64,000 nt of DNA, taken from NCBI GenBank assembly GCA_003564185.1, contig PXFS01000023.1, positions 1-64,000 on the forward strand. Reading direction: 5' to 3'. Positions 1 through 64,000 of this stretch are shown piece after piece; positions within the stretch are counted from its first letter, which is position 1, and each line of letters starts with the position of its first letter. The notes below the pieces were generated by a model. It searched no databases. It was given only the letters and a program-made list of their open reading frames with translations, and had not been told where the DNA came from. The stretch is from Flavobacteriaceae bacterium. GTDB taxonomy: Bacteria > Bacteroidota > Bacteroidia > Flavobacteriales > Flavobacteriaceae. The position numbers and the translations under genes are program-made.

Positions 1-1073
1 ACCCAAAATACACTTTTAAACAAGTCAAGAACAGCTTCATCTTTAGTAAAGATTAACCCAATTGGTTCGTAAAAAAGAAAGCATATACCACCCAAAATTA
101 AGGCGATAATCACTGCGTATTTACTAATGTCTTTAGACAGGTTCCATAATTTAGTGTAAGCTTTTTCACCCAAGAGCTTTCCTCCAATAGCATTTCCAGC
201 ATTAGCATAGCCATCAATAAAAAAGGAGAAGAACAACCAGATATTCATTAGGATAGATTGCGTTGCTATATACTTATCGCCATAATCTGTAGCATAGGCA
301 TTTGCTAAATAAATAGCGATATTTAAAGATAGTGTCCTAACAAATAAATTTAAACTCATTAGGAGTAAATTTTTCATTGCAGGATTTATTTTCCTTTTAA
401 TTTTTAGACCAAAAGGAGTTTTCGTGAAATAGAAGTGTAGCGCGATTAAAAGCATAACAAATTGTGCTATGACACTTGCAATAGCCGCGCCTTCTATATG
501 AAGAGCTGGAATAAAACCCTCAACACCATAAACTAAAATAAAACTAAGAATAACATTTACAACCCCTCCAGTTAAACTTGCCTTCATTGCCCAAAGTGTA
601 TTTTGCAAGCCCCTAAAAACCCCAAAAATAGCAAAGGTGGTGAGCGTTAACGGATAACCTAACGCTCTAATTCTATAGTAATTGGTACTATATTCTAAAA
701 TAAGTCCGTCAGCATTGTAAGCCTTAAAAATATAAGGTGCTAAAAAAGCCGTGACTACATAAATTAGCAAGCTGAGTAAAAGATTGAAGAAGATTACCTG
801 AGGAACAAGTGTTTTAATGGAATGAATGCGCTGATTTCCTAGTTTTTGTGCAACCGTTGCTGAGATAGCTGTTTTGGTTTGAGCAATGATCCAAATTATA
901 GCGGAAAGAAACGAACCAACAATTCCAACTGCAGCTAGAGCTTCAACCGAATTTTCTTTTAAATTCCCCACTATACCAACATCGGTTAGTGAGATTAATG
1001 GTTCTGCTATGCCTGCAATAATAGCAGGTACAGCAATCCGATTAATGTTTTTAAAAGAAACCTTATCCTGCAT
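1..1073 (-). CDS. MATE family efflux transporter (N-terminal part, runs off window start)
   Basis: Minus-strand translation from ATG at 1073: MQDKVSFKNINRIAVPAIIAGIAEPLISLTDVGIVGNL..., MATE/DinF-like N-terminus; open to the window edge. Confidence 0.85.
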   Translation of the reverse strand, partial: MQDKVSFKNINRIAVPAIIAGIAEPLISLTDVGIVGNLKENSVEALAAVGIVGSFLSAIIWIIAQTKTAISATVAQKLGNQRIHSIKTLVPQVIFFNLLLSLLIYVVTAFLAPYIFKAYNADGLILEYSTNYYRIRALGYPLTLTTFAIFGVFRGLQNTLWAMKASLTGGVVNVILSFILVYGVEGFIPALHIEGAAIASVIAQFVMLLIALHFYFTKTPFGLKIKRKINPAMKNLLLMSLNLFVRTLSLNIAIYLANAYATDYGDKYIATQSILMNIWLFFSFFIDGYANAGNAIGGKLLGEKAYTKLWNLSKDISKYAVIIALILGGICFLFYEPIGLIFTKDEAVLDLFKSVFW

Positions 1074-1105
1074 TATTTTTATGTTGAAAAGTGTTTTGTT
1101 TAAAC

Positions 1106-2395
1106 CTACAGGGCATCAAGTATTCGTTCTAATTGCATTCCTCTTGAACCCTTAATGAGAATTAATTGATGCTGCGGGAGTTGTAACTTTATTTGGTTTT
1201 CTAAATTTTGATAGGTTTGGAAAACATGATAATTTTCTGGCAAATTTGCTTCTGCTAAAGCTTCATAAAACAACTGACCACAGAAATAAACATTGTTAAA
1301 GCCTTGCTGTTTGCAAAGTTTGAAAATAGCATAATGCTCCATTAAGCTGTCTTTCCCTAATTCAAACATATCTCCTAAAATCAACGTTTTATCACGTTCA
1401 AATTGGCTAAAATTCACAATTGAAGCCTTCATGCTTGATGGGTTTGCATTATAGGCATCTAAAAGTATTTTATAGTTATCTTTTTTGATGAATTGAGAGC
1501 GATTTTCTTCTGGCTCAAAGTTTTCAATAGCGGTTTTAATTAAATTCACATCTACACCAAAATGCAAAGCAACCCCCATTGCGTTGATGATATTTTGATA
1601 ATTATAATCGCCCGAAAGTGGTGCAGTAAACTTTTCGCCTTTAAACTTGAACTTAATGCTAGGGAAACTTTCTATAAGTTCAAATTGGTAATCAGCATTC
1701 TTTGTGCTTCCAATTTGAATTCTATTCATGTTTTCAGTTAAGTCCACCTGCTTTGAGTCTTCGGAATAGATAAAGGCCACACCATTAGTTTTGTTCAGGT
1801 GTTGATAAAGTTCACTTTTTCCCTTAATTACACCTTCAACTCCTCCAAAACCTTCTAAATGAGCTTTTCCAAAATTAGTGATTATTCCATATTCTGGTTC
1901 AGCAATTTGGCATAAAAAATCGATTTCTTTTTGGTGGTTAGCTCCCATTTCTACTATTCCAAATTGAGTTTCAGAACGAAAACTAAGCAAAGTTAAAGGA
2001 ACTCCAATATGGTTATTTAAATTTCCAATTGTAGCTTGGGTCTTAAATTTTTGACCAAGAAGAGAATAAATTAATTTCTTGGTGGTTGTTTTTCCGTTAC
2101 TTCCTGTGATTCCAATTATGGTAATGTTTTCAAGTGATTTTCTATGAAAATTAGCTAAAGATTGTAAGTTTTTTAAAACATCATCAACTATAATGCAACG
2201 TTCAATATTTTTTAAAGAAGTATCATCAACTACTGCGTAACTTGCTCCACATTCAATAGCTTTTTTAGCAAATTTATTACCATCAAAATTATCTCCTTTT
2301 AAGGCAAAGTAAATTTGGTTTTCCTGAAGCTTGCGGGTATCTGTACAAACCCCTGTAGAATCTAAAAATAACTGATATATTTCTTTAATTTCCAT
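1106..2395 (-). CDS. murF: UDP-N-acetylmuramoyl-tripeptide--D-alanyl-D-alanine ligase
   Basis: 429 aa; Mur ligase motif GITGSNGKTTTKKLI, NLNNHIGVPLTLL, DAYNANPSSM. Confidence 0.95.
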   Translation of the reverse strand: MEIKEIYQLFLDSTGVCTDTRKLQENQIYFALKGDNFDGNKFAKKAIECGASYAVVDDTSLKNIERCIIVDDVLKNLQSLANFHRKSLENITIIGITGSNGKTTTKKLIYSLLGQKFKTQATIGNLNNHIGVPLTLLSFRSETQFGIVEMGANHQKEIDFLCQIAEPEYGIITNFGKAHLEGFGGVEGVIKGKSELYQHLNKTNGVAFIYSEDSKQVDLTENMNRIQIGSTKNADYQFELIESFPSIKFKFKGEKFTAPLSGDYNYQNIINAMGVALHFGVDVNLIKTAIENFEPEENRSQFIKKDNYKILLDAYNANPSSMKASIVNFSQFERDKTLILGDMFELGKDSLMEHYAIFKLCKQQGFNNVYFCGQLFYEALAEANLPENYHVFQTYQNLENQIKLQLPQHQLILIKGSRGMQLERILDAL

Positions 2396-2406
2396 GTTGA
2401 TTTAAT

Positions 2407-2436
2407 TAAAAAAAGCCCTTCGATTAAAAAGGGCCT
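2407..2436 (-). terminator. intrinsic terminator downstream of gldJ
   Basis: Minus strand: GCCCTT-N8-AAGGGC followed by TTTTTTT. Confidence 0.7.
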
Positions 2437-2462
2437 TTGTATTCAATGTAAGTTGTTAATGT

Positions 2463-4124
2463 CTAGTTTCTGGATCTACCTTTTTGATTTGATTTAGCAC
2501 CAACTTTAGACATGGCGTTTCTAAATCCAATATAATCGGTAGCCATATGTTGTGGATAGAATCTTCTTTGCGCTGGATCTAACCAATAAGCTCTATCTCT
2601 CCAAGAACCACCTTTATAAACTCTAACTTTATCGTCAATTAAGGTTGTTCTATTATTAGATTCATCCTTTTGACGAACTAAGTTTCCATCAGCATTCGTA
2701 GTCATCTCGTTCAGTGGAGCATTATACATTCTTTGATCTGCAGATAAATCACCTCTTTCGTTATAATAAGTTGAAGAGGCTTTATCTCCGTCTCTAAAGT
2801 TTTTATTGTAGGCTCTATCAAACTGTGTTCTCATAAAAGTCTCCTCTTCTCCAATTTCCTCTTTCTTAATTTCACCAGGTAAATTAATGGCAACAATTTT
2901 TGAGTTTGGCAAAGTGTCAAAAACAACTTCATCAGGATCTAAAACTTTAATAGTTCCGTCTTCATTTATTACATTTCTTGTGTAAACGTTTCCTCTAAAG
3001 TAATTAAAATCATTAAATTCATTGTCTACTCTAGGTCTATAAACATCAGCTACCCATTCGGCTACATTTCCAGCCATATCATATAAACCATAGTCATTTG
3101 GTTCATAAGACATTACTGGTGCGGTAATATCGGCACCATCGTCACTCCATCCAGGGATACCTCCGTAGTCACCAGATCCTTGTTTGAAGTTGGCTTTTTG
3201 GTCTCCAAGTGTTCTTCTGCTTTCAGAACGTGTATATCTACCATCCCACGGATATTTTTTTCTACCTCTGTACGAATTGTAATCTCTTAAAGAAGTCTCT
3301 CCTAATGCCGCAAATTCCCATTCAGCTTCAGTGGGAAGTCTATAATCGGGGTACATAACACCGTCTTTGCTCTGTACATAAATATCTTTCATTTCGCCAT
3401 CTTCACCTTCTCTGCCTTTTTTATTTGATTTTCTACCACCTCTCAGCATTTCTTCATCACCGCCATAAGCTTGGGTAGGGGCGTTTAAGTAGGTGTCTGA
3501 ATGAAAACTACTACTAGCATCAGCTTGTAAATAAGCATCTTTAGAAGTGTAACCAGCATCCCTTAAAACAGCTTCATTAACTCGGTCTGTTCTCCACTTA
3601 CTAAATTCAACAGCTTGAACCCAATTCACACCAACTACTGGATAGTTACCATAAGAAGGGTGGCGTAAGTAATTGTTGGTCATGTTTTCATTAAAACCAA
3701 GTGGATTTCTCCATACCAAAGTGTCAGGTAATGCACCATAGTAAATATTTCTATAATTCGATTCCGTTGGAGGATAGGTTCTTTTCAAATAATCCAAATA
3801 TTCTAGATACATGAAATTAGTCACCTCTGTTTCATCCATATAAAAACTCTGTACGTGTTGTTGAGTTGGTGTGTTATTCCAATCTTTCATAGGGTCATCC
3901 TGAACTCTACCCATAGTAAAAGTACCTCCCTCAACAAAAACAAGCCCAGGAGCTGGATCTTGTTCCTTGTAATCGGTTTTGTATTCAATGCCACCATCTT
4001 TTCCAGTCACATCCCATCCTGTAGCGCGTGAATTCTTTTTGTAATTTCTAGAGTTGTTACAACCTATTAGTAAAATAGTTGCACCAAGCAGAAATACTGT
4101 TTTAACGAAATATTTACCTTTCAT
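2463..4124 (-). CDS. gldJ: Gliding motility lipoprotein GldJ (SUMF1/FGE-sulfatase fold)
   Basis: 553 aa, lipoprotein signal (LLIGC), VEGGTFTMG, DYRLPTEAEWEFAA, GGSWRDRAYWLDPAQRRF; next to porU/porV as in Flavobacteriia. Confidence 0.93.
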   Translation of the reverse strand: MKGKYFVKTVFLLGATILLIGCNNSRNYKKNSRATGWDVTGKDGGIEYKTDYKEQDPAPGLVFVEGGTFTMGRVQDDPMKDWNNTPTQQHVQSFYMDETEVTNFMYLEYLDYLKRTYPPTESNYRNIYYGALPDTLVWRNPLGFNENMTNNYLRHPSYGNYPVVGVNWVQAVEFSKWRTDRVNEAVLRDAGYTSKDAYLQADASSSFHSDTYLNAPTQAYGGDEEMLRGGRKSNKKGREGEDGEMKDIYVQSKDGVMYPDYRLPTEAEWEFAALGETSLRDYNSYRGRKKYPWDGRYTRSESRRTLGDQKANFKQGSGDYGGIPGWSDDGADITAPVMSYEPNDYGLYDMAGNVAEWVADVYRPRVDNEFNDFNYFRGNVYTRNVINEDGTIKVLDPDEVVFDTLPNSKIVAINLPGEIKKEEIGEEETFMRTQFDRAYNKNFRDGDKASSTYYNERGDLSADQRMYNAPLNEMTTNADGNLVRQKDESNNRTTLIDDKVRVYKGGSWRDRAYWLDPAQRRFYPQHMATDYIGFRNAMSKVGAKSNQKGRSRN

Positions 4125-4306
4125 AATTAAAATTTAAACTCTAATTTTGGTTCGCAATATAACAATAAACGATTTAAAATCAATTTTATTTTTACTTTTA
4201 TCAAAATTAACTTAAAAGAATAATTTAGCCTATTTTTGAGCTTTCAATAATACTTTTACGTCAATTGCGTTACAAATATATGTGAAGTAAAATATAATAC
4301 AAGCTC

Positions 4307-7300
4307 ATGAAAGTTAAATTCGCCTGTTTTTTTCTAATCACCTTACCATTTCTTTTTTTTGGGCAAGAAATAATAGAAATTGAATGGCAAGATCCATACA
4401 TAATTTCAACTTCTCCCGATGTAAAAATTGAAATAATAGGCTTTGAGTCTAAAGAATTTATTTACGATGATGTTAAACAACAAATTCATTATGCTAAATG
4501 GCTAAAAGGTGCAGGAAACTATGAAATAAAAAATATTTCATATGAAACTGTTTCAAAACATTTAGAGGCTATTAATGTAGAAGAATTACCAGAGAGTACA
4601 ACACTTGAGGTTGTTAATGCTTCAGCCAGAAATGAAAATAAAACCTTTGTTAGGTTCAATCTTCTTATTAAAAAAAATAATCAAGTTCAACGAATTACTT
4701 CTTTTGAATTAGCTCCTATCTCAGGAAGGCCTAGAACTACTGTGTTTTCAGGAGAACAAGTGCCGCAAAATTTGAATTCTAAATTAGCTTCTGGAAAATA
4801 TTTTAAGTTTATTGTTGATGATACAGGAATTCAACGAATTGACAGAGACTTTTTAAGTGATTTAGGTTTTAATGTTAACCAAATTAATCCAGCTAATATT
4901 AAAATTTATGGTCATGGGGGTCAATCATTACCTCTTTTGAATAGTGAAACTCCCGCTTCGTACTTTGATTTACCTGAGATTCCAATTCAATTAAATGGAG
5001 GTGAAGACGGAAGCTTTGATGCTGGAGATGAAATTTTGTTTTATGCAGAATCTTCTGTTAATAAGTTCAGTTCAACAAATAACAGTCATATTAATCCTTA
5101 TGCAGATGATATTTATTACTATATTACCGTAGATGGTTCTGCTGGATTAAGAATACCAGAGGCACAACAACCCACGGGAACTGCAAACCATCTTTTTACA
5201 ACTTTTAGAGATGAGCAGTTTTACGAAGTAGATGAGGTTTCTCTTTCCTTAGTAGGGAGGCGTTGGTTTGGTGATCGTTTTGATATAACCACACAACGTA
5301 CTTATAATTTCAATTTCCCTAATTTAGTTACATCGGAACCAGCAAGCATTGAGGTCCTGGCAGGTGCTATATCCACACAATCTTCCTCTATGAGTGTAAC
5401 TGTTAATGGAAACTCTATTGGAAGCTCTAATTTTTCAGCCATAGGTGATAATTTTCCTTCAAGAAGTGGTGATATTTCAAGTAATTCATTGCAACTTAAT
5501 CAGGAAGATGTTACCGTTACTTTGAACTACAACAAAGCAGGTAACCCTGCAGCTAGAGCTCACTTAGACTACATCAAAATCAACGCTACAAGATCTCTAA
5601 CCGCCACTGGGGAACAGTTTGAATTTTCAAACAGCGAAGCTCCTTTTTTAACAGGTATTGGTGAATATCAACTGTCAAATGCTTCTAATATAAATGCAGT
5701 TTGGGATATTACAAACATACATCAAGTTACACGCTATACTAATGCTGCTAATTCAAGTTCTTTTTCTTTTAAATCGAATTTGGGAAGTAGAAGAAATTAT
5801 ATTGTTGTGGACCCTTCAGATTATTATCAACCAAGGATAGATCAAAACAATAAAAATGTAAGTAATCAAAACTTAAAGAGAAGTATTTTCAGGAATCAAA
5901 TGGGTCAGACAGAAGATTTTGATTACTTGATTGTAAGTCACCCTAGTTTGGTTGCACAAGCACAAGAACTTGCTAATTTAAAATCCGCTTCAGGCTTAAA
6001 GACTAGAGTTGCAACTACTCAACAAATTTATAATGAGTTTAGTTCAGGTCGTCAAGAAATATCTGCAATACGTAATTTTATTCGATATATATATCACAAT
6101 GCTCAAAATGAAGCAAATCGCTTAAAATACGTTGTTTTACTTGGTGATACTTCCATTGATTATAAAGACCGTTTGGATAATAACACCAACTTAGTACCCA
6201 CATATCACACGTTACAAAGTTTTAGTGTTACTACTTTGGGGTTTGTGTCTGATGATTTTTATACAATGATGGATTCCAATGAAGGACTTATGGGAAGTGC
6301 TGAGTTAATGGACATTAATATTGGAAGAATTATTGCTAATAACCCTCAACAAGCCTCACAAATGATAAGTAAAATAAAAAGCTATCAGGAAATAGAATCT
6401 TATGGAGGTTGGAGAAACGATATCTTGTTGATTTCTGATGATGCTGATACATCATCAGACTTTAGTAATATCATGGTGCAGTTGGATAATTTAGCTGAGG
6501 AGATTTCTGAGAACAAACCAGAAATAAATGTAAGAAAAATATACGCGGATGCATTTGAACAGATTTCTTCTGCTGGTGGTGATCGGTATCCTGATGTAAA
6601 TAGAGGGATTACAGATCGAGTAGAATTAGGCGTATCCGTAATGAATTATTTTGGACATGGTGGTGAAAATGGACTAGCACAAGAACGAATTGTAACCAGA
6701 GATGATGTTTCAGGATGGAGAAATCCTGACCGTTTAAACATATTTGTAACTGTTACTTGTGAATTTACTAAATATGATAACCCTTTACTTGTTTCGGCTG
6801 GGGAACTTTCGTTTTTAAATTCACAAGGAGGGCCAATAGCTATGGTGACTACTACACGGGCAATTTTTGTAAGTGAAGGTGTGATTTTTAATAGAGATTT
6901 AGCACAATACATTTATGATTATGGCAACGATTTTTTTACGCTAGGCGAAGCGATTACTAGAACAAAAAATGATATAACCAACAACGGTAAAAGAGTTGTT
7001 CATCTCTTAGGTGACCCTGCTTTAAGATTACCTTTTGGTAAACCTGGTATTCGTCTAACTGAACTTAATGGCCAACCCTTTGAACAAGCTACGGATACCT
7101 TAAAAGGCTTGAGTAAAAATAAAATTAAGGGGCAAGTGATTTTACCAACCAACCAAGTAAATTCTAATTTTAATGGATCATTAACTGCAACCATATTTGA
7201 TAAACATGTGGAACGTTCTACATTAGGTAATGATGGAACAACCAATAACAATGGAGAATTACTTATACTAGATTTCACTACCTTAGGCGAAACTTTATTT

Positions 7301-8143
7301 AGGGGGCAAGCAAGTGTGAATGAAGGCGAGTTTGAATTCGAATTTATCCTACCTCAAAACACTCAAATTCCCGTGGATAATGGAAGAATTAGTCTTTATG
7401 CTCTAAGAGATGATGAAATCCAGCAACATTCTGGTTTTACCAACGATATTCTAGTGGGAAGTATTGATGAAGATGCTCCAGAAGATACAGAAGGTCCAAT
7501 GATAGAATTATATATGAATGACGAAAACTTTGTTGATGGTGGGATTACAGACAATAATCCTTTCTTATTGGCAAAGCTGAGTGACGAAAGTGGTATTAAT
7601 ACCGCTGGAGGTATAGGTCATGATATAGTTGCAATTTTAGATGAAGATGATGAAAATCCATTTATACTAAATGATTATTACAAATCCGATAAAGATGATT
7701 TTACCAATGGAACTGTGTATTTTCCCATAAGAGATTTAGAAGAAGGCTTACATACCTTACGATTTAGAGCTTGGGACACCTACAATAACTCTTCCACAAC
7801 AGAAATTACCTTTATGGTTACAAATGAAGACGAGATACAACTTACTAGAGTTTTAAATTATCCAAACCCGTTTACAGATTATACGGAATTTTGGTTTAAT
7901 CACAATCGCCCCTTTGAACCTCTAGAGGTAATGGTGCAAGTATTTACAGTTACTGGTAAGATAGTTTGGACAGAAAATCAAATTATTAATACCGATGGAT
8001 TTTTATCTAGAGACATTACTTGGGATGGGAGAGATGATTTTGGCAACCGAATAGGAAAAGGAGTATACGTGTACAAATTGGTTGTGCGCTCTACACTAAC
8101 TAATAAAAAAGCAGAAAAATACGAGAAACTTGTTATTTTGTAG
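4307..8143 (+). CDS. porU: Type IX secretion system sortase PorU (C25 peptidase)
   Basis: 1278 aa, signal peptide, gingipain-like NYFGHGG and TVTCEFTKYDNP catalytic motifs, C-terminal FlgD-like Ig domain. Confidence 0.93.
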   Translation: MKVKFACFFLITLPFLFFGQEIIEIEWQDPYIISTSPDVKIEIIGFESKEFIYDDVKQQIHYAKWLKGAGNYEIKNISYETVSKHLEAINVEELPESTTLEVVNASARNENKTFVRFNLLIKKNNQVQRITSFELAPISGRPRTTVFSGEQVPQNLNSKLASGKYFKFIVDDTGIQRIDRDFLSDLGFNVNQINPANIKIYGHGGQSLPLLNSETPASYFDLPEIPIQLNGGEDGSFDAGDEILFYAESSVNKFSSTNNSHINPYADDIYYYITVDGSAGLRIPEAQQPTGTANHLFTTFRDEQFYEVDEVSLSLVGRRWFGDRFDITTQRTYNFNFPNLVTSEPASIEVLAGAISTQSSSMSVTVNGNSIGSSNFSAIGDNFPSRSGDISSNSLQLNQEDVTVTLNYNKAGNPAARAHLDYIKINATRSLTATGEQFEFSNSEAPFLTGIGEYQLSNASNINAVWDITNIHQVTRYTNAANSSSFSFKSNLGSRRNYIVVDPSDYYQPRIDQNNKNVSNQNLKRSIFRNQMGQTEDFDYLIVSHPSLVAQAQELANLKSASGLKTRVATTQQIYNEFSSGRQEISAIRNFIRYIYHNAQNEANRLKYVVLLGDTSIDYKDRLDNNTNLVPTYHTLQSFSVTTLGFVSDDFYTMMDSNEGLMGSAELMDINIGRIIANNPQQASQMISKIKSYQEIESYGGWRNDILLISDDADTSSDFSNIMVQLDNLAEEISENKPEINVRKIYADAFEQISSAGGDRYPDVNRGITDRVELGVSVMNYFGHGGENGLAQERIVTRDDVSGWRNPDRLNIFVTVTCEFTKYDNPLLVSAGELSFLNSQGGPIAMVTTTRAIFVSEGVIFNRDLAQYIYDYGNDFFTLGEAITRTKNDITNNGKRVVHLLGDPALRLPFGKPGIRLTELNGQPFEQATDTLKGLSKNKIKGQVILPTNQVNSNFNGSLTATIFDKHVERSTLGNDGTTNNNGELLILDFTTLGETLFRGQASVNEGEFEFEFILPQNTQIPVDNGRISLYALRDDEIQQHSGFTNDILVGSIDEDAPEDTEGPMIELYMNDENFVDGGITDNNPFLLAKLSDESGINTAGGIGHDIVAILDEDDENPFILNDYYKSDKDDFTNGTVYFPIRDLEEGLHTLRFRAWDTYNNSSTTEITFMVTNEDEIQLTRVLNYPNPFTDYTEFWFNHNRPFEPLEVMVQVFTVTGKIVWTENQIINTDGFLSRDITWDGRDDFGNRIGKGVYVYKLVVRSTLTNKKAEKYEKLVIL

Positions 8144-8231
8144 TTGAATTTAAATTCTATATTTGTCTTTTCTTTTTATAACACACAATTTCTTTGGTTC
8201 TTAAACGTTCTAAGGAAGCAAAAAAATAAAA

Positions 8232-9407
8232 ATGAATAAATCGATATATTTTAGTTTTTGTCTACTTTTTTTGGTTGTTTTACAAAGTTTCGGTCAAACA
8301 GAACAACAAAGACCAATTATTACTGGTGTTCCCTTTTTATTAATTCCAGCTGATGCAAGAGCCTCTGCTATGGGAGACATGGGTGTAGCAACACCTATGG
8401 ACGCTTTTTCTCAACAATGGAATCCTGCAAAGTACGCTTTCTCAGAAACTAAACAAGGGCTAGGCTTTGGTTATACTCCATACTTAAGAGAATTGGCAGA
8501 TGACATTAATTTAGGAACATTGACTTACTTTAATAGAATTAATGAACGAGGTTCATTTTCTGCTTCTTTACGCTATTTTGGATTGGGAGAAGTTCAGCTT
8601 AGAGAAACTGCTGAACAAGTGCCTGTTCCAGTAGAACCTAATGAGTTTGCTGTTGATTTAAGTTACTCGCTTCGTTTGAGTGAAACCTTTGCTATGTCAG
8701 TTACAGGAAAATTCTTGCGATCTGATTTAAATATACCTTCTGGTATAGGAGACGCTACTGCAGCTAGTTCCTTTGCAGCAGGAATTCATGGCTTTTATCG
8801 TTCCAAGGAAAAGTTTTATGACAACATTAATATGGCAGGTAGATGGAGAGCAGGTTTTGCTATTGATAATATTGGTCCTAAAATTAATTATGGTGCTAGT
8901 GGAGATTTGAATTTTATCCCAACTATGTTTAGAGCAGGAGGTGGGTTCGATTTTATATTTGATGCTTCCAACCGTTTAGGGGTCTATGTTGAAGCAAATA
9001 AATTGTTGGTACCCACACCACCATCATTTCCAGAAGAAGCAACGCCTCAAGAAATAAATGAAATAAGACAAGATTATTTATCGCAAAACGAATTTGCCGC
9101 TATTTTCACTTCATGGACAAGTGCTCCTGGTGGCTTTTCGGAGACCTTTAGAGAAATTACATGGTCTATTGCCACAGAGTACTGGTACGAAGATGCATTT
9201 GCTTTACGTGCTGGTTATTTCTATGAACATCCAGAAAAAGGGTTTCGGCAATATGCAACAATAGGTTTTGGATTTAAATATACCTCTATCTTGATCGATG
9301 CGTCTTACTTATTTTCAACTGCCCAAGGAGTTCAAAACCCTTTGGAAGGGACATTGCGTTTTTCACTTTCATTTCTCTTAGGCGAAAAAAGTTATGTTGA
9401 ATTTTAA
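8232..9407 (+). CDS. porV: Type IX secretion outer membrane protein PorV (LptO)
   Basis: 391 aa, signal peptide, PFLLIPADARASAMGDMGVA motif; directly follows porU. Confidence 0.94.
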   Translation: MNKSIYFSFCLLFLVVLQSFGQTEQQRPIITGVPFLLIPADARASAMGDMGVATPMDAFSQQWNPAKYAFSETKQGLGFGYTPYLRELADDINLGTLTYFNRINERGSFSASLRYFGLGEVQLRETAEQVPVPVEPNEFAVDLSYSLRLSETFAMSVTGKFLRSDLNIPSGIGDATAASSFAAGIHGFYRSKEKFYDNINMAGRWRAGFAIDNIGPKINYGASGDLNFIPTMFRAGGGFDFIFDASNRLGVYVEANKLLVPTPPSFPEEATPQEINEIRQDYLSQNEFAAIFTSWTSAPGGFSETFREITWSIATEYWYEDAFALRAGYFYEHPEKGFRQYATIGFGFKYTSILIDASYLFSTAQGVQNPLEGTLRFSLSFLLGEKSYVEF

Positions 9408-9410
9408 TGC

Positions 9411-9896
9411 ATGAAAAAGCAAAAGATTGTTACTGAATTTGAAATTTTTGAAAGCATAGAAGAGCTTTCAGAGGAAATTCAACAATTAATGCATAAAGCT
9501 AAATTAGCAAGAGAAAAAGCCTATGCTCCCTACTCTAATTTTTTGGTTGGTGCAGCTATTTTACTTGAAAACAATATCATTGTTTGTGGAAGTAATCAAG
9601 AAAACTCTTCCTACCCTTCAGGATTATGTGCAGAACGAACAGCTATTTATGCAGCTGGTGCAAATTATCCAAATGCTAAAATTAAAACTATTGCCCTAAC
9701 TGCAGGTCCAAGAAAAACAATAAATACTATTCCAGTTCCTCCTTGTGGGGCATGTAGGCAAGCTATTGCAGAATACGAACAAAAACAAGACCAGCCAATC
9801 GAGGTATATTTTATGGCAAAAGAAGGGAAGGTGTGTAGAGTAAGCTCTTTGTTACACTTATTACCTTTAGCTTTTGATAAAAATTTTTTAAAATAA
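9411..9896 (+). CDS. cdd: Cytidine deaminase
   Basis: 161 aa; CAERTAIYAA and PPCGACRQ zinc motifs. Confidence 0.95.
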   Translation: MKKQKIVTEFEIFESIEELSEEIQQLMHKAKLAREKAYAPYSNFLVGAAILLENNIIVCGSNQENSSYPSGLCAERTAIYAAGANYPNAKIKTIALTAGPRKTINTIPVPPCGACRQAIAEYEQKQDQPIEVYFMAKEGKVCRVSSLLHLLPLAFDKNFLK

Positions 9897-9981
9897 GCCC
9901 AGCTAGATATTTCGAAAACCTTTTCGAAACAAACCTTGAATTATATTTCTAAAAGCCATTTTTTTATCAATCATAAAATGC

Positions 9982-9989
9982 TACATTTG
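9982..9989 (+). promoter_or_regulatory. candidate -7 box (TACATTTG) for pdhA
   Basis: Matches Bacteroidota TAnnTTTG; upstream of pdhA; -33 element not clear. Confidence 0.45.
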
Positions 9990-10078
9990 TAATTCGAATT
10001 TTTTAAATCGAAATTCGTCGAGCATTAGTTAGTATTTACTAACACAAGCATTTATCATAAATAAAAGGATTGGATAAA

Positions 10079-11077
10079 ATGAAGAAGATCACCAAAAAGA
10101 CTTACCTTAATTGGTACGAAGAGATGCTGTTCTGGAGAAAATTTGAGGACAAATTAGCACAGGTTTATATTCAACAAAAAGTAAGAGGCTTCTTGCATTT
10201 GTACAATGGCCAAGAAGCTATTTTAGCAGGTGCACTGCACGTTATGGATTTAGAAAAAGACCGTATGATTACGGCTTATAGAAACCATGTGCAACCTATA
10301 GGTATGGGAGTTGATCCCAAAAGAGTGATGGCAGAATTATACGGTAAAGGAACAGGGACTTCGCAAGGCTTAGGAGGCTCTATGCATATTTTCTCTAAAG
10401 AACATCGTTTTTATGGAGGACATGGTATTGTTGGTGGTCAGATTCCTTTGGGAGCTGGTTTAGCATTTGCTGATAAATATTTTAAAAGAGATAGTGTTAC
10501 TTTATGTTTTATGGGTGATGGTGCAGCTAGACAAGGTTCTCTTCACGAGACTTTTAATATGGCTATGTCATGGAATTTGCCAGTTGTTTTTTGTGTTGAA
10601 AATAATGGATATGCCATGGGAACTTCGGTAAAGCGAACTTCTAATCATGAAGATATTTGGAAATTAGGCCTTGGTTATGAAATGCCATGTGGCCCTGTAG
10701 ATGCCATGAACCCAGAAAAAGTAGCAGAAGCTTTAGATGAAGCGATTGACCGTGCACGTTCGGGTGGCGGACCTACTTTCCTTGATTTGAAAACTTACCG
10801 TTACCGTGGTCACTCTATGTCTGACGCACAAAAATACAGAACCAAAGATGAAGTAGAGGAATACCAAAAAATTGATCCAATCACTCAAGTTAAGGATGTT
10901 ATCTTAGATAAAAAATACGCTTCTGAAGATGATATAAAAGAAATTGATAAGCGCGTCAAAAGTCGAGTAAAAGAGTGTGAAAAATTTGCAGATGAATCTG
11001 ATTTCCCAGATAAAAATGTAATGTACGACGTGGTTTACGAACAAGAAGATTATCCATTTATTCCGCATAAATTATAA
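10079..11077 (+). CDS. pdhA: Pyruvate dehydrogenase E1 component subunit alpha
   Basis: FLHLYNGQEA, GMGVDPKRVMAELYGKGTGTSQGLGGSMHIF, GDGAARQG; ATG at 10079 preferred over TTG at 10070. Confidence 0.96.
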   Translation: MKKITKKTYLNWYEEMLFWRKFEDKLAQVYIQQKVRGFLHLYNGQEAILAGALHVMDLEKDRMITAYRNHVQPIGMGVDPKRVMAELYGKGTGTSQGLGGSMHIFSKEHRFYGGHGIVGGQIPLGAGLAFADKYFKRDSVTLCFMGDGAARQGSLHETFNMAMSWNLPVVFCVENNGYAMGTSVKRTSNHEDIWKLGLGYEMPCGPVDAMNPEKVAEALDEAIDRARSGGGPTFLDLKTYRYRGHSMSDAQKYRTKDEVEEYQKIDPITQVKDVILDKKYASEDDIKEIDKRVKSRVKECEKFADESDFPDKNVMYDVVYEQEDYPFIPHKL

Positions 11078-11080
11078 ATT

Positions 11081-12757
11081 ATGGCTGAAGTAGTAAATAT
11101 GCCAAGACTTAGTGACACCATGGAAGAAGGGGTGGTTGCTAAGTGGCTTAAACAAAAAGGAGATAAGGTAGAAGAAGGTGATATTTTAGCTGAAATTGAA
11201 ACCGATAAAGCAACCATGGAATTTGAATCCTTTCATGATGGTGTTTTACTTCATATAGGTATTGAAGAAGGCGAAGGCGCTCCAGTAGATTCGCTTCTTG
11301 CCATTATTGGTGAAGAAGGGGAAGATATTAGCGATTTGATTAATGGAGGTGCTTCTTCTGAAGATAAAAAAGAAGAAGATTCCAAAGATGAAAAAGATGA
11401 TGAATCAACTTCTGAAGAGGAAGATGTTAATTCTGAAACTAATGAAATTCCAGATGGAGTTGAAGTTGTCACTATGCCGAGGTTAAGCGATACCATGGAA
11501 GAAGGTACCGTTGCTTCTTGGATGAAAAAAGAAGGAGAGGAAGTTCAAGAAGGAGATATCCTCGCTGAAATCGAAACTGATAAGGCCACCATGGAGTTTG
11601 AATCTTTCCATGACGGAGTTTTACTTCATGTAGGCATTGAAGAAGGTGGATCTGCTCCTGTGGATGAATTGTTAGCTATTATTGGTCCAAAAGGTACTGA
11701 TGTAGATGCTGTTTTGAAAAGCTTAAAGTCTGGCGGAGGATCTTCAGCAGTAAAATCTACTAAAAAAGAAAAAACACCAAAAGAAGAATCATCCGATAAA
11801 GGAGAAACAACAACCACTGACTCATCAACTACATCCTCTGGAGGTAGAATTTTTGCTTCGCCATTAGCCAAAAAAATGGCCGAAGAAAAAGGAATTGACT
11901 TAAGTAAGCTTAGTGGATCTGGTGAAAACGGAAGAATTGTTAAAAAAGATATTGAATCATATTCGCCAGCCAAAGAAGAAGCAAAAGAAGAATCTACTTC
12001 AACATCAAGTAGTTCAGCTTCTGAAAGTAAAGTTGAATCATCACAACCAGCAGCAACTTATGAGCCTGTAGGTGAAGAGCAATTTGAGGAAGTGAAGAAT
12101 TCGCAAATGCGAAAAACAATTGCTAAGCGTTTATTAGAATCAAAAAATAATGCCCCTCATTATTACTTGAATATTGAAGTAAATATGGATCATGCCATGG
12201 CTTCAAGAAAACAAATTAATGAAATGCCTGAGGTGAAGATTTCATTTAACGACTTAGTTATTAAAGCTTCTGCAATGGCTTTACGTAAGCACCCTCAAGT
12301 AAATACACAATGGAAGGATGAGGCGATGCGTTATGCAAAACATATTCACATAGGGGTTGCTGTAGCCGTTGAGGAAGGACTTGTAGTACCTGTATTAAAA
12401 TTTGCAGACCAACAAACTTTGACACAAATTGGCGGGAATGTGAAGTCTCTTGCTGGTAAAGCTAGAAACAAAAAAATACAACCTTCAGAAATGGAAGGAA
12501 GTACATTCACAGTTTCTAACTTAGGTATGTACGGAATTACTGATTTCACTAGTATTATTAATCAGCCTAATTCGTGTATATTATCGGTAGGTGCAATTGT
12601 GCAAAAGCCTGTAGTGAGAGATGGTGAAATTGTGGTTGGACACACTATGAAATTAACTTTAGCCTGTGACCATAGAACAGTTGATGGGGCCACAGGAGCA
12701 GAGTTCCTGCAAACTTTAAAGACTTATTTAGAGAATCCGGTTACTATGTTAGCGTAA
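11081..12757 (+). CDS. Pyruvate dehydrogenase E2 (dihydrolipoamide acetyltransferase), two lipoyl domains
   Basis: 558 aa; two ETDKATMEFES lipoyl domains, E3-binding domain, catalytic DHRTVDGATGAEFL. Confidence 0.96.
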   Translation: MAEVVNMPRLSDTMEEGVVAKWLKQKGDKVEEGDILAEIETDKATMEFESFHDGVLLHIGIEEGEGAPVDSLLAIIGEEGEDISDLINGGASSEDKKEEDSKDEKDDESTSEEEDVNSETNEIPDGVEVVTMPRLSDTMEEGTVASWMKKEGEEVQEGDILAEIETDKATMEFESFHDGVLLHVGIEEGGSAPVDELLAIIGPKGTDVDAVLKSLKSGGGSSAVKSTKKEKTPKEESSDKGETTTTDSSTTSSGGRIFASPLAKKMAEEKGIDLSKLSGSGENGRIVKKDIESYSPAKEEAKEESTSTSSSSASESKVESSQPAATYEPVGEEQFEEVKNSQMRKTIAKRLLESKNNAPHYYLNIEVNMDHAMASRKQINEMPEVKISFNDLVIKASAMALRKHPQVNTQWKDEAMRYAKHIHIGVAVAVEEGLVVPVLKFADQQTLTQIGGNVKSLAGKARNKKIQPSEMEGSTFTVSNLGMYGITDFTSIINQPNSCILSVGAIVQKPVVRDGEIVVGHTMKLTLACDHRTVDGATGAEFLQTLKTYLENPVTMLA

Positions 12758-12774
12758 TATAGTTTTGATTACAT

Positions 12775-12810
12775 AAAAAAATCCTGAATTTAGTAATTCA
12801 GGATTTTTTT
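12775..12810. terminator. bidirectional intrinsic terminator
   Basis: AAAAAAATCCTGAATT-TAGT-AATTCAGGATTTTTTT, 16 bp perfect arms between convergent genes. Confidence 0.9.
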
Positions 12811-12817
12811 ATACATA

Positions 12818-13459
12818 TCATCGAGTTTTAAGCCAGCCAGTAATGCTAAGTCGGTTTCCTTTTTTTACAGGTTTCACCTCATGTTCTAAAAACTGGCTCT
12901 CAAAAATAACTAATCTTCCCGGGTAGGGAGCTATATTTACTGCTGTGTTTTCAGACGTATAAATAACCAATTCACCTCCATTTTTATCAATTGTCCATGT
13001 TTCATCATTCAAGTATAAGACCATAGATAAAATTCTTCTATCATCATTTTTAAACGTATCTAAATGCCTTTCATAAAAAGTTCCTTTGGGATAAATGGCA
13101 TAATGAAATTCTTTTTTTAAGATTCCCATAAAGCAGGTTTTATTCAGATAATAAATAAAGTCAGAAATTTTTTCAAAAAAAGCATTTTCAACTTTATTAG
13201 CCTGCTTTTCATCAATCCATTTTATATAATCACCACGTATTTCTTTATCAATAAGTTGATTGGTTTTGTTACCAATAGCCGCTTTTTTAAGTTCATTTTC
13301 GGATTCTTTTTGGAGTAAAAATTCACGTAAATCATCAATTACATTTAGCTCAAAAAAACATTCTACTACAGCAAATTTCTGATTGAGTAAATCGCTTATA
13401 ATCTGTTCATAAATAGGATTCTCCTTAAAAGGAATAGCATCATAAATAGGTGTATCCAT
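12818..13459 (-). CDS. 2OG-Fe(II) oxygenase (prolyl 4-hydroxylase-like)
   Basis: 213 aa; YERHLDTFKNDDRRILSMVLYLN (HxD) ... FLEHEVKPVKKGNRLSITGWLK. Confidence 0.85.
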   Translation of the reverse strand: MDTPIYDAIPFKENPIYEQIISDLLNQKFAVVECFFELNVIDDLREFLLQKESENELKKAAIGNKTNQLIDKEIRGDYIKWIDEKQANKVENAFFEKISDFIYYLNKTCFMGILKKEFHYAIYPKGTFYERHLDTFKNDDRRILSMVLYLNDETWTIDKNGGELVIYTSENTAVNIAPYPGRLVIFESQFLEHEVKPVKKGNRLSITGWLKTR

Positions 13460-13629
13460 TACCTTAATTTATAAATGCAATATTAGTTGAAAAACTGATT
13501 AGTTGGTTGAAGTAAAAGATTTTTTACATGACTTTTTAAAACCAATTGAAGGTTATATAAAATTCACAAATAATTTATTTAAAAAGCAATTTATAGTGTT
13601 TGTGTCGAATATGATTTACAACTTTTGAT

Positions 13630-14304
13630 CTATTCAAGATATTCTTTTTTTAGGATAGCAACATCTTTAATTAATTTTTTAATCTCATCATCATTTGTTC
13701 CATCATAAAATCCTCTAATGCGCTTTTCTTTATCCACCAAGACAAAATTTTCAGTATGCACTAAATCATAGGGTCCACCATCTCCACTTGACTTTGAAGC
13801 TAAGTATTCTTTTCTGGCTAGATCGTAAATCAATTTTTTATCCCCTGTTACCATGTGCCATTTTCCATCAACAAGTTCCATTTCATCTGCATGTGCTCTC
13901 AATTTTTCAACGGTATCAATTTCAGGGGTAACCGTATGTGAAAGCAACTTAATTTCATCATCATTTAGGAATTCCTCCTGTAAAACCTTCATGTTATCCG
14001 TCATTACAGGGCAAATGGTCTGACAAGTCGTAAAGAAAAAATCGGTCACATAGATGTAATTGTCAAAATCTTTTTGCGTGATTGTATCTCCATTCTGATT
14101 GACTAGTTCAAAATCTTTAACCTTGTGAAACTTACGCACATGTTGTACAGTAGAATCTACTAAATCAGCTGTAACCATATCGGGTTGATAAACGGGAAGT
14201 TTAGGGTCAACTTTTAAGGCGTTATAGATGAAAGAAATAATAATTGCCGATAAAAAAAGCATAACAATGGCAAAAAACTTGTATTTGGCAAAAAACTTAA
14301 TCAT
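13630..14304 (-). CDS. SCO family protein (SCO1/SenC-like, copper/thioredoxin fold)
   Basis: 224 aa; DFFFTTCQTICPVMTDNM (CxxxC) and later His region. Confidence 0.9.
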   Translation of the reverse strand: MIKFFAKYKFFAIVMLFLSAIIISFIYNALKVDPKLPVYQPDMVTADLVDSTVQHVRKFHKVKDFELVNQNGDTITQKDFDNYIYVTDFFFTTCQTICPVMTDNMKVLQEEFLNDDEIKLLSHTVTPEIDTVEKLRAHADEMELVDGKWHMVTGDKKLIYDLARKEYLASKSSGDGGPYDLVHTENFVLVDKEKRIRGFYDGTNDDEIKKLIKDVAILKKEYLE

Positions 14305-14464
14305 AAAAGTATTTTTTGCAAATTTACAGAGTTATCAAGAATTAAAATGTGACGCTAGTTACAATTAACCGAAATTTTAGAATGAATTGATTTTATTTTT
14401 CTCTATTTTTGGTTACACACAAGTTTTTACATATGATGTTACCAGTCATGTTATAATCAACATG

Positions 14465-15625
14465 TTAATTATCCACTATCTTATTTAATTTAATTTCAAA
14501 AGTAGTTCCTTTATCAATCTCACTGTAGGCAACATTTATTTTCCCTTGATGAAAATCTTCAATAATTCGTTTTGCTAAAGAAAGTCCTAAACCCCAACCT
14601 CTTTTTTTGGTGCTGAAGCCAGGTTCAAATACCTTGTTGAAATTTTTAATGGGAATTCCTTTACCTGTGTCTTTAACAAAGATTTTTACGCAATCTTCAC
14701 TTCTAGCCAATTCAATTTCTAAGTTTCCTTTTCCTCGCATGGCATCAATAGCGTTTTTAACTAAATTTTCAATTGTCCAAGAGAATAAAGCTTCATTAAG
14801 CATTACATATACAGGCTCTGTTGGTAAATCGATTTTAAAATTGATAAGTTTAGAACTTCTGGATTGCAAATATTCTGCAGCTGTTTTTGTAGTAGCTACC
14901 ACATCTGTTTTTTCTAATTTTACGTGTGAGCCAACTTTTGAAAATCGGTCTGTGATGGTATTTAATCGGTTGATGTCTTTTTCCATTTCTTCGATGTAGG
15001 AGGGGTCAACGTTTTCAGAACGAAGAATTTCTAACCAACCAATTAATGAAGATAAGGGAGTTCCTATTTGATGTGCTGTTTCCTTAGCCATCCCTGCCCA
15101 TAACTTGTTCTGCTCACTAGATTTAGATGTGATGTAGAAAAAATAAACTAAAGTAACTAACAAGGCAATGATGACAATCAGAATAAATGGATAATAGGTG
15201 ATTTTATTCAGTACAGAAGAATTTCCATAGAATAGAAATTGTTTATTACCATCTTTTAAATCTAACTCAATAGGTTCGTTTTCATATCTTATTTTGTCAA
15301 GTTTTCGCTTTAAGTTTTTTGGATTATTTAAAATGCTTTCGTCTACATTTTCAACGGTCACTACTTCGCCATAGATATCATAAATAACTACCGGAATATT
15401 TTCATTTCGGTTTAAAATATTCAGTTCAAAATTGATATCCGAATTATTTAAATCGGCTTGATTAACCGATTGCAGAGCCATAGAATAGATCAGCATTTTA
15501 TTGCGTTCTTCTTTTTTAATTCGGTCGTAGAAAGAAATCACATTCCAAGTGATTAGTCCAATAATAACCAACGAAATACTAATGATTATAAATCGAAGTA
15601 CATTTTTATCTTTAATTATGCGCAT
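14465..15625 (-). CDS. Sensor histidine kinase
   Basis: 386 aa; two TM segments, MAKETAHQIGTPLSSLIGWLE H-box, N/G boxes (NLVKNAIDAM, DTGKGIP, GWGLGLSLAKRI). Confidence 0.93.
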   Translation of the reverse strand: MRIIKDKNVLRFIIISISLVIIGLITWNVISFYDRIKKEERNKMLIYSMALQSVNQADLNNSDINFELNILNRNENIPVVIYDIYGEVVTVENVDESILNNPKNLKRKLDKIRYENEPIELDLKDGNKQFLFYGNSSVLNKITYYPFILIVIIALLVTLVYFFYITSKSSEQNKLWAGMAKETAHQIGTPLSSLIGWLEILRSENVDPSYIEEMEKDINRLNTITDRFSKVGSHVKLEKTDVVATTKTAAEYLQSRSSKLINFKIDLPTEPVYVMLNEALFSWTIENLVKNAIDAMRGKGNLEIELARSEDCVKIFVKDTGKGIPIKNFNKVFEPGFSTKKRGWGLGLSLAKRIIEDFHQGKINVAYSEIDKGTTFEIKLNKIVDN

Positions 15626-15792
15626 AGTTTAAGCAACGAAAAAATCTTCTTTGTATTTTGTAAATGTAAAAACAAAAACGAAATTGAGGACGTCTTCTTC
15701 ACTTTTTATTGAATTACCTAATGATGTATAAATTGATTTTGACCAATTCCAAAAAACTTGAGTAACTTTGCTGCCCAAAGAAACTACTTTTC

Positions 15793-16908
15793 ATGAAGTA
15801 TTATATTATTGCAGGCGAAGCTTCTGGCGACTTGCACGCAGCAAACTTAATTAAAGCTTTAAAAGCGAAAGATGAACAATCCAACATCAGGGCCTGGGGC
15901 GGTGATTTGATGCAGGAAGCTGGAGCAACTTTAGTAAAGCATTATAGAGACCTTGCATTTATGGGTTTTTGGGAAGTAATTACCAACTTAAAAACCATTC
16001 TTAATAACATTTCTTTTTGTAAAAAAGACATTGAAGAATTTCAGCCAGACGCCTTAATTTTTATTGACTATCCAGGTTTTAATATGCGTATTGCTAAATG
16101 GGCAAAAACTAAAGGAATTCCAACCCACTATTATATTTCACCTCAAATTTGGGCGTGGAAAGAAAACCGTATTAAAGCTATTAAACGGGATGTAGATGAA
16201 ATGTACGTAATTCTTCCATTTGAAAAGGATTTTTACGAAGAAAAACACCAATTTCCTGTTCATTTTGTAGGTCATCCATTATTAGATGCTATTAAAAATA
16301 GAAGATCGGTTTCAGTTGAAGATTTTCAAAAAGAACATCAGCTTTCTCATTTGCCAATTATAGCCTTACTTCCAGGAAGTAGAAAGCAAGAAATCACCAA
16401 AATGCTTAATTTAATGCTGAAGATGACACCATATTTTACTGAATACCAATTTGTAATTGCTGGAGCTCCAGGGCAAGAAGACGAATTTTACAAAAGTCTA
16501 ATTGGAAACCAGAAAGTTAATTTTGTTAAAAATAAAACTTACGATTTACTAAGTGTAGCCCATGCAGCTTTAGTAACTTCGGGAACTGCTACCCTTGAAA
16601 CAGCCTTATTTAATGTGCCAGAAGTAGTTTGTTACAAAGGCAATTTCATCTCCTACCACATTGCCAAGCGAATTATAAAGTTAAATTATATTTCGCTTGT
16701 GAATTTGATCATGGACAGAGAAGTGGTGAAAGAATTAATTCAAGATGAGTTTAACGAAAAGCAACTTCAAATAGAACTTGAAAAAATTCTTATCTCAGAT
16801 AAACGAAAACAAATCTTAGCTGATTACAAAGAATTAAAAGAAAAATTAGGTGGCGAAGGTGCTAGCGAAAAAACCGGAACTTTAATTATTAAATCCTTGA
16901 GAGTGTAA
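15793..16908 (+). CDS. lpxB: Lipid-A-disaccharide synthase
   Basis: 371 aa; YYIIAGEASGDLHAANLI, YYISPQIWAWKENRI, LLPGSRKQEI. Confidence 0.96.
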   Translation: MKYYIIAGEASGDLHAANLIKALKAKDEQSNIRAWGGDLMQEAGATLVKHYRDLAFMGFWEVITNLKTILNNISFCKKDIEEFQPDALIFIDYPGFNMRIAKWAKTKGIPTHYYISPQIWAWKENRIKAIKRDVDEMYVILPFEKDFYEEKHQFPVHFVGHPLLDAIKNRRSVSVEDFQKEHQLSHLPIIALLPGSRKQEITKMLNLMLKMTPYFTEYQFVIAGAPGQEDEFYKSLIGNQKVNFVKNKTYDLLSVAHAALVTSGTATLETALFNVPEVVCYKGNFISYHIAKRIIKLNYISLVNLIMDREVVKELIQDEFNEKQLQIELEKILISDKRKQILADYKELKEKLGGEGASEKTGTLIIKSLRV

Positions 16909-17057
16909 GTTGATTTGTTATAGATTAATCTTTATTAATAAGCGCTTTATAATTTTTAATATGAAATAAAGATTAGATTTTATTTATAAAAGGCTTATTT
17001 GTAAACCTTATTAAAAATTGTATTTTCAGCAATTAAATTTAAACATTTAAAAAAAAT

Positions 17058-17987
17058 ATGAAAAAAATAATTTATTTATTCAGTTTATTTTTTGTCTTTC
17101 ACACTTTTGCGCAAGAAACTCAGTTTTTAGATGAACTCATTGAAAAACATTTATTTTACTTAGCTTCAGATGAATTAATGGGCCGTGACACAGGCTCAGA
17201 AGGCATCGAATTAGCTGCACAATACCTTGAAAAGTACTTCAGAAGACATAAAGTAAAGCCCTTTTATGAGACGTATCGTGATAGTTTTATGGTGAAAAAT
17301 AAACACGCTTATAATATTGTTGCGGTGGTTGAGGGAACCGACAAAGACCTAAAAGATGAATTAGTTATGGTTGGTGCACATTATGATCATATTGGTATTA
17401 CCGACAAAAAAGTGGATGGAGATTCCATTGTAAATGGCGCTAATGACAATGCTGTAAGTGTAGTCGCAGTGATGAAACTAGCTAAGCATTTTGCTGAAAA
17501 CCCACCAAAGAGGAGTGTTTTGTTTACACTTTATTCTGCTGAAGAACTAGGCTTATTGGGCTCAAAGCATTTGGCCAAACGAATGAAAGAGGAAAACCAA
17601 AACCTTCACTCTGTTTTTAATGTAGAAATGATAGGAGTGCCTATGGAAAACGTAGATTATATGGCATATTTAACGGGTATTAAACAATCAAACTATGCTG
17701 ATGTATTTAACCAAGCAGCGGAGGAAAATGTATTAGGTTTCTTTCAAACTTCGGAAGATATGCAACTATTTAAACGAAGTGACAACTATCCGTTTTATGA
17801 AAAATTTGGAGTTCCAGCCCATACCGTTTGTACGTTCGATTTTCAAAATTATGAATATTACCACCATCCAAAAGACGAAGCAGAATTTATGGATATTCAA
17901 CACATGAATCAATTAATTAGTAATTTTGCTTTGGGAATTGAAGGAATAGCCAATTCTGGAAAAGATGAGGTAAAAATGAATAATTAA
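17058..17987 (+). CDS. M28 family metallopeptidase (secreted)
   Basis: 309 aa; signal peptide, VMVGAHYDHIG, NGANDNAVSVVAVM, SAEELGLLGSKH. Confidence 0.92.
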   Translation: MKKIIYLFSLFFVFHTFAQETQFLDELIEKHLFYLASDELMGRDTGSEGIELAAQYLEKYFRRHKVKPFYETYRDSFMVKNKHAYNIVAVVEGTDKDLKDELVMVGAHYDHIGITDKKVDGDSIVNGANDNAVSVVAVMKLAKHFAENPPKRSVLFTLYSAEELGLLGSKHLAKRMKEENQNLHSVFNVEMIGVPMENVDYMAYLTGIKQSNYADVFNQAAEENVLGFFQTSEDMQLFKRSDNYPFYEKFGVPAHTVCTFDFQNYEYYHHPKDEAEFMDIQHMNQLISNFALGIEGIANSGKDEVKMNN

Positions 17988-18061
17988 AAGTTGATAACAA
18001 TTATCAAAAGCTATTTAAAATAATTAGTTTGGCATAAATTTCAAAAAAATAAACAAGACAA

Positions 18062-18745
18062 GTGAAAAAAAACATTGTTATAACAGGTACAAGTAGAGGA
18101 ATTGGATTTGAATTAGTTAAAATTTTAGCAGACCAAGGCCATCAAATTTTAGCTTTATCAAGAAATGAAAGTCCGGTATCAGCAATGCGTCTTCCAAATG
18201 TAACTGCAATATCCTGTGACCTTGGAGAAGTTTCTCACATAAAAAAGGCTGTAGATTATGTAAAACAAAATTGGGATTCAGTAGATATATTAATCAATAA
18301 TGCAGGTAAATTCCTGAAACAAGATTTTAGTAAAACCAAAATGAGTGAGGTAAAAAAAGTGTATGAGGTAAACGTTTTTTCAGTATTTGACTTAACGCAT
18401 CAACTTTTACCTTATATGAATGATAATTCGCATGTGGTTACTATAAGTAGTATGGGAGGTGTACAAGGGAGTGTAAAGTTTCCTGGTTTAGCGGCTTACA
18501 GTTCTAGTAAAGCGGCGGTAATTACAATGACTGAGCTCTTGGCAGAAGAATTCAAAGAAAATGGACCTAGTTTTAATGTGTTGGCCTTAGGAGCTGTTCA
18601 AACCGAAATGCTAGCAGAAGCTTTTCCAGGTTTTGAAGCTCCTGTAACCGCAGAAGAAATGGGAGTGTATATTGCAAATTTTGCTTTAACTGGTCATCAA
18701 TATTACAATGGAAAATTAATGCAAGTGTCTAATTCAACTCCTTAG
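18062..18745 (+). CDS. SDR family oxidoreductase
   Basis: GTG start; GTSRGIGFELV, NNAG, YSSSKAAV. Confidence 0.92.
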   Translation: MKKNIVITGTSRGIGFELVKILADQGHQILALSRNESPVSAMRLPNVTAISCDLGEVSHIKKAVDYVKQNWDSVDILINNAGKFLKQDFSKTKMSEVKKVYEVNVFSVFDLTHQLLPYMNDNSHVVTISSMGGVQGSVKFPGLAAYSSSKAAVITMTELLAEEFKENGPSFNVLALGAVQTEMLAEAFPGFEAPVTAEEMGVYIANFALTGHQYYNGKLMQVSNSTP

Positions 18746-18748
18746 CAT

Positions 18749-19357
18749 TTGGAAAAAGTTTTAGCCAAATACTTACCAGAAAGAGCAGTTCAACCATGTG
18801 TTGATTTAATTAAAAAACACAAGGTTCAACTGCATATTGTTGGAGAGAGAAGAACGCGTCACGGTGATTACAGAAAGCTCCCTTCTGGTCAGGTTAAAAT
18901 TACGGTCAATAATAACCTTAATAAATACAGATTCCTCATTACTTTAATTCACGAGTTTGCCCATTTAAAAGCTTATAAAGATTACGGCTATGGAATAAAA
19001 CCACATGGTGTTGAATGGAAAAAAAGTTTTCAACAATTAATGCTACCTTTTATTCATCCAGAAATATTTCCACATAAATTACTCCCTAATTTAGCCAGTC
19101 ATTTTAGGAATCCAACAGCAAGTAGTGATACCGATGCACGATTGACCATACTTTTAAAGGAATATGATTTGCCTAATCAAAATAATTATATCTTTGAAAT
19201 TCCGTTAGGAAGAAAATTCAGAACTAAAAAAGGCAGAGTTTTTATTAAAGGGAAAAAGCGAATTAAACGCTATGAGTGTACATGTGTAAAAACAAACAAG
19301 TTATATGTTTTTCAACCTCATGCAGAAGTAGAGCTTCTGCCAGAGGGTTTTAACTAG
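18749..19357 (+). CDS. SprT-like zinc metalloprotease domain protein
   Basis: TTG start 3 nt after SDR stop; LIHEFAHLKA motif, HGVEWKKSFQQLM. Confidence 0.85.
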   Translation: MEKVLAKYLPERAVQPCVDLIKKHKVQLHIVGERRTRHGDYRKLPSGQVKITVNNNLNKYRFLITLIHEFAHLKAYKDYGYGIKPHGVEWKKSFQQLMLPFIHPEIFPHKLLPNLASHFRNPTASSDTDARLTILLKEYDLPNQNNYIFEIPLGRKFRTKKGRVFIKGKKRIKRYECTCVKTNKLYVFQPHAEVELLPEGFN

Positions 19358-19458
19358 ATTAATTATGCAAAACGAAACACGCATGTATCGTACTTATTCA
19401 CACATAAGAATGATTATATGTGTTACAAATGACCACTAAGAAACAATAGAATAATCAG

Positions 19459-20547
19459 ATGAAAAAAAATCTAAATTATTATGCGGTTTTAATGGCTGGA
19501 GGAGTAGGTTCAAGGTTTTGGCCAGTAAGTAAAGCTACTTATCCCAAACAATTTCATGACATGCTTGGCACTGGAAAAAGCCTTTTGCAGTCCACTTTTC
19601 AGCGTTTAGAAAACAGCGTTCCAGCGGAAAATATTTTCATATTAACCAATGCCAATTACCAAGACTTGGTTAAAGAGCAACTGCCTAAAATTTCTGAAAG
19701 ACAGTTGGTTTTAGAGCCCGCAATGCGAAATACCGCACCTTGTATCTTATTAGCCAGTCTAAAAATTTATAAAGAAAATCCAAATGCGTTAATGGTCGTA
19801 GCGCCTAGTGACCATTGGATTGAAGATGAAGAAGTTTTTGCTAACAATCTCCAAACTACTTTTGATGCTTGCCAACGTCAAAAAATTTTAATGACTTTAG
19901 GCATTCAACCAAGCTTCCCCAATACCGGATACGGGTACATTAAAGCTCAAGAAATAGCAAAAACACCAATAAAACCTGTAGAACAATTTACAGAAAAACC
20001 CGATTATCCAACAGCAAAGAAATTTCTTAGTGAAGGGAATTACACATGGAATGCAGGAATTTTTATTTGGAGTACAAAAGCCATTTTAGAAGCTTTTGAA
20101 GAACATCAGCCTAAGATGAAAGCTTTGTTTGACACAGGAATTGAAGCTTTGAATACGTCCAATGAAGTTGAGTTTTTAAAGAATGAATACTCATAAGCAG
20201 AAAATATTTCTATTGATTATGCCATTTTAGAAAAGGCATCAAACATCTATATGCTTACTGCTGGATTTGATTGGAATGACCTTGGTACTTGGGGTTCACT
20301 TTATGAACAATTACCTAAAAACGAACAGGAAAACGTATTGATTAATTCCAATCAAATTATCGAAATCAATTCATCAAAAAATATTGTTAGAACATCAAAA
20401 AATAAATTAGTAGTTTTGGAAGGTTTAAAAAACTACATAATAATTGAAACTGATGATGAATTAGTCATTGTTTCAAAAGAGAAAGAGCAAGACATCAAAT
20501 TAATTCGCAAAGCCGCTATTGAGAAATTTGGCAAGCAATTTGAATAA
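19459..20547 (+). pseudogene. Mannose-1-phosphate guanylyltransferase interrupted by one in-frame TAA (20194..20196)
   Basis: ORFs 19459-20196 and 20251-20547 share one frame; translation continues after TAA as AENISIDYAILEKASNIYMLTAGFDWNDLGTW; N-terminal LMAGGVGSRFWPVSK. Confidence 0.85.
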
Positions 20548-21986
20548 TGGGAGATAACAAAGAACAAAATAAAGCCAATCCTGAAAATCAGAAAGGTGAA
20601 ATTCAGAAAAACGTAAAGCAGACTTACGGCAGTATTCGAAGCTTTCTAAAAGAATTATTAGATATAAGAGAAGACACCGATCGTGACTCTACAATGGAAG
20701 CAATTTTAAAAGATATTCCATTTAAGGGGCATACGGCTTGGATTTTAATTTTCTCAATTATTGTAGCTTCGGTAGGGTTAAATGTAAGCTCAACTGCTGT
20801 GGTGATTGGAGCCATGTTAATTTCTCCCCTTATGGGACCAATTGTTGGTTTAGGTTTTTCCGTAGCTATTAATGATGTAGATACGCTTAGGAGGTCGCTA
20901 ATTAACTTAGGTGTAATGGTTGTATTAAGTTTAATCACAGCCTTTTTGTACTTCAAGTTGTCTCCACTTACCGAATTAACGCCCGAATTAGAAGCGCGTA
21001 CTTACCCTACAATATTAGATGTATTAGTCGCTATTTTTGGTGGTTTAGCCTTAATTATTGCTAAAACTAAAAAAGGTACAATTATTACCGTAATCTCTGG
21101 TGTTGCTATTGCCACCGCCTTAATGCCACCACTTTGTACAGCAGGTTATGGCTTAGCCGTTTGGAATTTAAGTTATTTTGGTGGAGCCATGTATTTGTTC
21201 ACTATCAATACCATTTTTATTGCCTTATCTACCTTTGTAGTTTCTAAGTTACTGAAGTTTCCACTGGTTAAATATGCCAATTCACTACGTAGAAAAAGAA
21301 TTGCACAAATTGCTTCAACTATTGCCATAATAGTTATTATTCCAAGTATTTATCTATTTTATAACTTGCTTAAGGAGTCTTATTTTGAGCAAGATGCAAA
21401 ACGATTTGTGGAACAAGAACTAATGGTATATAAAGGGGCTTTTTTACAAAAAAATTCAACCGTTATTAGCTATAATTCTGGAATACAGCCAGAAATTGAG
21501 GCTTCCTTTTTAGGAAAAGAAATCCCTGAGTCGGTAATTAATTTGTGGGAAGATAAATTGGACTCTTATTCAGCTTTATCTGGTACTCAACTTAGAATTC
21601 TTCAAAATGAAAGTTCTGAAAGTTTTGATCAAATGAAGTATTTGATGGAACTTAAACGTAGAGATTCTCTTGATGTGATTGAAAAATCTAAAGAAATTGA
21701 ATTGCTTACACAAGAATTAGAAAAACTTAAAGAGAAAAAGAAAGTTATTCCATTTGAAGATGTAGCTGAAGAAATTAAATTGAATTACCCACAAGCTGGA
21801 AGAGTGAAATATGGAGAAATGCTTTCCACAGAATTTAATGGAACCGATACCTTACCTTATTTTCAAATCAAATGGAAATCGGCTTTAGAAGAAACAGAGC
21901 GCATTGAATTTGAACAAAAACTTGAGAAATGGTTAAGCTTTAAACTTAAAAAAGATCAAATTCAAGTTGAAATTGTTGAGGAATAG
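20547..21986 (+). CDS. DUF389 (TIGR00341-like) membrane protein
   Basis: 479 aa; SSTAVVIGAMLISPLMGPIVGLGF, ATALMPPLCTAGYGLA. Confidence 0.88.
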   Translation: MGDNKEQNKANPENQKGEIQKNVKQTYGSIRSFLKELLDIREDTDRDSTMEAILKDIPFKGHTAWILIFSIIVASVGLNVSSTAVVIGAMLISPLMGPIVGLGFSVAINDVDTLRRSLINLGVMVVLSLITAFLYFKLSPLTELTPELEARTYPTILDVLVAIFGGLALIIAKTKKGTIITVISGVAIATALMPPLCTAGYGLAVWNLSYFGGAMYLFTINTIFIALSTFVVSKLLKFPLVKYANSLRRKRIAQIASTIAIIVIIPSIYLFYNLLKESYFEQDAKRFVEQELMVYKGAFLQKNSTVISYNSGIQPEIEASFLGKEIPESVINLWEDKLDSYSALSGTQLRILQNESSESFDQMKYLMELKRRDSLDVIEKSKEIELLTQELEKLKEKKKVIPFEDVAEEIKLNYPQAGRVKYGEMLSTEFNGTDTLPYFQIKWKSALEETERIEFEQKLEKWLSFKLKKDQIQVEIVEE

Positions 21987-22005
21987 CTTTTACTTATCCT
22001 TCAAC

Positions 22006-22602
22006 ATGAAAAACAAATCTATAAAGCTATCTATAATACTATTTCTATTAGTTAATACATTTTTTATTTGGGATTACTATGTACCTGAATTTGCTTATTT
22101 CTTGTCAATCATCTTTATGTTTATTGGTGTGGTTTTATTCTTCATCTTCTTACTAAAATTAGGAGCACTATTCTTACACCGATTCAAAAATAAAACAAAT
22201 ATGTACTCAGTTTTTTTTATAGGGGCTGTGTTATTTTTTTGCTATACCTACCCATTTGGTATAATAAAAAGTTCAATATTAGAATCACAGCCTTACTTGA
22301 AAGCTACTAGAATAGGAACGGCAAATTGTAGTTTTAGCATTCGACTAGAACACAATCAGAAATTTTCAGAGACAACAAGATGTTTTGGTGTGAAAAAGAA
22401 TAAAGGGAAATACACCATTAAAAATGACACTGTTTACTTTAATTATTATAATAATTCAGAGGCTGAAATTAATAAAACCATAGGAATATTAAATTTTGAT
22501 AATTTGAGTGACAAAGATTATTATGGTACTCTGCTCTTTTATGAAACATTAGGAGATAAAAAACCAGTTAAGCTTAAAATTTATGAATTAAATAAAGATT
22601 GA
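22006..22602 (+). CDS. hypothetical membrane protein
   Basis: Multiple N-terminal TM segments; ATG at 22006 avoids overlap with the DUF389 gene (ORF track starts 21967). Confidence 0.65.
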   Translation: MKNKSIKLSIILFLLVNTFFIWDYYVPEFAYFLSIIFMFIGVVLFFIFLLKLGALFLHRFKNKTNMYSVFFIGAVLFFCYTYPFGIIKSSILESQPYLKATRIGTANCSFSIRLEHNQKFSETTRCFGVKKNKGKYTIKNDTVYFNYYNNSEAEINKTIGILNFDNLSDKDYYGTLLFYETLGDKKPVKLKIYELNKD

Positions 22603-22682
22603 TGGTTTCTGTTAAAAAATGAGGGTGTAATTTGAACTCTGTCTAAAATTTATTAAATTAAACCTTTAAAATTTAGATAGAG

Positions 22683-23948
22683 ATGAAAAAAGTAGAACAA
22701 TCCGAATTAGAACAAAAAATATTAGACCAATTTTTGTCAGGCAAAAATTTATTTGGAGAAGACGGAGCTTTGGCTCCCTTATTAAAAAATGTTTTAGACA
22801 AGGCTTTACAAGCCGAGATGGAGAACCCTTTGAATGAATCAGAGCGAAGCTCTGGCAACAAGCGCAACGGACTAAAAACTAAAACAGTAAAGAGTAGTTT
22901 GGGTAATTTTGAATTAGAAGTACCCCAAGATCGTAACAGTAACTTTGAACCTGAAATAGTGAAGAAACGTCAAACTGTTTTAGCTGATCAATTAGCCGAT
23001 AAAATTATTGGTTTATATGGTTTAGGTATGAGTTACAGAGACATCTCTTCTCACATTAAAGAGATGTATGATACAGAGGTATCGCATAGTGTTTTAAGTC
23101 AGATTACCGATAGAATAATACCTGAGATTAAACAATGGCAAAATCGTCCTTTAGAATCGATGTACTGCATTGTTTGGTTAGATGCAATGCACTACAAAGT
23201 AAAAGTGGATGGACGCATAAAGAGCAAAGCTCTTTATAACGTGCTTGGAGTAAACAAAAATGGCTACAAAGAAGTTTTAGGCATTTATTTATCCGAGAGT
23301 GAAGGAGCTAACTTCTGGTTAAGTGTTTTAACAGATTTAAATAATCGTGGATTACAGGATATTTTAATTGCTTGTACAGACAACCTAAAAGGCTTTAGTG
23401 AAGCTATTTTAAGTGTATTTCCAAAGACTGAAATACAGAAATGTGTTATACATCAGATTAGAAATTCCCTAAAGTACATAGCCTCTAAAGACAAAAAAGA
23501 CTTTATGAAAGACCTGAAAGAGGTCTATAGAGCAGATACCAAGGATTTAGCAGAAGAAGCTTTAAAAGCACTCGAAGAGAAGTGGGTACAGAAATACCCT
23601 TTAGTGATAGAAAGCTGGAAAAACAACTGGGAAGAACTCAGTACCTATTTTCAATATACTAAGCCAATACGTAAGCTTATTTACACGACAAACACCGTAG
23701 AGGGTTATCATCGCCAAGTAAGAAAAGTAACAAAAACAAAAGGTGCATTCCCAACTGATATGGCTCTTCTAAAGATAGTTTACTTAGCTACAATGAATAT
23801 ACAAAAAAAGTGGAAAGCACCACTGCACAATTGGAGTTTGACGATTCAACAATTATATATTAAATTTGGCAACAGAATCCCATTGGATTTGGAACTTCGT
23901 TCTGGAGGGGCTAGCCCCTCCAGAACGAAAAAATCGGACAGAGTTTAA
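22683..23948 (+). CDS. IS256 family (mutator type) transposase
   Basis: 421 aa; YGLGMSYRDISSHI, VWLDAMHYKV, LGVNKNGYKEVLGIYLSESEGANFWLSVLTDLNNRGLQDILIACTDNLKGFSEAI, TTNTVEGYHRQVRKVTKTKGAFP. Confidence 0.96.
   Translation: MKKVEQSELEQKILDQFLSGKNLFGEDGALAPLLKNVLDKALQAEMENPLNESERSSGNKRNGLKTKTVKSSLGNFELEVPQDRNSNFEPEIVKKRQTVLADQLADKIIGLYGLGMSYRDISSHIKEMYDTEVSHSVLSQITDRIIPEIKQWQNRPLESMYCIVWLDAMHYKVKVDGRIKSKALYNVLGVNKNGYKEVLGIYLSESEGANFWLSVLTDLNNRGLQDILIACTDNLKGFSEAILSVFPKTEIQKCVIHQIRNSLKYIASKDKKDFMKDLKEVYRADTKDLAEEALKALEEKWVQKYPLVIESWKNNWEELSTYFQYTKPIRKLIYTTNTVEGYHRQVRKVTKTKGAFPTDMALLKIVYLATMNIQKKWKAPLHNWSLTIQQLYIKFGNRIPLDLELRSGGASPSRTKKSDRV
23896..23929. repeat. 34-bp perfect palindrome in the 3' end of the IS256 transposase
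   Basis: TTCGTTCTGGAGGGGCTAGCCCCTCCAGAACGAA equals its own reverse complement. Confidence 0.97.
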
Positions 23949-24018
23949 ATTACACTCCCTCAAAAATGTTTTCTATCACTTTAACCATCAATCTTGAGAA
24001 TTTACTAATTTTTTCTGA

Positions 24019-25191
24019 TTAAACAACCATCACAAAAATCTCTTGTTTATTACTATTTGTTTTAAGTAGGCTTTCTAAGTTCACTTCTCCAACTTGAAAT
24101 TTACCAAAATATCCTTCTTTTTCTTCTTTAATAGACAACCAAGGAATAACAGTCAACTTTTCAGGATGTTTACTTGAAGCATAAATTTTTAAAGTCTTAT
24201 TATTAGTGAATTTTGGTCTTGAAGTACTAAAAGCCTTAGTAAACTTATAGTCCCTTCCATTTAATGCATCCTTAGCGTCAGCTAATACGGCACTTGCTGT
24301 GGGAATACTTCCTGCGCCTTTACCCACAAAAAGTTGTTTGTTAGCAAAACTTGCATGTATTTCAGCTCCATTAAATTCAAAGGCTACATCATGTAGGAAT
24401 TCATCTTTACTAACTAATTTCGGAATTGCATAGGCAATAATATGACCTTCAACAAGTTCAGCATGAATAGTTGGTTTAATTACTCTATTTTGTTGTTGAG
24501 CAAAATCAAGATCAGCTTTTTTGATATTTCTAATTCCAAATCGATTGATTTGCTTCGTTTCTACCCAAATACCAAAAGCGTGATAAACCAATATCTGAAG
24601 CTTGTAAGTTGCATCCCAACCATCAATGTCTAAGGTAGGGTCAGATTCTGCAAAACCCGCTTTTTGTGCCTCAGCTAATACTTGATTGAAACTTGCGTTA
24701 TCTTGATGAAGCTTGGTAAGGATAAAATTGCAAGTTCCATTTACAATAGCACTTATGGACTGAATTTCATCTAAGGCATAGAAATTTTCCAAGGTTTGAA
24801 TAATGGGAATACTACCAGCTACTGCTCCTTCGTAAAATAAACGTACTTGATGCTTTCTTGATAGTTCAATTAACTCGGGAAGATGTGAAGCCAACATCTT
24901 TTTATTAGCCGTTACTACTGGCTTTCCATTGGCAAGCGACTCTTTTACTAACTGATAAGCCGCTTCAGCATCATCAATGACTTCAATAATTAATTGAATA
25001 TTAGGATTTCGAATCACTTCAATAGCATCATAAGTGAAAAACCGATCTTCAATTGATCTTTTTTTATGGTGATTTTTAACGGCGATTTTCTCAATTTGAA
25101 AGGGGTTAGAAGAATTTTTTTTAAGGCAATGATAAAATCCTGATCCTACACTTCCAAACCCAATCAATCCTATTTTTGTTTTTTTATTCAT
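24019..25191 (-). CDS. Homoserine dehydrogenase
   Basis: 390 aa; KIGLIGFGSVGSGFYHCL, VTANKKMLA, GSIPIIQTL, NGTCNFILTKL, GFAESDPTLDIDGWDATYKLQIL. Confidence 0.93.
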   Translation of the reverse strand: MNKKTKIGLIGFGSVGSGFYHCLKKNSSNPFQIEKIAVKNHHKKRSIEDRFFTYDAIEVIRNPNIQLIIEVIDDAEAAYQLVKESLANGKPVVTANKKMLASHLPELIELSRKHQVRLFYEGAVAGSIPIIQTLENFYALDEIQSISAIVNGTCNFILTKLHQDNASFNQVLAEAQKAGFAESDPTLDIDGWDATYKLQILVYHAFGIWVETKQINRFGIRNIKKADLDFAQQQNRVIKPTIHAELVEGHIIAYAIPKLVSKDEFLHDVAFEFNGAEIHASFANKQLFVGKGAGSIPTASAVLADAKDALNGRDYKFTKAFSTSRPKFTNNKTLKIYASSKHPEKLTVIPWLSIKEEKEGYFGKFQVGEVNLESLLKTNSNKQEIFVMVV

Positions 25192-25194
25192 TTT

Positions 25195-26204
25195 TTATGT
25201 CTTTAATAAAGCCTCAATTGTTGAGGTGAATTTTTTTGTTTCTACCAAGAATGCATCATGACCATATATTGAATCCACTTGAAACAGCTTGGCATTTTGT
25301 ATATGTTTGACTAAATATTTTTGCTCGTTTGGTGGGAAAAGTAGATCTGAGCTAATGCTAATTACCAAGGTTTCAGCTTTTATTTCACCTAATGCTTGAG
25401 GTATGCTTTTCCAACCCCTTCCAACATGATGGCTGTCCATACTTTTACTTAAATTAAAGTAAGCATAAGCATCAAATCGATTAGCTAGCTTTTCACCTTG
25501 ATAGCTTTGATAAGTTACGGCTTTTGGCTTACAACTTATGTCTAAAAAATCGTCTGCTTGTCTATTGTTGTAGATCTGTGCAGTTCTATAGGACAGCATT
25601 GCTGTAGCTCTGGCCGCTATCAAACCATTTCTTCCTGCATTTTTAGAGTTTTCTCCAAAGGTAACATCGGCTTGAATAGCTAAGCGCTGTGCTTGATTGA
25701 AAGCAATTCCCCAAGGGGTGTGTTTGGCTGAAGTTGCTAACAACACCAGCTTCTTTACTTTTCCTTTTAATTGAATTGCCCATTGCATAGCATGCATTCC
25801 TCCCATGGAAGCACCGATTAATAAATGAATAGAAGGTATTTTTAAGCTAATTCTAAGCATTTCTAATACGTCAGAAAAATCTTTAATGCTAATCAAAGGG
25901 AAGTCCAATAAATAAGGACTTCCTGTTTTAGGGTTGGTACTTTTGGCATTGGTTGATCCATAGCATGAACCCAACATATTAACACAAATAATAAAATACT
26001 TATTAGGATCAATCGCTTGATTGTTTCCTACCAATCCATTCCACCATTCCAATGGATTGGAGTTGGCTGTTAAGGCGTGACAAACCCAAATAACATTGTC
26101 TTTCTTAGTATTAAGTTTTCCAAAGCATTGATAGGCTAGTGTGAAATCTTCTATACTTTCACCGTTACTTAACCTAAAAATTCCTTTATGTTTAAAAAAA
26201 TACA

Positions 26205-26205
<1 letters not shown>
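25195..26205 (-). CDS. metX: Homoserine O-acetyltransferase (MetX-like alpha/beta hydrolase)
   Basis: 336 aa; CHALTANSNPLEWW, NMLGSCYGSTNAKS, GASMGGMHAMQWA. Confidence 0.93.
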
Positions 26206-27545
<1,340 letters not shown>

Positions 27546-27549
27546 TTAC

Positions 27550-27584
27550 AAAAAGAAAAAGCCTACTGTTTTATGCAGTAGGCT
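27550..27584 (-). terminator. intrinsic terminator in the metY leader (candidate attenuator)
   Basis: Minus strand: AGCCTACTG-CATAAAA-CAGTAGGCT followed by TTTTCTTTTT, upstream of the metY ATG. Confidence 0.9.
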
Positions 27585-27619
27585 TGATAAAAAGTATATA
27601 AATAAGTGCCTACTGCATA
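27572..27619 (-). promoter_or_regulatory. candidate antiterminator hairpin overlapping the Met leader ORF end and terminator 5' arm
   Basis: TATGCAGTAGGC (27619-27608, minus) is perfectly complementary to GCCTACTGCATA (27583-27572, minus); excludes the terminator stem. Confidence 0.75.
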
Positions 27620-27636
27620 CGCATAGACATCATCAT
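27610..27636 (-). CDS. candidate methionine-rich leader peptide MMMSMRMQ
   Basis: Minus: ATG ATG ATG TCT ATG CGT ATG CAG TAG; 5 of 8 codons Met; between the SAM riboswitch and the terminator. Confidence 0.65.
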   Translation of the reverse strand: MMMSMRMQ

Positions 27637-27734
27637 TACAAATACAGAAAAAGTAAGTGAATAAATGTGTTCAACAGTTGTTTTCAACTGTTGATTAGGA
27701 AGTTTAAAAAACGAATTTTTTTGTAACATATTTA

Positions 27735-27831
27735 ATTTATATTTCCCATTTTGGGCGGGAATTAGCACCATGCCAACTTTTGGTGGTTGCCGAAGGTCAA
27801 AGAGCCCGTCTCTCGCTTCATCTTTATAAAT
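27735..27831 (-). ncRNA. SAM-I (S-box) riboswitch upstream of metY-metX-hom
   Basis: Minus: ATTTATA(P1)aagatgaagcGAGAGACGGGCTCTTTGACCTTCGGCAACCaccaaaagttggcatGGTGCTAATTCCCGCCcaaaatgggaaaTATAAAT(P1'); matches conserved S-box core segments. Confidence 0.88.
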
Positions 27832-27858
27832 CAAAACACGTTGAAGTGATTTGAATTA

Positions 27859-27890
27859 CAAATATACAATCGATTTCTAAATTCTCAAAA
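27859..27890 (-). promoter_or_regulatory. promoter of the metY leader transcript
   Basis: Minus: TTTTG-N19-TATATTTG, Bacteroidota -33/-7 consensus, just upstream of the riboswitch. Confidence 0.7.
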
Positions 27891-27965
27891 TTGGTTTTTG
27901 TTAAAATTTAGAAAAGAAACTATATGCAAATTTTTCTTTATTTGGTCATTTTTTTTTACATTAAT

Positions 27966-28003
27966 CAAAAAAAAATGACGTTTCAATTAAACGTCATTTT
28001 TAT
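27966..28003. terminator. bidirectional terminator-like hairpin
   Basis: AAAAATGACGTTT-CAATT-AAACGTCATTTTT downstream of 28021-28761. Confidence 0.85.
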
Positions 28004-28020
28004 AAATCAATTTTAAATTC

Positions 28021-28761
28021 TTACATGATGTCTAAGTAGTATTCAACTACAGAACTTATCTGTTCTTCTTTCTCATTTGAGTCACCCCTAAATTTAATTT
28101 TATTCTTTTTAATAAAATTTTTAATTTCTTTTTTAAATTCTCCAGGAAAATTATTGTTGGCTTTTCTTTTACTAGTTTCTATTTCAAAATAATCTCCATT
28201 AACAGAAATATAATAAGCAACGCTAGACTTAAGTTGTGCAGGTCTACCAGTGTCGTAAGAACTTTCACTTTTTTGCTCAGGAATAAAATCTTGATAGTAG
28301 CGTTTCAAAATTTGAGCTTTATTTCCATTTTTTTCAAATTCATCTACGATAACTAAGTATCCATTTGGAGATCTACCATTTTCAAATAAAATTCTTGGAC
28401 CATGAAAATATTTAAATCGTTCGCCTTCTAATTCAAAACCAAGTTGATTTGTTTTCTGAACGGGTCCAGCTTTAGAACGATCATCTTCCATCATTAATTC
28501 AAATTCATCTTTAAAAATGTTGTACCGTATTTCACCTTCCATTTCTTCACCATCTTCTTTTTCTTCTATAATTTTACCAATTTTAAAATCTTCATATAAA
28601 AGAGGGCTACCATTAACTTTGTCTAATTCAATTTCTCTGTCACCAACCATCATTTGATCAAATGCAGTTAAATCCCTCCAATCTCCCATGGAATTCATAT
28701 TAATTTGAGCAAAAGAAAATGAAGTTACTAGAATAAATAGGAATAAAATTTTTGTTTTCAT
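28021..28761 (-). CDS. secreted hypothetical protein
   Basis: 246 aa with signal peptide MKTKILFLFILVTSFSFAQ. Confidence 0.75.
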   Translation of the reverse strand: MKTKILFLFILVTSFSFAQINMNSMGDWRDLTAFDQMMVGDREIELDKVNGSPLLYEDFKIGKIIEEKEDGEEMEGEIRYNIFKDEFELMMEDDRSKAGPVQKTNQLGFELEGERFKYFHGPRILFENGRSPNGYLVIVDEFEKNGNKAQILKRYYQDFIPEQKSESSYDTGRPAQLKSSVAYYISVNGDYFEIETSKRKANNNFPGEFKKEIKNFIKKNKIKFRGDSNEKEEQISSVVEYYLDIM

Positions 28762-29009
28762 GTTTTTTAGTTTTAAAGTTCAAATATAGAGTTATTAAAC
28801 ACCAATGCCAAAATACTAATTAATTATATTCAAAATTGATGCCAGTTTTAGCATATCTGAGCTAATTTTTAATACTTATTGAGTAAAAATTAATAAAAGA
28901 AGGGCTACAAAGTTAATTTTAAAGCTTGGTATACTTATTGATTTGTGTAACTGGTTTTAAAGTGTATTCGTTAGCGCTATTTAACTTTCAGAAAATAAAT
29001 TATTTATAA

Positions 29010-29040
29010 TTTGTCTGTTTAAAATTAATTACTACTTTTG
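29010..29040 (+). promoter_or_regulatory. promoter of the rpsL (str/S10) operon
   Basis: TTTG-N19-TACTTTTG, Bacteroidota consensus. Confidence 0.7.
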
Positions 29041-29086
29041 CAACTCCTAAAAATTAGGGTTATTAAATTAATATTTGTAAAATAAT

Positions 29087-29461
29087 ATGCCAACAATTTC
29101 ACAATTAGTTAGAAAAGGAAGACGTACTATAACTAAGAAGAGTAAATCGGCTGCTTTGGATTCTTGTCCTCAGAGACGTGGAGTTTGTACGCGTGTTTAC
29201 ACAACCACACCAAAAAAACCTAACTCAGCAATGCGAAAAGTTGCTCGTGTAAGGTTAACAAATGGTAAGGAGGTTAACGCATACATTCCAGGGGAGGGAC
29301 ACAATCTTCAAGAGCACTCGATAGTATTAGTTAGAGGCGGGAGAGTAAAAGACTTGCCAGGGGTAAGGTACCATATTGTAAGAGGTGCTTTAGATACTGC
29401 TGGAGTAGAAGGTAGATTGCAACGTAGAAGTAAATACGGTGCTAAACGTCCAAAAAAATAA
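29087..29461 (+). CDS. rpsL: 30S ribosomal protein S12
   Basis: [12 protein letters not shown] ... [18 protein letters not shown]. Confidence 0.98.
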
Positions 29462-29484
29462 GTTGAATACGTTAAAGTAAAGAC

Positions 29485-29961
29485 ATGAGAAAAAGACAGG
29501 CAAAAGCGAGACCTATACTTCCAGACCCAAAATTCAATGATCAGTTAGTGACACGTTTCGTTAACATGTTGATGTGGGATGGTAAAAAGTCAGTAGCTTT
29601 TAAAATCTTCTATGATGCAATGGATATTGTAGAGGAAAAGAAGCAAGATGAGGAAAAATCTGCTTTAGAGGTGTGGAAAGAAGCACTTTCTAATGTAATG
29701 CCTCACGTTGAGGTGAGAAGTAGAAGAGTTGGAGGGGCAACCTTTCAAATTCCTACACCTATTCGACCAGATAGAAAAATTTCAACAGCCATGAAATGGT
29801 TGATTAATTTTTCAAGAAAGCGAAACGAAAAATCTATGGCTAATAAATTAGCTGCAGAAGTTTTAGCTGCTGCTAAAGAAGAAGGAGCAGCGGTTAAGAA
29901 AAGAGTAGATACTCACCGTATGGCTGAAGCTAACAAAGCATTTTCACACTTTAGATTCTAA
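29485..29961 (+). CDS. rpsG: 30S ribosomal protein S7
   Basis: S7 family sequence, operon position. Confidence 0.98.
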
Positions 29962-29966
29962 GAGCA

Positions 29967-32078
29967 ATGGCACAAAGAGATTTAAAATTTACAAGGAATA
30001 TAGGTATTGCAGCGCATATTGATGCGGGTAAGACAACAACAACTGAGCGTATTTTATATTACACAGGGGTAAGCCATAAAATTGGTGAAGTGCATGATGG
30101 TGCTGCAACAATGGACTGGATGGAACAGGAGCAGGAGCGTGGTATTACTATTACTTCTGCGGCTACTCACTGTAAGTGGATGTATAGAGATCAAGAGTAT
30201 ACAGTTAACATTATTGATACTCCTGGACACGTTGATTTTACTGTAGAAGTAGAGCGATCTTTACGTGTGTTGGATGGAGTTGTTGCTTTGTTTAGCGCGG
30301 TTGATGGTGTTGAGCCACAATCTGAGACAGTTTGGAGACAAGCTGATAAATATAAGGTACCTCGCTTAGGTTTTGTTAACAAAATGGACCGTCAAGGTGC
30401 TAACTTCTTTAACGTTTGTAATCAAGTTAGAGAAATGTTAGGAGGTAACCCGGTTCCATTGCAAGTTCCAATTGGAGATGAAATTGACTTTAAAGGTGTG
30501 GTTGATTTGATTTCTAAGAAAGCAATTGTATGGAATGAAGAGGATATGGGTATGACTTATGAAGTCATTGACATACCTGCTGAATTAGAAGAAGACGTGC
30601 AAAAATATAGAGCTGAACTAGTAGAAGCTGTAGCTGAGTATGATGAAGAATTGATGGAAAAATTCTTTGAAGATGAAGACTCAATTACTGAAGACGAAAT
30701 TATTGCAGCTTTACGTGCGGCAACAATTGATATGTCAATCATTCCTATGATGTGTGGTTCTGCATTTAAGAATAAAGGAGTTCAAGCTATGCTTGATGCA
30801 GTGATGCGCTTTTTGCCATCACCTGTTGATGTTGAAGCAATTGAAGGAGAAAATCCTTCAACCGGAGAAATGGAGTCGAGAAAACCAAACGTTGAATCGC
30901 CATTTTCTGCTTTAGCATTTAAAATTGCAACCGATCCTTTTGTTGGTCGTTTAGCATTCTTTAGAGCTTATTCGGGTACACTTGACGCTGGTTCTTACGT
31001 ATTGAACAATCGCTCTGGTAAAAAGGAACGTATTTCAAGAATGTATCAAATGCACTCTAATAAACAACAGCCAATTGATAAAATTGAAGCTGGAGATATT
31101 GGAGCGGCCGTAGGTTTTAAAGATATTAAAACTGGAGATACATTAACGGATATGGATCATCCAATTGTTTTGGAATCTATGTCTTTTCCTGATCCTGTAA
31201 TAGGTATTGCTGTTGAGCCTAAAACTAAGGCTGATGTTGAGAAAATGGGAACAGCTTTAGCTAAATTAGCGGAAGAGGATCCTACATTTGTTGTTAAAAC
31301 AGATGAAGCCTCAGGGCAAACTGTAATCTCTGGTATGGGTGAACTTCACTTAGACATCTTAATTGACCGAATGAAGCGTGAATTTAAGGTAGAAGTTAAT
31401 GTAGGTGAGCCACAAGTAGAGTACAAAGAAACTTTAAAACGTAATGCAGATCACCGTGAAGTTTATAAAAAACAAACAGGTGGTAGAGGTAAGTTTGCGG
31501 ATATTGTTTTCGAAATGGGACCTGTTGATGAGGACTTTGAAGGAAACGGATTACAGTTTATTGACCAAATTAAAGGGGGTAGAATTCCAAAAGAATTTGT
31601 TCCTTCTGTGAAAGCTGGTTTTGAAGCAGCTATGAAAGTAGGACCTTTGGCTGGTTTCCAAATGGATACTTTGAAAGTTACTTTAAAGGATGGTTCTTTC
31701 CACCCTGTAGATTCTGATCAGCTATCATTTGAGTTAGCTGCTAAGTTAGGATTTAAAGCAGCTGCAAAGAAAGCGGGAGCAGTTGTGCTTGAGCCAATGA
31801 TGAAGGTTGAAGTAGTTACTCCTGAAGAGAATATGGGTGATATAGTTGGTGATTTGAACCGTAGAAGAGGGCAAGTGAATGACATGTCTGACCGTTCTGG
31901 AGCAAAAGTTGTTAAAGCAATTGTTCCGTTATCAGAAATGTTTGGATATGTAACTACTTTAAGAACATTGTCTTCGGGTAGAGCAACTTCAACAATGGAG
32001 TTTTCACATTATGAAGAAACTCCAAGTAATATTTCAGAAACAGTAATCGCTGCGGCGAAAGGAGAAACAAACGCGTAA
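29967..32078 (+). CDS. fusA: Elongation factor G
   Basis: [24 protein letters not shown]; 703 aa. Confidence 0.98.
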
Positions 32079-32090
32079 TAAGAACTTATC

Positions 32091-32396
32091 ATGAGTCAGA
32101 AAATAAGAATCAAACTTAAATCTTACGATCATAACTTGGTTGATAAGTCAGCTGAAAAAATCGTAAAAACTGTAAAAACAACTGGTGCAGTAGTAACTGG
32201 TCCAATACCATTACCTACTAAAAAGAAAATTTTTACTGTTTTACGTTCCCCTCACGTAAATAAAAAATCGCGTGAGCAGTTTGAGCTGAATTCATTCAAG
32301 CGTCTATTAGACATTTACAGCTCTTCATCAAAAACCATTGATGCATTGATGAAGCTGGAATTGCCTAGTGGAGTAGAAGTAGAAATTAAGGTTTAA
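32091..32396 (+). CDS. rpsJ: 30S ribosomal protein S10
   Basis: S10 family, operon position. Confidence 0.97.
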
Positions 32397-32421
32397 TTAC
32401 AACGAATTGAAAGTAAAAAAT

Positions 32422-32452
32422 AAGTGCGGTAGTCTTGCTGCACTTGTTTTTT
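32422..32452 (+). terminator. terminator/attenuator-like hairpin between rpsJ and rplC
   Basis: AAGTGCGGTA-GTCT-TGCTGCACTT (10 bp with two G.U pairs) followed by GTTTTTT. Confidence 0.65.
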
Positions 32453-32481
32453 GATGTTTAAATAAATTAATAATTATAAAT

Positions 32482-33096
32482 ATGTCTGGGTTAATAGGAA
32501 AGAAAATTGGCATGACCAGCATCTTTGATGAAAATGGAAAAAACATTCCATGTACTGTAATTGAAGCTGGACCATGTGTAGTTACCCAAGTCAGAACCTC
32601 AGAGGTTGACGGGTATGAAGCTCTTCAACTTGGTTTCGATGACAAATCAGACAAGAATGCTAGTTTAGCTGCTCAAGGGCACTTTAAGAAAGCTGGTACT
32701 TCCGTCAAAAGAAAAGTTGTTGAATTCCAAGGATTTGAAGAAGAACACAAACTAGGTGATCAAGTCACTGTAGATTTGTTTAAAGAAGGAGAATTTGTTG
32801 ATGTTTCAGGAACCTCTAAAGGTAAAGGCTTTCAAGGTGTAGTTAAGCGCCATGGTTTTGCCGGTTCAGAGCGAACTCACGGTCAACAAAGTATGCTTAG
32901 AGCGCCTGGTTCTGTAGGTGCTGCCTCTGATCCATCAAGAGTTTTCAAAGGAATGCGAATGGCTGGTCAGACAGGGAATGCAAAAGTAAAAGTTCAAAAT
33001 CTTAGAGTGTTAAAAGTAGTACCTGAAAAAAATCTTTTAGTAGTTAAAGGATGTGTGCCAGGTCATAATAACGCTTATGTAACTATTCAGAAGTAA
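32482..33096 (+). CDS. rplC: 50S ribosomal protein L3
   Basis: [32 protein letters not shown]. Confidence 0.98.
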
Positions 33097-33725
33097 TGAA
33101 ATTAGCAGTAGTAGATATAAACGGTAAAGAAACAGGTAAGGAAGTAACACTTTCTGACGCTGTTTTTGGAATTGAACCTAACGAGCATGCTATTTATTTA
33201 GATGTGAAGCAACACCTTGCCAATAAACGTCAAGGTACGCACAAAGCTAAAGAGCGTGCAGAAATTAAAGGTTCTACAAGAAAGATCAAGAAGCAGAAAG
33301 GTACTGGTACAGCACGAGCTGGTAGTATCAAATCTCCTGTTTTTAGAGGTGGTGGTAGAATTTTTGGCCCTAGGCCGAGAGATTATCACTTTAAACTGAA
33401 CAAGAAATTAAAGCGTTTGGCAAGAAAGTCTGCTTTAGCTCAAAAGGCTAAAAATAATCAGATTATGGTTCTTGACAGTATTCAATTGGAACAACCAAGA
33501 ACAAAAGAATTTAAGCAAATGCTTAGTAATTTGGGTGTTGCTGATAAAAAGTCAGTGTTTGTGTTGGATGTGTCAAATAAAAATGTATATTTGTCATCGC
33601 GAAATTTACAAGAGTCTAAAGTTGTAACTGCTTCAAATTTAAATACTTACAGAATTTTGAATAATTCAATGTTAGTGTTTTCTGAAGCTGCTTTAGCTTC
33701 TTTAGAGAGTAACTTAACAAAATAA
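33096..33725 (+). CDS. rplD: 50S ribosomal protein L4
   Basis: KGTGTARAGSIKSPVFRGGGRIFGPRPRDY. Confidence 0.98.
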   Translation: MKLAVVDINGKETGKEVTLSDAVFGIEPNEHAIYLDVKQHLANKRQGTHKAKERAEIKGSTRKIKKQKGTGTARAGSIKSPVFRGGGRIFGPRPRDYHFKLNKKLKRLARKSALAQKAKNNQIMVLDSIQLEQPRTKEFKQMLSNLGVADKKSVFVLDVSNKNVYLSSRNLQESKVVTASNLNTYRILNNSMLVFSEAALASLESNLTK

Positions 33726-33734
33726 GCAACAGAT

Positions 33735-34025
33735 ATGAGTATTTTATTGAAACCTATTATTACAGAAAAGGCTACTCAAGACAGTGAGTTAAAAAACACT
33801 TTTTGGTTTGAGGTGAAGCCTTCAGCGAACAAGGTTCAAATTAAAAATGCCATTGAGGAAGCTTATGGTGTTAATGTTGAGAGTGTTCGTACAATGAACG
33901 TATATCCGAAGGTGAAGAGCCGTTTCACAAAAACTGGTGTGGTTGTTGGTAGAAAGAAATTTACCAAAAAAGCAATAGTTACGGTGACGGATGGAGAAAC
34001 AATAGATTTATATAGTAATCTTTAA
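33735..34025 (+). CDS. rplW: 50S ribosomal protein L23
   Basis: LKPIITEKAT ... FEVKPSANKVQIKNAIE. Confidence 0.97.
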   Translation: MSILLKPIITEKATQDSELKNTFWFEVKPSANKVQIKNAIEEAYGVNVESVRTMNVYPKVKSRFTKTGVVVGRKKFTKKAIVTVTDGETIDLYSNL

Positions 34026-34034
34026 GAAAAAAAA

Positions 34035-34862
34035 ATGTCGGTAAGAAAATTAAAACCTATTACTCCAGGTCAGCGTTTTAGAGTTGTTAATGGTTTCGAC
34101 GCCATCACAACTGATAAGCCGGAGAAGTCTTTATTGGCTCCGAAAAAACGATCTGGTGGTAGAAACAATCAGGGTAGAATGACCATGCGCTACATTGGTG
34201 GTGGTCATAAGAAAAGGTATCGTATTATTGACTTCAAAAGAGATGTTTTTGACGTATCGGCTGAGGTTCTTTCAATTGAATATGACCCTAACAGAACTGC
34301 TTTTATTGCGTTATTGCAATATGAAAATGGAGAAAAACGTTATATCGTTGCTCCCAATGGCTTAAAAGTAGGTGATAAAATCATGTCATCTAAAAAAGGT
34401 GCCCTAATTGAAATTGGTAATGCAATGCCATTGTCACAAATTCCTTTTGGAACAATCATTTCATGTGTGGAGTTGAGACCTGATCAAGGAGCATGTATGG
34501 CAAGAAGTGCAGGTACATTTGCACAATTGATGGCTAAAGAAGGAAAATATGCAACTATTAAGTTGCCATCTGGTGAGACTCGATTAGTATTGGTAGACTG
34601 TATGGCTACGGTTGGTGCAGTATCTAACAGTGATCACCAATTGTTAGTTTCTGGTAAAGCTGGTAGAAGCAGATGGTTGGGTAGAAGACCTAGAACAAGA
34701 GCTGTAGTGATGAATCCTGTTGATCACCCAATGGGTGGTGGTGAAGGAAGAGCTTCAGGTGGTCACCCAAGATCTAGAAATGGTATACCTGCAAAAGGAT
34801 TCAAAACCAGATCTAAGAAGAAGTCGAGTAATAAACATATTGTAGAACGTAGAAAAAAATAA
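34035..34862 (+). CDS. rplB: 50S ribosomal protein L2
   Basis: [25 protein letters not shown]-type motif. Confidence 0.98.
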
Positions 34863-34865
34863 GAT

Positions 34866-35144
34866 ATGGCACGTTCATTAAAAAAAGGACCCTTCGTTCA
34901 CTATAAGTTAGAGAAAAAAGTAGCTCAAAGTGTTGATTCCGGTAAAAAATCTGTAATTAAGACTTGGTCAAGAGCATCTATGATTACTCCAGACTTTGTT
35001 GGCCAAACGATTGGTGTGCATAATGGAAAACAATTTGTACCTGTTTTTGTAACTGAAAATATGGTAGGACATAAATTAGGTGAGTTTTCTCCAACAAGAA
35101 CTTTTAGAGGGCATACAGGTCCTAAAAATAAAGGTAAAAAATAA
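34866..35144 (+). CDS. rpsS: 30S ribosomal protein S19
   Basis: [34 protein letters not shown]. Confidence 0.98.
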
Positions 35145-35151
35145 TTAAGCG

Positions 35152-35559
35152 ATGGGAGTACGTAAAAGAAATAGAGCTGAAGAGCTGAAAGAGGCAAAAA
35201 TGAGTGTAGCTTTTGCTAAACTTAATAATTGTCCTACTTCTCCAAGAAAAATGCGCTTAGTTGCTGATCTTGTTAGAGGAAAAGATGTTGAGCAAGCCTT
35301 GCAAATTTTAAAATTTACAACTAAAGAGGCGGCTAGAAGATTAGATAAGCTTTTGTTGTCTGCAATTGCCAATTGGCAAAATAAAAATCCAGAAGCATCT
35401 ATTGAAGATGCAAACTTATTTATTGCAGAAATTAAAGTTGATAGTGCAAGTGTTTTAAAGCGTTTACGTCCGGCGCCACAAGGTAGAGCGCACCGTATAA
35501 GAAAACGCTCTAATCACGTTACTATAACATTAGGAGAAAGAATTAACACAGAAAGCTAA
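35152..35559 (+). CDS. rplV: 50S ribosomal protein L22
   Basis: L22 family; operon position. Confidence 0.97.
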   Translation: MGVRKRNRAEELKEAKMSVAFAKLNNCPTSPRKMRLVADLVRGKDVEQALQILKFTTKEAARRLDKLLLSAIANWQNKNPEASIEDANLFIAEIKVDSASVLKRLRPAPQGRAHRIRKRSNHVTITLGERINTES

Positions 35560-35564
35560 GATAG

Positions 35565-36278
35565 ATGGGACAAAAAACAAATCCAATAGGTAATAGATTG
35601 GGAATCATCAAAGGTTGGGAGTCTAACTGGTATGGTGGTAGAGACTATGGAAACAATCTAGCTGAGGACGACAAAATACGTAAGTATATTTTTGCACGTT
35701 TATCTAAAGCTAGTGTTTCTAGAGTAATTATTGAGCGAACTTTAAAACTTGTAACCGTTACTATCACTACGGCACGTCCAGGTATTATAATTGGAAAAGG
35801 AGGTCAAGAGGTAGACAAGCTTAAAGAAGAACTTAAAAAAATTACGAATAAGGAGGTTCAGGTGAATATCCACGAAATTAAACGACCTGAATTAGATGCT
35901 CATCTTGTAGCGACCAGTGTGGCAAGACAAGTAGAGAACAGAATTTCCTACCGTAGAGCGATTAAGATGGCAATAGCAGCAACTATGAGAATGAACGCAG
36001 AAGGAATAAAAATCCAAATTTCTGGTCGTCTGAATGGAGCTGAAATGGCAAGATCTGAGTCGTATAAGGAAGGTAGAATTCCATTATCAACTTTTAGAGC
36101 AGATATTGATTACGCTTTAGTGGAAGCTCATACTACTTATGGTAGATTGGGAATTAAAGTGTGGATTATGAAAGGTGAAGTTTACGGAAAAAGAGAGCTC
36201 TCTCCTCTCGTAGGTCTTTCTAAAGGAGACAGAAAAGGTAGTAAAGGAAGACGTCCTAACAAACGTCGTAAAAAGTAA
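35565..36278 (+). CDS. rpsC: 30S ribosomal protein S3
   Basis: [25 protein letters not shown]. Confidence 0.98.
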
Positions 36279-36293
36279 TTTAAATCGTAAGAA

Positions 36294-36713
36294 ATGTTAC
36301 AACCTAAAAGAACTAAGCATCGTAAACAGCAGAAGGGGAGAATGAAGGGGAATTCTCAAAGAGGTCATCGTCTATCTAACGGTACCTTTGGATTAAAATC
36401 CTTGGATTCTTCATTTGTTAATTCAAGACAAATAGAAGCTGCCCGTATTGCTGCAACACGATACATGAAGAGAGAAGGGTCATTATGGATTAAAATCTTT
36501 CCAGATAAACCTATTACTAAAAAACCTCTTGAGGTACGTATGGGTAAAGGAAAAGGTGCCATAGACCATTATGCAGCTGTTGTTAAGCCAGGAAGAATAA
36601 TGTTTGAAATAGGTGGTGTTCCTTTGGACGTTGCTAAGGAGGCGTTAAGATTGGCGGCACAGAAGTTGCCTGTGAGAACTAAATTCGTAGTAGCTAGAGA
36701 TTATCAAGAATAG
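36294..36713 (+). CDS. rplP: 50S ribosomal protein L16
   Basis: [19 protein letters not shown]. Confidence 0.98.
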
Positions 36714-36719
36714 AAAATT

Positions 36720-36911
36720 ATGAAACAGTCAGAGATTAAAGAATTATCTGTAGCAGATTTACACGAAGAACTTGATAAAGCTCGTAAAGAGTTATCAAAT
36801 TTAAAGATGACTCATGCTATTAGTCCGCTTGAAAACCCTATGCAAATTAGAGCTTCAAGAAGAACAATAGCAAGGTTAGCTACAGAAATCACTAAAAGAG
36901 AATTAGATTAA
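36720..36911 (+). CDS. rpmC: 50S ribosomal protein L29
   Basis: L29 family; 63 aa. Confidence 0.96.
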
Positions 36912-36922
36912 TTCTGCTTACA

Positions 36923-37180
36923 ATGGAAAAAAGAAATTTAAGAAAAGAACGTGTCGGAGTTGTGACTAGCAATAAAATGCAAAAGTCAATTGTTGTTTCC
37001 GAAACAAAAAAAGTGAAGCACCCTAAATATGGTAAATTCGTTATGAAAACCAAAAAATATGTTGCTCACGATGAAAACAACGATTGTAACGAAGGAGACA
37101 CTGTACGTATTATGGAAACTAGAAAATTGAGCAAGAATAAGTGCTGGAGACTAGTTGATGTAATAGAAAGAGCTAAATAA
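36923..37180 (+). CDS. rpsQ: 30S ribosomal protein S17
   Basis: [19 protein letters not shown]. Confidence 0.97.
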
Positions 37181-37182
37181 TT

Positions 37183-37551
37183 ATGGTACAACAAGAATCA
37201 AGATTAAGAGTAGCCGATAATACAGGAGCAAAGCAAGTGCTTGTTATTCGTGTATTGGGAGGAACTAAGAAGCGTTACGCTTCCGTAGGTGATAAAATTG
37301 TGGTTAGTGTTAAAGAGTCAACTCCTAATGGAAACATTAAAAAGGGAGCTGTATCTACTGCCGTAGTTGTAAGAACTAATAAAGAAGTGAGAAGACCAGA
37401 CGGTTCTTATATTCGCTTTGATGATAACGCTTGTGTGCTTTTAACGGGTACTGGCGAAATGAGAGGAACACGTGTATTTGGTCCAGTTGCCAAAGAATTA
37501 CGTGATAATCAGTTCATGAAAATTGTTTCACTTGCACCTGAGGTGCTTTAA
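37183..37551 (+). CDS. rplN: 50S ribosomal protein L14
   Basis: [27 protein letters not shown]. Confidence 0.98.
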
Positions 37552-37561
37552 ATTTTAGATA

Positions 37562-37873
37562 ATGAACAAGTTAAAACTTAAAGTAGGAGATCAGGTTAGA
37601 GTTACTGCTGGTGAAAGCAAGGGTAAGGAAGGGAAGATTTTGAAATTTTCAAAAGACAAAACTCGTGCCATTGTTGAAGGTGCAAATTTAGTTAAAAAGC
37701 ATCAAAAACCGAGTGCAACTAACCCTCAAGGCGGAATTAAAGAAATGGAAGCCCCTTTACATATTTCTAATTTATCTCTCTTGACTAAAGATGGAAACAC
37801 TACCCGTGTTGGATTTAAAGTAGAGAACGGAAAGAAAGTGAGATTTTCCAAAAAAACGAATGAAGTAATTTAA
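37562..37873 (+). CDS. rplX: 50S ribosomal protein L24
   Basis: [21 protein letters not shown]. Confidence 0.97.
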
Positions 37874-37875
37874 TT

Positions 37876-38427
37876 ATGAGTTACGTACCAAGATTAAAAG
37901 AAGAGTATTCAAGCAGAGTTCTTCCCGCATTAATGGAAGAATTTGGATATAAGAATACCATGCAAGCACCAAAATTAAAAAAGATAGTGCTTAGTCGTGG
38001 AGTTGGTGAAGCTATTGCTGACAAAAAGCTTATTGACCACGCGGTTAATGAATTAACCCAGATTACAGGTCAAAAGGCTATTGCTACCAAATCAAAAAAG
38101 GATGTGGCTAATTTCAAATTAAGAAAAGGTATGCCTATTGGTGCAATGGTCACTTTGCGCGGTGATAGAATGTATGAATTTTTGGATCGTTTGATTACTT
38201 CTGCACTTCCTCGTGTTAGAGATTTCAATGGAATAAAAGCCAATGGTTTTGATGGTCGTGGAAACTATAACTTAGGAGTGACAGAACAAATTATCTTTCC
38301 AGAGATAGATATTGACAAAGTGAATCGAATTTCAGGAATGGATATTACTTTTGTAACCAATGCTGATACCGATAAGGAAGCTAAGTCTTTGTTAACTGAA
38401 TTAGGTTTACCCTTTAAAAAGAATTAA
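37876..38427 (+). CDS. rplE: 50S ribosomal protein L5
   Basis: L5 family; [34 protein letters not shown]. Confidence 0.98.
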
Positions 38428-38429
38428 TT

Positions 38430-38699
38430 ATGGCAAAGGAATCAATGAAAGCACGTGAAGTTAAACGTGCCAAAACAGTAGATAAATATGCTGAAAAACG
38501 CAAAGCTTTAAAAGAAGCTGGCGATTATGAAGCGCTTCAGAAATTGCCTAAAAACGCGTCACCTGTGAGAATGCACAACCGTTGTAAATTGACAGGAAGA
38601 CCAAAAGGGTATATGAGACAATTTGGAATTTCTCGAGTAATGTTTAGAGAAATGGCTAATAAGGGTCTTATTCCAGGAGTTAAAAAGGCAAGTTGGTAA
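38430..38699 (+). CDS. rpsN: 30S ribosomal protein S14
   Basis: [29 protein letters not shown]; 89 aa form. Confidence 0.97.
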
Positions 38700-38717
38700 T
38701 TTTTAAAAAAAGGAATA

Positions 38718-39116
38718 ATGAATATTGATCCTGTATCAGATTATTTAACAAGAGTTAGAAATGCAGTAGCAGCTTCTCACAGAGTAGTTGAAATTCCAGC
38801 ATCTAACTTGAAAAAGGAATTAACTAAGATTTTATTCGATCAAGGATATATCTTAAGTTATAAGTTTATTGAAGACAATAAACAAGGAACTATTAAAATT
38901 GCACTGAAATACGATAAGTTAGAGAATGACCCTGTCATTAAAAAGCTTCAACGTATTTCTAAACCAGGTTTACGTAAGTATGCTTCTGCTAAAGAATTAC
39001 CAAGAATTTTAAACGGTCTTGGTATAGCTATTGTTTCAACCTCTAAGGGAGTGATGACAGACAAGCAGGCTAGAAGAGAAAACGTTGGTGGAGAAGTGCT
39101 TTGTTACGTATATTAA
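38718..39116 (+). CDS. rpsH: 30S ribosomal protein S8
   Basis: S8 family; [36 protein letters not shown]. Confidence 0.98.
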
Positions 39117-39137
39117 TTATTTTAAGACTAAAATAAA

Positions 39138-39680
39138 ATGTCAAGAATAGGAAATAGTCCGGTAAGCATTCCCGAAGGAGTAACAGTAACGGTGAAAGAC
39201 AACACGGTTACAGTGAAGGGTAAATTAGGGGAGCTAAGCCAAGAATTTAGCGATATAAGTATTCGCGTAGAAGAGAATGAAGTGATTTTAGAAAGATCTT
39301 CAGAGAAAAAGAACATAAAGTCTAAACATGGACTTTATAGAGCCTTAGTCAATAACATGGTTGTTGGAGTGTCTAATGGGTTTACCAAAGAATTAGAACT
39401 TGTTGGTGTAGGTTACCGTGCTTCAAATCAGGGACAGAAGCTTGATTTGGCAATTGGTTATTCACACAATGTTGTGATTGAACTAGCACCAGAGGTAAAA
39501 GTAGAAACGGTATCAGAAAAAGGTAAAAATCCAATTGTAAAATTATCTTCTTTTGATAATCAGTTAGTATCACAAGTAGCTGCTAAAATTCGTTCACTTA
39601 GAAAACCTGAACCATATAAAGGTAAAGGGATTAAATATGTAGGTGAATATATTAGAAGAAAAGCAGGTAAATCAGCTTAA
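39138..39680 (+). CDS. rplF: 50S ribosomal protein L6
   Basis: [27 protein letters not shown]. Confidence 0.98.
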
Positions 39681-39691
39681 TATTTAAGACT

Positions 39692-40048
39692 ATGGCATTT
39701 TCTAAACAAAAAAGAAGATTAAAAATTAGAAAGCGTATCAGAAGAACTATTACTGGTACAGCAGAAAGACCTAGACTTTCTATTTATAGAAGTAATAAGG
39801 CAATATATGCACAATTAGTAAATGATGTAGATGGAGTTACTTTAACTTCTACCTCTACATTTCATTTAGGAAAAGATGCAGAAGGAAAAACTAAAGTAGA
39901 ACAGTCTGTTTTGGTGGGTAAAGCTATAGCTGAAAAAGCCCTAAAACTTGGTGTTGAAAAAGTATGTTTTGATCGTGGAGGTTACCTTTACCACGGAAGA
40001 GTTAAATCGTTAGCAGAAGGCGCTCGTGAGGGCGGACTAAAATTTTAA
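39692..40048 (+). CDS. rplR: 50S ribosomal protein L18
   Basis: [44 protein letters not shown]. Confidence 0.98.
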
Positions 40049-40054
40049 GAAATT

Positions 40055-40579
40055 ATGTATCAGAATTATAAAAACGTAGAAATTGTTAAACCTGGTGGAT
40101 TAGATCTTAAAGATCGTTTAGTAGGCGTTCAGCGTGTGACTAAAGTTACAAAAGGTGGTAGAGCTTTTGGTTTTTCTGCTATTGTTGTTGTTGGTGACGA
40201 AAATGGTGTTGTTGGACAAGGACTTGGTAAATCTAAAGAAGTTGCTGATGCAATATCAAAAGCTGTGGAAGACGCTAAGAAAAATCTTGTACGTATTCCT
40301 CTTCATAAAGGAACTTTACCTCATGAACAAAAAGGGAAGTATGGCGGTGCAAGAGTATTGTTAATTCCTGCTTCTCCTGGTACAGGGGTAATAGCTGGAG
40401 GTCCTGCACGTGTGGTTCTTGAATCTGTTGGTGTTCACGATGTTTTATCCAAAAACCAAGGTTCTAACAACCCACATAATGTTGTAAAAGCAACGTTTGA
40501 TGCTTTGTTACAATTAAGAAGTGCAGAAACCGTTGCTAAACAAAGAGGAATTACTTTAGATAAACTTTTTAACGGATAA
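40055..40579 (+). CDS. rpsE: 30S ribosomal protein S5
   Basis: [33 protein letters not shown]. Confidence 0.98.
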
Positions 40580-40590
40580 TATATTAGGTA

Positions 40591-40776
40591 ATGGCAAAAA
40601 TTAAAGTTACTAAAGTCAAAAGTGCTATTAAAAAGCCAAAGCGTCAAAAGCTTACGCTAGAAGCATTAGGACTAAGCAAAATAGGTCAATCTGTAGAACA
40701 TGCAGATACGCCTAATATTTTAGGAATGATAAATAAGGTTAAACACTTAGTTTCTGTAGAAGAAATAAAAAAATAA
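40591..40776 (+). CDS. rpmD: 50S ribosomal protein L30
   Basis: L30 family, 61 aa. Confidence 0.95.
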
Positions 40777-40779
40777 CTT

Positions 40780-41232
40780 ATGGAATTACATAATTTAAAA
40801 CCCGCTAGTGGTTCTACTAAATCAAAAAGCAAACGCTTAGGTAGAGGAGAAGCTACTGGTTCTGGTGGTACAGCAGGAAGAGGTCATAAGGGGGCTAAAT
40901 CTCGTTCAGGATATTCTAAAAAAATAGGATTTGAAGGAGGGCAGATGCCGTTACAAAGACGTGTTCCTAAATTTGGATTTACGAATCCTAATAGAGTAGA
41001 ATACAAAGGTGTTAACCTTGATGTTCTTCAGGATTTGGTTGACCAAGGAAAAATTACTGATGAAGTTAGTCATGAAATTTTGGTTAACTTAAATGTAATT
41101 AAGAAAAATGATTTAGTTAAGATTTTAGGAAGAGGTGAATTAAAAGCCAGCCTAAAAGTTGCTGCTCATAAATTTACTAAAAGTGCACAGGATGCTATTA
41201 CTGGTGCTGGAGGAGAAGTAATAACACAATAA
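40780..41232 (+). CDS. rplO: 50S ribosomal protein L15
   Basis: MELHNLKPASGSTKSKSKRLGRGEATGSGGTAGRGHKG. Confidence 0.98.
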   Translation: MELHNLKPASGSTKSKSKRLGRGEATGSGGTAGRGHKGAKSRSGYSKKIGFEGGQMPLQRRVPKFGFTNPNRVEYKGVNLDVLQDLVDQGKITDEVSHEILVNLNVIKKNDLVKILGRGELKASLKVAAHKFTKSAQDAITGAGGEVITQ

Positions 41233-41242
41233 ACCGTCTTTT

Positions 41243-42583
41243 ATGAAGATTTTTGAGACCCTTAAAAATATCTGGAAAATTGAAGAGTTAAAAAACAGAA
41301 TCTTATTAACACTAGGTTTGTTACTTGTTTATCGTTTTGGTGCTCAGGTAGTTCTTCCAGGTATTGATTCTGCTGAGCTTGCAAATCTTTCAAGTCAAAC
41401 AGATGGTGGTTTATTAGGGCTGCTTAATGCTTTTACAGGAGGTGCTTTTTCTAACGCTTCTGTTTTTGCTTTAGGAATCATGCCTTATATCTCTGCATCT
41501 ATTGTTGTACAGCTTATGACAATAGCTATTCCTTATTTGCAGAAGCTTCAAAAAGAAGGGGAGAGCGGTAGAAAGAAAATTACTCAAATTACACGTTGGT
41601 TAACCATCGCTATTACCTTAGTGCAAGGACCAGGGTATATTTATAATTTGTATAATATTTTACCATCTTCAGCTTTTATGTTAGATAGCTCATTTACCTT
41701 TGTAGCTTCTTCAGTAATTATTCTTACTACAGGGTGTATTTTTGCTATGTGGTTAGGTGAGAAAATTACTGATAAAGGTATTGGTAATGGTATCTCACTG
41801 CTTATTATGGTAGGTATAATTGCCACATTGCCTCAAGCATTTTTACAGGAATTTAATTCCAGAATTACAGAATCTAATGGTGGTTTAATCCTGATATTGA
41901 TTGAGTTGGCAATTTGGTTCTTAATTATTCTTGCAAGTGTGATGTTAGTGAGAGCGGTTAGAAAAATACCTGTACAGTATGCTAGAAAAAATTCTTCTGG
42001 TAAATTTGAAAAAGCAGCTTTTGGTGGAGCAAGACAGTTTATTCCGTTGCGATTAAATGCGTCTGGGGTAATGCCTATAATATTTGCTCAAGCCATTATG
42101 TTTATTCCTGCAGCAGTAGCTGGATTATCCGATTCTGAAGCAGCACAAGGAGTTACAGCAGCATTTAATGATATGTTTGGTCTTTGGTACAATATAGTTT
42201 TTGCCTTATTGATTATAGTATTTACTTATTTTTATACGGCAATAACAGTTCCTACTAATAAAATGGCTGATGATTTAAAACGAAGTGGTGGATTTATTCC
42301 AGGCATCCGTCCTGGTACGGAAACCTCTGAATATTTAGATCGAATCATGTCTCAAATTACACTTCCAGGTTCTATATTCTTAGCTTTAATTGCTGTATTT
42401 CCAGCTTTTATCGTTAGTTTGATGGGAGTGACTCAAGGTTGGGCATTATTTTTCGGTGGTACTTCATTACTCATTATGGTGGGGGTATCAATTGATACTA
42501 TTGAACAAGTTAATTCATACTTATTAAATCGTCATTATGATGGTTTAATTAAATCAGGAAAAAACAGAAAAGCAGTAGCATAA
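41243..42583 (+). CDS. secY: Preprotein translocase subunit SecY
   Basis: 446 aa, ten-TM type; [35 protein letters not shown]. Confidence 0.98.
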
Positions 42584-42585
42584 TT

Positions 42586-42801
42586 ATGGCAAAACAACCT
42601 TCAATAGAACAAGACGGAACAATTATAGAGGCATTGTCTAATGCAATGTTTCGAGTAGAACTAGAGAATGGTCATATTGTGACCGCTCATATCTCCGGTA
42701 AAATGAGAATGCACTATATCAAGCTTCTGCCTGGAGATAAAGTAAAATTAGAAATGAGTCCTTATGATTTAACTAAGGCTCGCATAACCTATAGATATTA
42801 A
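42586..42801 (+). CDS. infA: Translation initiation factor IF-1
   Basis: [44 protein letters not shown]. Confidence 0.98.
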
Positions 42802-42806
42802 AAGTC

Positions 42807-42923
42807 ATGAAAGTAAGAGCATCTATAAAAAAGAGAAGTGCTGATTGCAAAATCGTTCGTAGAAAAGGACGCTTGTATGTGATCAATAAAAAGAATCCAA
42901 AATTTAAACAAAGACAAGGGTAA
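42807..42923 (+). CDS. rpmJ: 50S ribosomal protein L36 (absent from ORF track)
   Basis: [38 protein letters not shown], 38 aa. Confidence 0.97.
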
Positions 42924-42925
42924 TT

Positions 42926-43300
42926 ATGGCAAGAATTGCAGGTGTTGATATACCAAAACAAAAGCGAGGAGTTATAGCATTAACCTATATCTTCGGAATT
43001 GGTCGCAGTACAGCTAAACATATTTTAGCCGCAGCCAAAGTAGACGAAAGTACCAAAGTTACTGACTGGAAAGATGATGAGATTGGACGCATCCGTGAAG
43101 CAGTTGGACAATACACCATTGAAGGTGAATTACGTTCAGAAGTTTCTATGAATATTAAGCGTTTGATGGACATTGGTTGTTATAGAGGAATTAGACATAG
43201 AACAGGTTTGCCATTACGTGGTCAACGAACTAAAAATAATTCTAGAACACGTAAAGGAAGAAAGAAAACTGTTGCTAATAAGAAAAAAGTAACTAAATAA
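42926..43300 (+). CDS. rpsM: 30S ribosomal protein S13
   Basis: [30 protein letters not shown]. Confidence 0.98.
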
Positions 43301-43307
43301 TTAGAGA

Positions 43308-43691
43308 ATGGCTAAGTCAAACAATAAAAAACGTAAAGTTAATGTTGATGCCTTTGGTGAAGCACATGTTACTGCTTCATTCAATAACATCATTGTATCT
43401 TTAACTAATAAAAATGGAGATGTGATTTCTTGGTCTTCTGCTGGAAAAATGGGCTTTAGAGGGAGTAAGAAAAACACTCCTTACGCTGCTCAATTAGCTG
43501 CAGAAGATGCATGTAAAGTGGCTCACGAAGCAGGTCTTAGAAAAGTAAAAGTGTATGTAAAAGGACCTGGTAATGGAAGAGAATCTGCTATTCGTGCAAT
43601 TCATAATGCAGGTGTAGATGTTACTGAAATTATTGATGTAACTCCATTACCACATAACGGATGTCGTCCTCCTAAAAGACGTAGAGTTTAA
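43308..43691 (+). CDS. rpsK: 30S ribosomal protein S11
   Basis: [30 protein letters not shown]. Confidence 0.98.
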
Positions 43692-43708
43692 TTAATTAAA
43701 ATTATATA

Positions 43709-43740
43709 GGTTATCGAAGGATTGACCTTAATTCATAACC
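43709..43740 (+). promoter_or_regulatory. structured leader-like hairpin upstream of rpsD
   Basis: GGTTAT-CG-AAGG-ATTGA-CCTT-AATTC-ATAACC nested stems in the 67-nt rpsK-rpsD gap. Confidence 0.5.
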
Positions 43741-43758
43741 CAATTAAATACAAATAGA

Positions 43759-44364
43759 ATGGCAAGATATACTGGTCCCAAAACAAAAATAGCCCGTAAA
43801 TTCGGTGAGGCAATTTTCGGTGATGATAAATCTTTTGAGAAAAGAAATTATCCACCAGGACAACACGGTAATAATCGTAGAAGAGGAAAAAAATCTGAGT
43901 ACGCTATACAGTTAATGGAAAAACAAAAAGCTAAATATACGTATGGTATTTTAGAAAGACAATTCCGTAACATGTTTAAAAAAGCTACTCGTTCAACTGG
44001 AATTACAGGTGAGGTACTATTACAACTTTGCGAATCTCGTTTAGACAATGTAGTATTTCGTTTTGGTGTAGCTCCCTCTCGAAGAGCAGCTCGTCAATTA
44101 GTCTCTCACAAACATATTACTGTAAATGGAGAAATTGTAAATATTCCTTCTTATCAGGTTAAACCAAATGATGTTGTTGGTGTACGTGAAAAGTCAAAAT
44201 CACTTGTAGCTATCGAGGATTCTTTAGCTAACAACAAACAAGTATACGAATGGATGTCTTGGAACTCTGAAAAAATGGAAGGTACTTTTGTATCTGTTCC
44301 AGAACGTTCACAAATTCCAGAAAATATCAACGAGCAATATATAGTTGAATTGTACTCTAAATAA
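43759..44364 (+). CDS. rpsD: 30S ribosomal protein S4
   Basis: [22 protein letters not shown]4 RNA-binding domain. Confidence 0.98.
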
Positions 44365-44384
44365 TCATTAACAGAACTCAAATT

Positions 44385-45377
44385 ATGGCATTATTTAATT
44401 TTCAAAAGCCCGATAAGGTTATCATGATCGAATCTACCGATTTTGAGGGCAACTTCGAATTCAGACCCTTAGAACCTGGTTATGGTTTAACTGTTGGTAA
44501 CGCTTTAAGAAGAGTACTGTTGTCTTCACTAGAAGGCTTTGCAATCACCTCTATACGCATTGATGGTGTAGAGCATGAATTCAGTACGATTCCTGGTGTT
44601 GTTGAAGATGTTACCGAAATGATACTTAACTTCAAACAAGTACGTTTCAAAAAACAAGTAGAAGATTTAGATAACGAAACAGTAAGTATCAATATCAATG
44701 CAAAAGACCAACTTACTGCTGGAGATTTACAAAAGTTCATGAGTGGTTTTGAAATCTTAAACCCAGATTTAGTTATCTGTAATATGGATCAAAAAGTTTC
44801 TCTTAACATGGAACTTACCATCGAGAAAGGAAGAGGTTATGTTACTGCTGAAGAAAATAAAGATGAAAAAGCACCCATAGGAACTATTTTTGTGGACTCT
44901 ATTTTTACACCAATTAAAAATGTTAAGTACAGCATTGAAAATTACCGTGTAGAACAGAAAACAGATTACGAAAAATTAGTTTTCGAAATTAAAACCGACG
45001 GGTCAATTTTTCCTAAAGATGCTTTAACCGAAGCAGCTAAGACATTAATTCATCACTTTATGTTATTCTCTGATGAGCGTATCACTTTAGAGACTGATGA
45101 ATTATCTCAAGCTGAAACGTATGATGAAGAATCACTTCATATGAGACAATTACTTAAGTCTAAATTAGTAGATTTAGATCTTTCAGTAAGAGCTTTAAAT
45201 TGCTTGAAAGCTGCTGAAGTAGACACTCTTGGCGATTTAGTATCGTACAATAAAAATGATCTGATGAAATTTAGAAATTTTGGTAAAAAATCGCTCACTG
45301 AATTAGAGGAATTAGTTGCTGAAAAAGGCTTAGATTTCGGAATGGATCTGTCCAAGTATAAATTAGATAAAGAATAA
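44385..45377 (+). CDS. rpoA: DNA-directed RNA polymerase subunit alpha
   Basis: [27 protein letters not shown]; alpha-[19 protein letters not shown]. Confidence 0.98.
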
Positions 45378-45400
45378 TAGAGTCTTAAAAGTATATCAAA

Positions 45401-45895
45401 ATGAGACACGGAAAGAAATTTAATCATTTAAGTCGTAAGACTGCACATCGTAAATCGATGCTTGCTAATATGACTTGTTCACTTATAGAACATAAACGTA
45501 TCAACACAACTGTTGCTAAAGCTAAGTCGCTAAGACAATTTGCAGAGCCTATCATTACCAAGTCTAAAGAAGACACTACTCATAATAGAAGGTTAGTTTT
45601 CTCCAAATTGAGAAACAAAGAAACCGTAAGTGAATTATTTAGAGAAGTTGCTCCTAAAATAGCTGACCGCCCTGGTGGTTATATAAGAATTATCAAATTA
45701 GGTAATCGTTTAGGAGATAATGCTCAAATGGCAATGGTAGAATTAGTTGACTTTAATGAGCTTTATAATCCAAATGGAGCCAAAAAGAAAAAATCTACGC
45801 GTAGAGCTGGTAAAAAGCAAAGTACTACTGATCAAGTAGCAACTGAATCAACTTCAGAAACTACTACAGAAGATGATGCTAAGACAAATGAATAA
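45401..45895 (+). CDS. rplQ: 50S ribosomal protein L17
   Basis: [24 protein letters not shown]. Confidence 0.98.
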
Positions 45896-45923
45896 TCATA
45901 TGTTTATTTGTTGATAATATAGA

Positions 45924-45955
45924 GGGATAAGCTTTTTTGCTTGTCCCTTTTTTTT
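45924..45955 (+). terminator. intrinsic terminator of the ribosomal/rpoA operon
   Basis: GGGATAAGC-TTTTTT-GCTTGTCCC followed by TTTTTTTT. Confidence 0.9.
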
Positions 45956-45980
45956 AAGCCCTTTTTAAATACCTCAAATT

Positions 45981-47093
45981 ATGAACTATACTAAAAATAA
46001 AAAAGCAGTTGTATTACTTGAAGACGGTACATTATTTATTGGAAAAGCTGTTGCTAATCTTGATTTTACTAGTTTTGGTGAAATTTGCTTCAATACTGGT
46101 ATGACGGGTTATCAAGAGATATTTACAGACCCCTCTTATTTTGGTCAAATCATGCTTACTACAAACGCCCATATAGGTAACTATGGAGTTAACCAAAACG
46201 AATCTGAGTCTGATTCGGTAAAAATAGCTGGTTTAGTTTGTAAGAATTTCTCCTACAATCCATCACGTGTTGACTCAGATCAATCTTTAGAAGATTTTTT
46301 AGCTAAATTTTCAATTCATGCCGTTTCCGATATAGATACACGTGCACTAACAGAATACATTCGAGTGCATGGAGCTATGAATGCTGTAATTAGCACAAAT
46401 GTTGATGATATTGATAGCTTAAAAAATCAATTAAACCAGCATCCAAGTATGGCTGGATTAGAGCTTTCTTCTAAAGTGTCTACCAAAAAACCCTATGAAC
46501 TAAATACAGAAGGTAATGCTAAATTTAAAGTGGCTGTACTAGATTTAGGAGTTAAACACAATATCTTGAGACATCTTGAAAAACGTAATTGTTTTTTAAA
46601 GGTTTTTCCTTGGAATTCAAGCTTTGAAGAAATGAAAGCTTTTGCACCTGATGCATTTTTTCTCTCTAATGGTCCTGGTGATCCAAAAACATTAAATTCA
46701 GTTGTAGAAGAAGTTAAAAAGATATTGGATAATGATTATCCTTTATTTGGTATATGTCTTGGTCATCAAATTATTTCTTTGGCTATGGGCATTAGTACGT
46801 TTAAAATGCATCATGGACATAGAGGTATAAATCACCCAGTTAAGAATCTCCTAACTGGAAAATCAGAAATCACCTCTCAAAATCATGGATTTAGTGTGAG
46901 TTATGAGGAAGCAGAAAATCATCCTCAGATTGAAATTACACATCTTCATTTAAATGATAATTCGGTAGCAGGAATTCAATTAAAAAATAAAGATTGTTTT
47001 AGTGTTCAATACCACCCAGAAGCCGGTCCAGGACCTAATGATGCTACTTATCTTTTTGATGATTTTATCAAAATGATAGAGCGTAAGACCTAA
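45981..47093 (+). CDS. carA: Carbamoyl-phosphate synthase small subunit
   Basis: 370 aa; FFLSNGPGDP, LFGICLGHQI, VQYHPEAGPGPNDA. Confidence 0.97.
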   Translation: MNYTKNKKAVVLLEDGTLFIGKAVANLDFTSFGEICFNTGMTGYQEIFTDPSYFGQIMLTTNAHIGNYGVNQNESESDSVKIAGLVCKNFSYNPSRVDSDQSLEDFLAKFSIHAVSDIDTRALTEYIRVHGAMNAVISTNVDDIDSLKNQLNQHPSMAGLELSSKVSTKKPYELNTEGNAKFKVAVLDLGVKHNILRHLEKRNCFLKVFPWNSSFEEMKAFAPDAFFLSNGPGDPKTLNSVVEEVKKILDNDYPLFGICLGHQIISLAMGISTFKMHHGHRGINHPVKNLLTGKSEITSQNHGFSVSYEEAENHPQIEITHLHLNDNSVAGIQLKNKDCFSVQYHPEAGPGPNDATYLFDDFIKMIERKT

Positions 47094-47205
47094 TAATTAT
47101 TCACAGCAAACGTTTTAGTTGCAATAAATTATCATCTGATTTCCCTTAATTTAAGATTGAATGTAGATTTATTTGTAAATTGCACTAAACAAAAACTATA
47201 ATTTT

Positions 47206-48498
47206 ATGAGTGCAATTTTAGATATTCACGCAAGACAAATATTTGATTCAAGAGGAAATCCTGCTATAGAAGTAGATGTAACCACTGAAAATGGAGCTTT
47301 AGGAAGATTTGCAGTTCCTTCTGGTGCGTCAACTGGAGAGCATGAGGCAGTAGAGCTAAGAGATGGGGGTGATGATTACCTGGGTAAAGGGGTGCTTAAA
47401 GCAGTTGATAATGTAAATCATCTAATTGCTGAGAAATTATTGGGTGTTTCTGTTTTTGATCAAGAGGAAATTGATCAGTTACTAATAGATTTAGATGGCA
47501 CATCAAATAAAGCAAAATTAGGGGCTAATGCAATACTAGGAGTTTCAATTGCCTGTGCTAAAGCAGCTGCTGAAGATTTAGGTATGCCACTTTATAGATA
47601 TATAGGTGGGGTAAAAACTTCTACTTTGCCTGTGCCAATGATGAATATTATTAATGGAGGATCACATAGTGACGCTCCAATTGCATTTCAAGAATTTATG
47701 ATTATGCCTGTAATGGCTAATTCCTTTTCTGAAGCCATGAAAATTGGAACAGAAATATTTCATCAGCTTAAAAAAGTACTTAAAGAAAGAGGGCTTTCAA
47801 CTGCTGTTGGTGATGAAGGTGGTTTTGCGCCAGCTCTAGAGGGTACAGAAGATGCTTTAGAATCAATTAAAAAAGCTGTTGAAAAAGCAGGATATGCTTT
47901 TGGTAAAGAAGTATTTATTGCTTTAGATTGTGCTGCTGCTGAATTTTATGTTGATGGGATGTACGATTATACCAAATTTGAAGGGGATAAGGGGGTTAAA
48001 AGAACTGCAGAAGAGCAAGTAGCTTACTTGAAAGAATTAGTAGATAACTATCCAATTATCTCTATTGAAGATGCTATGGATGAAAATGATTGGGATGGTT
48101 TTAAGCTATTGACTGACGAACTTGGTGATCGTGTGCAAATTGTTGGAGATGATTTGTTTGTAACAAATGTAGAAAAGCTTTCCAGAGGAATTAACGAAGG
48201 TATTGCTAATTCAATACTTATTAAAGTTAATCAAATTGGTACTTTAACTGAAACGATAGCCGCTGTCAATATGGCTCACAAAGCTGGATATACTTCAGTA
48301 ATCTCTCACCGTTCTGGTGAAACTGAAGATAATACCATTGCTGATCTTGCAGTAGCATTAGAAACAGGACAGATCAAAACAGGTTCAGCTTCTCGAAGTG
48401 ATCGAATGGCTAAATATAATCAACTTTTACGTATTGAAGAAGAGCTAGGAAATACAGCCACATTTCCGCAAAAACTTGCTTTCCGTTTAGATTTCTAA
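47206..48498 (+). CDS. eno: Enolase
   Basis: [44 protein letters not shown]. Confidence 0.98.
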
Positions 48499-48521
48499 AC
48501 CGTATTTGTTAATTCAATATT

Positions 48522-48592
48522 AAGGAATCTACTCTATTTAGAAAATTAACAAAAGATTGTTTTTTAAATAGGTGGATTCCTTCGTTTTTATA
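48522..48592 (+). terminator. long imperfect hairpin downstream of eno (probable terminator)
   Basis: AAGGAATCTACTCTATTTA ... TAAATAGGTGGATTCCTT then CGTTTTTAT. Confidence 0.55.
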
Positions 48593-48655
48593 TCTGTTTT
48601 AAGCCTTAATTTTGTAAATTTGTTGCAATTCTAATAATAAATAAAACTTATATAA

Positions 48656-49936
48656 ATGAATGCTACTATAGAATTTAATGGTGAAAAATATGAATTGCCA
48701 GTGGTAACAGGTTCAGAAAATGAAAATGCCATTGATATTTCCAAGTTAAGAGGACAATCTGGGGGGTTAATTACCGTAGATCCTGGCTTTAAAAACACAG
48801 GTTCATGCCAAAGTGGTATAACTTTTCTTAATGGGGAAGAAGGTGTGCTCAGGTATAGGGGTTATAGTATTGAGGAATTAGCCGACAATGCCAGTTTTCT
48901 TGAAGTAGCGTATTTACTAATTTTTGGAGAGCTACCAACGCAAAATCAACTGAACAAATTCTTTGATGATATTAAGGAAGAATCTCATGTTGATGAGGAA
49001 ATGAAGAAAATTTTAGATGGTTTTCCGAAGTCAGCTCATCCAATGGGTGTAGTTTCCTCTCTTACAAGTGCTTTAATTGCTTTTAACCCTTCTTCTGTCA
49101 ATGTAGATTCTGAAGAAGACATGTATAAAGCCATCATAAAAATTCTTGCAAAGTTCCCAGTGATTTGTGCATGGGCATTAAGAAAGAAATCGGGACATCC
49201 TTTAGACTATGGAGATAATGAGCTTGGATATGTTGAGAATGTCTTAAAAATGATGTTTAAAAAGCCTAATAAAGATTATCAAGTTGATCCAGTGGTAGCA
49301 TCTGCTCTAAATAAACTATTAATCTTGCATGCAGATCATGAGCAAAACTGTTCAACCTCTACTGTAAGAATTGTAGGATCTTCTCATGCTGGGTTATTTG
49401 CCTCTATTTCTGCCGGAGTTTCTGCATTATGGGGCCCTCTTCACGGCGGAGCTAATCAAGCAGTCATAGAAATGCTAGAAGCAATAAAAGAAGATGGTGG
49501 AGATACTAAAAAGTTTATGGCTAAAGCTAAGGATAAGAACGATCCATTTAGATTAATGGGGTTTGGACACCGTGTTTACAAAAACTTTGATCCACGTGCT
49601 AAAATAATAAAGAAGTCTGCCGATGAAGTTTTAGGTAATCTAGGTATAGAAGATCCAGTACTTGATATTGCAAAAGGATTAGAGAAAGAAGCTTTAGAAG
49701 ATAATTATTTTGTAGACCGAAAACTTTATCCAAATGTAGACTTTTATTCTGGTATCATCTACAGAGCTCTAGGTATTCCAACAGATATGTTTACTGTAAT
49801 GTTTGCATTAGGTAGATTACCAGGTTGGATTGCCCAATGGAGAGAAATGAGATTGAAAAAAGAGCCAATAGGAAGACCTAGACAGGTTTATACTGGAGAA
49901 AATCACAGAGCTTTTGTTAATATTGAAAAAAGATAA
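48656..49936 (+). CDS. gltA: Citrate synthase
   Basis: 426 aa; GLFASISAGVSALWGPLHGGANQAVIEML, MGFGHRVYKNFDPRA. Confidence 0.97.
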   Translation: MNATIEFNGEKYELPVVTGSENENAIDISKLRGQSGGLITVDPGFKNTGSCQSGITFLNGEEGVLRYRGYSIEELADNASFLEVAYLLIFGELPTQNQLNKFFDDIKEESHVDEEMKKILDGFPKSAHPMGVVSSLTSALIAFNPSSVNVDSEEDMYKAIIKILAKFPVICAWALRKKSGHPLDYGDNELGYVENVLKMMFKKPNKDYQVDPVVASALNKLLILHADHEQNCSTSTVRIVGSSHAGLFASISAGVSALWGPLHGGANQAVIEMLEAIKEDGGDTKKFMAKAKDKNDPFRLMGFGHRVYKNFDPRAKIIKKSADEVLGNLGIEDPVLDIAKGLEKEALEDNYFVDRKLYPNVDFYSGIIYRALGIPTDMFTVMFALGRLPGWIAQWREMRLKKEPIGRPRQVYTGENHRAFVNIEKR

Positions 49937-49939
49937 ATC

Positions 49940-50476
49940 ATGACTTATATAAATTTTAATGCAACATTGAGGTTACTTTCACTCTTATTTGTCACATCAT
50001 TTTTGATGTACTCATGCAATAATGAAAATAAAGGTTCTGCAGACTCAGAAGTAAAAGTTCAGGAAGAAGTAGAAAATCAAAATGAAATGGAATCTACTAA
50101 AAAAGTCGATGAGGACGTTGATTATCTAGCAGTACCAGAAGATGGAAAAGTATACTTTAAAAACCTAAAGCCTGGTGATAAGGTTAAAAGCCCTTTTAAA
50201 GTAGAAATGGGAGTTGAAGGTATGGCTTTAGACCCTGCAGGTGATTTAATTGAAAACAGTGGACATCACCATATCCTTATAAATCGTGATTATTACGAAA
50301 CTGGAGAAACTATTCCAATGGATGAAGAAAATCTTCATTATGGTGATGCACAAACAGAAGCAGAACTTGATTTAGAACCAGGAGAATACAAGATTGTAAT
50401 GCAATATGCAAATGGATATCATCAATCTTATGGAGAGCAAATGAGTGCTGAAGTGAATATTATAGTAACAGAATAA
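49940..50476 (+). CDS. DUF4399-like lipoprotein
   Basis: 178 aa; lipobox LMYSC; DLIENSGHHHILIN ... YANGYHQSYG. Confidence 0.8.
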   Translation: MTYINFNATLRLLSLLFVTSFLMYSCNNENKGSADSEVKVQEEVENQNEMESTKKVDEDVDYLAVPEDGKVYFKNLKPGDKVKSPFKVEMGVEGMALDPAGDLIENSGHHHILINRDYYETGETIPMDEENLHYGDAQTEAELDLEPGEYKIVMQYANGYHQSYGEQMSAEVNIIVTE

Positions 50477-50486
50477 TAAAAAAAAA

Positions 50487-51035
50487 ATGAAAATTATAAA
50501 ATTAACAATGTCAATGTTATTAGCTCTAAGCTTAGTGGCATGTGGCGGAGAAGAAAAAGAAGAGAAAAAGGAATCATCGGTTAGTATTGGTGGCCAAACA
50601 GAGCAAAGAGAAACAACCTCTACAGAGTCATCCTCAGAAAATGGTGATGAAGATTCGGATTTGCTTAAACTAACTATTGAAGGTAGTGATCAAATGAAAT
50701 TCAATAAAAAAGAATTGAAAGCTAAAGCTGGAAGTGAAATTGAGTTAACCCTTAAGCATGTTGGTGAAATGAGTAAACAAGCTATGGGTCACAACTTTGT
50801 CTTGCTTAGTCAAGGAATTGACATAATGGCTTTTGGTGAACGTGCTGCCGGTGCTGCAGATAATGACTATATTCCAGAAGATGCTGGTGATGACGTTATA
50901 GCTCATACAGAAATGATTGGTGGTGGAGAGACTACAACAGTAACTTTCACAGCTCCGGAAAAAGGAGAGTATGATTTCATATGTTCATTTCCTGGACATG
51001 TAGCTCTAATGAAAGGTAAATTCATAGTTGAATAA
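50487..51035 (+). CDS. Azurin/plastocyanin-like cupredoxin lipoprotein
   Basis: 182 aa; lipobox SLVACG; MGHNFVLL, CSFPGHVALMKGKF Cu-binding motif. Confidence 0.92.
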   Translation: MKIIKLTMSMLLALSLVACGGEEKEEKKESSVSIGGQTEQRETTSTESSSENGDEDSDLLKLTIEGSDQMKFNKKELKAKAGSEIELTLKHVGEMSKQAMGHNFVLLSQGIDIMAFGERAAGAADNDYIPEDAGDDVIAHTEMIGGGETTTVTFTAPEKGEYDFICSFPGHVALMKGKFIVE

Positions 51036-51055
51036 ACTTTCAACTAAAAATTATA

Positions 51056-51087
51056 AAAAAGGAGAAATTTTAATTTCTCCTTTTTTA
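51056..51087. terminator. intrinsic terminator after the azurin-like gene
   Basis: AAAAAAGGAGAAATT TTAATTTCTCCTTTTTT inverted repeat. Confidence 0.85.
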
Positions 51088-51391
51088 TTTATACTATGCA
51101 AAGTTGAACTTTTGCTCATTAAAAAACTCATACAAAAAGCTGCATTTACTTGAATAATTCAAGATTTTTTAATCAATCAATCTAACTAATTTTCTGAATA
51201 AAGTTCTCTAATTTTTATATTTTACCTTGTTGAATCTGCATTGGTGTTCAATTCTAAGCATTATAAAATCAGAATTTTAAATTTTGAAAAATGATAAAAA
51301 TCATTTTTTTTGATAATCATTGATATGAGTAACTCAAGTTACCGATAGACATCTCCTATCACTTTAATTTTGCCCTATAAATTAAAGTGAT

Positions 51392-52693
51392 ATGAAGTAT
51401 AATATAGTTATTCTTTTGGTTTTCATTTCTAGCATAGGGCTCGCTCAACCAAAGCAACCCATTAGTTTAGATGAATTCAAAAGCAAAATAGAACAAAACA
51501 ACCAGAGCCTGCAAGCCAACGAGCAGGAATACTTGCAGATGAGGGCAGAATACCGCGAAACCAATGCGGCTTTTCTTCCACAATTGAGTGCCTCGCACAC
51601 TGCCTATCGTACCGATAATCCTGTAATGGCTTTTGGTACGTTGTTAAATCAAGGTGTTTTTTCCGAAAGTGATTTCGCTATAAACAACCTTAACAACCCA
51701 TCACCGGTTTCTAACTTCGTGACTACTTTTCAAGTAGAACAACCACTGTTAAATTTCGATAAGTTAGTGATGCGTTCAGCTTTAAAAAACAGAGCAGAAG
51801 CCCAACAGCAACAAAACATTTTCAAAAAAGAAGCTTTACTCTTGCAAGCCGAGCGTTTGTATATGCAACTTCAATTGGCCTACAAAAGTGTTGAAGTGTT
51901 GGAGAAATCGAAAGCTACAGCAGAAGCCAACCTAAAAAGCATCGAAGATTTTTACGAAGAAGGATTATTGGTGAAGTCGGATTTATTAAGTGCAAAAGTT
52001 CGACTTAACGAAGTAGAAAATGCACTTCAGCAAGCCAATAATGAGTTAGTTTCTATTTCTGATTATATGCATTATATGATGAATGAAGAAGGAGAATTAC
52101 TTTCTCCAGAAAACCAATTGGAAATGAAACTTACTTCTGATATAAACGAAACAAGTTTGGTAGACCGAAGTGATGTATTGGCTATGGATTTAAGTGTTGA
52201 AGCTTACGAAAAAATGAAGAAATCCGCCGGAATGATGTATTTACCAACTTTAAATGCTTTTGGAAATGTACAGTATTTTGACCAAGATGTATTTGGAACA
52301 GGCGCTCAAAACTTTTTTGTTGGAGCCTCGCTGAATTGGAATTTATTTGAGGGCGGAAGTAGAATCGCCAAAAATCAACAAATGAAAGCACAACTGCAAC
52401 AAGCTAAATTAGAGGCTGAAGATTATAAAGCTTCTGCACAAATTGAGTTAGACAAAGCCAAACGAAGCCTAGTTGAAGCTGAACAAAAAATGAACCGAAA
52501 CGCGCTTTCCTTAGAGCAGGCTCAAGAAGCCTTCGACATCCGAAAAAACCGCTTTGAAGAAGGACTTGAAAGAACTACTGATTTACTCAACGCCGAAGTG
52601 CAACTTGCCAACCAAGAGTTACTGTACAATCAGTCCATTTTCGAATTTAATTTAGCACAACTGCAAGTTCAATTTTTAGGAAATGTTAATTAA
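51392..52693 (+). CDS. TolC family outer membrane efflux protein
   Basis: 433 aa, signal peptide, OEP-type coiled-coil repeats. Confidence 0.92.
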   Translation: MKYNIVILLVFISSIGLAQPKQPISLDEFKSKIEQNNQSLQANEQEYLQMRAEYRETNAAFLPQLSASHTAYRTDNPVMAFGTLLNQGVFSESDFAINNLNNPSPVSNFVTTFQVEQPLLNFDKLVMRSALKNRAEAQQQQNIFKKEALLLQAERLYMQLQLAYKSVEVLEKSKATAEANLKSIEDFYEEGLLVKSDLLSAKVRLNEVENALQQANNELVSISDYMHYMMNEEGELLSPENQLEMKLTSDINETSLVDRSDVLAMDLSVEAYEKMKKSAGMMYLPTLNAFGNVQYFDQDVFGTGAQNFFVGASLNWNLFEGGSRIAKNQQMKAQLQQAKLEAEDYKASAQIELDKAKRSLVEAEQKMNRNALSLEQAQEAFDIRKNRFEEGLERTTDLLNAEVQLANQELLYNQSIFEFNLAQLQVQFLGNVN

Positions 52694-52844
52694 AAATCTT
52701 CACGCTCTTAGTCTCACCGAAACTTTATTTTCACTATAAAGACACCGAGAACATAAAGCAATTTGACAAACTAGCAATACAACTTACGTTGTTCTTAATA
52801 CTTAATACTTAATTCTCAATACTTGATACTTAATACTAATTAAA

Positions 52845-53915
52845 ATGAATAAAATAACCTACACCATCGGAATAGTCATCTTTGCATCCAGCATGCTTTT
52901 TAGCTGTGGAAAGAAAAAAGAAGACAAGACCTCAACTGAAACCAGCATTGCTGTTGAAGTAGAAAACCCACTTACCGAACTCCCGAAGAGTTTGACTTTT
53001 CAAGGAAAAATAAAAGCAGCAAAATCAACAAGCATTCGCACACGCGGATCGAGTTTTGTTGAGGATGTGTTTGTAAAAACAGGCGATGTGGTTGAGCAAG
53101 GTCAATTGCTTGTTTGTTTAAATAATGCCGATTTACAAGCTAAAAAAGCGCAAGTTGAAGCCCAGTTGCAACAAGTAAATGCACAACTTAGCAATACCCA
53201 ACGGGATGTGGAACGTTATCAAAACTTGCGAGAAAAACAAAGCATTTCAGCAAAAGAATTGGAAAATATCGAGTTGCAATTGGCTTCTATTAAAGCGAAG
53301 AAACAAGCTACGCTTCAACAATTGCAGGAAATCAATTCGGAATTAAAGTACTTTGAAATTAAAGCTCCTTTTGCGGGAGTAATTACCGCTAAAAATGTAC
53401 AGAAAGGCGATTTAGCTAATCCACAACATGCCATGCTTCAATTGGAGGGTAAAGGCGGATTTGAGTTGGAAGTTTCAGTTTCGGAACGCGATATTCAACA
53501 TTTTAAACAAAATGATTCAGTTGTTGTTCAATTGGCAAATTCTTCAGAAAAACATAAGGCTGTTATTTCAGAAGTAAGTGCTTCTTCAACAACAACCGGC
53601 GGACAATACCGTGTAAAAGCAAGCCTTATTTCAACAGAAAATCAGAATCTATTTGCTGGAATGAATGCAAGTTTACAATTAGCAACGGACCGAACTTCAA
53701 AAGGAATTTTTGTTCCTCAGTCGGCCATTGTTCGCCGTGGGGAGTTAAAAGGGATTTATGTGCTTAGTCAACAAAACACGGCATTGCTGCGTTGGGTTCG
53801 TACAGGCGCTCAACATGGCAATAAAGTGGAAGTGCTTAGCGGTTTACATGCAGAAGAGCAAATTATTACTTCTGCCACTTCAAAGCTGTATAACGGGATT
53901 AAAATTTCGTTTTAA
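52845..53915 (+). CDS. RND efflux periplasmic adaptor subunit (MFP)
   Basis: 356 aa lipoprotein; GDVVEQGQLLVCLNNADLQAKKAQVEAQLQQ, IKAPFAGVIT. Confidence 0.93.
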   Translation: MNKITYTIGIVIFASSMLFSCGKKKEDKTSTETSIAVEVENPLTELPKSLTFQGKIKAAKSTSIRTRGSSFVEDVFVKTGDVVEQGQLLVCLNNADLQAKKAQVEAQLQQVNAQLSNTQRDVERYQNLREKQSISAKELENIELQLASIKAKKQATLQQLQEINSELKYFEIKAPFAGVITAKNVQKGDLANPQHAMLQLEGKGGFELEVSVSERDIQHFKQNDSVVVQLANSSEKHKAVISEVSASSTTTGGQYRVKASLISTENQNLFAGMNASLQLATDRTSKGIFVPQSAIVRRGELKGIYVLSQQNTALLRWVRTGAQHGNKVEVLSGLHAEEQIITSATSKLYNGIKISF

Positions 53916-53990
53916 GTGATAATCCTTGTTAGTTTGCTCCCCTTAAAATTAAAAATTTTATTTAATTGTTTGTGACGTTTTTCAATCTTG

Positions 53991-54072
53991 TTTCAAGTTC
54001 GAGCGGAGTCGAGAACCGACCAATTCTGGATGGAGTTTATCTTGAGCAAAGTCGATGGGCTCGAACTTGAAA
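53991..54072. repeat. REP-like intergenic palindromic element between MFP and RND permease genes
   Basis: Perfect 14-bp outer arms TTTCAAGTTCGAGC / GCTCGAACTTGAAA enclosing GAGCGGAGTCGA and GAGCAAAGTCGA. Confidence 0.75.
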
Positions 54073-54187
54073 AAAAACATACATAAAACAAAACATACAA
54101 ATGAAGATTACTAACAAATAAAATTTTCAGAATTCATAAACAAAAAAATACTTAATACTTTGTACACAGTACTAAATACTAAATAAA

Positions 54188-57100
54188 ATGAAAAACGGTA
54201 TAGCAGGAAAATTAGCCAATGCGTTTTTAACCTCAAAAATCACTATACTATTAATGGTGGTGTTTTTGGCAGTAGGAATTTACGCATCTTTATTAATTCC
54301 AAGAGAAGAAGAACCACAAATAGATGTGCCCATGGCCGACATTTTTGTTGGTTACCCAGGCGCAAGTCCAAAGGAAGTTGAAAATCGTGTGATGCTTCCA
54401 CTGGAGCGCATCATTTCTAATATTGATGGAGTTGAGTATGTGTATTCTACTTCCATGAAAGAACAAGGAATGTTAATTGTTCAATTTTACGTAGGAGAGG
54501 ACATTGAGCGTTCGTATGTAAAATTACACAACGAAATTATGCGTCACATGGATTTGATGCCACAAGGAGTGACTCAACCACTCATAAAAACTCGCTCCAT
54601 AGACGATGTTCCCGTTTTGGGAATTAGTCTTTTTAGCGAAACCTATGACGATTACCAACTCAACCAATTAGCTAACGAATTAATTGTTGAAATTGAAAAA
54701 GTAGAAAATGTTTCAACTACCCAGACCATTGGCGGACGAAGTAAACAACTTCAAATTGAATTGAACCACCAACTGATGGCGAACTATGGACTAGACATTT
54801 TGAAAGTAACCGAAATGATTCAAGCCAACCACAGTCAAGCCTCCAGTGGAAACATTCAAAAAAACGATGAAGAAATTCGAATTTCAGCAGGAAATTTTCT
54901 TTCAACGCCTGAGGATTTACAACAAGTGATTGTAGGAACTTTTCAACAGCAACCTGTTTATTTACATCAAATTGCACAAGTTTCCGAAGGTCCTGAAACG
55001 CCAAAAAATTACGTTAGTTTTGGGTATGGAGCAGGCGTCAATGCGCAACAAGAAATGCCGTCTTCCTATCCAGCCGTTACTATTTCTGTAGCCAAACGAA
55101 AAGGCGCTGATGCAATGCAAGTTGCCGAGGCTATTGTGGCACAAAAAGAAGGCTGGGAAAAATACATCATTCCTGAGGAGGTAAAATTAGAAATTACCAG
55201 AAATTATGGAGAAACCGCTTCAGATAAAGTATCCGATTTACTTTTTAACTTATTAAGTGCCATTATTGCGGTTACCTTAGTGGTTATGCTTTCTATGGGT
55301 TGGCGTGGTGGATTAGTGGTCTTTATTTCCGTGCCCATTACCTTCGCCTTAACTATGCTTAGTTATTATTTGTTCGACTATACCTTGAACAGAATTACTC
55401 TTTTTGCTTTGATTTTTATTACAGGAATTGTGGTAGATGATTCCATTATTATTACCGAAAACATGCATCGACATTTTAAAATGAAAAAAATGTCTCTGCG
55501 CAAAGCAGCCATTTATGCCATTAACGAAGTAGGAAACCCTACTATTTTAGCCGCTTTTATTGTTATTGCTTCGGTACTTCCCATGGCTTTTGTAAGCGGA
55601 TTAATGGGACCTTACATGAGCCCGATGCCTATTGGCGCTTCCATTACCATGATTTTATCCCTGTTTATTGCGCTTACCATTGTTCCTTATTTAGCTTATC
55701 ATTTTTTGAAAAAGGATGGAAAACAGCTCACCGATGACGAAGAAGAAAACGAAGTTGAAGAGTTAGAAACCTACACTTTTGGTGAAGAAGACAAAGATTT
55801 ACAACAAACTAAAATTTACAAGTTGTACAATAAAATTCAGCGTCCAATGCTGGAAAGTAGAGCCAAACGCTGGGGATTTATTGGAGGAATAACCTTACTG
55901 TTATTGGCTTCAGTGTTTTTGTTTCTCAACCAATCGGTATTGGTAAAAATGCTTCCATTCGACAATAAAAATGAATTTCAAATTGTCATCGATTTACCCG
56001 AAGGAACCACACTTGAACGTACCAACGCTGTGACTCAGGAAATTGCGGCTTACGTTAAAAATAGACCCGAAGTAGTTAATTACCAAACCTATGTAGGAAC
56101 CGCTTCGCCTATTACTTTTAATGGTTTAGTAAGGCATTACGATTTACGAAATGAAGTTAGAATGGCCGATATTCAGGTGAATATTACCCATAAAGATTCA
56201 CGCAGTGAACAAAGTCATGATATTGCCAAAACCTTTAGGGAAGACGTACAAAAAATTGGCGACGCTTACGGAGCTAACATTAAAATTGTAGAAGTTCCAC
56301 CTGGACCTCCCGTACTTTCAACTATTGTGGCAGAGGTTTACGGTCCAGACTACAACGAACAAATTAATATTGCTAGAAATATTAAAGAAATCCTGAGTGA
56401 AACGCAGGATGTAGTAGATATAGATTGGCGTGTAGAAGCCGACCAAAAAGAACTTCACTTCGAAATTAACCGAGAAAGAGCCAGTTTAGAAGGAATTGCT
56501 CCCGCTCAATTGGTTAATGCTATGCAACTAAGTTTAGGCGAACACGCCATTGCTCAAGCTTACCGTGAAAATTCCAACCAAAACGTAGGCATTGTTTTTA
56601 CCACCAAAAATGAAGATAAAGCCGACTTAGACCAGCTACTTCAATTAAAAGTAATTGCTGAAAACAGAAACGCAGTTGAAATTGGCGACTTGGTAAAGGT
56701 AGTAGAGCAACCTATTGAAAAGAGTATTTTTAGAAAAAACAAACGCCGTGTAGTTTACGTAACCGCAGAAATGGCAGGCGATTTAGAAAGTCCCGTGTAT
56801 GCCATTTTAGGCATGGAAAAATATTTAAAAGACATGCACCTTCCAGAAGGTTATTCTATTGAAGAATTGTACACCGAAATCCCCGTAGATACAGACGATT
56901 ATTCTGTAAAATGGGATGGCGAATGGCAAATTACATTAGAGGTTTTCCGCGATTTAGGAATAGCATTTATCGGAGTAATTTTCATTATTTACATGCTTAT
57001 TGTAGGTTGGTTCCAAAGCTTCCGTTCGCCAATTGTAATGATGATTGCTATACCGCTTTCGTTGGTAGGAATAATTTTAGCGCATTGGATATTTGGAGCA

Positions 57101-57433
57101 TTTTTTACAGCCACTTCCTTCATAGGGATGATTGCCCTTGCCGGAATAATGGTTCGAAATTCGGTATTGCTCATCGATTTTATTGAAATTCGCCTAAACG
57201 ACGGCATTCCTTTCAAGCAAGCCATCATTGAAGCGGGAGCCGTACGAACAACGCCTATTCTATTGACGGCAGGAACCGTTGTTATTGGAGCGGTAGCCAT
57301 TTTATTCGATCCTATTTTTCAGGGATTAGCCCTATCGCTCATGGGTGGAACCATTGTTTCAACCTTCTTAACATTATTGGTAGTTCCGTTAGTGTACTAT
57401 GTAGTTATGAGGAAAAAGTATCAGAAATCTTAA
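54188..57433 (+). CDS. RND efflux transporter permease subunit (AcrB/HAE family)
   Basis: 1081 aa; GYPGASPKEVENRV, GIVVDDSIIITENMHRH, repeated TM bundles. Confidence 0.95.
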   Translation: MKNGIAGKLANAFLTSKITILLMVVFLAVGIYASLLIPREEEPQIDVPMADIFVGYPGASPKEVENRVMLPLERIISNIDGVEYVYSTSMKEQGMLIVQFYVGEDIERSYVKLHNEIMRHMDLMPQGVTQPLIKTRSIDDVPVLGISLFSETYDDYQLNQLANELIVEIEKVENVSTTQTIGGRSKQLQIELNHQLMANYGLDILKVTEMIQANHSQASSGNIQKNDEEIRISAGNFLSTPEDLQQVIVGTFQQQPVYLHQIAQVSEGPETPKNYVSFGYGAGVNAQQEMPSSYPAVTISVAKRKGADAMQVAEAIVAQKEGWEKYIIPEEVKLEITRNYGETASDKVSDLLFNLLSAIIAVTLVVMLSMGWRGGLVVFISVPITFALTMLSYYLFDYTLNRITLFALIFITGIVVDDSIIITENMHRHFKMKKMSLRKAAIYAINEVGNPTILAAFIVIASVLPMAFVSGLMGPYMSPMPIGASITMILSLFIALTIVPYLAYHFLKKDGKQLTDDEEENEVEELETYTFGEEDKDLQQTKIYKLYNKIQRPMLESRAKRWGFIGGITLLLLASVFLFLNQSVLVKMLPFDNKNEFQIVIDLPEGTTLERTNAVTQEIAAYVKNRPEVVNYQTYVGTASPITFNGLVRHYDLRNEVRMADIQVNITHKDSRSEQSHDIAKTFREDVQKIGDAYGANIKIVEVPPGPPVLSTIVAEVYGPDYNEQINIARNIKEILSETQDVVDIDWRVEADQKELHFEINRERASLEGIAPAQLVNAMQLSLGEHAIAQAYRENSNQNVGIVFTTKNEDKADLDQLLQLKVIAENRNAVEIGDLVKVVEQPIEKSIFRKNKRRVVYVTAEMAGDLESPVYAILGMEKYLKDMHLPEGYSIEELYTEIPVDTDDYSVKWDGEWQITLEVFRDLGIAFIGVIFIIYMLIVGWFQSFRSPIVMMIAIPLSLVGIILAHWIFGAFFTATSFIGMIALAGIMVRNSVLLIDFIEIRLNDGIPFKQAIIEAGAVRTTPILLTAGTVVIGAVAILFDPIFQGLALSLMGGTIVSTFLTLLVVPLVYYVVMRKKYQKS

Positions 57434-57528
57434 AAGTTATTGGCGTGAAATAATTTTTTTTTTCAATACGTCATTGAATCTTGAATACAGTAGAGATTTA
57501 ATTACGAGCATATAATTATATCTAAGTT

Positions 57529-57572
57529 TTTTAAAAGGATATGTAATTTTTTTATTGCATATCCTTTTAAAA
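57529..57572. terminator. bidirectional terminator-like hairpin
   Basis: TTTTAAAAGGATATG ... CATATCCTTTTAAAA, 15-bp perfect arms between convergent genes. Confidence 0.8.
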
Positions 57573-57584
57573 TGATTGAAATGT

Positions 57585-59075
57585 TTAATATTTAGCTGGT
57601 CCAGAATAGGATTCTTCCATAGTCTCAAGGATAAAAGTTCTTACATCCTCATTCGATTTTTTCAAGTCCTCTCTTCGTAAATACATCATATGGCCACTTT
57701 CATAAGCTTTAAATTCAAACCGATCATTTAGTTTACCACTTTCATCTATATGCCACATGTTGTACTTGGCGTTAAAATAGGTTGTAGCTCCATCAAAATA
57801 ACCTGCTTGAATTAAAACTCTTAGGTTTGGGTTTTGGGTCATAGCTCTTCTTAACTGTTTTCCAGTATTATTGTTTTTTGTTCTGTCCCAAGGATAAACA
57901 TTGCCAAACATAAGGTATTCTGCTGAAGTCTCTATTTTTAAATCATTCCTTAAGTAATAATTAATTGCAGGAGTAAATGAATGAAGCCATGAACTCAATT
58001 CAGCATTGTATTCTGGTTTATCTCCAGCTTCTTTTTCATCAGTGCCCTTATATCTTGAATCTAATCTTCCAATAGTATATCCTTCTTCTCTCAATAATTC
58101 TTTCCAAAAATAATTAAAAGGTAATTCTAAATTATGCTGTAGATAAACTTGTTGATCAATACCAGTTAACTTTTCCATTTCTTCAGTTAATTTCAATCGT
58201 TCAACATTGCTCAAAGAGTTGCCTCTAACTAAAGCAGGTGTTAGTTGGTTGATGGCAAATTCTTCAGATTGGGCTAATACTTCTTCAAGTTCTAAAGATT
58301 GAAGATTTGCAGGGAGTTTCTCATGGTACCATGCAGCAGCTGTAAAGTAAGGAATTCTATTTGCTATTTCTACAGGTCCATTTCTGTCCATTCCTAGTTC
58401 AGTTGGAGAAACAAGAATAACCCCATTTAGGTACATCCAATGAGAATTTTGTAGTTGATAGGCTAAGCCTGAAACACGAGTAGTTCCATAACTTTCGCCA
58501 ATCAAGTATTTAGGAGAAAGCCATCGGTTTTGGTTAGTGATAAATTGAGAAATCCATTTAGCTAAGTAACTTACGTCTTCCTGAACACCAAAAAATTGCT
58601 CTTTTTTTATATTTCCATTTTCATCTTTGTAGCCTCTTGAATAACCAGTATTTATCGGGTTTACATACACAATATCAGCAACATCTAAAATGCTGTAAGG
58701 GTTTTCTTTTACACCATAAGGTTGTACGGGAAAGCCTTCATCATCTATATTTAAGATGCGTGGTCCAGTATAGGCTATATTCATCCAAACTGATGCTGAA
58801 CCTGGTCCACCATTAAATGAAATTACTAATGGTCTATTATTATCACTTTTGTTGTTTGTTCTTTGATAATAGGTGTAAAATAAACTTCCTATAGCTTCAT
58901 CTTTTGAATCAAATACTTCTTGAAATCCAGCTTCAGCAGAATATTCAATTTTTGTTCCATTGATATTAATACGATGGTTAGTTACATTAGGTTCGTTTTG
59001 AAAATTTGGCTCTTGGCTATAAAATGAAGTTTGAAGAATAAAAATTGTAAAAATGGTGTAAATTGAAATACGCAT
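57585..59075 (-). CDS. S10 family serine carboxypeptidase-like peptidase (secreted)
   Basis: 496 aa; NGGPGSASVWM, LIGESYGTTR, ESGHMMYLR. Confidence 0.92.
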   Translation of the reverse strand: MRISIYTIFTIFILQTSFYSQEPNFQNEPNVTNHRININGTKIEYSAEAGFQEVFDSKDEAIGSLFYTYYQRTNNKSDNNRPLVISFNGGPGSASVWMNIAYTGPRILNIDDEGFPVQPYGVKENPYSILDVADIVYVNPINTGYSRGYKDENGNIKKEQFFGVQEDVSYLAKWISQFITNQNRWLSPKYLIGESYGTTRVSGLAYQLQNSHWMYLNGVILVSPTELGMDRNGPVEIANRIPYFTAAAWYHEKLPANLQSLELEEVLAQSEEFAINQLTPALVRGNSLSNVERLKLTEEMEKLTGIDQQVYLQHNLELPFNYFWKELLREEGYTIGRLDSRYKGTDEKEAGDKPEYNAELSSWLHSFTPAINYYLRNDLKIETSAEYLMFGNVYPWDRTKNNNTGKQLRRAMTQNPNLRVLIQAGYFDGATTYFNAKYNMWHIDESGKLNDRFEFKAYESGHMMYLRREDLKKSNEDVRTFILETMEESYSGPAKY

Positions 59076-59365
59076 AACGTGTAAATTTAAAAAATGAAAT
59101 GTAAGTTAATCAATTGAGTAGGCATAATTCATTTCAAAATTTTATAAAAAATTTAAAGCCTAACCGTTATTTTAAAGTTTTGAATTTTTTTTCTAGTTAC
59201 TAATTTGCCTCCTGTATAGTGTAGAAAGCTTCAAACACTATGATTTATTAGGTGAAACAGTTTTTTGTATGGTTTAAGTAGTGTTTTTAAATTATTTTTT
59301 ACGATTTATTAACCCTACTTTGCAATAAATTAATTTTGCAATATGCAAAACAAAAATATTTTAAA

Positions 59366-60712
59366 ATGAAAAAATTTACTATTACACTTTTTATGATGAC
59401 TTGCTTAATGGCAATTGGTCAAAATGGTCCTATCGATTTTGAAGATGATGGAATCGGCGCCGACTGGACTTGGACAGTATTTGAAAATGAATCAAATCCT
59501 GATTTAGAAATAATTGATAATCCAGATCCATCAGGGATCAATACTTCCGATAAAGTAGCTCAATTTACAGCTTTAGAAGCTGGACAACCATTCGCTGGAT
59601 GTGAATCGCAAAGTGGAGGCATGGATTTAGGTCCTTTTACTTGGGACGATGACAATAGAATTATTACTATTATGGTATGGAAGTCAGAAATTAGTAATGT
59701 AGGAATTAAATTTGCCAACCCTGCTGGATGGGCTCAACCAGAATTATTAGTTTCTAACACTGTAACTAACGAATGGGAAGAGCTAACATTTGATTTTTCA
59801 GATTATATTAATCCACCTGATGGAGAAGGAGGACCCTTAGATCAAATTATTGTTTTTCCAGATTTTCAAAATAGAGATAGTGACAATGTAGTATACTTTG
59901 ATAATATTTCTTTTGGTGAACATAATGACAATTCTGAACCAGGAGACGAAGAACCTATGGAGCCTGCTCCAACACCCACAGAAGATGAGGAGGATGTATA
60001 TAGCTTATTTAGCAATGCATACACAGACAATCCTGTAGACACATGGTTAACTGAATGGTCTCAGGCACAGTTGGAAGATCTTCAAATTCAAGGTGTGGAC
60101 ACTAAACGCTATTTCAATCTTGACTTTGCTGGAGCAGAAACTTTTGGAGCTCCTGTTGATGCAACAGAATATGATTTCTTTCACGTTGATGTATGGTCAA
60201 ACAATGCTGAATTATTTAGGGTTAAGTTAGCCAACTTTATTGGGGAAGATTTAGATAATGAAGGTGAGATTGCTTTTGAAATAGCAAACAACGAATGGGT
60301 AAGTTTAGAAATACCTTTAGCAGATTTCGCAGATGCAGACCTTGTTACAGATCCAAGTAATCTTTTGACGAATAGAGATGCTATTTCTCAGATTATTTTC
60401 TCTGGAACACCAACAGGTTCTTTAGAAGTTTACATCGATAATGTTTACTTTAGCAAAGAAAGTTTATCTAGTGAAGAATTTGAGGCTGAAGTTGGTTTTT
60501 CAATGTATCCAAACCCTGCTAGAAATGTATTAACTATTGAGTCTAAACTTCAAGTTGATGAAGTGAAAATATTTGATATTTCAGGAAGGTTGGTGAAATC
60601 TGTTCAACAGGTAAATACAACATTAGATATTTCTGATCTAAAAGATGGTGTTTATATGGTATCTTCTAAGATAGGAGATCACATGGTGGTTAGAAAATTA
60701 ATTAAGCAATAA
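59366..60712 (+). CDS. T9SS type A sorting domain-containing secreted protein with two carbohydrate-binding-like domains
   Basis: Signal peptide MKKFTITLFMMTCLMAIGQ; C-terminal SMYPNPARNVLTIES...VRKLIKQ; two copies of a ...VYFDNISFGE/VYIDNVYFSKE beta-sandwich end. Confidence 0.87.
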   Translation: MKKFTITLFMMTCLMAIGQNGPIDFEDDGIGADWTWTVFENESNPDLEIIDNPDPSGINTSDKVAQFTALEAGQPFAGCESQSGGMDLGPFTWDDDNRIITIMVWKSEISNVGIKFANPAGWAQPELLVSNTVTNEWEELTFDFSDYINPPDGEGGPLDQIIVFPDFQNRDSDNVVYFDNISFGEHNDNSEPGDEEPMEPAPTPTEDEEDVYSLFSNAYTDNPVDTWLTEWSQAQLEDLQIQGVDTKRYFNLDFAGAETFGAPVDATEYDFFHVDVWSNNAELFRVKLANFIGEDLDNEGEIAFEIANNEWVSLEIPLADFADADLVTDPSNLLTNRDAISQIIFSGTPTGSLEVYIDNVYFSKESLSSEEFEAEVGFSMYPNPARNVLTIESKLQVDEVKIFDISGRLVKSVQQVNTTLDISDLKDGVYMVSSKIGDHMVVRKLIKQ

Positions 60713-60734
60713 TTCTATTGCTTAATTCATATTA

Positions 60735-60767
60735 AAAAGCCCGTTGCAAAATTTGCAACGGGCTTTT
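60735..60767. terminator. bidirectional intrinsic terminator
   Basis: AAAAGCCCGTTGCAAA-A-TTTGCAACGGGCTTTT. Confidence 0.92.
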
Positions 60768-60790
60768 GTTATTTGTATTGAATTTGTGAA

Positions 60791-62443
<1,653 letters not shown>

Positions 62444-62462
62444 TTAGTTTTACAAGAAATTA

Positions 62463-62738
62463 TTAAACAATTGCAAGAATGTCATCTTCTCTCATAATGA
62501 GATAATCAGTACCTTCAAGTTTTAATTCTGTACCTGCATATTTACCATATAATACCATGTCTCCTTCTTTTACAGTCATGGTGTGGTCTTTTTTTCCATT
62601 TCCAACAGCTACTACTTTACCTCTTTGTGGTTTCTCTTTTGCTGTTTCTGGAATAATAATTCCAGAAGCCGTCTTTGTTTCAGCGGCTTGTGGCTCAACA
62701 AGCACTCGATCTGCTAATGGTTTAATATTTATTGCCAT
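62463..62738 (-). CDS. groES: Co-chaperonin GroES
   Basis: 91 aa; [42 protein letters not shown]. Confidence 0.98.
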
Positions 62739-62812
62739 AATTCTTATTTTAAAGTTACAGTTTTAGCATTACCAAAAATATGCCATTTAATAAAGGCTGA
62801 CAGATAATAAAC

Positions 62813-62846
62813 AAAAATGCCAGCTTTATGACAAGCTGGCATTTTT
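62813..62846. terminator. bidirectional intrinsic terminator between secG and groES
   Basis: AAAAATGCCAGCTT-TATGAC-AAGCTGGCATTTTT. Confidence 0.92.
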
Positions 62847-62865
62847 ACATATTATTTATGACGAA

Positions 62866-63198
62866 TTATTCCATAGGAGGTAATTCGCTTTCTGGCATTT
62901 GTTGTGTATTTTCTACCGGAGCATTTCCTCCATCTCTAAGTATTTTTGAATCTGTGCTTGTAGATTGCATGATACTTACATTAGAAAATAAAATCAGCGC
63001 CAATAACAGAGTTGCTAACACCCAAGTACTTTTATCTAAAAAGTCTGAAGTCTGCTTCACACCACCAATTTGTTGGCCTCCACCTCCACCAAATGAAGAT
63101 GATAAACCGCCTCCTTTTGGGTTTTGAACCATGATGACTACGACTAACAAAAATGATACAATAAGTATCAATACTAAAAATATGGAAAATACACTCAT
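62866..63198 (-). CDS. secG: Preprotein translocase subunit SecG
   Basis: 110 aa; VVVIMVQNPKGGGLSSSFGGGGGQQIGGVKQTSDFLDKSTW. Confidence 0.93.
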   Translation of the reverse strand: MSVFSIFLVLILIVSFLLVVVIMVQNPKGGGLSSSFGGGGGQQIGGVKQTSDFLDKSTWVLATLLLALILFSNVSIMQSTSTDSKILRDGGNAPVENTQQMPESELPPME

Positions 63199-63989
63199 TA
63201 CTTTTCTTTTTCTATAATTTGTTCTATCCTTTCAATTTGATTTGCAAATAAACTACTTTTTTCGGGATTATTCAAAATTAATATGTTATAAGCTTGAATT
63301 GCTTTGTCATATCTTTTTTGTTCTTCATAAACTTTGGCTAAGGTTTCCGTCATTAACTGCCCTGAAGGCATGGTTTTAGGAGTGTTTTTCTTGATTTGAG
63401 TTCCCTCTTTTTTAGTTTCAATTTTTGGGTTTTTTGCTAAAAAATTATTGATAAGATCAAACTTTCTTCTACTTTCCTCGTTAAAATCGAGGTTTTCATT
63501 TTTGTCTGAATTAGGAATATTTAAGCCTGAATTCCTCTCAATGGGTTTCATTTGTGTAATTTTCAACCATTCATTAAATGAATGTTGATCATTACTATTA
63601 AACTTTAGCCTTTGCTCTTTTTCATTGATCGAAGAGGCTTTTTCAAAAAGATTTGGATCTGTTATTTGATCTGGTGTGTTGATATCCATGATTAAATCTT
63701 CCTCTTCTATTTTTTGGTTTTCTTTTATCGAATAAGCAGTCTCTATTTGTTCGAATTCTTCTTCAGTAATAAAATCAAATAGTATTTCACGGTCTGAAGT
63801 TTGAGTGGCTGTTTTTTTTAAATGGATATTGTACAAAGGATGATTACTTGCATATAGAAGCTTTAAGTATACACTTGATAACGATTGGAAGTATGGAAAT
63901 TCATAAATTACTTGCTGAATTTCAGTACTTAACTTCCTATCCATTATTTTTGGATTTTCAAGTATATTTAAAATTAATTCCTTTTTCAT
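63198..63989 (-). CDS. TPR-like hypothetical protein
   Basis: C-terminal SGQLMTETLAKVYEEQKRYDKAIQAYNILILNNPEKSSLFANQI; ATG at 63989 preferred, overlapping a possible upstream TAA stop. Confidence 0.75.
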   Translation of the reverse strand: MKKELILNILENPKIMDRKLSTEIQQVIYEFPYFQSLSSVYLKLLYASNHPLYNIHLKKTATQTSDREILFDFITEEEFEQIETAYSIKENQKIEEEDLIMDINTPDQITDPNLFEKASSINEKEQRLKFNSNDQHSFNEWLKITQMKPIERNSGLNIPNSDKNENLDFNEESRRKFDLINNFLAKNPKIETKKEGTQIKKNTPKTMPSGQLMTETLAKVYEEQKRYDKAIQAYNILILNNPEKSSLFANQIERIEQIIEKEK

Positions 63990-64000
63990 TACCAATTTGC

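Follow-up and report, generated by a model that had tools for sequence, protein, structure and literature searches.

Leader-peptide attenuation had by 2010 been described from the Proteobacteria and Actinobacteria only, with the Firmicutes then being added (PMC2965389). The trp/his-type attenuators treated there, found in Proteobacteria, Actinobacteria and some Firmicutes, share end-product codons and alternative hairpins with the locus analysed here, the leader of the metY-metX-hom operon in a 64 000-nucleotide stretch of DNA (hereafter the window) from a Flavobacteriaceae bacterium (GCA_003564185.1, contig PXFS01000023.1, positions 1 to 64 000), but the codons in the Bacteroidota leaders are Met and Cys, a riboswitch comes first and, in the window, only two alternative hairpins are evident. 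The SAM-I platforms described with translational control and a ribosome-binding site in the 3′ strand of P1 (Barrick and Breaker, 2007; PMC2258182), use the same aptamer family and likewise have the initiation region of an ORF in or beside that strand; in the window, unlike in that platform, the P1-adjacent ORF is a leader peptide and metY starts about 200 nt further on.

Leaders carrying Cys codons are also known. In the actinobacterial cys-operon leaders, as described for Mycobacterium, the codons lie near the stop, a terminator is absent and Rho is suspected (Seliverstov, 2005; PMC1262725), and in this they resemble most of the Bacteroidota cases reported below; the alphaproteobacterial cysS leader uORFC-8-2 (PMC8632094) is, as in Bacteroidota, a short leader with Cys codons. 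Both belong to other genes and phyla, however, and are described in these sources with neither an aptamer nor mixed Met codons. The Sinorhizobium metA leader (PMC9373788) has an upstream AUG, initiation controlled at a distance and a terminator between aptamer and main start, but its aptamer is a SAM-II, it is presented without a Met/Cys codon run and it follows another logic. Tandem riboswitch gates, of which the Boolean purine gate is an example (cited in PMC8632094), also place two RNA sensors in one leader, although in the window one of the two would be a ribosome reading codons. Both kinds of component, SAM-I and leader attenuator, are already known, whilst their combination has apparently not been described: within the open-access literature, a scope that leaves out the attenuation survey of Lopatovskaya (2010), we found no account of SAM-I coupled to a leader peptide and none of Met/Cys leaders at Bacteroidota metY. 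The initial interpretation of the DNA from its letters alone (the sequence-only reading) was likewise not aware of the combination as a described Bacteroidota regulator.

Architecture of the metY-metX-hom leader

The order on the minus strand is, from 5′ to 3′, candidate promoter, SAM-I aptamer, leader ORF, intrinsic terminator, metY, metX and hom (Table 1), and all five elements proposed in the sequence-only reading were located there. The upstream promoter pattern it named is present, but since TTTG-N19-TATATTTG occurs five times within the window against 2.7 expected, this match alone is weak evidence. The S-box aptamer it claimed was recovered with Infernal, the match spanning positions 1-108 of the RF00162 model and lying well above the gathering cut-off of 44.4 bits. 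This aptamer is the single RF00162 copy in the genome, and it shares core nucleotides with its relatives, 34 columns (GGCAACC and GGTGC parts among them) being invariant in a 30-sequence alignment; the Rfam T-box model gave no match within the window. The alignment also separates Bacteroidota SAM-I aptamers into two subtypes, a metY type with a GATTTATA..TATAAATT P1 and GAGAGA-CAGGCTC core letters, and a metH/metB type with GAGGGA-TAGACCC core letters and GATAAC ends. Elsewhere in the window an IS256-family transposase (22683-23948, plus strand) lies just past the 3′ end of hom, and an S4-Flavobacteria ribosomal protein leader (RF03141, 47.6 bits) is found at 43709-43740 on the plus strand.

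Table 1. Features of the metY-metX-hom locus, in order along the minus strand.
Feature	Positions	Strand	Basis
Candidate promoter, TTTG-N19-TATATTTG, Bacteroidota type	27859..27889	-	Consensus match only
SAM-I (S-box) riboswitch aptamer	27734..27832	-	Rfam RF00162, 69 bits, E 5e-14, full length
P1 3′ strand (TATAAAT) and nt preceding leader AUG; probable leader translation initiation region	27730..27741	-	Sequence; AUG position in relatives
Leader-peptide ORF, 39 aa, MLQKNSFFKLPNQQLKTTVEHIYSLTFSVFVMMMSMRMQ and stop	27610..27729	-	Sequence; layout conserved in 78 loci
10-bp hairpin inside leader ORF, TCAACAGTTG-AAAA-CAACTGTTGA	27671..27694	-	Predicted folds
Regulatory codons, ATG ATG ATG TCT ATG CGT ATG	27616..27636	-	Sequence
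Segment A, TATGCAGTAGGC, spanning the leader's last codons and stop	27608..27619	-	Pairs with segment B
Intrinsic terminator, AAGCCTACTG-CATAAAA-CAGTAGGCTT and T-rich tail	27550..27585	-	Terminator search, folds
Segment B, GCCTACTGCATA, partner of A in the antiterminator; also 5′ arm plus loop of the terminator	27572..27583	-	Sequence, folds
metY, O-acetylhomoserine aminocarboxypropyltransferase	26205..27527	-	TIGR01326, 659.7 bits (cut-off 495.1)
metX, homoserine O-acetyltransferase-like	25195..26205	-	Best NCBIfam TIGR01392, 325.8 bits, under equivalog cut-off
hom, homoserine dehydrogenase	24019..25191	-	NF004976 above cut-off; PF00742

The leader AUG, at 27729, stands 4 nt past the aptamer end. 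The mini-ORF MMMSMRMQ reported earlier exists as sequence (27636-27610, the regulatory codons followed by CAG TAG) but is not an isolated ORF; it is rather the 3′ end of the 39-codon in-frame ORF, and Met accounts for five of the last eight codons. Because this ORF begins at P1 of the aptamer, aptamer and leader are interlocked, beyond a mere tandem. The peptide had no Pfam match. Upstream of the Met codons the ORF contains the perfect 10-bp hairpin of Table 1, which on the predicted fold may serve as a pause hairpin. In the nearest relative (L121) MMMSMYMRMRMQ takes the place of the window's regulatory codons.

The terminator that had been proposed is there: its hairpin (27585-27559) comprises 10 pairs at about -14 kcal/mol and is followed by TTTTTCTTTTT, the tail running to 27550, and terminator-like sites in the region number two against 0.2 expected. 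The claimed 12-nt complementarity between the ORF end and the terminator (A:B) is exact, and the ORF-end:downstream duplex (-30 kcal/mol) has a z of -6.2 against dinucleotide shuffles. Segment A occupies positions -10 to +2 relative to the leader stop codon, and the A:B pairing is kept in L121. With a ribosome placed on the stop codon the terminator alone remains in the predicted fold (-14.7), whilst with stalled ribosomes A:B remains (-17.8 to -20.4), which matches the attenuation logic suggested beforehand, i.e. stalling giving the antiterminator and arrival at the stop codon giving the terminator. A:B also forms in the predicted fold of the untranslated window leader. For L121 with a stalled ribosome the final predicted fold still favours the terminator, and A:B would have to form ahead of the transcription of C in order to win. 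A protector hairpin like trp 1:2 is not evident in the window (z = -0.3), so that the window would work like a leader-peptide attenuator minus the trp-type protector; in a sister clade a hairpin of the protector type is strong (e.g. L119, z = -5.5). Two further pairings present in the window were considered, one joining the P1 3′ strand to ATTTATATA of the A-B loop, the other joining the P1 5′ strand to the region of the metY start; neither is kept in L121, and both were set aside as AT-rich coincidence.

The metY-metX-hom leader is likely to act as an attenuator with two inputs, and its leader-attenuator part is well supported. By sequence, segments A, B and C can form either the antiterminator (A:B) or the intrinsic terminator (B:C), the two being mutually exclusive. 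When charged Met-tRNA is available the ribosome would run to the stop codon and cover A, B:C would form and transcription would stop; when charged Met-tRNA is scarce the ribosome would stall on the ATG run, leaving A free to form A:B, and metYX-hom would be transcribed.

Conservation of the leader ORF at metY

A total of 80 metY loci were gathered from named Bacteroidota genomes, 64 of them with a SAM-I, which nearly always lies 100-300 nt upstream of metY. The named-genome SAM-I loci and a further 19 from the window's genus, taken where an ORF of 23-55 codons stands at the aptamer end, gave a set of 78 leaders, including a few duplicates (the leaders of L006, from Psychroflexus aurantiacus, and L118, from the window's genus, are identical). 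The leader peptide shared by these two makes Psychroflexus the probable identity of that genus. Within that genus a SAM-I leader was present in 18/18 genomes with a full-length metY, and none of the eight genomes without SAM-I had a metY match. The Met-rich ORF expected in relatives was found to open 7-10 nt past the aptamer in 67 of the 78 leaders. Cys and Met together make up 39.8% of the last 15 codons, compared with 2.2% elsewhere in the ORF and 13.7% and 4.0% in the two other frames, and 61/78 loci have at least four Cys/Met codons near the leader end (typically MCMCCCMC, CCMCCCCCCC, MRMCMCCCC, MSCCCCMCA or MMMSMYMRMRMQ); the 17 leaders with few include Algoriphagus and Sphingobacterium relatives. 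Conservation of the Met codons, which the sequence-only reading had put up for checking, holds for the regulatory codons across relatives, but Cys codons matter equally there. Cys is encoded by TGT 178 times and TGC 138 times, against two TGG, and this mixture, in which the third base varies and Cys is kept, points to coding sequence and not a repeat. Judged by the Cys+Met enrichment and this third-base pattern, the leader ORF is under coding selection. A natural control was provided by 112 Flavobacteriaceae SAM-I leaders that precede genes other than metY, mostly metH/metB-like by their first residues: none had a Met/Cys leader ORF and only three had any ORF of 20-60 codons at that position. 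Arg precedes Met 40 times in the 78 leader ends, CGA being the commonest Arg codon there, and in the sister clade of the genus CGAATGC pairs with upstream GCTTGC/GCTCGC in a hairpin; a codon effect or RNA structure may lie behind this preference.

Clusters of Cys and Met resemble metal ligands, and from this resemblance one could suppose the product of the ORF to be a small, functional protein rich in Cys and Met that acts in trans, e.g. by binding metal. The N-terminal part and the length of the leader (23-55 aa) vary freely, however, only the Cys/Met content of the end and the position after P1 persisting; the ORF end also pairs with the terminator, and no family match was obtained, which together make such a protein very improbable.

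A U-tract terminator is missing from most SAM+leader relatives, so that intrinsic termination is not what these leaders generally use as their output. Hits to U-tract terminators occur in 24/78 SAM+leader loci, mostly inside the ORF or weak, so a general terminator of this type was rejected, and a convincing intrinsic terminator competing with the ORF end is confined to the window and L121. A general A:B duplex was likewise rejected and the window's A:B taken as not class-wide, the mean z across SAM+leader loci being only -1.1. In the sister clade the ORF end instead folds into strong hairpins, and one of these (in L119, z as above) sequesters the stop region. Between the leader stop and metY, L112-L125 carry a hairpin with an ACTC/GAGT or GCTC/GAGC base and a CCTTC/GAAGG-like tip, the letters of which vary in both arms and after which a U-tract is absent.

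Leaders without an aptamer and serial units

Met/Cys leaders also occur at metY loci that have no SAM-I (L024, L028, L065, L071, L073, L076 and L078), and no cryptic SAM-I was detected in the leader-only loci at a relaxed threshold. Genomes from another class of the same phylum also have Met/Cys leaders at metY, there with strong canonical terminators behind them. Across 25 leader-terminator pairs from several lineages the ORF end matched the 5′ arm of its own terminator with a mean of 18.3, against 13.4 for the arms of others, and none of 20 000 permutations reached the observed sum; the 25 pairs include related loci, and this raises rather than lowers the apparent match of mismatched pairs. 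The letters of the ORF end differ by lineage (CAGTAGGC, GTGAGAATG, GAAGGGCT, CAGAGGG, GGAGTGGTGTT) and the complementarity stays, as in L255 (GTGAGAATG:CATTCTCAC) and L260 (GTGAGAATG:CGTTCTCAC, G-U kept). Segment A in these pairs lies at about -34 to +12 of the leader stop, mostly maskable by a ribosome there. The pairing of ORF end with terminator that was to be sought in relatives is hence kept with changed letters, and, with the codons of the relatives and the Infernal match, it supports the core of the sequence-only reading, a SAM-I plus Met-codon leader attenuator before metY-metX-hom. Promoter-type matches in AT-rich letters often arise by chance, and the whole arrangement might be thought a chance product of AT-rich DNA; the z of the A:B pairing, conservation in 78 loci and the permutation result contradict this and render it exceedingly improbable.

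Two leader-terminator units stand in series before metY in L028, L304 and L307, as duplicated attenuators. In other loci (L259, L263, L290, L297-L300, L302, L303, L314, L316 and others) a leader-terminator unit is followed by an Rfam-confirmed SAM-I, with an extra terminator past the aptamer in L263, L290, L298 and L316. The window's class has the opposite order, SAM-I first, a leader ORF from P1 and one shared output. In one serial locus, L298, GATGAGT after P1 can by eye be paired with ACTCATC in the terminator loop, and this design is found in other Bacteroidota; an ordinary SAM-I transcription switch, the free P1 3′ strand acting as antiterminator and the ORF being incidental, would be built in the same way. 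In the window, though, it is the ORF end and not P1 that competes with the terminator, the codon content of the ORF is conserved and metY-specific, and leaders occur where there is no aptamer, all of which leaves an ordinary switch an unlikely account of the window.

Possible coupling of SAM to leader translation

How SAM would enter is less certain than the attenuator. The nearly fixed distance between P1 and the AUG suggests that, as in the SAM-I platforms cited above (PMC2258182), a SAM-stabilised P1 blocks leader initiation: bound SAM would lock P1, holding the bases before the leader AUG, and leader translation would be prevented. Bacteroidota ribosomes largely dispense with Shine-Dalgarno pairing. 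With this SAM step, reading of the operon would require both translation of the leader and stalling of the ribosome. The leader AUG adjoins P1 in the 78 loci, and the predicted folds give no OFF state for an untranslated window leader; as such a leader is predicted to form A:B, read-through would be expected at high SAM, and repression by SAM needs another step, for which Rho is suspected as the first candidate.

The same prediction means that SAM cannot act through the window's terminator alone, and it thereby favours two separate devices, the leader controlling termination and SAM acting through Rho or decay of the untranslated leader RNA, not through A:B versus B:C. The genome encodes Rho, leader and aptamer are also found apart, and the stop-to-metY spacers of SAM+leader loci are rich in C and poor in G (C.226, G.135, with C>G in 73/76; control spacers C.150, G.132, with C>G in 71/112), all of which fits such a division, whilst the nearly constant distance from P1 to the leader AUG points to direct coupling. 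We regard separate devices as a possible but somewhat doubtful arrangement. Direct coupling would make the leader an AND gate in one RNA, SAM gating leader translation and the charging of Met-/Cys-tRNA gating stalling, and we tentatively suggest, as something that could well be so, that such gates are spread through the Bacteroidota in interlocked and serial layouts.

If these readings are true, homocysteine synthesis would be widely controlled in the Bacteroidota by Met/Cys leader attenuation, and a leader attenuator would have been joined naturally to a SAM riboswitch in two layouts. The window's leader would then offer a directly testable case in which a single RNA reads charged tRNA as well as SAM, the end product.
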